The notes beneath the pieces were generated by a model that saw nothing but the letters and a program-made list of their open reading frames with translations, did not search any database and was not told the DNA's origin. The position numbers were made by a program, and so were the translations under genes. Below, one piece after another: positions 1 to 31,005 of a DNA stretch of 31,005 bases. The stretch comes from a virus. The stretch covers positions 1 through 31,005 of IMG/VR virus record IMGVR_UViG_3300025684_000003; one strand, written 5' to 3'. How positions within the stretch are numbered: the stretch's first letter is position 1; every line of letters begins with the position of its first letter.

Positions 1-987
1 ATGATACTAAACAACGGACACAGCACAAAGTTTCTGACGGACTACCGAGACGGTAAGATACCTTTCGGTTTGAAACTAGGTTGCTACTTGGATGAGTACC
101 TCGTTTACAAGCATAACCAGCTAAACATATTTCTAGGACACGACAACGTAGGTAAAACATACTTTCAACTTTGGTACTTTCTCGCACTAGCAACTAATCA
201 CGATTTAAGCTTTTGTTTATTCTGCGATGAGAACAGCGCGGGTAAGATTATGCGCGACTTAGTACAGATGTACTGCAATAAGCCCTTTATGGATTTAAGC
301 CACAAAGAAATACGACGTGCAGAAATGAAGCTAGAGAATCACTTTAGTTTTATTGACAATACGAAACGATACGAGCCGCGTGAGGTGATTGACTTATACT
401 TAAACTCCGGAAGGGACACGCTACTGATAGACCCTTGGAACTCACTTAAGACCGACTTAACTTATTCTAGTAACTACGATGTATTGAACGAGCTAAAGAT
501 GGTAACTAAAGAGGGCAATCACTCGGTATTTATAAACGCACACCCTACAAGCGCGAGCGGAAGGCTAGGGGCTGTTTACCCTAAAGACCATATGTGGCAC
601 GGACAAGTACGAATACCTTTCAAGTCTGATATTGAAGGGGGTAAGGCGTTCGCGAATAAAGCAGACGATTTTGTAGTTATTCACCGATTGACCTCGCACG
701 CTGAGCTATGGAAGTTTACTATGATTGAAGTAGCAAAGATAAAAGACACGGATACTGGAGGAAAACCGACGTTTCAAGACCAGCCGATAATGTTAGATTA
801 TAACTTCGGTCTAGGGCTAACGGTTAACGGGGTAGATGTAATTAAACGCCCTCAGGCTTTTCAGCAGAAAATATTACCTAACGAGCCGCGGGAGGACTTA
901 AACAAATTTAAAAACATTAACTTTGATATTGAAAACGGGTTAGATGAAGACCCGCACGAGATATGGAACACAATTAAAACGCCATGA
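1..987 (+). CDS. DnaB/RecA-like replication ATPase
   Basis: Predicted P-loop ATPase of the RecA/DnaB fold, probably a replicative-helicase-type motor. The Walker A motif GHDNVGKT is at residues 46-53, a Walker B-like LLID at 141-144 and a sensor-like INAHP at 178-182, as in DnaB/Twinkle-type helicases. At 328 aa it holds little beyond the motor domain and I see no primase domain. On the closed circle its ATG overlaps the stop of the DUF6291-like initiator (30326-30910) by ATGA, so the two are translationally coupled, as an initiator with its helicase or helicase loader would be. It could instead be a RecA-like recombination ATPase. The fold is well supported; the exact role is inferred. Confidence 0.75.
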   Translation: MILNNGHSTKFLTDYRDGKIPFGLKLGCYLDEYLVYKHNQLNIFLGHDNVGKTYFQLWYFLALATNHDLSFCLFCDENSAGKIMRDLVQMYCNKPFMDLSHKEIRRAEMKLENHFSFIDNTKRYEPREVIDLYLNSGRDTLLIDPWNSLKTDLTYSSNYDVLNELKMVTKEGNHSVFINAHPTSASGRLGAVYPKDHMWHGQVRIPFKSDIEGGKAFANKADDFVVIHRLTSHAELWKFTMIEVAKIKDTDTGGKPTFQDQPIMLDYNFGLGLTVNGVDVIKRPQAFQQKILPNEPREDLNKFKNINFDIENGLDEDPHEIWNTIKTP

Positions 988-1277
988 GTTACGCAATAGA
1001 TGTAGTATTAAGCAAAGGGGCTATAAGACTAGCAGCCGAGCAGTTAAAAGCAATTAACGAGAAAGTAAAGGAGAAACAGCCTAGCCATGAATGGATAGAG
1101 ACTAACAACAAATGTATTAAAGAGCTTACTGAGTTATATTATTTTCTCGTTTCTATAGACAAAACATTAACCGAGACAAACAGGGAAAACTTTAACCAGT
1201 ACAAGTTGCTATTAGAAAAAGAAAAGGAGATAGACGAACTTAAGAAACAATTAAACGAGGTAAAGGAGTTATTATGA
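984..1277 (+). CDS. Small hypothetical protein with C-terminal coiled coil
   Basis: A 97-aa protein I do not recognise. Its last 30 or so residues are rich in Glu, Lys and Leu with heptad-like spacing (LLLEKEKEIDELKKQLNEV), suggesting a coiled coil. It overlaps the ATPase before it and the NinG-type gene after it by four bases each (ATGA), so it belongs to the same replication operon and is probably made in proportion to its neighbours. No enzymatic motif is visible. Confidence 0.7.
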   Translation: MSYAIDVVLSKGAIRLAAEQLKAINEKVKEKQPSHEWIETNNKCIKELTELYYFLVSIDKTLTETNRENFNQYKLLLEKEKEIDELKKQLNEVKELL

Positions 1278-1807
1278 GAGCTAAAAAGTGCAAAGTATGT
1301 AAAGACAAGTTTGATCCGTTACGCCCTCTTCAGGTTGTTTGCTCTACCAAGTGCGGCTACGAATACACGAAACTACAAAAGGAGAAGCAATGGAAGGACA
1401 GAAAGAAGGAACTCAAAGAAAAGTTACTTACTCGCTCCGACTACTTGAAACTAGCACAAGCTTCTTTTAATGCTTACATACGTGAAAGAGATAAAGATAG
1501 AAGCTGTATTTCATGCGGAACGTACAACGGAAAGATGAACGCGGGGCACTACATGAGCGTAGGCAGTACGCCTGAGCTTCGCTTTAACGAAGACAACGTA
1601 CATAAACAGTGCGAGCGATGTAATACTTTCTACTCAGGTAACTTAATTAACTACCGTATTGAATTAATAAACAGAATAGGACAAGAGCGTGTAAACTTGT
1701 TAGAGCGCAAAGACCTTGAGCCGCTAAAGATGACTATTGACGAAATAAAGGAACTAACAAAAACATATAAAAACCTATTAAAAAACTTGCGTAACAATTC
1801 TAAATAA
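1274..1807 (+). CDS. ninG: NinG/Rap-type recombination nuclease
   Basis: Resembles lambda NinG (Rap), which acts on branched recombination intermediates. Zinc-binding pairs are visible: C6/C9 with C23/C27 at the N terminus, then an HNH-like core with C78/C81 (SCISCG), GH at 91-92, H110 and C113/C116. A long charged helix at about 35-55 links them. The length of 177 aa is usual for the family. It overlaps the preceding small gene by ATGA and lies directly before the annealing protein and exonuclease, consistent with resolving the joint molecules those proteins make. The promoter for the next operon begins inside its last codons. Confidence 0.85.
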   Translation: MRAKKCKVCKDKFDPLRPLQVVCSTKCGYEYTKLQKEKQWKDRKKELKEKLLTRSDYLKLAQASFNAYIRERDKDRSCISCGTYNGKMNAGHYMSVGSTPELRFNEDNVHKQCERCNTFYSGNLINYRIELINRIGQERVNLLERKDLEPLKMTIDEIKELTKTYKNLLKNLRNNSK

Positions 1808-1816
1808 CTATATTTG
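1787..1816 (+). promoter_or_regulatory. Bacteroidetes promoter for recombination genes
   Basis: TTG at 1787-1789, a 19-bp spacer, then TATATTTG at 1809-1816, a full match to the Bacteroidetes sigma consensus (TTG and TAnnTTTG). Four bases later comes the leader AACAATTAAA (1821-1830), and nine bases after that the ATG of the ERF gene. The promoter at 25436-25466 has exactly the same arrangement. It should drive the ERF, exonuclease and SSB genes early through host RNA polymerase. Confidence 0.8.
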
Positions 1817-1839
1817 CATAAACAATTAAACTTTTAAAC

Positions 1840-2364
1840 ATGAAAAACTTATTTAAAGCAATTGCTGACTTCCAGCAAGAAGTACCAACAATTCACAAGG
1901 GAACAAAAGGCTACGGCTATTCTTACGCTGACCTCCCGACTATCTTCGAAAAGATTAACCCTTTACTAAAAAAGCATGGCTTAGGCTTCATGCAGCACTT
2001 AGGAACAAAAGAGGGAGTTAACTACATTGAAACAATTATCTTTCATATTGACAGCGGGGAGAAAGTATCTAGCGAGGTTGCTATGCCTTACGTACAATTA
2101 AAAGGTATGAACGACTTTCAGTCTTTCGGTGCTGGTTGTTCTTATTTTCGTCGCTACGCTATAAGTTCTGCTCTTGGACTTGTGACAGATGTCGATAACG
2201 ACGCAGCGGGCGAACAGGAAAAGAAAGTAGTTAAGAAAGCTAGTTTAACTTCTGCTCAGTTCAACAAGGCGGTTAAAGCTATTGCAGACGGAACTTACAC
2301 AAAGGAGGAACTTATAGAAAAGTTTGAGTTAACAAGTGAACAAACTAAAAGCCTACAACAATGA
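1840..2364 (+). CDS. erf: ERF-family single-strand annealing protein
   Basis: Member of the ERF superfamily of phage annealing proteins, which coat single strands and pair complementary ends. The N-terminal 130 residues carry the family pattern: a YGYSYADLPTIFEKINPLLKKHG-type block (split here as YGYSYADLP, then the helix) at about 25-50, and the FQSFGAGCSYFRRYAISSALGL region with its conserved Gly and Arg-Arg-Tyr. The 174-aa length is at the short end of the range. The C-terminal 45 residues are charged and variable. It overlaps the exonuclease by ATGA; an exonuclease with an annealing protein is the classic two-component phage recombination system. It has its own host-type promoter. Confidence 0.9.
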   Translation: MKNLFKAIADFQQEVPTIHKGTKGYGYSYADLPTIFEKINPLLKKHGLGFMQHLGTKEGVNYIETIIFHIDSGEKVSSEVAMPYVQLKGMNDFQSFGAGCSYFRRYAISSALGLVTDVDNDAAGEQEKKVVKKASLTSAQFNKAVKAIADGTYTKEELIEKFELTSEQTKSLQQ

Positions 2365-3068
2365 ATAAATACTATTGCCATGCTTCGTCGGTTGGTAAAA
2401 TAATGGCTAACCCACGAACAAAGTCGGAGCTTTTAAGTAAGACTGCAAAGACTGCCGTCGAAGAGCAATTCTTATATAACGAGTTCGGTATTAAAAAAGA
2501 CTTCTCTAACCGATACACTGAAAGAGGTACTAACCAAGAGGACGAGAGTATCTTATTCTTTTCAAAGGTTACGGGTAATTTTGGAGTACAGAAAAACGAG
2601 GAACGCTTCAAAAATGATTACTTTGTAGGTACGCCCGATATTATTACTGAGGATTCTATTATAGACATTAAAACAAGTTGGGACGCTACTACGTTTCCTT
2701 GGTTCGATAGCGAGCTGCCGAATAAAGATTATATGTACCAGCTTTTGGCTTACATGGACTTAACAGGAAAGCTTAACGGATATGTGGCTTACTGTTTAAT
2801 TAATCATACCGAGGATGCTATACAGGATGAGATAAGGAGAGAAACGTGGAAACTAAAAGCTATTGACCCTACAGACGAGCAAGCCTTAGAGATAGAGCAG
2901 AAGGTTAGAGATAAAATGCAGTTCGATAGAATACCTGAGAATTTACGTGTAAAGATATTCGAGGTAGAGTACGACGAAAACACGGTAAACAAAATGAAAG
3001 AAAGAGTAAAGGAGTGTAGAGAGTATTATTCTATGCTTGAAAGTTCAATTAGTAAATTAACAAAATAA
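2361..3068 (+). CDS. PD-(D/E)XK exonuclease (YqaJ/lambda Exo-like)
   Basis: Probable 5'-3' double-strand DNA exonuclease that makes the single-stranded tails used by the ERF protein. The PD-(D/E)XK core is visible as GTPDII (D93) followed by IDIK (D102, K104), with a likely acidic contribution from E60 or E62. The 235-aa length fits phage-type YqaJ-like nucleases. The last 40 residues form a charged helix. It is translationally coupled to the ERF gene, and the SSB-like gene follows two bases after its stop, making a compact annealing-recombination module. The family is clear; polarity of cutting is inferred. Confidence 0.85.
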   Translation: MNKYYCHASSVGKIMANPRTKSELLSKTAKTAVEEQFLYNEFGIKKDFSNRYTERGTNQEDESILFFSKVTGNFGVQKNEERFKNDYFVGTPDIITEDSIIDIKTSWDATTFPWFDSELPNKDYMYQLLAYMDLTGKLNGYVAYCLINHTEDAIQDEIRRETWKLKAIDPTDEQALEIEQKVRDKMQFDRIPENLRVKIFEVEYDENTVNKMKERVKECREYYSMLESSISKLTK

Positions 3069-3070
3069 AT

Positions 3071-3322
3071 ATGGAAACAATTTTTGCAGAGGGTTTAATC
3101 GTTAAAAAGAATGATAACGCGCCCGACTTCGTGCTATGTAATTTGAGCGTAAAGGTAGAAGAGTTTGAAAAGTTTTTAAAAGCTAACAACAAAAACGGCT
3201 GGGTTAACTTAAGTGTGTTAATGGGTAAAAGTGGCAAGCCATACGCGAAGCTAGACACTTACGAGCCAAAAGAGGAAACAGTAGCACAAGCCGCACAGCA
3301 CAGCGACGATTTACCTTTCTAA
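3071..3322 (+). CDS. SSB-like single-stranded DNA-binding protein
   Basis: An 83-aa protein ending in DDLPF, closely like the acidic DDDIPF tip that bacterial SSB uses to recruit partners. The body (VNLSVLMGKSGKPYAKLDTYEP) looks like a small beta-rich OB-type domain, though far shorter than E. coli SSB (178 aa). It follows the exonuclease and annealing protein, where phages often carry an SSB. The assignment rests on the tail, the composition and the context; the OB fold itself has not been demonstrated. Confidence 0.65.
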   Translation: METIFAEGLIVKKNDNAPDFVLCNLSVKVEEFEKFLKANNKNGWVNLSVLMGKSGKPYAKLDTYEPKEETVAQAAQHSDDLPF

Positions 3323-3329
3323 CCTAACA

Positions 3330-3350
3330 GGGGCGGTTTAGTACTGCCCC
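3330..3350 (+). terminator. GC-rich hairpin, weak terminator after SSB-like gene
   Basis: GGGGCGGT pairs with ACTGCCCC (8 bp with one G-T pair, loop TTAGT) eight bases after the SSB-like stop codon. The sequence after it, TTATCGGG, has no U tract, so as an intrinsic terminator it would be weak; it may instead stabilise the 3' end of the recombination mRNA. It also marks where the tight operon ends and the looser region begins. Confidence 0.5.
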
Positions 3351-3422
3351 TTATCGGGTATAGTTTAAGCAGTTGTCGCAAAATAGCAGATAACGTATGG
3401 TGGTATAACGACCTTAATTATT

Positions 3423-3602
3423 ATGGATAAAGAAACTGCAAGACAAATGCTTCAAGATTACATTGATAGACAAGTAAAACAATTTGGAAGATTTACATTA
3501 CCAGTTAAAGATGTAGTTGTTTCAGAAACAATGGGATTCGATATGCATCAGACAATGAATTGTTATACTTGGCGATATTTAATAAGTGTGGCTTATCCTT
3601 AA
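3423..3602 (+). CDS. Small hypothetical protein (59 aa)
   Basis: An ATG-started frame of 59 codons (MDKETARQML at the start, ISVAYP at the end). I do not recognise it. It sits alone between the hairpin at 3330 and the hairpin at 3610, without the stop/start overlaps typical of this genome. Its wording uses TCA, CCA and GGA codons that the neighbouring phage genes use less, which suggests a different origin. The Ala/Gln-rich first 20 residues look helical. Translation is plausible but unproven. Confidence 0.5.
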   Translation: MDKETARQMLQDYIDRQVKQFGRFTLPVKDVVVSETMGFDMHQTMNCYTWRYLISVAYP

Positions 3603-3609
3603 TGTTTGT

Positions 3610-3666
3610 CAACTGAATTGTGTATGATTTCGTTTGAGGCACGAAAATGAATTATACACGTTGTTG
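3610..3666. repeat. Long imperfect inverted repeat between two small genes
   Basis: Nested pairs can form one long interrupted stem: CAAC (3610-3613) with GTTG near 3660-3666, GTGTAT (3620-3625) with ATACAC (3654-3659), and ATTTCGT (3627-3633) with ACGAAAAT (3641-3648), leaving a small loop. There is no following T run, so it is not a standard terminator. The AAC...GTT outer ends and bulged arms recall folded integron attC sites, but the core-site consensus is not met. Confidence 0.45.
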
Positions 3667-3702
3667 TAAGTAGTACGGCAATGTATAGCAAAAAGTAAAT
3701 AA

Positions 3703-3915
3703 ATGGCACGAAACAAAATAGATTTAACAGACAAAGAGCTTTATTGTGTAGCACTTGCAATACAAAGCCATATACAAAGTAGAGAAACCTACTGGACAAA
3801 ACAAAGTGCTGCAAACTTTAATAGGATGAGCAAAAAGATTATAGAGGAAGGATTGAAACGAAAAGACCCTGAATCTATTTTGCACCCAATACTTATTTTT
3901 GATGATGAAGAGTAG
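3703..3915 (+). CDS. Hypothetical protein (70 aa)
   Basis: A 70-aa, mostly helical, charged protein that I do not recognise; it ends in an acidic tail (FDDEE). It is preceded by an A/T-rich leader (AAAGTAAATAA then ATG) and is isolated by about 100 bases on each side. It is flanked by inverted 9-mers, TGTTGTAAG at 3662-3670 and CTTACAACA at 3921-3929, and by hairpins, so gene and flanks look like one inserted unit. Confidence 0.6.
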   Translation: MARNKIDLTDKELYCVALAIQSHIQSRETYWTKQSAANFNRMSKKIIEEGLKRKDPESILHPILIFDDEE

Positions 3916-3920
3916 TATTG

Positions 3921-3956
3921 CTTACAACACCAAGATAGGCATGCGCGCTAGTGGTG
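3921..3956. repeat. Inverted repeat after the 70-aa gene
   Basis: CACCA (3928-3932) pairs with TGGTG (3952-3956) around a GC-rich interior with GCATGC and GCGC. CTTACAACA (3921-3929) is also the reverse complement of TGTTGTAAG at 3662-3670, before the gene. It may be a transcript-end structure or a boundary of an inserted cassette. No T run follows. Confidence 0.4.
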
Positions 3957-4003
3957 CTTATCGACTGTTAAAAGCCGTTTTAATGGCGTAATTTAATAAA
4001 CAA

Positions 4004-4204
4004 ATGAAAAAAAAAGAAGTACTTAAAAAGCTAGACGAGTTAGTACCTCAGTTAATAGAAGAGGTTAAGTGGACTAAGATAGAAGCAACTGCTGCCGTAG
4101 TTCAGACGTATAGAAACTTTAGACACGTCGCGAAGCTTCAAGGATTACATGAAAGCAACGTAAAAAGGAGATGCGAAAAATTTATTCTTAGTTATGAAAA
4201 ATAA
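4004..4204 (+). CDS. Small helical protein, possible DNA-binding
   Basis: A 66-aa basic protein. Residues about 22-60 (KWTKIEATAAVVQTYRNF, then HVAKLQGLHESNVKRRCEKF) look like two or three helices with a possible helix-turn-helix, but I cannot place it in a family. It ends four bases before the -7 element of the promoter at 4208, just ahead of the sigma-like gene, so a regulatory role would fit its position. That is inference from context only. Confidence 0.6.
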   Translation: MKKKEVLKKLDELVPQLIEEVKWTKIEATAAVVQTYRNFRHVAKLQGLHESNVKRRCEKFILSYEK

Positions 4205-4215
4205 TACTATCTTTG
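4188..4215 (+). promoter_or_regulatory. Promoter upstream of terminator and sigma-like gene
   Basis: TATCTTTG at 4208-4215 matches TAnnTTTG exactly. The -33 part is weak: TTA instead of TTG at 4188-4190, 17 bp upstream. A transcript from here would begin near 4221 and run into the terminator at 4248-4274, giving an RNA of only about 50 nt unless polymerase reads through into the sigma-like gene. Confidence 0.55.
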
Positions 4216-4247
4216 TAGTGTTTCATGGTTTAGGTTTAATGTTTAGG

Positions 4248-4274
4248 GGGAAGTTTAACGACTTCCCTTTTTTT
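4248..4274 (+). terminator. Intrinsic terminator before sigma-like gene
   Basis: GGGAAGT (4248-4254) pairs with ACTTCCC (4261-4267), a perfect 7-bp stem with loop TTAACG, followed directly by seven T's. It lies between two TAnnTTTG elements. It may end transcription from upstream, or act as an attenuator for the sigma-like gene. Confidence 0.85.
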
Positions 4275-4277
4275 ATT

Positions 4278-4285
4278 TATATTTG
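4278..4285 (+). promoter_or_regulatory. -7 element directly before sigma-like gene
   Basis: TATATTTG, a perfect TAnnTTTG, immediately after the terminator T run and only five bases before the ATG at 4291. At the usual distance, transcription would start at or next to the ATG, giving a leaderless or nearly leaderless mRNA. No clear TTG lies 17-20 bp upstream because the terminator stem occupies that place; TTA at 4255-4257 is the nearest match. Confidence 0.55.
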
Positions 4286-4290
4286 TCAAC

Positions 4291-4785
4291 ATGGAAGCAA
4301 TTTACGCCCAGCATAACAAATGGGTTAACATAGTTAAGAACTTAGGAGGCGGGGACTTCTCCGAGGACATAGTACAGGAGATGTACATTAAGCTTATGAA
4401 TATCGAGCTTAAAAAACAAACTGCAGATACTTTCGTATATTATATATTACGTAACATGACTTACGACCTACACAGGAAGCAAAGTAAAGTTTGCAAAATA
4501 GATTTAGAGGAGCTGCGTTATTTATGCGCAGAAGGTAGTGACAGAAAAGAGGAACTAGAAAAGATACACGAAAGAATAGAAGAAGAAGTAGAGAACTGGC
4601 ACTGGTACGACGAGATGCTATGGAAACTATACAAGGACGGTAGAAGCATGAGAGAGTTAAGCAACGAAACGAAGATAAGTTTAAGCTCAATCTTTCACAC
4701 TATCAAAACTTGTAAGGAGAGAATAAGCGAAGCAGTAGGAGAAGACTACGAAGACTACATAAACGAGGACTTTGAAAAGATATGA
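4291..4785 (+). CDS. Sigma-70-family-like transcription factor
   Basis: Resembles ECF-type sigma factors. Residues 24-35 (SEDIVQEMYIKL) match the conserved region 2 pattern (DlvQevfikl), and residues about 106-145 form a region 4-like helix-turn-helix (LWKLYKDGRSMRELSNETKISLSSI, quoted in part). The 164-aa length fits a minimal sigma. It could redirect host RNA polymerase to late phage genes; whether it still binds core enzyme is not visible. It overlaps the next gene by ATGA and starts the packaging cluster. The ATG at 4291 is preferred because the next in-frame ATG (4381) would delete most of region 2. Its start lies unusually close to a -7 element and it lacks the AACAATTAAA leader seen before other early genes. 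Confidence 0.7.
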   Translation: MEAIYAQHNKWVNIVKNLGGGDFSEDIVQEMYIKLMNIELKKQTADTFVYYILRNMTYDLHRKQSKVCKIDLEELRYLCAEGSDRKEELEKIHERIEEEVENWHWYDEMLWKLYKDGRSMRELSNETKISLSSIFHTIKTCKERISEAVGEDYEDYINEDFEKI

Positions 4786-4979
4786 CAACAGGAAAAGCAT
4801 TTAAGATAATAGACGACTTCATAGATAAGTACCCTGACTATGAAGAGATCATATTAAGCAAGGACATTTACACTAGAATAGGACTTGACGAATACAAGGA
4901 ACGCAAATTAATAACAAGCCCTTACATACCTAAAAGAAGTGTATACGGGGTTAAACTAGAAGACAATGGAGAAGAGTAA
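4782..4979 (+). CDS. Small hypothetical protein (65 aa)
   Basis: A 65-aa protein of unknown function with an acidic C terminus (EDNGEE). It is coupled to the sigma-like gene by an ATGA overlap and overlaps the next gene by 14 bases. In flavobacterial phages such small frames commonly sit between regulatory and terminase genes. No motif is visible. Confidence 0.65.
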   Translation: MTTGKAFKIIDDFIDKYPDYEEIILSKDIYTRIGLDEYKERKLITSPYIPKRSVYGVKLEDNGEE

Positions 4980-5403
4980 CGAATACTACGAGAACTTAGA
5001 CAAAAGAACTAAGGAGTACAAAGAATGGAAAGAACGCTTTAACGAGGCAAACGAGGAAACCTCAGAAGGATTAGGTGACACTATAGAGAAGGTAACAGAA
5101 GCTACAGGAATAAAAAAGCTAGTTAAGTTTATAGCTGGTGACGACTGCGGCTGCGACGACAGAAAGGAGAAACTCAATAAGATATTCCCTTATAATAAAC
5201 CTGAGTGCTTAGAAGAGAATGAGTACAACTATCTAGCTGACTTCTTTAGCAAGCCTAAGACAATGATTAAACCCGACGAACAGAAGGAACTAGTAAAGAT
5301 ATATAACAGAGTTCTACACTACGACTTTAAGCCTACAAGCTGCGGAAGCTGTTTTAGAGGGGTACTAAACAAACTACAAACACTCTTTAATCAATACCAA
5401 TGA
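4966..5403 (+). CDS. Conserved hypothetical protein with Cys motifs
   Basis: A 145-aa protein. I recall similar proteins encoded near the terminase in many Bacteroidetes phages, but no function is known to me. It has an amphipathic N-terminal half, then GDDCGCDDRKEKLNKIFP at about 58-75 and a second cysteine group SCGSC near residue 125. The two CxC/CxxC groups could bind a metal jointly. It overlaps both neighbours by 4-14 bases and so is part of the packaging operon. A packaging or assembly role is inference from position. Confidence 0.75.
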   Translation: MEKSNEYYENLDKRTKEYKEWKERFNEANEETSEGLGDTIEKVTEATGIKKLVKFIAGDDCGCDDRKEKLNKIFPYNKPECLEENEYNYLADFFSKPKTMIKPDEQKELVKIYNRVLHYDFKPTSCGSCFRGVLNKLQTLFNQYQ

Positions 5404-5585
5404 TGTACTATTACATAAAGTTCAATAAGTCAGTAGGAGACATGGACTTAATGAGAGATGTTATAGAACACGTAAAACACGGACAATACATTATAGACTT
5501 CGTAGAACACTTAGAAGACGACTTAGACGCGGAAATAATAGACATAGACAGAGAGCAGTTTGATATGCTTTTAAACATGAATTAA
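5400..5585 (+). CDS. Small acidic hypothetical protein (61 aa)
   Basis: A 61-aa acidic protein, rich in Asp and Glu in its second half (VEHLEDDLDAEIIDIDREQ). It begins at an ATG that overlaps the previous stop (AATGATG), and a second ATG follows directly, so the true first Met could be either. It precedes the small terminase gene by 26 bases. I do not recognise it. Confidence 0.6.
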   Translation: MMYYYIKFNKSVGDMDLMRDVIEHVKHGQYIIDFVEHLEDDLDAEIIDIDREQFDMLLNMN

Positions 5586-5611
5586 TACTAATAGTTAAAT
5601 TTTATTAGATT

Positions 5612-5908
5612 ATGGACGGAAGAAAAACAAACGGAAACAAGGGACACTCTACAAAAAGTAAAGGAGTAGACAAACGTAAAAACGAATACAGGGAAGCACT
5701 ACAACTAGCAGCAGATGTAGACGACGTAGTAAGGGTATTACAAACGGTATATAAGAAAGCTACACAGGACAACGATATACCAGCAGCTAAACTATTTTTA
5801 GAGTACTACCTAGGCAAGCCAAAAGAAAGCGTAGACATACACACTACAGGAGAAAACGTAGTTAGTTTTAATGACTTACTGAAAGCTGTAAGGAGTGATA
5901 AAGATTAA
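5612..5908 (+). CDS. terS: Terminase small subunit (probable)
   Basis: A 98-aa protein directly before the large terminase and overlapping it by 14 bases. The basic N terminus is low in complexity (GRKTNGNKGHSTKSKGVDKR). A helical centre follows (about 22-72) ending in FLEYYLGKPKESVDIHTTGE, a phrase typical of phage small terminase or terminase-associated proteins, in which AKLFLEYYLGKP followed by beta-like residues is common. It would recognise the phage DNA at the packaging start. The call depends on position and this signature. Confidence 0.7.
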   Translation: MDGRKTNGNKGHSTKSKGVDKRKNEYREALQLAADVDDVVRVLQTVYKKATQDNDIPAAKLFLEYYLGKPKESVDIHTTGENVVSFNDLLKAVRSDKD

Positions 5909-7097
5909 CGAAAAGTATTTAGTATTAGATAATGATTCGCGCTACTATATTTGTACAGGTGGTCGTGGTTCGGGTAAGTCGTTTTCTATTGGATTACTTC
6001 TTTGTCTTTTAACCGTAGAACCTAACCATGTTATTCTTTTTACTCGTTATACTTTGCGCTCAGCTGGTATATCTATTATTCCCGAATTTTTGGAGAAAAT
6101 AGAGCTACTAGGATGGCAAGATAGATTCCATATAACTAAGGACGAAATAATAAATAAGCAGTCGGGCAGCCGTATATTATTTAGAGGTATTAAGACAAGC
6201 TCAGGAGATCAAACAGCTAACTTAAAATCTTTACAAGGGGTAACAACTTGGGTCCTGGATGAAGCGGAGGAGTTAACCGATGAGGAGACGTTTGATAAGA
6301 TAGACTTAAGCGTAAGGGCGAAAGGAATACAGAACAGGGTAATACTAATAATGAACCCTAGCACAAAAGAACATTGGATTTATAATCGCTTCTTTGAAAC
6401 GAGAGGAGTACAGGAAGGGAGCAACTACACAAAGGGGGACACTACTTACATACATACTACCTATTTAGACAACAAAGATAACTTAAGCGAAAGTTATATT
6501 AATCAAATAGAAAACATACGCACGCGACGACCTGAGAAATACAAGCATCAAATATTAGGCAGTTGGTTAAACCGTGCCGAGGGCGTTATATTCAGCAATT
6601 GGACAATAGGCAAGTTTGAGCAAGCAGCACCGAGCGTATTCGGGCAAGACTTTGGTTTCTCAGCAGACCCGACTACTTTAGTAGAAACAAGCATAGACAA
6701 GGCAAACAAGAAAATATACATTAAACTACACTACTATAAGCAAGCGTTAACAACTTCACAGATAGCAGAACTAAACAAACGATTTGCCGGAAGCAGTCTA
6801 ATAGTAGCAGATAGCGCAGAGCCTAGGTTAATAAGTGAACTAAGCGTAAGTAATAACATAGTAGCTACAATCAAGGGGCAAGGCTCAGTAACTTACGGTA
6901 TAGCTTTGCTTCAAGACTTCGACTTAATTATAGACGAGGGCAGCACCGACTTAATCAAGGAACTAAACAACTACTGCTGGTTAGAGAAAAAGAGTAGTAC
7001 GCCTGTAGACAAATACAACCATGCTATAGACGCACTACGCTACGCGGTAAGCTATCAACTAGAAAACCCGACAAGGGGAGAATATCATATAAGGTAG
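5895..7097 (+). CDS. terL: Terminase large subunit
   Basis: The packaging motor and headful/cos nuclease. Its ATPase domain has Walker A GGRGSGKSF (22-30) and Walker B WVLDEAEE (119-126, D122/E123), with the coupling region IMNPS at 152-156. Its RNase H-like nuclease domain has likely metal ligands at D252 (QDFGF), D306 (VADSAEP) and D379 (NHAIDALRY). The 400-aa length is normal for this type (Terminase_3-like). The start is GTG at 5895, inside the end of the small terminase gene; no in-frame ATG lies before the Walker motif, so a GTG start is needed. Confidence 0.95.
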   Translation: MIKINEKYLVLDNDSRYYICTGGRGSGKSFSIGLLLCLLTVEPNHVILFTRYTLRSAGISIIPEFLEKIELLGWQDRFHITKDEIINKQSGSRILFRGIKTSSGDQTANLKSLQGVTTWVLDEAEELTDEETFDKIDLSVRAKGIQNRVILIMNPSTKEHWIYNRFFETRGVQEGSNYTKGDTTYIHTTYLDNKDNLSESYINQIENIRTRRPEKYKHQILGSWLNRAEGVIFSNWTIGKFEQAAPSVFGQDFGFSADPTTLVETSIDKANKKIYIKLHYYKQALTTSQIAELNKRFAGSSLIVADSAEPRLISELSVSNNIVATIKGQGSVTYGIALLQDFDLIIDEGSTDLIKELNNYCWLEKKSSTPVDKYNHAIDALRYAVSYQLENPTRGEYHIR

Positions 7098-7111
7098 GTT
7101 AACTTAAGAAA

Positions 7112-7167
7112 TGGGAGGGGAACAATGTTAAGTGCATAGCGGCTAAGTATACTAGCCACCCCTTCCA
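7112..7167 (+). other. Two-tier stem structure after terL
   Basis: A 9-bp stem, GGGAGGGG plus a flanking T (7112-7120), pairs with CCCCTTCC plus A (7159-7167) with one G-T pair. It encloses a second hairpin, GGCTA (7141-7145) with TAGCC (7153-7157). There is no U tract, so it is not an ordinary terminator. It fills most of the 112-base gap between terL and the tail genes and could be an mRNA processing or stability element, or a packaging site. Confidence 0.55.
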
Positions 7168-7197
7168 CTACCGACTTAATACAAAAACACAATTAAA

Positions 7198-7212
7198 CGT
7201 ATATAATTTATG
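7198..7212 (+). promoter_or_regulatory. Shared late-gene start motif, copy 1
   Basis: CGTATATAATTTATG, whose last three bases are the ATG of the tail chaperone. Nearly the same sequence precedes the starts at 14484 and 18576, and a shorter version lies 21 bases before the scaffold gene. It is a candidate late promoter or start element; see the finding on this motif. Confidence 0.45.
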
Positions 7213-7917
7213 AAAGTTAAGATACAACTTCCTGAGAGCTTAAGAGAGATAACACTTGCACAGTACCAACACTTTTTAGAACGTGCGAAAGGTTTAGAAG
7301 AGAACGAGCTAAAGGCGTTAATGATTGAGTGCTTTTGTTTGATACCAGCAGACAAAGTAAAGCTGATAGAACGCTCTTCTGTAGAAGAGGTATGTATGCA
7401 CTTAGATAACTTATTTATTCAGGAGAAAAGTCTAGTAAACAAGTTCGAGTTGAAAGGGTTTAAATTTGGTTTTGTGCCTGACCTTGACGCTATAACTTTC
7501 GGGGAGTATGTGGACCTTGATAAGTACATAGGAGATTGGAGCAATATGCACAGGGCAATGGCTGTACTATTCAGACCTATAGGAACGGAGATAAAGGAGG
7601 AATACAAAATATTAGACTACGAGGGTACGGACGAATACGCGGAACTAATGAAGCTTATGCCTTTAGATGTAGTGTTAGGCTCACAGGTTTTTTTTTGGAA
7701 TTTAGGAAGCGAGTTACTAGCAGCTTTACCGAGTTATTTAGAGAAGGAGGGGAGGGCGATTATTCAACTAGGGCGCAGTTCGGTAGAAAATGGGGATGGT
7801 ATAGCTCAATCTATCAGCTCGCTAGAGGAGATGTTAGGAACTTTGAAGCAGTCACTAAACTCAGACTTTCAACAGCTCTCACCTACCTCACTTTTGAAAG
7901 CGAGAAAAACAGAATAG
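7210..7917 (+). CDS. Tail assembly chaperone, zero-frame product
   Basis: A 235-aa protein in the role of the lambda gpG-type tail assembly chaperone. It is followed and overlapped by a -1 frame that continues it. The helical body covers residues 1-155; FFWNLGSELLAALPSYLEKE and the NGDG...SLEEML region form the zero-frame tail. At 7688-7696 there are nine T's (codons GTT TTT TTT TGG) where ribosomes can slip back one base. A 112-base structured gap precedes it and it carries the CGTATATAANTTATG motif at its start, so it probably opens a late unit. Tail genes here lie upstream of the head genes. Confidence 0.75.
   Translation: MKVKIQLPESLREITLAQYQHFLERAKGLEENELKALMIECFCLIPADKVKLIERSSVEEVCMHLDNLFIQEKSLVNKFELKGFKFGFVPDLDAITFGEYVDLDKYIGDWSNMHRAMAVLFRPIGTEIKEEYKILDYEGTDEYAELMKLMPLDVVLGSQVFFWNLGSELLAALPSYLEKEGRAIIQLGRSSVENGDGIAQSISSLEEMLGTLKQSLNSDFQQLSPTSLLKARKTE
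7688..7696 (+). promoter_or_regulatory. Slippery T9 run for -1 frameshift
   Basis: Nine consecutive T's read G TTT TTT TTT GG across zero-frame codons GTT-TTT-TTT-TGG. Slipping back one base changes the downstream reading to TTG GAA TTT and opens the -1 frame to 7952. The -1 frame has no stop back to well before the run, so the fusion is continuous. Confidence 0.75.
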
Positions 7918-7952
7918 AAACAAACGAGATAAAGAAACAGTTTAAAAGATGA
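7695..7952 (+). CDS. Tail assembly chaperone, -1 frameshift extension
   Basis: The -1 frame after the T9 run, giving a fusion product of about 247 aa with residues from 7210 to the slip site. Its sequence (FGRKWGWYSSIYQLARGD, then the VTKL...YLTFESEKNRIETNE region) looks like the conserved C-terminal part of phage tail chaperones. Its stop overlaps the next gene by ATGA (7949-7952), as between other coupled genes here, which supports it being really translated. This parallels the lambda G/GT pair, where the longer form recruits the tape measure protein. An independent start at the in-frame ATG 7536 is less likely. Confidence 0.75.
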   Translation: MEFRKRVTSSFTELFREGGEGDYSTRAQFGRKWGWYSSIYQLARGDVRNFEAVTKLRLSTALTYLTFESEKNRIETNEIKKQFKR

Positions 7953-8401
7953 CAGCATACTACGATATACTAACAACTATTAAGGCGCAGCTCGATGCTG
8001 ATGTATTCGTTAACACGGTAACGCAAGGAGATATATTTGACGTTGACTTAAGCAAGCAGACTATATTCCCGCTTAGCCATATAATGGTAAACAGCGTAAA
8101 CAGGGAAAGCAATACACTACGGTTTAGCATTACTGTTATGTGTATGGATATAGTAGACAAAAGCAAGACCGAGACTACAGATATATTCAGAGGCAACGAC
8201 GACGAGCAAGACGTATTAAACACTCAGTTAGCTGTGGCACTTCGTATGCTTGAGATATTCGACAGGGGAGACAACGTAAGGACTTTCAGAATAGATGGAG
8301 ACCCTACAATAGAGCCGTTCACTGAAAGGTTCGAAAATTACTTAGCGGGTTGGGCTGTTAGCTTCGATATATTAGTACCTAACGACATGACTATATGTTA
8401 A
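7949..8401 (+). CDS. Probable tail terminator/minor tail protein
   Basis: A 150-aa protein of a type I know from flavobacterial phages (TILTTIKAQL-like start, DLSKQTIFPLSHIMVN, GNDDEQDVLNTQLAV, and the ending DILVPNDMTIC). The length and its place between the chaperone and a gp10-like protein fit a tail terminator or tail completion role. It is coupled to the frameshifted chaperone by ATGA and overlaps the next gene by 7 bases. The structural role is inferred from position and length. Confidence 0.65.
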   Translation: MTAYYDILTTIKAQLDADVFVNTVTQGDIFDVDLSKQTIFPLSHIMVNSVNRESNTLRFSITVMCMDIVDKSKTETTDIFRGNDDEQDVLNTQLAVALRMLEIFDRGDNVRTFRIDGDPTIEPFTERFENYLAGWAVSFDILVPNDMTIC

Positions 8402-8913
8402 CAGATGAGGTAAAAATAGAGCTTAGTAAATTCGCCAAGGCAGTAATTAAGTCGAGCCGTAGCAACTTAACGCGAAAAGGAAAGAACGCGAGTAAGGAGC
8501 TTTACAACTCTTTAGACTTTGATTTAAACGTGACAAAGAACTCTTTTAGCTTAGCATTCTTAATGGAGGCTTACGGTAAGTTTCAAGACGTAGGGGTAAG
8601 CGGTAAAAAGAAAAAATACAACACGCCATTTAGTTACAAGTCAAAGATGCCTCCAGCTAAAGCGTTCGACAAGTGGACTATTAAAAAGGGGTTAGCACCT
8701 AGAGACAAAGACGGAAAGTTTATAAGCCGAAAGAGTTTAAATTTCTTAATAGCACGCAGCGTATATAACAACGGAATAAAGCCGAGCCTGTTCTTTACTA
8801 AACCTTTCGAGGCAGCGTTCAAACGATTACCTGAGGACCTAATAGAGAAGTTTGGTTTAGACCTAGAAGACTTTTTAACATTCACAACTAATAATTTACC
8901 TAATGGCAACTAG
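8395..8913 (+). CDS. HK97 gp10-like tail completion/neck protein
   Basis: A 172-aa basic protein. Its pattern of an N-terminal helix, then MEAYGKFQDVGVSGKK near residue 60, then RSVYNNGIKPSLFFTKPFEAAF near 120-142 is typical of HK97 gp10/tail-completion proteins, which contact the head-tail interface. It overlaps the neighbours by 7 and 11 bases. Its place beside the probable tail terminator supports the assignment. Confidence 0.65.
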   Translation: MLTDEVKIELSKFAKAVIKSSRSNLTRKGKNASKELYNSLDFDLNVTKNSFSLAFLMEAYGKFQDVGVSGKKKKYNTPFSYKSKMPPAKAFDKWTIKKGLAPRDKDGKFISRKSLNFLIARSVYNNGIKPSLFFTKPFEAAFKRLPEDLIEKFGLDLEDFLTFTTNNLPNGN

Positions 8914-9937
8914 CATATTCGTACGAAGCCCCTACATAGTTAGTAAGACTAGCTCGGTGGGAGACGTCGTAAAAGCGGAACTATATATTTTTAACCTACC
9001 ATCAGGAGTACCGAGTACACCTACTTACACACTAAGCAAAGTTATACCTAGCTCAGTAGCAACAACTGCGCACTTTGATATAAGCCCTTATTGTAGGGAG
9101 TACATATCTTTTCAGAAGTTTACAAGTGCATCTGTAGAGACAGCAGCGGGAAACGACGAGTATTGTTTTATTCGCGTAAAGGTCTACGTAAACGAGGTAC
9201 TCGACAGCACTACAGACTATGTAGCTTTTGACGGCTTCGGATATTACGAGCAAGGATATAACCCTAGCCTTGGAGACACAAGCGGAATAACAGACAGCGC
9301 AGTATTTTTAGACGAAGGCACTTACTATGTACAGGATACAGGTAACGGAGGAGGTATCTACTTTAACAACGTCTCAGGAAGTTTGACGCAAGCGGTTTAC
9401 AATTCAACGGATTCTATAAGCTTAAACAACGGGGTTAAATTCGTTCCTTACGTTCATCCTAGCCATATAGGAGTAACTAACGTGGTAGAAATTTACGAGG
9501 CGGGCTTTCCTGTACGTACTTACACCTTTGAGCCGATATGCGAACCTAAGTACACGCCTTTAGTTTGTGACTTCATTAACCAATACGGGGTATGGCAGCA
9601 AATCATTTTCTTTAAAGCGAGCGAGCGTAACTTTGAGGCAACGGGAACAGAATACAACTTAATGCCGTCTAGTATTAATTACGATATATACGAAAACAGG
9701 AGACAGGTATTTAACAGAAACGCGAAAAAGAGCATAACAGCGAATACGGGCTTCGTACCTGAGACTTACAGCAACGTGATGAAGGCAATGTTATTAAGCG
9801 AAAAGATAATGCTAAATAACGAGCCTGTGAAGCTAAGGACTCAAAACGTAAAACTACAGGAGCATATAAACGACAAGCTAATTAATTACAGGGTAGAGTT
9901 TGAGTACAGCCATAACCAACTAAACTACGTTATATAA
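8903..9937 (+). CDS. Tail-tip structural protein (probable)
   Basis: A 344-aa beta-rich protein with an Ig/fibronectin-like first 120 residues, a central TYYVQDTGNGGGIYF stretch, and a mixed C-terminal domain. I know similar proteins as structural proteins of flavobacterial phages, always next to a large protein like that at 9937. It overlaps that gene by one base (TAATG). A role in the distal tail or baseplate is inferred; no enzyme motif is seen. Confidence 0.6.
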   Translation: MATSIFVRSPYIVSKTSSVGDVVKAELYIFNLPSGVPSTPTYTLSKVIPSSVATTAHFDISPYCREYISFQKFTSASVETAAGNDEYCFIRVKVYVNEVLDSTTDYVAFDGFGYYEQGYNPSLGDTSGITDSAVFLDEGTYYVQDTGNGGGIYFNNVSGSLTQAVYNSTDSISLNNGVKFVPYVHPSHIGVTNVVEIYEAGFPVRTYTFEPICEPKYTPLVCDFINQYGVWQQIIFFKASERNFEATGTEYNLMPSSINYDIYENRRQVFNRNAKKSITANTGFVPETYSNVMKAMLLSEKIMLNNEPVKLRTQNVKLQEHINDKLINYRVEFEYSHNQLNYVI

Positions 9938-12330
9938 TGCGGACGGTACAGATATACATAAATGACGAGATACTAGACTTATTCGACGACGAGAATATAG
10001 AAGTAAGTTCGAGTATTCAAAACATAAACGACATAGCCAAAGTATTTACCGACTTCTCGCAACAATTTACTGTACCCGCTTCACCTCGTAACAATGAGAT
10101 ATTTAAACACTACTATCAGAACGATGTAGAAGACGGCTTTATAGCTAAGGAGAGACAGCCAGCGAGAATAGAAATAAACTTTACACCTTTTAGGAGAGGT
10201 AAGATACAGCTAGAGGGGGCTGAGTTAGTAGAGGGTGAAGCACAGCATTACAGTATTACTTTCTATGGTGATGTAGTTACGCTTAAAGACCTTTTCGGAG
10301 ATGACAAGCTGAGGGACTTGGATTATAGCAGTTTGAGTTTTGACGGTACATATAACGAGGTAAAAACAAGCCTAACAAGTGGCAGCAGTTTAGACGTTCG
10401 CTATCCTTTAATAACTAGCGATAGAGTTTGGGAGTATGGGGATGCAAGTTCTAACGATATTAGTGTAAGCGGTAACGCTATACAGTTTAATGAGCTGTTC
10501 CCAGCGTTAAGAACTGCTAAAGTATTCGAGCTTATAGAGGCACAATACGGGTTAACTTTCGAGGGTAACTTTTTAACAGATAACAGATTTACGAGCCTTT
10601 ATACATGGTGGAAAAATAGCAACGTATTTACAGCGGGTAAAGCTCCTATACAGATTCCTTTTACTACTTACTTTCCTGTACAGCCTGACGACGTAGACTA
10701 TGAGCCTTTAGAGAATAACAGAATACGCTTTAAGTATATAGACGTTATGCAGTGGGAGCCGTACAACGACGGTACTTGGACTTTCAACTCTTCGTCTTTT
10801 GACGGTGTTATATCTGTAACAGCAACTAACCCCTCTACTCAGTTTGTGGTGGACGTTCACAAAAACGGGGACTATGAATACAGCACAGCGGTACAAACAG
10901 GAGATATTTACTTTGAGTTCGCTTCGTTCTATCAGAACTTGGTAGACCAAGACGACTACTATGAGTTCTTTGTTCGTACAAACGATTCTGATACTTTTGT
11001 AGTTAGTGGAAGTTGGTTTTTTAGATACAGCGTAACGGACGGCAGTAACCAAACTTTTAACCTTAGTAGAAGCTCAGCAAGTTCAAACGAAAACATAGTA
11101 AGCGTTACAGAAATAGACTTTATAAATACCGCCCCTGACATGACTGTAAGCGAGTACTTTTCGGGAGTGCTTAGAATGTTTAACTTGACGTGCTACCCTA
11201 CAGATGAAAATACTTTTCAAATAGAACCGTTAGAGTTTTGGTACAGCATAGGCGAGGAGATAGACATAACCGAGTATACGGACGTAAGCAAAATAAAGAT
11301 AGACCGACCTAAGTTATATAATAATATAGAGTTTAACTGGAAAGAAAGCAAGTCTTTATTAAACGTCGAATACAGGGAAAACAATAACAAGCAGTACGGA
11401 GGGTTAAAAAACTTTTTTGGCTACGACGGAGGAGACTTTAAAATAGATTTACCTTTTGAAACTTTACTATTTAGCAAGTTCACAGGAACTAATTTACAAG
11501 TAGGTTACTCACTAGAAACAGAGCCTAGTTATACGCCTGTTATACCTAAGGTTACCATGCTTTATTTCTATCCTGTTAGTCAGAGCTGCAGTTTCTATTT
11601 AACAGATGGTGTAGTTACTACAGATGAAATAACAAACTACTATCCTTTCGGACAGGAAACCTTTTACAATACAACCGACTATTCTATAAACTTTAACGAG
11701 GAGTTTAGCTCGCTGAGTTTAGACCCTGTTAGTAATTCACTTTATAACATATATTATAGAGCGTATTTACAAAACTTGTTTAGCAATAAGGCAAGGGTTG
11801 TAACGGTGGAAACTAATTTACCCTTAAGGCTACTTAATTCTATTCAGTTAAACGATGCGCTAATAATACGAGATAAGAAGTACAGGATTAACTTAATGAA
11901 GTCACAGCTCACTACGGGAAAGGTAACGCTTGAACTTATTACTGACATAGTGACACAGCCGAGGACTGTACCTCCTCCAGCTCCTCCTTTACCTGTAGAC
12001 GGTGGCGACTTGGTTCTACCGATTAAACCTATTAAGCCGAGTAAGGGCGGTTATTGGACTATTGTACCCGCAACGCCTTACCCTTGGATAACTACGACAC
12101 CTGTAATACTTTTTAAGCAGACTGGCGAAGTAAACGTAGAATTTGACGTGGCAGCGAACGCAACAGGAGCAGATAGAACAGCTTACTATAGTGTAAACTT
12201 TTACGATGGTGGAGACAACCTATATAAAAGCGAACCTTATGTAATTACACAAAACGGAACGGAAGGATTTATACTACAGGAGAATGATTCACTGTTATTA
12301 CAAGAAAACGGATTTAGAATAAGAATATGA
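9937..12330 (+). CDS. Large tail-tip/baseplate hub protein with BACON-like C terminus
   Basis: A 797-aa protein, the largest in the genome. The N-terminal 110 residues (IYINDEILDLFDDENIEVSS, then FTVPASPRNNEIFKHYY) are typical of Bacteroidetes phage tail proteins resembling hub or distal tail components. A proline-rich hinge at about 680-700 (PPPAPPLPVDGG) leads to residues about 704-775, which look like a BACON domain: W-x-I, PWI near the start, N-x-x-x-x-x-R-T in the middle and ITQNGT at the end. It closes with two LLQEN/ILQEN units, a common fibre-tip ending. A likely role is host surface binding and DNA ejection. The TMP-side gene order supports a tail-tip position. Confidence 0.7.
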   Translation: MRTVQIYINDEILDLFDDENIEVSSSIQNINDIAKVFTDFSQQFTVPASPRNNEIFKHYYQNDVEDGFIAKERQPARIEINFTPFRRGKIQLEGAELVEGEAQHYSITFYGDVVTLKDLFGDDKLRDLDYSSLSFDGTYNEVKTSLTSGSSLDVRYPLITSDRVWEYGDASSNDISVSGNAIQFNELFPALRTAKVFELIEAQYGLTFEGNFLTDNRFTSLYTWWKNSNVFTAGKAPIQIPFTTYFPVQPDDVDYEPLENNRIRFKYIDVMQWEPYNDGTWTFNSSSFDGVISVTATNPSTQFVVDVHKNGDYEYSTAVQTGDIYFEFASFYQNLVDQDDYYEFFVRTNDSDTFVVSGSWFFRYSVTDGSNQTFNLSRSSASSNENIVSVTEIDFINTAPDMTVSEYFSGVLRMFNLTCYPTDENTFQIEPLEFWYSIGEEIDITEYTDVSKIKIDRPKLYNNIEFNWKESKSLLNVEYRENNNKQYGGLKNFFGYDGGDFKIDLPFETLLFSKFTGTNLQVGYSLETEPSYTPVIPKVTMLYFYPVSQSCSFYLTDGVVTTDEITNYYPFGQETFYNTTDYSINFNEEFSSLSLDPVSNSLYNIYYRAYLQNLFSNKARVVTVETNLPLRLLNSIQLNDALIIRDKKYRINLMKSQLTTGKVTLELITDIVTQPRTVPPPAPPLPVDGGDLVLPIKPIKPSKGGYWTIVPATPYPWITTTPVILFKQTGEVNVEFDVAANATGADRTAYYSVNFYDGGDNLYKSEPYVITQNGTEGFILQENDSLLLQENGFRIRI

Positions 12331-12470
12331 AGCATATACTAGAATTGTTAAAGATGAGCGACTGGCACGCGGTTAGTGAAAACGTGGACATAGCTAAAGG
12401 AAAGTACAAGCTCGAGACTACTATTAAGGGCAAAATGAAACAAGAGAAAAGACGTAAAGCATGGCAATAG
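12327..12470 (+). CDS. Small basic protein (47 aa)
   Basis: A 47-codon frame coupled on both sides: its ATG overlaps the tail-tip stop (ATGA) and its stop overlaps the start of the tape measure gene by ten bases. The first third is helical (KHILELLKMSDWHAVSENV), the end strongly basic (KMKQEKRRKAWQ). The tidy overlaps argue for real translation; the function is unknown. Confidence 0.55.
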   Translation: MKHILELLKMSDWHAVSENVDIAKGKYKLETTIKGKMKQEKRRKAWQ

Positions 12471-14470
12471 AGAAAACGATAGTATTAAAGGTAGATTCAG
12501 ACCAAGCTAATAAAAGTTTAAACCAAACAGAAAAGGAGTTAAACGACGTAGCTAAAGCATCAGGGAAAGCAGCCGAGGAGATAAAGAAGACAAACAAGTC
12601 GCTCGATGAAATTTTAATGAGTACGGACGACGTAAACAAGAAACTCAAAGACCTAGACCAAACAGTAGCCACTAGCCCTAAGAACTTTCGAGACTTAAAC
12701 AAACAAATACAAGCTTATCAAACTATAGCTTTACAAGCGGGTAGAGAAAGCGCAGTAGGTAAAGAAGCGTTATCTAAGGCAGCAGCTTTAAAAGACCAAA
12801 TGGTCGATTTGCAAAACGAAACTAAAAGGCTTGCAGACGATAACTTTAAACTACAGGGTACTATTGGAATAGGTACAGGAGTTCTCGCTGGTTTTAGTGC
12901 TTACCAAGGTGTTTTAGCTGCTACAGGAGTAGAGAGTGAAAAGCTACAGGAGACTATGGTAAAGCTTCAAGCCGCTCAAAGTGCGCTTAATGGTATAGTA
13001 CAACTGCAGACAGCATTTCAAAAAGAGAGTGCTGCAATGTTATTAATTAACACGTTAAGGACTAAAGCAGCAACTGCAGCAAATGTAGTATTTAACGCTG
13101 TTATGAAAGCTAACCCGATAGGCTTAATTATTACGGCTATTGCTGCGCTTGTAGCGGGTATTACTGCATTGATAAATAACTTTAGAGCTGTAACCGATTG
13201 GTTAGGAATTACAGACGATGCAGCGGAGACTTTACACCAAGAAAACCTAAGACGTACCGAGGAGTTTATAGAACAACAAGGGAAGCGTATAGAGGCTATT
13301 TCTAAAGAGCGAGATGAGATAGAGGGTCTTCGTAAATTTGAGGTCGAAATGATGAAAGCTCGCGGAGATGCTGAGGAGGATATTTTTAAGGCTGTTCGTA
13401 AAAATAGAATAGAGCGTATAAAGTCAAACAATGAATTTCAAAAACAAGTTAAGCAGCAAAATGACGCGCTTATTGCTCAGTTCAAATTATTACAACAAAG
13501 CGGAGATTTAACGGACGAGCAAGCCAAAGAAATTAACGCTCAAATTGAAAAGAATAACGAAACTATACGAGCTGCTAAAACGGAATCTAAAACTTTATTA
13601 GAGCAAATTAAGTTAGACGATGTAAGAACTACGCGAGAAGCTGAGGAGGAAAAGGAGAAAATAAGAAAGGAAGCTTTTGAAAAAAGAAAAGCGCGTATAA
13701 TAGCCGAAATGGAAGAGGAGGCTAGACTTCGGAGAGAAACTGACACCTTTTTAAAAGACTTTCAAGAAAGATTAAAGCAACAGGAGGAGTTAGAGAAAGA
13801 ATTTCAAGCACAGCACTTAGAAAGACTAGCTACTGTAGATGCAGAAATACAAGCGAGCTTAGATGCTGAACTTGCAGCCGAAGAAGCTAAAGTAGATGCT
13901 GCAATAGAAGCCGATAACAAAAAGAAAGAACTATCCGAAGCGGAACTATTAAGAGAGCAAGAACTACAAAAGCAAAAACTAGAATTAACTTCTGCTGCGT
14001 TCGGTGCTATTGGTGACTTGATAAACTCTTTTGCTGGAGAGAGCGAAGCTGCACAAGAGCGAGCGTTTAACGTTACTAAGGCTGTTAACTTAGCTCAAGC
14101 CATTACTAACACAGCTTTAGCTGTTACGGCTGCTTTAACTGCGGGAGGTAACCCGATTAAATTAGCAACAGGAGCGCAATTTATAGAGGCGGGTATTGCT
14201 GCTGCTGCGGGTGCTGCACAAATAGCAACTATTGCACGCACACAGTTTAACGCTGGAGGAGGTGGAGCTGGAGGAGGAACTGCTAATATACCTAACCCGC
14301 CAACAGGTGGAGGAGCTAACCCCGCGACTTTTAACGTAGTAGGTAACACAGGCACTAACCAGCTTGCTCAGACCTTAGGGCAGCAACCTTTACAGGCTTA
14401 CGTAGTAGCGGGAGATGTTACCTCGGCTCAGTCGCTCGAAAGAAACAAAATACAACAAAGTACACTTTAA
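12461..14470 (+). CDS. Tape measure protein
   Basis: A 669-aa, mostly alpha-helical protein with long coiled coils (about 10-130 and 270-500, the latter very rich in Glu, Lys and Gln), a hydrophobic segment at about 205-245 (VFNAVMKANPIGLIITAIAA and onward) and a second Ala-rich hydrophobic region at about 540-595. The C terminus is Gly-rich and flexible. This is the usual make-up of siphovirus tape measure proteins, which set tail length and later cross the membrane. By the common rule of thumb of about 1.5 angstrom per residue, the tail would be near 100 nm. It does not directly follow the chaperones as in lambda; four larger genes lie between. Confidence 0.85.
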   Translation: MAIEKTIVLKVDSDQANKSLNQTEKELNDVAKASGKAAEEIKKTNKSLDEILMSTDDVNKKLKDLDQTVATSPKNFRDLNKQIQAYQTIALQAGRESAVGKEALSKAAALKDQMVDLQNETKRLADDNFKLQGTIGIGTGVLAGFSAYQGVLAATGVESEKLQETMVKLQAAQSALNGIVQLQTAFQKESAAMLLINTLRTKAATAANVVFNAVMKANPIGLIITAIAALVAGITALINNFRAVTDWLGITDDAAETLHQENLRRTEEFIEQQGKRIEAISKERDEIEGLRKFEVEMMKARGDAEEDIFKAVRKNRIERIKSNNEFQKQVKQQNDALIAQFKLLQQSGDLTDEQAKEINAQIEKNNETIRAAKTESKTLLEQIKLDDVRTTREAEEEKEKIRKEAFEKRKARIIAEMEEEARLRRETDTFLKDFQERLKQQEELEKEFQAQHLERLATVDAEIQASLDAELAAEEAKVDAAIEADNKKKELSEAELLREQELQKQKLELTSAAFGAIGDLINSFAGESEAAQERAFNVTKAVNLAQAITNTALAVTAALTAGGNPIKLATGAQFIEAGIAAAAGAAQIATIARTQFNAGGGGAGGGTANIPNPPTGGGANPATFNVVGNTGTNQLAQTLGQQPLQAYVVAGDVTSAQSLERNKIQQSTL

Positions 14471-14471
14471 A

Positions 14472-14486
14472 CGTAAATAAGTTATG
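14472..14486 (+). promoter_or_regulatory. Shared late-gene start motif, copy 2
   Basis: CGTAAATAAGTTATG, differing at three positions from the copy at 7198 and at one from the copy at 18564; the last three bases are the ATG of the prohead protease. It lies just after the tape measure stop, where the head genes begin, so it may mark a new late transcript or strengthen translation. Confidence 0.4.
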
Positions 14487-15053
14487 GAATTACAAGAAGT
14501 AGAATTATTCATTAAGGACGAAAACGAGGACGGAGTATTCGCTGTTTCGTTAGTAGAAAACCCCGCTATTGAGGAAAACTTTATAGCCTTGTCGGGTTAT
14601 AAGATGGAGTTAAAAGTAGTGGACGACGAAAAGCGTATAGTTACAGGGCTTGCTTTAGTACCTGAGAAGCGCATTTATCGTAAAATAAAAGAAAAGGAGT
14701 TTAACATATATTTCTCAAAAGAAACTATCTACAAAACTGCTGAGCTATTTATGAAAAAGTTGAACCTTAATAACGTGACTTCTGAACACGAGCGACCAGT
14801 TACAGGGGTGAGTGTTATTGAAAGTTGGCTAGTTGAGGACACCGACAAGGATAAAACAGCGTTATACAACCTTAAAGCACCTGTAGGAAGTTGGGCTATC
14901 ACTATGAAAGTATATAATGACAACGAATGGGAGAAAATAAAAGCGGGCGACTACAAAGGGTTTTCTATTGAGGGTATCTACCAAGGCTTAGAAGCTTTAG
15001 AGATGAGCAGCGAAAACGACATAATCGAGGAACTTAAAAAAATAATTAAATAA
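14484..15053 (+). CDS. XkdF-like prohead protease
   Basis: A 189-aa protein matching the XkdF-type phage serine proteases that trim capsid precursors. The N terminus has the typical VSLVENPAIEENF phrase (22-33); H102 (SEHERP) is the probable catalytic His and S161 in GFSIEG the probable nucleophile, with IESWLVED (112-119) and PVGSWAITMKV (133-143) between them. In other phages this domain is often fused to portal or MuF; here it stands alone and lies before the scaffold and capsid genes. It starts at the shared CGTAAATAAGTTATG motif. Confidence 0.85.
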   Translation: MELQEVELFIKDENEDGVFAVSLVENPAIEENFIALSGYKMELKVVDDEKRIVTGLALVPEKRIYRKIKEKEFNIYFSKETIYKTAELFMKKLNLNNVTSEHERPVTGVSVIESWLVEDTDKDKTALYNLKAPVGSWAITMKVYNDNEWEKIKAGDYKGFSIEGIYQGLEALEMSSENDIIEELKKIIK

Positions 15054-15054
15054 A

Positions 15055-15747
15055 ATGGCAAGAGACATTAAAAACACAGCTTATAACGTAAGGCTAGACA
15101 TAGTTAACGACCCTACTACTATTAAGAATGAAGAGGGCGCGATGTACTTCTATAACGGCAAAGTATACTATTTAGACGGTACTAACCCAGCGGCTCAACT
15201 ATTAGACAGCGGTAACGTAGTAACTACGGATGCTGTTAACTTCGGCTCTACTCAATGGAATACAACGCCAGCAGCTCCTGTTACTTTACTAGACGGAGAA
15301 ATAGCAAACGGCTTTACTTTCTTTACGAATGCAGACAAAGTAGCAAGCGGTACTACTTCTTACGATGAGTTAGACATAGCGGGAACAGGCGACCATGTTA
15401 TTATACCTTATGTAGGTACTGCATACGAGGGGCAAAGATTACAGCACAACATTAGAGTTAACTTTAGTATTGTACCTAGTGGTGGAGCTACTCAAACTTT
15501 GGCACTTTCTTTAAGACGATTTACAGACGATAGTATTATAGGTAGTGAAATACTAGTATTTAGAACAGCAGACGAGGGCGCACAGCAGTTTAATTTTATT
15601 ACTTACACAGCTGGGGCTAGTGACCCTTTTGTAACTGGCGGCTTTTATTTTGCTTTGCGTAATGATTCAGGAACGGATATAGATATAGCAGCTGCTAGCG
15701 TAGGGATATTAATACAGACTTACTACCAAAAACCAACAATGTTTTAA
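15055..15747 (+). CDS. Beta-rich structural protein with jelly-roll-like C terminus
   Basis: A 230-aa protein. Residues 20-45 (IKNEEGAMYFYNGKVYYLDG) resemble the short repeats at the base of phage fibres, and about 95-228 alternate beta strands in a TNF/C1q-like pattern ending in ILIQTYYQKP. Position between the protease and the scaffold suggests a head decoration, head fibre or appendage protein. It starts one base after the protease stop and ends directly at the next ATG. The family is not recognised with certainty. Confidence 0.55.
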   Translation: MARDIKNTAYNVRLDIVNDPTTIKNEEGAMYFYNGKVYYLDGTNPAAQLLDSGNVVTTDAVNFGSTQWNTTPAAPVTLLDGEIANGFTFFTNADKVASGTTSYDELDIAGTGDHVIIPYVGTAYEGQRLQHNIRVNFSIVPSGGATQTLALSLRRFTDDSIIGSEILVFRTADEGAQQFNFITYTAGASDPFVTGGFYFALRNDSGTDIDIAAASVGILIQTYYQKPTMF

Positions 15748-16011
15748 ATGAGTACACCGAGTAGAACAAGCCCGAGAGGAGGGCGTAGAGGTTGCCTGTG
15801 TAAAGACGGAAAGACTTATAGTCGTAAATGCTGCGATGGAACTATATTAGCGCAAGGAATAGGCAGCACTGTAGGGGGTAATACTTCAAACGTCGTAAAC
15901 GAGGACACAAACAGGGTAGAAACTGAGACATCTACACCTATCGCAAGCACTAATAATTCAACCGTTATAAACGAGGATACAACGCGAACCACTACACGCG
16001 TTTCTAGTTAA
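15748..16011 (+). CDS. Small Cys-rich hypothetical virion-associated protein
   Basis: An 87-aa protein with a Cys-rich N terminus (GCLCKDGKTYSRKCCDGT, about 15-32, with an RGGRRGC lead) and a Ser/Thr-rich tail. The tail holds an internal repeat, NVVNEDTNRVETETST and TVINEDTTRTTTRVSS. I recall similar short Cys-rich proteins in flavobacterial phages, always near the capsid genes, with unknown function. Cysteines could bind metal or make disulfides outside the cell. It begins immediately after the previous stop codon. Confidence 0.6.
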   Translation: MSTPSRTSPRGGRRGCLCKDGKTYSRKCCDGTILAQGIGSTVGGNTSNVVNEDTNRVETETSTPIASTNNSTVINEDTTRTTTRVSS

Positions 16012-16035
16012 ATTTATAACAGACAGAAAATAAAA

Positions 16036-16050
16036 CGTATATAGTAATAA
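16036..16050 (+). promoter_or_regulatory. Partial late motif before scaffold gene
   Basis: CGTATATAGTAATAA shares CGTATATA with the motifs at 7198 and 18564 and lies 14 bases before the scaffold ATG (16065), in an A/T-rich gap of 53 bases. Here the spacing to the ATG is longer than in the other copies, which would suit a promoter better than a ribosome-binding element. Confidence 0.35.
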
Positions 16051-16064
16051 TAAATAAAATAAAA

Positions 16065-16670
16065 ATGAAAGAACAAGTAAACGAGCTACTTCGTAAAATA
16101 GGTTTGAAAGCCGTAGAAGTAAAGCTAGAACAAATTTTGACAGCTGACGGACAAGCAGCTTTAGAAGCTGAAGCATTCGAAGCGGGGCAGCCTGTATTTA
16201 TCGTTAATGAGGACGAGCGTATTCCTTTACCTGTAGGAGAGTACGAAATGGCAGAAGACATGATTCTTAAAATTGAGGAAGAGGGAATTATTGCTTCTTT
16301 TGAGCCTAAGATGGAAGAGGTAGAAGAGGAAGCACCTGTACAAGAAGAAGAGGTAGCTGCTAGCGAAGAGCCAACTGCTACACCTGTAGCTAAGAAAGTA
16401 GTGGAATCAGTATCTAAAGAAACTTATTTCTCAGCTGAGGATAGAGAATCTTTAATTACTGAATTGAAAGCGCAAATTTTAGCTGAACTATCTACTGAAA
16501 AAGTAGAACAAAAAGAAGAAAGTTTTGTTCAAGGTCGCGCTGAGCAATTTGTTGAGTTGGCCAAGCCTATTCAGCATAACCCTGAGAACGTACAACCTAG
16601 AGAACAGATTTCTTTTAACAAAAAAGAGCAGTCTTTGAAGTCTATGGTTTACGACTTAATTAGTAAATAA
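16065..16670 (+). CDS. Capsid scaffolding protein (probable)
   Basis: A 201-aa, very acidic protein directly before the major capsid gene, the usual place for a scaffold. The N-terminal 90 residues look like a small folded domain, about 85-125 is a Glu/Ala/Pro-rich linker, and the C-terminal helix ends in a basic, aromatic patch (NKKEQSLKSMVYDLISK) of the kind that contacts capsid protein. It is separate from the protease gene, as in phages with a distinct scaffold. Confidence 0.65.
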   Translation: MKEQVNELLRKIGLKAVEVKLEQILTADGQAALEAEAFEAGQPVFIVNEDERIPLPVGEYEMAEDMILKIEEEGIIASFEPKMEEVEEEAPVQEEEVAASEEPTATPVAKKVVESVSKETYFSAEDRESLITELKAQILAELSTEKVEQKEESFVQGRAEQFVELAKPIQHNPENVQPREQISFNKKEQSLKSMVYDLISK

Positions 16671-16690
16671 TAATTTTTAAATAAATAACA

Positions 16691-17647
16691 ATGGCAACAA
16701 CAACTTCAATCACTACTACTTATGCGGGAGAGTTCGCGGGTAAGTATGTAGCTGCTGCGCTTTTACCAGCACCAACAATTGCTAACAACCTTATTACGGT
16801 TAAGCAAAACGTAAAGTACAAAGAAGTACTTAAAAGAGTAGGTATTAACGATATCGTAAAAGACGGTTCTTGCGACTTCGACCCTACGTCTACTTTGACT
16901 CTTACAGAGCGTATCTTAGAGCCAAAAGATTTACAAATTAACCTTTCTTTGTGTAAAGCGGATTTCCGTTCTGACTGGGAAGCTATCGAAATGGGTTACT
17001 CTGCATTCGATAACCTACCTAAGAACTTCGCGGATTTCTTAATCGCTCACGTAGCGGAAAAGTCTGCAGCACGTAACGAGCTTTCTATTTGGCAAGGAGA
17101 CAAAACTGTAACAGGACAGTTTGACGGTTTTGAAACTTTGTTAGCACTTGACGCTGAATTACCAGCTGCTCAAGAAGTAACAGGAACTACAGTAGATGCT
17201 ATAAACGTAGTTACTGAGTTAGGTAAAGTTATCGACGCAATGCCTGACACTCTTTACGGACGTGAAGACTTGAGACTTTATGTATCTAACAACATCTTCA
17301 AAGCGTATGTACGTGCTTTAGGTGGATACGGTGCTGCTGGTCTTGGTTCTAACGGTTTCGAAGGTAAAGGTAACATGTGGTACACTACAGGAGGAGCTTT
17401 ATACTTCGACGGTATTCCTGTTGTAATGTGTCCGGGTATGTCTTCTGACACTGCTATCCTTTCAACTATCGACAATTTGTACTTCGGTACTGGTTTGCTT
17501 TCAGACCACCAAGAAGTTAAAGTCTTAGATATGGCAGATTTGGACGGTTCGCAGAATTGTCGCGTAATTATGCGTTTTACGGCTGCTGTAAACTATGCTT
17601 TCGCTGCGGACTGTGTCACTTACGGAATCGTTAACGCCGCGAATTAA
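16691..17647 (+). CDS. Major capsid protein
   Basis: A 318-aa protein with features of HK97-fold capsid proteins of Bacteroidetes phages: an N-terminal stretch YAGEFAGKYVAAALL, then LTERILEPKDLQINLSLCK (about 76-94), FLIAHVAEKSAARNELSIW near 120-138, and a C-terminal P-domain/A-domain pattern ending in NYAFAADCVTYGIVN. Codon use is distinct from its neighbours, with more C-ending codons (TTC, AAC, GGT), fitting very high expression. It has a strong terminator after it and a scaffold gene before it. The N terminus may be cut by the XkdF-like protease, but no cleavage site is obvious. Confidence 0.85.
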   Translation: MATTTSITTTYAGEFAGKYVAAALLPAPTIANNLITVKQNVKYKEVLKRVGINDIVKDGSCDFDPTSTLTLTERILEPKDLQINLSLCKADFRSDWEAIEMGYSAFDNLPKNFADFLIAHVAEKSAARNELSIWQGDKTVTGQFDGFETLLALDAELPAAQEVTGTTVDAINVVTELGKVIDAMPDTLYGREDLRLYVSNNIFKAYVRALGGYGAAGLGSNGFEGKGNMWYTTGGALYFDGIPVVMCPGMSSDTAILSTIDNLYFGTGLLSDHQEVKVLDMADLDGSQNCRVIMRFTAAVNYAFAADCVTYGIVNAAN

Positions 17648-17671
17648 TAATTGAATTACTAACTTTTAAAG

Positions 17672-17697
17672 GGGTGGGTATACGCCCGCCCTTTTTT
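17672..17697 (+). terminator. Strong terminator after major capsid gene
   Basis: GGGTGGG (17672-17678) pairs with CCCGCCC (17685-17691), 7 bp with one G-T pair, loop TATACG, followed by six T's. It would set the capsid mRNA end, or partly separate capsid from downstream expression. Confidence 0.9.
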
Positions 17698-17711
17698 ATA
17701 ATACTTAAGAT

Positions 17712-18275
17712 ATGGCATGTGATATCGGATTCGGGCGCTTAGAGCCTTGCAAAGACCAAGTAGGTGGATTAGACGCAGTTTATTTCATCAATTATGATGA
17801 TTTACCAGCAGACCAAATTACCCTTGACGTAGATAGCCAAGTTACAGCAGTAGGGGGAACACCTACAGCATACAAATACGAGATTAAAGGAACGTCTAGC
17901 CTAGAGAGTGCTATTAACTCTTCACGTGAAAACGGTACTGCTTTCTTTGACCAAGTGTTAAGCTTAGCATTAAAGAAGCAAGACTTAGCAACGCACAAAG
18001 AGGTAAAGCTTTTAGCATACGGACGTCCTAAAGTTATCGTAAGAGACAATAACAATAACTTCTTTTTAGTAGGTTATGAGCATGGAGCAGACGTTAACGG
18101 AGGCTCTATTGTTACAGGTGCTGCTTTTGGAGACATGAGCGGTTATAACTTGACTTTTCAAGCAATGGAGAAACTACCTCCTTTGTTTATGAATGCAAGC
18201 TCAGACCAAACTTTAGCAGATTTAGGGATGAATGTTCAGTTAGGAGACGGCACAACGGTAACGCCTACGCCTTAA
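17712..18275 (+). CDS. Probable major tail tube protein
   Basis: A 187-aa protein standing alone between two strong terminators, a layout typical of a highly expressed virion protein. It begins ACDIGFGRLEPCKDQVGG, includes a beta-rich core (YKYEIKGTSSLESAINSSREN; quoted in part) and ends in a short TTVTPTP tail. I recall related proteins in flavobacterial phages annotated as structural, likely tail tube. The predicted fold (a beta sandwich with one helix) fits a tube protein; no tube gene is found elsewhere in the genome, which supports this by exclusion. Confidence 0.6.
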   Translation: MACDIGFGRLEPCKDQVGGLDAVYFINYDDLPADQITLDVDSQVTAVGGTPTAYKYEIKGTSSLESAINSSRENGTAFFDQVLSLALKKQDLATHKEVKLLAYGRPKVIVRDNNNNFFLVGYEHGADVNGGSIVTGAAFGDMSGYNLTFQAMEKLPPLFMNASSDQTLADLGMNVQLGDGTTVTPTP

Positions 18276-18301
18276 TTTTTCATAGTTTAATTGTTTATTA
18301 G

Positions 18302-18328
18302 GGGCAGCTTTCGGGTTGCCCTTTTTTT
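18302..18328 (+). terminator. Strong terminator after tail tube gene
   Basis: GGGCAGC (18302-18308) pairs with GTTGCCC (18315-18321), 7 bp with one G-T pair and loop TTTCGG, followed by seven T's. With the terminator at 17672-17697 it isolates the 187-aa gene as a discrete unit. Confidence 0.9.
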
Positions 18329-18363
18329 ATTTTGATTAAAATATAGTCAATAAATTTAGTGTT

Positions 18364-18393
18364 TTGATTAAGAACTTGGAACGCTTGAATTTG
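18364..18393 (+). promoter_or_regulatory. Weak promoter in the long gap before portal genes
   Basis: TTG at 18364-18366, 19 bp, then TGAATTTG at 18386-18393, one mismatch from TAnnTTTG. The 300-base stretch 18276-18575 has no gene. It holds a terminator, this element, three AGCCTA copies (18467, 18481, 18527), the palindrome TTTTAATTAAAA (18502-18513) and the late-type motif at 18564. Transcripts from here would have a leader of about 175 bases. Confidence 0.3.
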
Positions 18394-18563
18394 CATTTTA
18401 AAGGGCTATTTACGCACTTTGTACTTTCTATAGTATACTGATATTAAAAAAACGAGAAACGAAGAAAGCCTATAAACACTAGCCTACAGAAGCAAAGTTA
18501 TTTTTAATTAAAATTATTTTTAGACAAGCCTAAATTCATAAAAAGAACAAAATTAGACTTTTT

Positions 18564-18578
18564 CGTATATAAGTTATG
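18564..18578 (+). promoter_or_regulatory. Shared late-gene start motif, copy 3
   Basis: CGTATATAAGTTATG ending in the ATG of the gene at 18576; it differs from the copy at 7198 at one position and from that at 14472 at one. It follows the longest gene-free stretch in the genome, so it probably marks a transcription-unit start. Confidence 0.45.
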
Positions 18579-18905
18579 ATAATACTAGAAGAGACAGGAA
18601 CGACTCAAACTTTTAAAATAGTGCCTCGTGAATTAGTCGCGGACAGCATGGTAATTTTAAACGAGCTTACGGACGTTTCAGAGACTTACGCAATTACGCC
18701 AACAGTAGACAGATATTATTTAGTAATAGATGAGATACTTAATTTGAAAGAGGGTAACTTCTATACATTAGAGGTAAAGAACGGCAGCGAGATAGTTTAC
18801 AAGGGTAAGATTTTCTGTACTAACCAAAGTATAAGTACTTACTCAGTAAATACTAACGAATACACAAGCTATAGCAGCACAAACGACTACGTTACTTATG
18901 AGTGA
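18576..18905 (+). CDS. Conserved structural-type hypothetical protein
   Basis: A 109-aa beta-rich protein (TFKIVPREL, then ILNELTDVSETYAITPTVD, YYLVIDEILNL, TLEVKNGSEIVYKGKIFCTN) of a kind I know from flavobacterial phages, with the closing pattern YSVNTNEYTSY. It overlaps the portal gene by 8 bases. The regular short strands suggest an Ig-like or fibre-associated fold. Function unknown; it may be a minor virion protein next to portal. Confidence 0.65.
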   Translation: MIILEETGTTQTFKIVPRELVADSMVILNELTDVSETYAITPTVDRYYLVIDEILNLKEGNFYTLEVKNGSEIVYKGKIFCTNQSISTYSVNTNEYTSYSSTNDYVTYE

Positions 18906-20652
18906 TATTAAAATACTTAATTTGGCAGCTTATGAGCAGCCTGAGATAAAAGAGGACACCCGTAACGAGTGGGTAGAATACGGAGAAGCTAACGACTACT
19001 ATAACTTCTTAATAGCCCGTTCTAGAAAGTCTACGACTAACAGCGCGGTAATAAATAATATTTCGCGTTTAATTTATGGTCGCGGTCTTCATGCTATGGA
19101 TGCTGCTAGAAAGCCGTCGCAATATGCTGCTATGCGTTCTATATTTAGTGCTGAATGTTTACGTAAGGTGATTAAAGAGCTTAAGATGTTAGGAGCTGGA
19201 CACTTTCAAGTACATTACGACGAGAAACATACTAAAGTTATTAAGGCTTACCATATACCTACTAACTTAATTAGACCTGAGAAGTGCAACGAAGACGGAG
19301 ATGTAGAAGGGTATTACTATTCTGACAACTGGGAGGACACTAGAAAATTCGCTCCTAAACGTATTCCCGCTTTTGGTACTTCAAAAGAAAAGATAGAGAT
19401 ACTATGTATTAAAGATTACGCTGTAGGGGTTAAGTACTTCGGGGAAATAGACTACCTAGCTGCTGTACCTTATGCAATACTAGAGGAGGAGATAAGCGAC
19501 TATTTAATAAACGAGGTACAAAACGGCTTTAGCGGTACTAAGGTAGTTAATTTTAACAACGGAGTGCCTGACCAAGAGAAGCAAGAGGAGGTAAGTAGAA
19601 AGGTATTAAACAAGCTTACAGGCTCAAGAGGACAAAAAGTTATAGTAGCTTTTAACAACAACGCAGAAAGCAAAACAACGGTAGACGATATACCTTTGAA
19701 CGATGCACCTCAGCACTACGAATATCTAAGCAAAGAAGCAGAGCAAAAGATATTAACAGGACACACAGTAACTTCTCCTATGTTAGTAGGTATTGTTACC
19801 GATAACCAAGGATTCAGCTCAAACGCAGACGAGATAGAAGTAGCAGCTAGATATTTTTACAACGCTACTATACAGCCGTTCCAAGAGTTAATGACTGACG
19901 CTATAGATAAGATTCTAGCGTTTAACGGTATTTCTTTAGACCTTTACTTCAGAAGATTAAACTTACTCGAAGAGATAGAAATTAAAGAACAGGAAGAGGA
20001 GCAAGCAGCAGAGCAGCAGTTAAGTAGAATTACAGACGACCAAGGCGAAGCACTTTTAGAAGTACTAGACGGGGAGACAATAGACGAAGACTGGGAGCTA
20101 GTAGATAGCCGAGAATACTCAGAGGAGAATGAAAGCGTAGAGACTTGGGCTAACAAGTTGATTAAAGAGAAAAAGACGGTACTACAAAAGTTAAGCGACT
20201 TTATTAAAAGCGAGCCGTCACGTTCTAGCAACTTAGATAAATCTGTTTATAAGGTACGCTACGAATACGCGGAAAAATACTCAAGTTCAGAAAGTAGAGG
20301 TTTTTGTGCTAAAATGATGCAAAGAACAGCCAGCGGAGTAGTATACAGATTAGAGGATATAGATAAGGCAAGTAGAGCGGGCGTTAATCAATCTTTTGGA
20401 CACAAGGGAGAGCCGTACGACTTGTTTAAGTATAAAGGCGGGGTTAACTGCGGACACTTTTGGCAAGAGAATTTATACCGATTGAAAAAGAAAACAGACG
20501 GCACTTATTATAAAGATAAAGCATTAAGCAGCTCTGAGGAGGTTGCTAGTATTCCTAAAAGCTACAGCCCTAAACCTTGGGGAAGCGCAGAAAGCAAGAT
20601 AGCTCCTAAAGATATGCCTAACAACGGACACCACCCAAATTATAAAGGATAA
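18898..20652 (+). CDS. Portal protein with extra C-terminal domain
   Basis: A 584-aa protein. Residues 1-370 match the portal pattern seen in Bacteroidetes phages: the clip and stem region with GRGLHAMDAARKPSQ, a central HIPTNLIRPEKC block, and SPMLVGIVTDNQGFSSNADE near 298-317, the typical portal signature before a helical crown. A Glu-rich linker follows (about 360-375). The C terminus, about 440-584, is an additional domain with KVRYEYAEKYSSSESRGFC, then GGVNCGHFWQENLYR, a Cys/His signature I have seen at the end of portal or MuF-like proteins. It forms the DNA entrance of the head; the role of the C-terminal domain is unknown. It overlaps the connector gene by a single base (TAATG). Confidence 0.75.
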   Translation: MSDIKILNLAAYEQPEIKEDTRNEWVEYGEANDYYNFLIARSRKSTTNSAVINNISRLIYGRGLHAMDAARKPSQYAAMRSIFSAECLRKVIKELKMLGAGHFQVHYDEKHTKVIKAYHIPTNLIRPEKCNEDGDVEGYYYSDNWEDTRKFAPKRIPAFGTSKEKIEILCIKDYAVGVKYFGEIDYLAAVPYAILEEEISDYLINEVQNGFSGTKVVNFNNGVPDQEKQEEVSRKVLNKLTGSRGQKVIVAFNNNAESKTTVDDIPLNDAPQHYEYLSKEAEQKILTGHTVTSPMLVGIVTDNQGFSSNADEIEVAARYFYNATIQPFQELMTDAIDKILAFNGISLDLYFRRLNLLEEIEIKEQEEEQAAEQQLSRITDDQGEALLEVLDGETIDEDWELVDSREYSEENESVETWANKLIKEKKTVLQKLSDFIKSEPSRSSNLDKSVYKVRYEYAEKYSSSESRGFCAKMMQRTASGVVYRLEDIDKASRAGVNQSFGHKGEPYDLFKYKGGVNCGHFWQENLYRLKKKTDGTYYKDKALSSSEEVASIPKSYSPKPWGSAESKIAPKDMPNNGHHPNYKG

Positions 20653-21164
20653 TGGCAAAAGCACTTTTAATAACGAGAGACGATATAGTAAAAAAGACTG
20701 CGTTAAATGGTAACGTAGATGTAGACTTGTTTATTCAGTTTGTAAACATAGCACAGGACACTCATCTCCAAAACTATTTAGGTACTGACTTACTCGAAAA
20801 GATACAAGCTTTAATAGTAGCGGGAACATTAGACGACGTTGGAAACGCGGACTATAAAGCCCTATTATTAGACTACGTTAAAAGTATGCTTATTCACTGG
20901 GCAATGGTCGAGTATTTACCTTTCGCAAGCTACACAATAGCGAACAAGGGAATGTATAAGCACGGCTCAGAAAACAGCGAAACAGTAAGTAAAAACGAGG
21001 TAGACTTTTTAATAGAAAAGCAGAGAAACATAGCACAGCACTATACACGGAGATTTATAGATTATATGAGTTTTAATCAAAGTAAGTTCCCTGAGTATTA
21101 TAGTAATAGTAACGGAGATATGTACCCTAGTAGCGAAAGCGACTTTGGGGGCTGGGTAATATAG
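20652..21164 (+). CDS. Head-tail connector (DUF6712-like)
   Basis: A 170-aa protein resembling the DUF6712 family, regarded as head-tail adaptors. The helical first part (DVDLFIQFVNIAQDTHLQNYLGTDLLEKI, quoted in part) followed by a YLPFASYTIANKGMYKHGSEN segment and a second helix pair (FLIEKQRNIAQHYTRRFIDYM) fits a gp6-like adaptor. It overlaps the portal stop by one base. It ends the head cluster. Confidence 0.75.
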   Translation: MAKALLITRDDIVKKTALNGNVDVDLFIQFVNIAQDTHLQNYLGTDLLEKIQALIVAGTLDDVGNADYKALLLDYVKSMLIHWAMVEYLPFASYTIANKGMYKHGSENSETVSKNEVDFLIEKQRNIAQHYTRRFIDYMSFNQSKFPEYYSNSNGDMYPSSESDFGGWVI

Positions 21165-21168
21165 ATTT

Positions 21169-21258
21169 ATGAAGAGATACGAGCCAAAACAGACGAACGT
21201 AATTAAGTTAAAGAAGTACATTAAAAAGCTAAATAATGGCAGACAGCAGAATAAGTAA
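21169..21258 (+). CDS. Tiny basic ORF (29 aa)
   Basis: ATG-started frame of 29 codons: KRYEPKQTNVIKLKKYIKKL then NNGRQQNK. It starts four bases after the connector stop and overlaps the next gene by 23 bases. I recall similar very short Lys-rich frames at this position in flavobacterial phages, which is the main reason to list it. Nothing else supports translation. Confidence 0.4.
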   Translation: MKRYEPKQTNVIKLKKYIKKLNNGRQQNK

Positions 21259-21727
21259 TTTAACAGCAGCAACTAACGCAAGCTCAGGAGATGAGTTCGT
21301 ATTGGTACAGAGCGGAGTTACTAAAAAGATAGACTTCGACGAGTTAGTAGGGGCGTTTCCCGCTGAGTTAGTTATAGCCTGTTCAGATGAGACTACAGAC
21401 CTAACTACAGGTACTGCTAAGGTGACTTTTAGAATGCCTTACAAAATGCGAGTAGAAGAGGTTAGAGCAAATGTAAATACAGCTCCTGTAGGTAGCACGT
21501 TAGACGTAGATATTAACAACGGAGGGGCTTCTATATTAAGCACTATTATAACTATTGACGCAAGCGAGAAAACAAGCACAACAGCAGCTACGCCTCCTGT
21601 TATTAACGTATTAAGCGCAGTTATATTAGACGATGCGGAAATAACTATAGATATAGACCAAGTAGGAAGTACAACAGCGGGCAAAGGGCTTAAAGTAGTA
21701 ATAATAGGAAGAAGAGTATTAACATAA
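21236..21727 (+). CDS. Fibre/appendage protein
   Basis: A 163-aa protein that opens with RISNLTAATNASSGDEFVLV, an N-terminal phrase common in phage fibre and appendage proteins. Residues 45-163 are beta strands with a regular alternation of Val/Ile/Thr, ending IIGRRVLT, resembling compact fibre heads. It starts the fibre cluster, ten bases before the next gene. It may attach to the tail tip or head surface. Confidence 0.6.
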   Translation: MADSRISNLTAATNASSGDEFVLVQSGVTKKIDFDELVGAFPAELVIACSDETTDLTTGTAKVTFRMPYKMRVEEVRANVNTAPVGSTLDVDINNGGASILSTIITIDASEKTSTTAATPPVINVLSAVILDDAEITIDIDQVGSTTAGKGLKVVIIGRRVLT

Positions 21728-21737
21728 CATAAAAAAG

Positions 21738-22007
21738 ATGCAATTTAAAACAGAAGAGATTATAAGCGGTTTACAAGGTACTAAAGTAGTAAACGACGCT
21801 ACAGAGTTAACTCAGAACTTCGACACTATTGTAACTTTAGAGGATACAGTTTTTACTTCTATTAAGATAGGAGGAATTGACGTAAAAGACGAGTATGTAA
21901 CAACGCCAGCAAATGCAGTTAAGGCGGGTGCAATTATTCGACCTACACAAAACCAAGTATTCTCAGGAGTTCAGTTAACTAGCGGAAGCGTAGCAATAGT
22001 ATTATAA
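21738..22007 (+). CDS. Small structural protein (89 aa)
   Basis: An 89-aa beta-type protein with the order TELTQNFDTIVTLEDTVF, then IKIGGIDVKDEYVTT, and a C-terminal VQLTSGSVAIVL. It looks like a fibre-base or decoration domain. It lies between the fibre protein and the putative receptor-binding protein, 10 bases and 1 base away. The role is inferred from neighbours. Confidence 0.6.
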   Translation: MQFKTEEIISGLQGTKVVNDATELTQNFDTIVTLEDTVFTSIKIGGIDVKDEYVTTPANAVKAGAIIRPTQNQVFSGVQLTSGSVAIVL

Positions 22008-22008
22008 G

Positions 22009-22818
22009 ATGTACACTTACGGAAATATGTATTTAATAAATAGTTATAAGTTTGGAGGAGGAGCGCCTCCACCAATAGACCCTGACGCACAAGCGTTTTT
22101 AACTGCGGCAGCAATAACTGACCCGACTATTACAAGCGCAATAGATACGTTAGTTGTGCAATTAAAAGCAGATAGTATTTGGACTAAAATGAAAGCTATT
22201 TATCCATTTGTAGGCGGTACAGCGGCAAGTCATAAATTTAACTTAAAAGACCCACAAGATACTGATGCAGCATTTAGGTTAGTGTTTAATGGTGGTTGGA
22301 CGCACTCAGCTAATGGTGCTTTGCCTAATGGAACTAATGGATGGGCTAATACTTATTTAGTCCCTTTGTCAATATTAACGGAATCAAGTAAACATCTATC
22401 ATTTTATTTAAGAAGTGACAATACACCTATAAATGTTGACCCAGTTGATATGGGTTCATTTAGCAGTGGTGGAGGAAAAGACTTTTTATTATCAAAAAGA
22501 ACTGCCCAAATAGGAATGCTTAGTAATATTTTGGTTTCAAACACACAAACAGAACCAAGAGGATTATCTTTAATTACAAGAACAGGAACTACTAATAAAT
22601 TATTTAAAGGGAATAATTTAGTTAATGTTGTTTCTGGAACTGGGATTAGCGCTCCTTTTAATGTATATATTGGAGCGTTAAATTTAGCCGCTCCTTATGG
22701 CTATACAAATAATGAATTTGCATTCGCTTCAATAGGTGACGGACTTACAGACACAGAAGAATCAAACCTATACACAGCGGCACAAAATTTCAACACAACT
22801 TTAGCTAGACAAATATGA
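22009..22818 (+). CDS. Receptor-binding protein candidate
   Basis: A 269-aa protein. The N terminus (YTYGNMYLINSYKFGGGAP) is a likely attachment sequence; residues 27-100 contain a phrase common in Bacteroidetes phage fibres (FLTAAAITDPTITSAID, then WTKMKAIYPFVGGTAASHKF and NLKDPQDTDAAFRLVFNGGW). The rest resembles a lectin-type beta sandwich. Codon use changes near base 22160: CCA, TCA and AGA rise, and the DNA becomes more A/T-rich than in flanking genes, which suggests exchange of the receptor-binding part between phages. It overlaps the next gene by ATGA. Confidence 0.65.
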   Translation: MYTYGNMYLINSYKFGGGAPPPIDPDAQAFLTAAAITDPTITSAIDTLVVQLKADSIWTKMKAIYPFVGGTAASHKFNLKDPQDTDAAFRLVFNGGWTHSANGALPNGTNGWANTYLVPLSILTESSKHLSFYLRSDNTPINVDPVDMGSFSSGGGKDFLLSKRTAQIGMLSNILVSNTQTEPRGLSLITRTGTTNKLFKGNNLVNVVSGTGISAPFNVYIGALNLAAPYGYTNNEFAFASIGDGLTDTEESNLYTAAQNFNTTLARQI

Positions 22819-23036
22819 TACAAGTAGGACTTTTAACAGAATTACAAAAAGATGAGTTAGTAGGGCAACTATACGCACCTGATAGCTATTTTAACCCTAT
22901 TCAAGACATTAACGATAATTGGGTAATATCACAGGAAGAAATGTATAACAATGAAAACGAGTTAGTAGCATGGGTTAAAGATTTACCTTTAATTGAATAC
23001 GTGCCTAAGCCATCACCTTTACCACCGACTGAATAA
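22815..23036 (+). CDS. Small protein after receptor-binding gene (73 aa)
   Basis: A 73-aa acidic protein ending in KPSPLPPTE. The block VGQLYAPDSYFNPIQDINDN, then VISQEEMYNN resembles short proteins placed after fibre genes in flavobacterial phages, possibly fibre assembly factors. Coupled on both sides: ATGA with the receptor-binding gene and TAATG with the holin. Function is not known. Confidence 0.65.
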   Translation: MIQVGLLTELQKDELVGQLYAPDSYFNPIQDINDNWVISQEEMYNNENELVAWVKDLPLIEYVPKPSPLPPTE

Positions 23037-23473
23037 TGAAGACTAGCACTTTTATAGGGTATATACTAACGAGCTTAGCGGTATTTTTAACCCCGATAGC
23101 TCCGTTAATGGTCGTAGTAGCTTTAGCAATAGTTATAGACACGTTTCTAGGCTTATACAAGGCGTATAGAACTAAGCAGACTATAACAAGTCACAAATTA
23201 AGTAGGGTAGCTTTTAAAGTGCTTTTCTATGAGTTATTGATAGTTATATTGTACCCTATAGATGTTTATATAATGAACGGGAGTATATACGGAATAAGCC
23301 ATTTATTGACTAAGGGAGCTTGTTTGTTACTCGTTTTTATAGAGGCTTTAAGCGTAGACGAAAACATAAGAGCTATAAATAAAGATAAAGGCGCGGAGTT
23401 TTATTTTAAAAAATTACTACATTTGATTCGTAAAGGCAAAGAAGCCATTACAGATATGAAGAAAAAACTATGA
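23036..23473 (+). CDS. Phage holin (holin_4-like)
   Basis: A 145-aa membrane protein. Hydrophobic stretches at about 5-20, 22-38, 55-78 and 83-100 suggest up to four membrane segments, and the IDTFLGLYKAYRTKQ phrase after the second is characteristic of the phage_holin_4-type family (D-T-x-x-G). The C terminus is basic. It starts the lysis cassette, overlapping the gene before by one base and the amidase by four. It would make the inner-membrane holes that let the endolysin out. Confidence 0.75.
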   Translation: MKTSTFIGYILTSLAVFLTPIAPLMVVVALAIVIDTFLGLYKAYRTKQTITSHKLSRVAFKVLFYELLIVILYPIDVYIMNGSIYGISHLLTKGACLLLVFIEALSVDENIRAINKDKGAEFYFKKLLHLIRKGKEAITDMKKKL

Positions 23474-24042
23474 GAATAGGCATAGACTGCGGACATGGTG
23501 GACTAGACGAAAACGGAAACTATGTAACAGCGGGAAAACGCTCTCCTCACCCTGTAGATGGCAAATGGTTCTACGAGGGAGTAAATAACAGAAAGTACGG
23601 TATTGAGTACGCTCAAGTTCTTGAGAAGTTTGGACACGAAGTAGTGTTTATTACAGACCCTTACGACTATAAAGACGTGCCTCTTTCGACTAGGGTAACT
23701 ATTGCTAACTCTAAGGATTTAGATTTACTCGTTTCTGTACACTCAAACGCTGCTAACAATACTAACGCGAGAGGTTACGAAGTATTCACTTCTGAGGGAA
23801 GCGGTTACATAAGCAACAAGGCAGCCGACAACTGGGTAAAAGAGATGAGCGAGACTTTCCCCGAGCTACGCAACCGAGGACACAAAAAAGCAAACTTTGC
23901 AATTATAAAAAGGACTAACTGCCCCGCTATATTATTAGAGCTAGAATTTCACACTAACGATGAAGCGGTAAGGTTATTAAGAAGCTGGGAGTTTCGTTTT
24001 AAAACAGCGTTAGTATTAGCACGAACAATAAACAATTTATGA
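23470..24042 (+). CDS. N-acetylmuramoyl-L-alanine amidase endolysin
   Basis: A 190-aa Amidase_3-type zinc amidase. Zinc ligands are H9 (DCGHGG), E36 (YEGVNN) and H91 (VSVHSN); the catalytic Glu is E157 in PAILLELEFHTN. The usual Gly two residues after that Glu (VGF in many relatives) is Glu here. The protein is only the catalytic domain, with no wall-binding repeats and no signal peptide, so it depends on the holin. Coupled by ATGA to holin and to the next gene. Confidence 0.9.
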   Translation: MRIGIDCGHGGLDENGNYVTAGKRSPHPVDGKWFYEGVNNRKYGIEYAQVLEKFGHEVVFITDPYDYKDVPLSTRVTIANSKDLDLLVSVHSNAANNTNARGYEVFTSEGSGYISNKAADNWVKEMSETFPELRNRGHKKANFAIIKRTNCPAILLELEFHTNDEAVRLLRSWEFRFKTALVLARTINNL

Positions 24043-24914
24043 AAGTAGAAAGATTAGGTAAAAACATTCACAAGCTAAGTTTAGAAGGAAGCATAGCAAA
24101 AATAGCAATACTATCAGATATTCACTGGGATAACCCTAAATGTGACAGAGAGCTACTTAAAAAGCACTTAGACTATTGCTTAAAAGAAAACATACCTGTA
24201 CATATTAACGGTGATATGTTTTGTTTAATGCAAGGTAAAGGAGATAGGAGAGGTAACAAGTCAGATATTCTACCTGAGCATAACAACGCCCGCTATTTAG
24301 ATAGTGTTATTCAAACGGCTGTAGAATGGTTTGAGCCTTACAAAGATATTTTAACTGTTATTGGTTATGGTAATCACGAGACGGCTATTATTAAATGGCA
24401 AGAGACGGACGTATTACAGAGGTTTGTAGACTTGTTTAACTTGACCTACGGCACTTCTATCTATACAGGCGGTTATGGTGGCTGGATGATTTACGAGCTA
24501 TCACTTAATGGAAATTCTAAAACAGCTTTTAAACATAAATACTTTCACGGCTCAGGAGGAGGAGGAATAGTTACAAAGGGAGCTATTAACTTAACTAGAG
24601 CTACTGAGATGTACGAGGGCTTCGATATATTCTCAATGGGGCATATACACGAGAACAGTTGCCGTAACGATAGTATTGAAGTTCTAAACACGCACGCAGC
24701 AAATTACGAGATACAGCTTAAAGATATACATCTAGCAATAACAGGAACGTACAAAGAAGAGTACGGAGACGGTTCTAAAGGGTGGCACGTTGAAAGAGGC
24801 GCACCAGCAAAGACAGTAGGCGGGCGTATATTAGAACTAAGCGCAGTTAGAAACAGAAAGGACGGAGTAGACAAAATAAATAAAGCAGCTGATTCTTATA
24901 AATTTCCGTTATGA
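24039..24914 (+). CDS. Calcineurin-like metallophosphoesterase
   Basis: A 291-aa protein with the full metallophosphoesterase motif set: SDIH (D27, H29), NGD (D59), GNHE (N112, H113) and GHIH (H202, H204), so a two-metal active site is likely intact. Substrate unknown: DNA ends, nucleotides or phosphorylated protein are possible. It lies between the endolysin and the u-spanin-like gene, coupled to both by ATGA, which is an odd place for a DNA enzyme. No signal peptide is seen, so it acts in the cytoplasm. Confidence 0.85.
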   Translation: MKVERLGKNIHKLSLEGSIAKIAILSDIHWDNPKCDRELLKKHLDYCLKENIPVHINGDMFCLMQGKGDRRGNKSDILPEHNNARYLDSVIQTAVEWFEPYKDILTVIGYGNHETAIIKWQETDVLQRFVDLFNLTYGTSIYTGGYGGWMIYELSLNGNSKTAFKHKYFHGSGGGGIVTKGAINLTRATEMYEGFDIFSMGHIHENSCRNDSIEVLNTHAANYEIQLKDIHLAITGTYKEEYGDGSKGWHVERGAPAKTVGGRILELSAVRNRKDGVDKINKAADSYKFPL

Positions 24915-25360
24915 GATACTTACTAATTATATTACTATTCGCAAGCTGTAGCCCTACGTGGCACGTTAAAAAGGCGGTAAAAAAAGGCTGGACACCCGAA
25001 AAGGAGACAGTAACAAATAGAACTATACGACTTATTAAAGTTCACGACACTATCACAAACGAGGTAATAAGAATAGACACGCTACACGAGGTCGAGACTA
25101 GAACTATTTACCAAGATAGACCTTTACTCAGATACGAGACTAAGTTAATTAGAGATACTGTACGAATAAAGGAGAAAGCCGACACAAAGCAAATAGAAGC
25201 CCGTTTAAAGCACGAATACAAAAAAGCAATAGATACTATCAAAGCACAGCAGAAACGCTGCAGATGGTGGCTTTATATGCTTATAGGCGGCGCGCTTGTT
25301 TATTTCCGTCGCTACTTATGGCGGGTAATCAAATTTCTTATTTCTCAGATACCAATTTAA
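24911..25360 (+). CDS. Unimolecular spanin-like lipoprotein
   Basis: A 149-aa protein with an N-terminal lipoprotein signal (RYLLIILLFASC, lipobox Cys at residue 13) and a C-terminal membrane segment (about 119-132, WWLYMLIGGALVYF) with basic flank and an amphipathic end. The middle is a charged coiled-coil-like rod. An outer-membrane lipid anchor plus an inner-membrane segment in one chain is the hallmark of u-spanins, which fuse the two membranes in the last step of lysis of Gram-negative hosts. It directly follows holin, amidase and the phosphoesterase. Lipidation and topology are predicted, not shown. Confidence 0.75.
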   Translation: MRYLLIILLFASCSPTWHVKKAVKKGWTPEKETVTNRTIRLIKVHDTITNEVIRIDTLHEVETRTIYQDRPLLRYETKLIRDTVRIKEKADTKQIEARLKHEYKKAIDTIKAQQKRCRWWLYMLIGGALVYFRRYLWRVIKFLISQIPI

Positions 25361-25435
25361 CGTAGTTTTATTTAGTTAGTTTTCAAGCAGTTAGAAATTA
25401 ATTACAAAAAAGTTTGTAAAAAGTTACTAAAAAAC

Positions 25436-25466
25436 TTGCAAGAACTAAATTCGTGTATTATATTTG
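25436..25466 (+). promoter_or_regulatory. Bacteroidetes promoter for small early genes
   Basis: TTG at 25436-25438, 20 bp, then TATATTTG at 25459-25466. As at 1809, four bases separate it from AACAATTAAA (25471-25480) and nine more lead to the ATG (25490). Its gap from the lysis operon (129 bases) shows a fresh transcription start for the small genes that follow. Confidence 0.8.
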
Positions 25467-25489
25467 TCGAAACAATTAAAAACAAGACC

Positions 25490-25693
25490 ATGAGCACATT
25501 TGAAACAACAAACGTAAAAACATTTAAAGAAGATGATAATACGATTTGGTTTCTTGAAACAAGAACACATTTAACAGAAGGGCGCAAATTACACTTTGTA
25601 TGGTGTGAAAGCTTTGGAAAAGAAATAAAAGGAACTAGAAAAATGATAAAAAGACTTAGTAAAGATTGGAAGTCAATTTTTAATATTAAATAA
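25490..25693 (+). CDS. Small hypothetical protein (67 aa)
   Basis: A 67-aa protein, basic at its C terminus (KMIKRLSKDWKSIFNIK), unknown function. An upstream in-frame TTG at 25436 would add 18 residues but falls inside the promoter, so the ATG at 25490 is the better start. First gene after a host-type promoter; such early small proteins often act on host targets, but nothing in the sequence shows it. Confidence 0.65.
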   Translation: MSTFETTNVKTFKEDDNTIWFLETRTHLTEGRKLHFVWCESFGKEIKGTRKMIKRLSKDWKSIFNIK

Positions 25694-25754
25694 CCAAAAA
25701 GGGGAGCAGCATCCTACACTGCATTAACTTAAAAACAATTAAAAACAAATAAAC

Positions 25755-25985
25755 ATGAAAACAGAATTTTTAGATTTAGATTGCTTTTTAATAGAGTTCA
25801 CTTACGAACATCAAGAAGCAGAGCCTGAGGTAGGTTATTTAGTTCCTTTTTGGAGCTGGGACGTTAAAGCGGTTTATGTAGTTTCAGACTTGATATTTGA
25901 CGAGTACGATATACTAGACCAGCTTAGTGTAGAGGACTTAGGTAGAATAGACGACGAAATAGAGGAATACTTAAACAACAAATAA
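25755..25985 (+). CDS. Small acidic hypothetical protein (76 aa)
   Basis: A 76-aa acidic protein (EDLGRIDDEIEEYLNN at the end) with an aromatic middle (PFWSWDVKAVYVV). The leader AACAATTAAA (25734-25743) precedes it, though no promoter is seen there, so that sequence probably helps translation. Its stop codon overlaps the next ATG by one base (TAATG). Strong acidity could mimic DNA, but this is speculation. Confidence 0.6.
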   Translation: MKTEFLDLDCFLIEFTYEHQEAEPEVGYLVPFWSWDVKAVYVVSDLIFDEYDILDQLSVEDLGRIDDEIEEYLNNK

Positions 25986-26155
25986 TGTTATACAAACTAA
26001 AAACAGAAACAAAGACTATCTACCGTAACAGCGCGGTAGAAGTCGCTAAGGTCTGCGGATGCTCAGCAGCTAATATCTACACTCGATTAGGTAGAAAAGG
26101 ACAAAAGAGCGATATTATTAACGGGGTCGAAGTGACCATAATTGAAACAATATGA
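25985..26155 (+). CDS. Small HTH/NUMOD-like protein (56 aa)
   Basis: A 56-codon frame coupled at both ends (TAATG before, ATGA after). Residues about 14-55 (SAVEVAKVCGCSAANIYTRL, then GQKSDIINGVEVTII) resemble the NUMOD1-type small DNA-binding motif: a helix-turn-helix followed by a short beta ending in xGvxvti. It is probably a small DNA-binding protein. No nuclease domain accompanies it. Confidence 0.6.
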   Translation: MLYKLKTETKTIYRNSAVEVAKVCGCSAANIYTRLGRKGQKSDIINGVEVTIIETI

Positions 26156-26439
26156 CAAAGAAAGAAATAATCAAAGCCTTTGAGCAAGCTGATAAGGATT
26201 GGAGTAAGAAAAAAAGATGGTGGAATAATTACGAGACTTTTAGAAATTTTACTGATATGGGGTTATGTGGGTATTTTTTCCATCAACAAAATGTTTCAAG
26301 ATGGGATATAGACGAGTTTCTATGCCCCTTATGGGAAAAGCACAAAACAAAGTTTGAAAGTGTTTACGACTTCAACAACCGAAAAGAACGTCTTAAAGCA
26401 ATTCGCAAAGTGTTAAACGTTTTAAAGCAACAAATATGA
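26152..26439 (+). CDS. Hypothetical protein (95 aa)
   Basis: A 95-aa aromatic, basic protein (WSKKKRWWNNYETFRNF; LCPLWEKHKTKFESVYDFNNRKERL) whose ATG overlaps the previous stop (ATGA), and whose stop overlaps the next ATG. I do not recognise it. The alternation of Trp and Lys suggests a compact helical fold. Confidence 0.6.
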   Translation: MTKKEIIKAFEQADKDWSKKKRWWNNYETFRNFTDMGLCGYFFHQQNVSRWDIDEFLCPLWEKHKTKFESVYDFNNRKERLKAIRKVLNVLKQQI

Positions 26440-26684
26440 AACCATTTATACAAACAAGCATAGCAGCAGCAGTATTTATATTAGTAGCAGTATTATGTAT
26501 AGCACTGCATAAAATAGAAAACTACAAAGAACAAGTAGAAGATCAGAAAGAAACTATCTACGAGCTAAAAGAGGAACTACACACCTACGAAGTAATGTAC
26601 TTAAAATGCGCGGGTAACATTGAAGGTGATAACTACGAAGTGCAATACTTAGAGGGTAAACTTAAATTCTGTAAAACTAAATAA
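26436..26684 (+). CDS. Membrane-anchored coiled-coil protein (82 aa)
   Basis: An 82-aa protein with one N-terminal membrane segment (residues about 6-25, TSIAAAVFILVAVLCIALH) then a charged coiled coil (YKEQVEDQKETIYELKEEL), with a periplasm-side C terminus expected. This topology recalls inner-membrane spanin subunits (Rz-type), but it lies 1.1 kb from the lysis cassette and no partner lipoprotein is next to it. A role at the membrane, such as exclusion of other phages, is also possible. Confidence 0.6.
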   Translation: MKPFIQTSIAAAVFILVAVLCIALHKIENYKEQVEDQKETIYELKEELHTYEVMYLKCAGNIEGDNYEVQYLEGKLKFCKTK

Positions 26685-26685
26685 C

Positions 26686-26982
26686 ATGAAAGTAAGAACA
26701 AACGACGGAAAAGAAGGAACGGTAGTAGAAAGAAAGACTAACCAAGTACTAGTAAAGTTTAACAACGGAACGGTAAAAGGGTATCGTCCTGAGCAAGTTC
26801 AAGAAATAGGAAAGCCAGCTAACAACTTAAGACCTCCGAGCCGAGAGCGTGACTTGTTTCTTCTTAAGCTAGAAACTATTGAAAAGATGAGAGAGAACGC
26901 CTTGACTTATTCCAACGACTACGCTAAAGGAATGGCAGACGCTTATAAGCTAGTTTTAGAAATATTTAACGAAATAAAATGA
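26686..26982 (+). CDS. Small protein with KOW/SH3-like N terminus (98 aa)
   Basis: A 98-aa protein. Residues 1-40 (VRTNDGKEGTVVERKTNQVL, then VKFNNGTVKGYRPEQV) form the strand pattern of a small SH3/KOW-like barrel. A helical second half follows. It starts one base after the previous stop and overlaps the next ATG. Such domains bind RNA, DNA or polymerase; the role is not established. Confidence 0.6.
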   Translation: MKVRTNDGKEGTVVERKTNQVLVKFNNGTVKGYRPEQVQEIGKPANNLRPPSRERDLFLLKLETIEKMRENALTYSNDYAKGMADAYKLVLEIFNEIK

Positions 26983-27269
26983 TAACATACAAGAACAGCC
27001 TTTTAAGGCATATAGATGAGATATACCAACGCAACAAGGACGTAACAGCTAAAGAGGTTGCAACGGTTCTAAACTGTACTTTAAACCATGCTAGAATGAG
27101 ACTATGTGAGTTAAGGTATAAAGATGCGAAAGGAGAGTATAAGCCTTACATGGTTTCTCCCCCGCCTAGCAGAGAAGAACGCTACCACGATAGTAACAGG
27201 TGGCACGACATAGAGGAGGACATAAAAGACGTAAACGTAGACGAATTGTATAATAACGCGATGATATGA
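26979..27269 (+). CDS. Probable winged-helix/HTH protein (96 aa)
   Basis: A 96-aa protein. Residues about 22-50 (VTAKEVATVLNCTLNHARMRL, quoted to 20 in part) have the helix-turn-helix pattern of a small DNA-binding domain, with a possible wing in the YKDAKGEYKPYMV stretch. The C terminus is acidic. Coupled to both neighbours by ATGA. It may regulate early genes; the target is unknown. Confidence 0.6.
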   Translation: MITYKNSLLRHIDEIYQRNKDVTAKEVATVLNCTLNHARMRLCELRYKDAKGEYKPYMVSPPPSREERYHDSNRWHDIEEDIKDVNVDELYNNAMI

Positions 27270-27484
27270 AAATAACACTAGAATTTAAAGACGAGGACGC
27301 AGAAGAAGCGTTAACAGCCTTAGACGGCTATAAATGGAAGTTAGCGGTTTGGGATTTAGACCAATATTTAAGGTCGGAAATAAAGTACAATCCTGACTTA
27401 ACAGAAGAAGCATACGAAGCTTTAGAAAATTGTAAATATAAAATAACAATACTATTGCAAGAATATAACTTAAAACTAGACTGA
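27266..27484 (+). CDS. Conserved small phage protein (72 aa)
   Basis: A 72-aa acidic protein starting KITLEFKDEDAEEALTALDG and containing YKWKLAVWDLDQYLRSEIKY. Very similar short proteins occur in phages of distant hosts, in early or replication clusters, with no known function. Coupled by ATGA at its start and one-base overlap at its end. Confidence 0.65.
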   Translation: MKITLEFKDEDAEEALTALDGYKWKLAVWDLDQYLRSEIKYNPDLTEEAYEALENCKYKITILLQEYNLKLD

Positions 27485-27708
27485 TGACAAAAGAAGAAAA
27501 GATAATAAACGCAGCGGGGCTAGTGTACACGCTTCGCGACCTACTAGAAGAGGTCGACTGGAACAGGGAACTAAAGCAAAGAACAAAGAACTACGCAGCT
27601 TATTTAGATAGGTTAGTACGTGAAATAGCAAAAGATAGAGATGTATGGCAAGAGCTAGACGATTTACAGAAACATTTTTACGATAATTTTGTACGGGAAA
27701 CAAAATAA
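27484..27708 (+). CDS. Hypothetical protein (74 aa)
   Basis: A 74-aa mostly helical protein (YTLRDLLEEVDWNRELKQRT; AKDRDVWQELDDLQKHFYDN), unknown function. It overlaps the previous stop by one base. Its last codons overlap the -33 region of the promoter that follows, so it ends the small early operon. Confidence 0.6.
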   Translation: MTKEEKIINAAGLVYTLRDLLEEVDWNRELKQRTKNYAAYLDRLVREIAKDRDVWQELDDLQKHFYDNFVRETK

Positions 27709-27721
27709 ATAGTTATATTTG
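27689..27721 (+). promoter_or_regulatory. Promoter of structured RNA/helicase unit
   Basis: TATATTTG at 27714-27721, a full match to TAnnTTTG, with TTG at 27689-27691; the spacer of 22 bp is a little long. Transcription should begin near 27726, right before the stem A of the structured RNA. Confidence 0.65.
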
Positions 27722-27725
27722 CACA

Positions 27726-27820
27726 AGTTGCGGGCTCAACCATAAGCAGCTAAAGGAATTAATAAAAGCCTTGTAATGAAAGCGCCTGAGCCCCGCTGGA
27801 TTTACAGGGCTTATTTTTTT
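27726..27820 (+). ncRNA. Structured RNA, pseudoknot or attenuator, before helicase
   Basis: About 95 nt from the predicted start to a T run. Two long pairings interlock. Stem A: GCGGGCTCA (27730-27738) with TGAGCCCCGC (27787-27796), 9 bp with one bulged C. Stem B: AAGCCTTGTAA (27766-27776) with TTACAGGGCTT (27802-27812), 11 bp with one G-U pair, followed by A then seven T's. The order is A-B-A'-B', so A and B form either a pseudoknot or two competing states, with B-B' acting as a terminator. It has its own host-type promoter and is followed by the helicase gene 20 bases later. It could be a free small RNA or a regulatory leader. I know no Rfam family that matches it, but cannot search. Confidence 0.7.
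27814..27820 (+). terminator. U tract ending the structured RNA
   Basis: Seven T's directly after stem B' (one A between). Together with the 11-bp stem B this makes a credible intrinsic terminator whose loop (27777-27801) is unusually large because it contains A'. Read-through would continue into the helicase gene. Confidence 0.65.
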
Positions 27821-27840
27821 ACACAAAAAACAATTAAATT

Positions 27841-29211
27841 ATGAACTATGAACAATTTTTAAACCAAAAAAAACACCTTATAGGAGAGTTTGGTTTTGAG
27901 CCTAATTACTTTCCTGATTGTGCTTTTGATTTTCAGAAAGCAATAATAGAGAAAGCAGTTAAAAAGGGTAGGATGGCAGTATTTGCGGATACTGGTTTAG
28001 GTAAAACTTTAATACAGCTATCTATTGCTGTGAATATTGTAAACGAAACAAATGGAAGGGTATTAATATTGACACCTTTAGCTGTAGGTTTTCAATTCGT
28101 AAAAGAAGCAATAGACAGGAATATTACCGACGACATCGAGCAAACAAAAAACGGAAAGCACACAAAGAAAATAGTAGTATGTAATTACGAGAGGTTGCAG
28201 TATTTAAAGCCTGAAGACTTTGAGGGGGTTATATTAGATGAAAGTAGTATTTTAAAAAACTTCGACGGTAAAATTAAAAATCAAATTACTAGCTTTATTA
28301 AAAAAGTCAAGTACCGTTATTTATCTACAGCAACCCCTAGCCCTAACGATTTTATAGAATTAGGTACAAGTAGCGAGGCTCTTGGTTATATGGGTTATAT
28401 GGATATGCTAGGTAAGTTTTTTAAAAACAATAATAACACCTCCGACAGCAACGCTCGTAATATAGGAGAAAAATACTACTTAAAACCGCACGCTGAAAAA
28501 GATTTTTTTGCATGGGTTAACCAGTGGTCGATAATGGTTAAAAAACCGTCGGACTTAGGTTTTGATGACACGCGTTATATACTGCCTCAACTCATAGTAA
28601 ATAAACACGTCGTTAAAAACAATTCATTAATAGATGTAGACGGTCAAATACAAATGTTTACACCAGTTGCAAAGAACTTTAACGAGATTAAACACGAAGA
28701 GAAAAGCACAATAAAAGAACGATGCGAGAAGGCTATTGAACTAGCAAAAGGTAAAACTTCTGTATACTGGGTTAATAGAAACGAGGAAAGCGCATTAATA
28801 AAGTCTTTTGATAGTGAAGCTGTAGAAATATTAGGAAGTATGTATGTAGATAAAAAAGAAGAGATTTTAGTAGCCTTTGCAAATGGAGAAATAACTCGAC
28901 TAATAACTAAGGCTAAGATGACTGGAATGGGTTTAAATTGGCAGCACTGTAACCATTCTGTATTTTTCCCTACATGGAGTTACGAACAATACTACCAAGC
29001 TATTCGACGGTTTTGGAGGTTTGGACAGCAACGCGACGTAACTATTGATATGGTTATTTCAGACGGTCAGACTAGAGTAATGGAAGCACTACAGCAAAAG
29101 ACCGAGAAAGCAATACAACTATATCAAAACCTAGTAGAAAATGTAAACGCGGACTTCACGCACAAAACAAAAGAATTTAATAAACAAATAGAAACACCCA
29201 AATTTATATAA
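27841..29211 (+). CDS. SNF2/superfamily 2 helicase
   Basis: A 456-aa superfamily 2 DNA translocase. Motif I ADTGLGKT (49-56), motif II DESS (133-136) instead of DEAH, motif III STATP (162-166), motif V KMTGMGLNW (359-367) and motif VI QAIRRFWRFGQQRD (386-399) are present and in order. This short SNF2-like type is common in phages and travels with a methyltransferase. Gene starts after the structured RNA with the leader AACAATTAAA (27829-27838) two bases before ATG. It is followed, one base after its stop, by the methyltransferase. Likely roles: remodelling DNA for replication or for methylation. Confidence 0.85.
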   Translation: MNYEQFLNQKKHLIGEFGFEPNYFPDCAFDFQKAIIEKAVKKGRMAVFADTGLGKTLIQLSIAVNIVNETNGRVLILTPLAVGFQFVKEAIDRNITDDIEQTKNGKHTKKIVVCNYERLQYLKPEDFEGVILDESSILKNFDGKIKNQITSFIKKVKYRYLSTATPSPNDFIELGTSSEALGYMGYMDMLGKFFKNNNNTSDSNARNIGEKYYLKPHAEKDFFAWVNQWSIMVKKPSDLGFDDTRYILPQLIVNKHVVKNNSLIDVDGQIQMFTPVAKNFNEIKHEEKSTIKERCEKAIELAKGKTSVYWVNRNEESALIKSFDSEAVEILGSMYVDKKEEILVAFANGEITRLITKAKMTGMGLNWQHCNHSVFFPTWSYEQYYQAIRRFWRFGQQRDVTIDMVISDGQTRVMEALQQKTEKAIQLYQNLVENVNADFTHKTKEFNKQIETPKFI

Positions 29212-29212
29212 G

Positions 29213-30229
29213 ATGAAAGTAAAAGAACAAGTTTTAACAGATGATTACGCAATCTATAACGGAGATTGTATGCACGTATTACCAACGCTAAAAGATGAAA
29301 GCGTAGACCTAGCTGTATATTCTCCACCATTTGCAGGGTTATATAACTACTCTAGTAGTCCAAACGATTTTAGTAACTGCGAAAGTAAGGAGCAATTTTT
29401 AGAGCAGTACGACTTTTTAATTGAACAAATGGCTAGGGTAACAAAGAAAGGACGTATAAACGCGGTACATTGTACAGATGTATTCGATAATACTTCGCGC
29501 CTTTGGGACTTTCCACACGAGATAATTAGACTACATGAGAAACACGGTTTTGAATACCGTAATCGTATAACTATATGGAAAGAGCCTTTAAAGGTTCGTA
29601 TGCGTACAATGGTACAGAGTTTAATGCACAAATTTGTAGTTGAAGATATGACTAAATGTTTTACTGCAATGCCTGACTATATGCTAATATTTACAAAGAA
29701 AGGCGAAAACGAAGTACCAGTAACACACCCGCAAGGACTTAAAAGATACCACGGAGCTACACCAGTTTTACCTAACATTTTACAAGCATGGAACAACGCT
29801 ACTAACGACGGTTTTAACGAGGAGCAACTTTGGGAACATTTAAACTCAAAGTATAAATACCATGAAGACCCGAAAAGTAATAAATTAAGCCATTATATAT
29901 GGCAGCGTTACGCTTCTGCAGTATGGGACGACGTTCGTATAGATAACGTTTTGCCGTATCGAGAAAGCAAAACTGAGGACGATGAGAAACACGTACACCC
30001 ATTGCAATTAGATGTTATTGATAGAATAGTTGAAATGTACACCAACGAGGGCGAAGTTGTTTTAACGCCTTTTATGGGAGTAGGTAGTGAGGTTTATAGT
30101 CCAGTATCTTTAGGGCGTAAAGCAATAGGAATAGAGTTAAAAGATAGTTACTTTAACCAAGCTATCGAAAACTTGAAACACGCTAAAAAAAGAACATTCT
30201 CGAAGTATGAAGATGTAAAACTTTTTTAG
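29213..30229 (+). CDS. DNA methyltransferase, N4/N6 beta class
   Basis: A 338-aa site-specific amino-methyltransferase. Catalytic motif IV is SPPF (37-40), near the N terminus, and the S-adenosylmethionine motif I is TPFMGVGS (285-292), near the C terminus, giving the beta-class order. SPPF suggests either N4-cytosine or N6-adenine as target. The usual Asp of motif I (DPF) is Thr here, a substitution I recall from phage enzymes. The middle 150-250 region is probably target recognition. No cognate endonuclease is present, so it probably protects phage DNA from host restriction or marks it. Confidence 0.85.
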   Translation: MKVKEQVLTDDYAIYNGDCMHVLPTLKDESVDLAVYSPPFAGLYNYSSSPNDFSNCESKEQFLEQYDFLIEQMARVTKKGRINAVHCTDVFDNTSRLWDFPHEIIRLHEKHGFEYRNRITIWKEPLKVRMRTMVQSLMHKFVVEDMTKCFTAMPDYMLIFTKKGENEVPVTHPQGLKRYHGATPVLPNILQAWNNATNDGFNEEQLWEHLNSKYKYHEDPKSNKLSHYIWQRYASAVWDDVRIDNVLPYRESKTEDDEKHVHPLQLDVIDRIVEMYTNEGEVVLTPFMGVGSEVYSPVSLGRKAIGIELKDSYFNQAIENLKHAKKRTFSKYEDVKLF

Positions 30230-30287
30230 TATCCTTGCAAAGGGGTTTTATAGGCATATAAGTAAAAGGTTGTTCGTGTTTACCTTT
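30230..30287 (+). promoter_or_regulatory. Leader region before initiator gene
   Basis: TATCCTTG (30230-30237), one mismatch from TAnnTTTG, begins directly at the end of the methyltransferase gene, without a clear TTG upstream. Downstream, AAAGGT (30265-30270) can pair with ACCTTT (30282-30287). The leader-like CACGATTAAA (30307-30316) precedes the ATG at 30326. Weak promoter evidence; the initiator may be co-transcribed from upstream. Confidence 0.3.
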
Positions 30288-30325
30288 CCCCATTCCTTTT
30301 TAAAAACACGATTAAAAAAAACACT

Positions 30326-30910
30326 ATGGCAAAAGATAAAAAAAGCTTCGTGCTTTACGCAGACCAGCAAGACCTATTTAGTTTCCTCCCTGATGAAGTA
30401 GCGGGGAAGTTAATTAAGCATATATTTTCTTACGTTAACGACGAAAACCCTACAGCAGATAACCAGCTTGTAGAACTTGCTTTTATTAGTATTAAACGAC
30501 AATTAAAGCGAGACCTACAGAAATGGGAAACACAACTAGAGCAACGCAGAGAAGCGGGTCGAAAGAGTGCTGAGAAACGTCAACGAAATGCAACGACCGT
30601 TAACGAGCGTTTACGAGCGTCAACTGATAATGTAAATGTAAATGTTAATGTAAATGATAATAAAGATATATATATGTCTTTTAAACATCTATCAATTACA
30701 AAAGCAGAATGTATTAGGCTAAACGATGACTACACAAAAGAGCAAATAGACACAGTTTTAGATTCGATACAAAACTACAAGGGCAATAGTAAATATGTTT
30801 CTTTATATTTGACGGCTAAGAACTGGCTTAAAAAAGAACACGGAGAGAACGGGCGTAAAAAAGAAGTAGACAAATTAGTAGAACACGTACATAAAGCAGC
30901 TGGAATATGA
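30326..30910 (+). CDS. DUF6291-like replication initiator
   Basis: A 194-aa protein. Residues 1-70 (LYADQQDLFSFLPDEVAGKL, then IKHIFSYVNDENP and LAFISIKRQLKRDLQKWE) match the DUF6291 domain found in Bacteroidetes phage replication proteins. Then comes a basic segment (about 73-90), an Asn-Val repeat linker (NVNVNVNVNDN, about 108-118) and a C-terminal helical part (VLDSIQNYKGN, LTAKNWLKKEHG). It overlaps the ATPase start by ATGA across the circle junction. The linker coincides with DNA repeats that look like an origin, as in lambda O. The initiator role is inferred from this and from the neighbours. Confidence 0.7.
   Translation: MAKDKKSFVLYADQQDLFSFLPDEVAGKLIKHIFSYVNDENPTADNQLVELAFISIKRQLKRDLQKWETQLEQRREAGRKSAEKRQRNATTVNERLRASTDNVNVNVNVNDNKDIYMSFKHLSITKAECIRLNDDYTKEQIDTVLDSIQNYKGNSKYVSLYLTAKNWLKKEHGENGRKKEVDKLVEHVHKAAGI
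30581..30680. other. Candidate replication origin inside initiator gene
   Basis: Three consecutive 10-bp units, CAACGACCGT (30591), TAACGAGCGT (30601) and TTACGAGCGT (30611), preceded by the degenerate CAACGAAATG (30581). A 10-bp period does not follow codons and the encoded residues (TTVNERLRAST) are not repetitive, so the repeat acts at DNA level. Then 30626-30680 is A/T-rich with 6-bp repeats (AATGTA type) and an ATATATAT tract, like a DNA unwinding element. Iterons plus an A/T-rich tract inside an initiator gene match the lambda O arrangement. Confidence 0.6.
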
Positions 30911-31005
30911 TACTAAACAACGGACACAGCACAAAGTTTCTGACGGACTACCGAGACGGTAAGATACCTTTCGGTTTGAAACTAGGTTGCTACTTGGATG
31001 AGTAC
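30907..31005. repeat. Terminal repeat closing the circle
   Basis: Identical to bases 1-99. An exact 99-base overlap at the two ends of a contig is what an assembler with that k-mer leaves on a circular or circularly permuted molecule. The copy falls inside the ATPase gene, starting at its ATG, so the real genome is 30,906 bp and the repeat is not biological unless shown otherwise. Confidence 0.9.

Follow-up and report, generated by a model that had tools for sequence, protein, structure and literature searches.

The window (the 31,005-nt stretch of viral DNA that we analysed) contains a structured RNA, which lies between a small ORF that ends at 27708 and a helicase gene whose ATG is at 27841. 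The RNA is preceded by a promoter element and followed by replication genes. The features, in order along the + strand, are as follows.

27689–27691, + strand: possible -33 element (TTG), weak, with a 22-nt spacer to the -7 element
27714–27721, + strand: TAnnTTTG promoter element TATATTTG, the Bacteroidota-type -7 element, read from the sequence
27727–27731, + strand: P1 5' strand, GUUGC, covaries with 27746–27750
27732–27738, + strand: A (GGGCUCA), the loop of hairpin 1, complementary to 27787–27793
27746–27750, + strand: P1 3' strand, GCAGC, covaries with the P1 5' strand
27751–27765, + strand: unpaired spacer UAAAGGAAUUAAUAA, partly conserved (family consensus aAAGaaaUUAUUaa from alignments A1 and A2)
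27766–27776, + strand: P2 5' strand, AAGCCUUGUAA, outer stem of the terminator, pairs with 27802–27812
27777–27780, + strand: internal loop UGAA, opposite GGAU at 27798–27801
27781–27784, + strand: P3 5' strand, AGCG, inner stem of the terminator hairpin, pairs with 27794–27797
27787–27793, + strand: A' (UGAGCCC), the loop of the terminator hairpin and partner of A, from complementarity and comparison
27794–27797, + strand: P3 3' strand, CGCU, supported by covariation
27798–27801, + strand: internal loop GGAU, opposite UGAA at 27777–27780
27802–27812, + strand: P2 3' strand, UUACAGGGCUU, supported by covariation
27814–27820, + strand: U-run (seven U) of the intrinsic terminator, from the sequence; predicted 3' end of the RNA
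27841–29211, + strand: DEAD/SNF2-type helicase, 456 amino acids, the first gene behind the RNA (PF00270, PF00271; phrog_62/phrog_16)
29213–30229, + strand: DNA methyltransferase (PF01555, E = 4e-23)
30326–30910, + strand: DUF6291 protein (PF19808), probably a replisome organizer or primosomal protein, given weak PHROG matches to both

A sequence-only reading of this locus had described two long pairings that interlock, and both are present: GCGGGCUCA with UGAGCCCCGC (pairing A) and AAGCCUUGUAA with UUACAGGGCUU (pairing B, our P2), followed by seven U. Comparison with relatives gives four helices instead of two: P1, A–A', P2, and P3. A is the loop of the 5' hairpin P1, and A' is the apical loop of the P2–P3 terminator hairpin. 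The core of pairing A (27732–27738 with 27787–27793) stands, but the outer two bases fit better in P1 and P3, which leaves A as a 7-nt loop-loop pairing. Once P1 and P3 are recognised, the RNA is not forced to choose between A and B. A–A' is a kissing contact, all four helices can coexist, and the whole is a kissing-loop pseudoknot. (A caveat to coexistence is that folding of partial transcripts predicts that A–A' forms first; see below.) We consider this structure near certain. The structure ends in the U-run, 29 nt ahead of the helicase ATG. Its anatomy predicts a 5' end near 27726 and a terminated product of ~93 nt; the earlier estimate of about 95 nt was thus close, and this size too is a prediction from the sequence.

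A plain folding program, given the window's RNA, returned P1, P2, and P3 in a nested fold. The folding energy of this single sequence is ordinary relative to shuffles (z = -1.14), and the opposite strand folds no better than shuffles either (z = 0.18). Sites like TATATTTG are not rare in the window (38 found versus 37 expected). The proof is comparative.

We reached relatives through helicase homologues in IMG/VR. The same layout, with different sequences, lies upstream of the helicase in L001–L006, L050, L065, L067, and L069. A first DNA pattern was built from two conserved blocks; a second required the promoter, and required neither the T-run nor A–A'. Each added loci to the set. Our covariance model (R1) describes P1, P2, and P3 only, with A–A' left out, and it scores about 96 member loci in IMG/VR, mostly one per contig. 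On the 80 distinct sequences that the model aligned, standard pairs fill 93.8% of pair cells, compared with 64.8% after shuffling. Both sides vary in 25 of 26 pairs, and covariation scores 0.750, versus 0.196 for shuffled alignments and at most 0.143 for slid controls. Each stem is well supported: 98.2% of cells are paired in P1, 98.6% in P2, and 98.1% in P3, and every pair changes on both sides somewhere (5/5, 9/9, and 4/4, respectively). A and A' form at least seven contiguous Watson-Crick pairs in all 80 distinct sequences, which have 40 different A sequences among them. All 37 of the relatives that were found without using A–A' also have at least seven contiguous Watson-Crick pairs there; this was reached by 7.7% of controls with swapped partners and 2.3% of controls with shuffled loops. 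Covariation and A–A' complementarity across relatives thus confirm that the stems interlock, and both A and B show the compensatory changes that had been proposed as a check.

Some parts of the RNA vary more, or were selected by our searches. P1 is missing in some subfamilies (L096, L098, and L119), which counts against the attenuator that we propose below. The length of the P1 stem alone is not significant in single sequences, so the support for P1 is its covariation. The internal loop UGAA/GGAU is invariant in the set that we found, but its bases were in the search pattern, and it differs in L008 and L065/L069, which were found by other routes. More broadly, UAAUGAA and GGAUUUA were part of the DNA pattern, so the conservation of both is partly imposed by the search. 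Two unpaired segments, ACAnnATA and AAAGaaaUUAUU, are partly conserved in the alignments.

The proposal of a host-type promoter holds up as well: TATATTTG is at 27714–27721, and TAnnTTTG is at the same place in 44 of the 50 relatives that were found without requiring a promoter. The distance from TTTG to A is 9–12 nt in 85 of 93 members. At the other end, P2 is followed by at least five T in 29 of the 37 relatives that were found without requiring a T-run.

The RNA is tightly linked to the gene that follows. Each of the 93 parsed members has the start codon of an ORF (at least 30 codons long) no more than 50 nt past P2; the distance is at most 40 nt in 90 of them, and the median is 23 nt. Random positions on the same strand have a start within 50 nt in 28% of cases. 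None of the 93 parsed members has a second TAnnTTTG in the gap between RNA and gene, so the gene depends on read-through from the RNA's own promoter or from an upstream promoter. (A short ORF begins at the AUG within UAAUGAA. It overlaps the helicase start in the window and stops after a few codons in relatives, by eye, so we rejected a conserved leader peptide.)

The sequence-only reading had tied the RNA to the helicase and methyltransferase genes. Replication genes do follow, but the partner is not specifically the helicase: it can be any gene that starts the replication module. The first gene may encode a helicase, DUF6291, a BT4734-type primase, a ParB-like methyltransferase, an HNH protein, or a small ORF, but the replication module remains. 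Downstream, DUF6291 (the most frequent gene behind the RNA), primase/helicase, the window's helicase family, and the BT4734-type primase are the commonest families. Upstream, a small gene of the DnaA helix-turn-helix type is frequent (22 flanking proteins, with PF08299 slightly below the cut-off). In some members, homing-endonuclease-like or tiny genes lie between the RNA and DUF6291. Look-alikes of HNH/NUMOD-type homing endonucleases sit exactly between the RNA and the replication genes in L094 (2925–3600) and L106 (130–620).

The RNA and its neighbours do not always travel together. The window's RNA shares 97.7% identity with the one in L092, which has a gene for a ParB-like methyltransferase next downstream and unrelated sequence upstream. 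Conversely, the window's helicase is 98% identical (as protein) to that of L001, whose RNA clearly differs (64.8% identity). These mismatches indicate that the RNA is a module that moves relative to its neighbours and yet stays at the head of the replication block.

More distant forms occur in cultured phages of Flavobacteriaceae, where the architecture alone is kept. We confirmed these with a structure-only descriptor: TAnnTTTG, and then an A with at least seven pairs to the loop of a terminator stem. It gave 10 matches in 611 kb of strand sequence from cultured phages, each close before a gene, versus none in 1.83 Mb of shuffled sequence. It also matched 19 times in 80 helicase loci, versus never in 80 bacterial control loci, and once in 405 kb of Bacteroidota chromosomes (810 kb of strands), inside a reading frame. 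If the promoter is not required, the descriptor shows no enrichment in phages over chromosomes, so both the promoter and a gene start are needed to trust a match. Phage snusmum6-1 (L364) has three elements: before the helicase, before an endonuclease gene, and before gp043–DUF6291–primase. Their A sequences are GCTTCGAC, GTCGTCG, and GTGGAACG, respectively, and the A/A' pairs are unrelated. Phage tooticki9-1 (L371) has two elements, and Flavobacterium phage 11b (L365), Cellulophaga phage phi19:3 (L367), elemoA (L368), and FCL-2 (L372) have one each. (The RNA-seq of the FCL-2 host was made without the phage; PMC8092290.) In both Muminvirus phages, an element with a kissing terminator precedes an annotated endonuclease gene (L364 at 8335 and L371 at 6615), so core replication genes are not the only ones to have this design. 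In L021, each loop has exactly 7 nt and the two are complementary throughout (AGGAAT[GGTCGAG]ATTCCT and TCCG[CTCGACC]CGGA), and the element precedes a gene that starts like the replicative helicase DnaB (identified by eye). In snusmum6-1 (MN812234, L364 4459–4500), the annotated start of the helicase lies ~40 nt upstream, inside the RNA's terminator. This annotation is probably too long, as a later ATG matches the start in relatives.

We also looked outside of phages. A search of 84,980 bacterial and archaeal species for the exact pattern of TATATTTG plus core returned 82 matches, all by chance: none of them scored with the model. Members whose promoter is spelled differently escape this pattern. 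The model itself gave only weak matches in eight whole Bacteroidota genomes (best E = 0.053). Nor is the RNA in Rfam, in line with the sequence-only reading, which could match it to no known family: cmscan of the window against Rfam 15 gave no family at the gathering threshold (the best match was aspC, with 19.2 bits versus a threshold of 100, E = 1.5), and the RNAs of 13 relatives had no Rfam match. Searches of annotated phages by DNA similarity, using the window region or a single RNA as the query, yielded nothing useful, as the sequences are too divergent. We conclude that this RNA family is real, conserved, and apparently undescribed.

We propose that the RNA forms the 5' leader of the operon for phage replication and acts in cis as a transcription attenuator, a reading to which we assign a probability of about 60%. 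The locus has the parts of an attenuator: a promoter, a leader, a terminator hairpin with a U-run, and a coding gene without its own promoter. Host RNA polymerase would start at the TAnnTTTG promoter and make hairpin 1 (P1 with loop A). A–A' would pair first, once A' emerges, and the 3' arm of the terminator hairpin (P3 and P2) would emerge while the polymerase is at the U-run. Transcription would then either terminate, releasing a compact RNA of ~93 nt with kissing loops, or read through into the next gene, whose start is ~23 nt beyond the stem. The A–A' contact would set how fast the terminator hairpin closes or how stable it is, and would thereby decide how much short RNA is made relative to replication mRNA. 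The structure, its conservation, the order of promoter, RNA, terminator, and gene, and the lack of room for another promoter are computed; we infer that termination and read-through both occur and that A–A' alters their ratio.

Folding predictions agree with this order of events. In partial transcripts that end at A', A–A' is predicted to be formed in all 93 members (P > 0.5, median 0.99), while in the nested fold of the full-length RNA, P1, P2, and P3 together prevail. The order is therefore imposed by transcription, and once the RNA is complete, A–A' can be maintained only through kissing of the terminator loop. The U-rich tract after P2, which varies in quality, is as expected for a terminator that leaks. 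That the first gene changes and the replication module stays constant fits control of transcription, not control of one gene's translation.

How does this compare to known systems? The put antitermination RNAs of phage HK022 are hairpins near early promoters; they act on downstream terminators and are not known to contain one. Like our leader, they are encoded by a phage and affect termination, but put is not known to have loop-loop complementarity. In pT181-type plasmid attenuators, a separate antisense RNA, complementary along its whole length, makes the kissing contact with the leader, and the 5' arm of the terminator is taken up by an antiterminator (PMC4878617). As in pT181, a structured leader and an intrinsic terminator precede a replication gene, and loop-loop kissing recalls the specificity step of pT181 (PMC4878617). 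However, both kissing loops are in one RNA in the phages, and one of them is the terminator's own loop. As to an antiterminator, A pairs with the loop and not with an arm of the terminator, but this pairing is predicted to come first in partial transcripts. Also, we saw no sign of an antisense promoter of the TAnnTTTG type: this element lies on the antisense strand, up to 200 nt downstream, in 10% of members, versus 16% of random stretches. CI of satellite phage P4 is an RNA processed from the lysogenic control region, and it pairs with seqA and seqC (PMC4825925). Premature termination in the untranslated leader of replication genes, with short complementary segments, is shared with P4 (PMC4825925), but P4 lacks a kissing-loop terminator, and the cultured phages tested that carry the element are virulent (the Muminvirus phages tooticki and snusmum are in a set described as virulent; PMC7077304). 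IsrK of prophage Gifsy-1 acts on its own read-through mRNA (PMC4825925), and RCd22 of a Clostridioides difficile prophage (RCd22-abiF) is an antitoxin RNA tied to one protein family (PMC12373285). In both, a single promoter yields plenty of a terminated small RNA and little of a read-through mRNA for the next gene, as we predict here, but neither is reported to have a kissing terminator, and the gene family downstream of our leader changes. We also considered a type III toxin-antitoxin RNA (ToxI-like or abiF-like) and rate it low, as the downstream families vary with no fixed toxin and there was no match to abiF in Rfam. By analogy, the phage leader may work like pT181, P4 CI, and RCd22-abiF; we do not assign it to any of them because it has no Rfam match, no antisense promoter signal, and no fixed partner gene. 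It is apparently a new RNA family and, if it attenuates as proposed, a new variant of the attenuator: a terminator loop that kisses the 5' hairpin of the same leader was undescribed in the papers searched, a set that leaves most subscription journals and preprints outside.

The sequence-only reading had offered either a small phage RNA or an attenuator, and our results support these as the two readings. A stand-alone RNA would act in trans by binding host or phage RNA or protein; it would be syntenic with the replication genes, whose transcription would begin at upstream promoters and pass through a terminator that leaks. In favour of this, the RNA has a promoter and a terminator of its own, its fold is compact with both ends sealed in stems, and it recombines as a unit (as between the window and L092, with a different gene after it). 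Its position could likewise be that of an independent small RNA in a compact genome with co-directional genes, which counts against the attenuator. However, a stand-alone RNA has no need to adjoin a start codon that lacks another promoter, as is the case in 93 of 93 members. Also, 40 different A sequences are too little conservation for one fixed target, and snusmum6-1 has three different versions, one per gene. We consider a stand-alone RNA unlikely. If the kissing structure were instead an aptamer, so that binding of a protein or metabolite switches termination (a protein-controlled leader or riboswitch), this would account for a complex tertiary fold with a terminator and a gene behind it, and for the partly conserved unpaired segments and the purine-rich internal loop UGAA/GGAU. 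But aptamers usually conserve the bases that contact the ligand. Here L008 and L065/L069 have a different internal loop, L096, L098, and L119 do without P1, the cultured phages keep the architecture alone, and the conservation of UAAUGAA/GGAUUUA partly reflects our search pattern, so an aptamer seems quite improbable. The RNA could also be a transcript of the replication origin (a primer or R-loop RNA) that serves DNA synthesis instead of gene control, as it sits at the replication module, often behind the small DnaA-type helix-turn-helix gene. We give this almost no credence: snusmum6-1 has three copies before three separate genes, an origin does not need tight spacing to start codons, and we saw no conserved repeats or DnaA boxes next to the RNA (by eye).

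The evolution of the loops raises the possibility that the attenuator is also controlled in trans. The phages {L181, L301} and {L101, L137, L298, L320} have downstream DNA that is 99–100% identical, but their RNAs are only 78–79% identical. Between L181 and L101, 17 of the 18 differences in the RNA lie in P1, A, A', or P3 and keep the pairing. Similarly, the element before gp043–DUF6291–primase in snusmum6-1 and its counterpart in tooticki9-1 differ by two compensatory pairs (GTGGAACG/CGTTCCAC versus GTGAGACG/CGTCTCAC) and are otherwise similar. So different loop specificities coexist in otherwise near-identical genomes, whether by recombination or by stepwise compensation, which a purely cis function does not predict. 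In RNA incompatibility groups, as in plasmid copy control, it is typical for loop specificity to evolve faster than the sequence around it. These swaps suggest action in trans: the accumulated short RNA would pair through either of its loops (A or A') with leaders of like specificity as they are transcribed, and would enforce termination. Replication genes would thus be under feedback and like phages would be excluded, by a logic resembling that of satellite phage P4 or of plasmid copy control. But the partner loop is already present in cis at a high local concentration, so it is not obvious that an RNA in trans could compete. Replacement of alleles by recombination could give the same pattern, and only a few close pairs of phages show a change in specificity, as most share the same RNA. 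We therefore hold trans control to be improbable, and we are just as doubtful of its extension, a specificity system of Bacteroidota phages in which terminated kissing-loop RNAs shut off the replication genes of like phages, giving feedback and superinfection exclusion. If it were true, trans shut-off would drive the compensatory diversification of loop pairs into compatibility groups.

The design recurs across many viruses of Bacteroidota, its pairing sequences changed but still complementary, and it is probably a switch or brake, so far undescribed, that acts on their replication genes. It offers a concrete entry into how phages of this group, which are among the most abundant and least understood, time their replication genes. 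Because the architecture recurs in snusmum6-1, tooticki9-1, 11b, FCL-2, phi19:3, and elemoA, which are in culture, it is directly testable. The orthogonal natural loop pairs within one genome would be ready-made parts for RNA control in Bacteroidota, and if the swaps in loop specificity do reflect trans action, virulent phages would have an RNA-based compatibility system.

We made a few other observations. The window begins with a primase/helicase-like gene (1–987; phrog_18375, phrog_239) and ends (30326–31005) just after DUF6291. Because a similar primase/helicase-like gene directly follows DUF6291 in relatives, the record is probably a circularly permuted genome that was cut inside the replication module. 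Elsewhere in the window (4208–4785), TAnnTTTG sites at 4208 and 4278 lie just before a gene with a match to sigma-70 region 2 (PF04542, E = 1.5e-5), which is possibly a phage-encoded sigma factor. And in L058, L060, L061, and L062, which are from a different phage lineage, another conserved hairpin with a T-run (GGGCGGTT...AACTGCCC) occupies the same position upstream of the helicase and may be a different type of leader.
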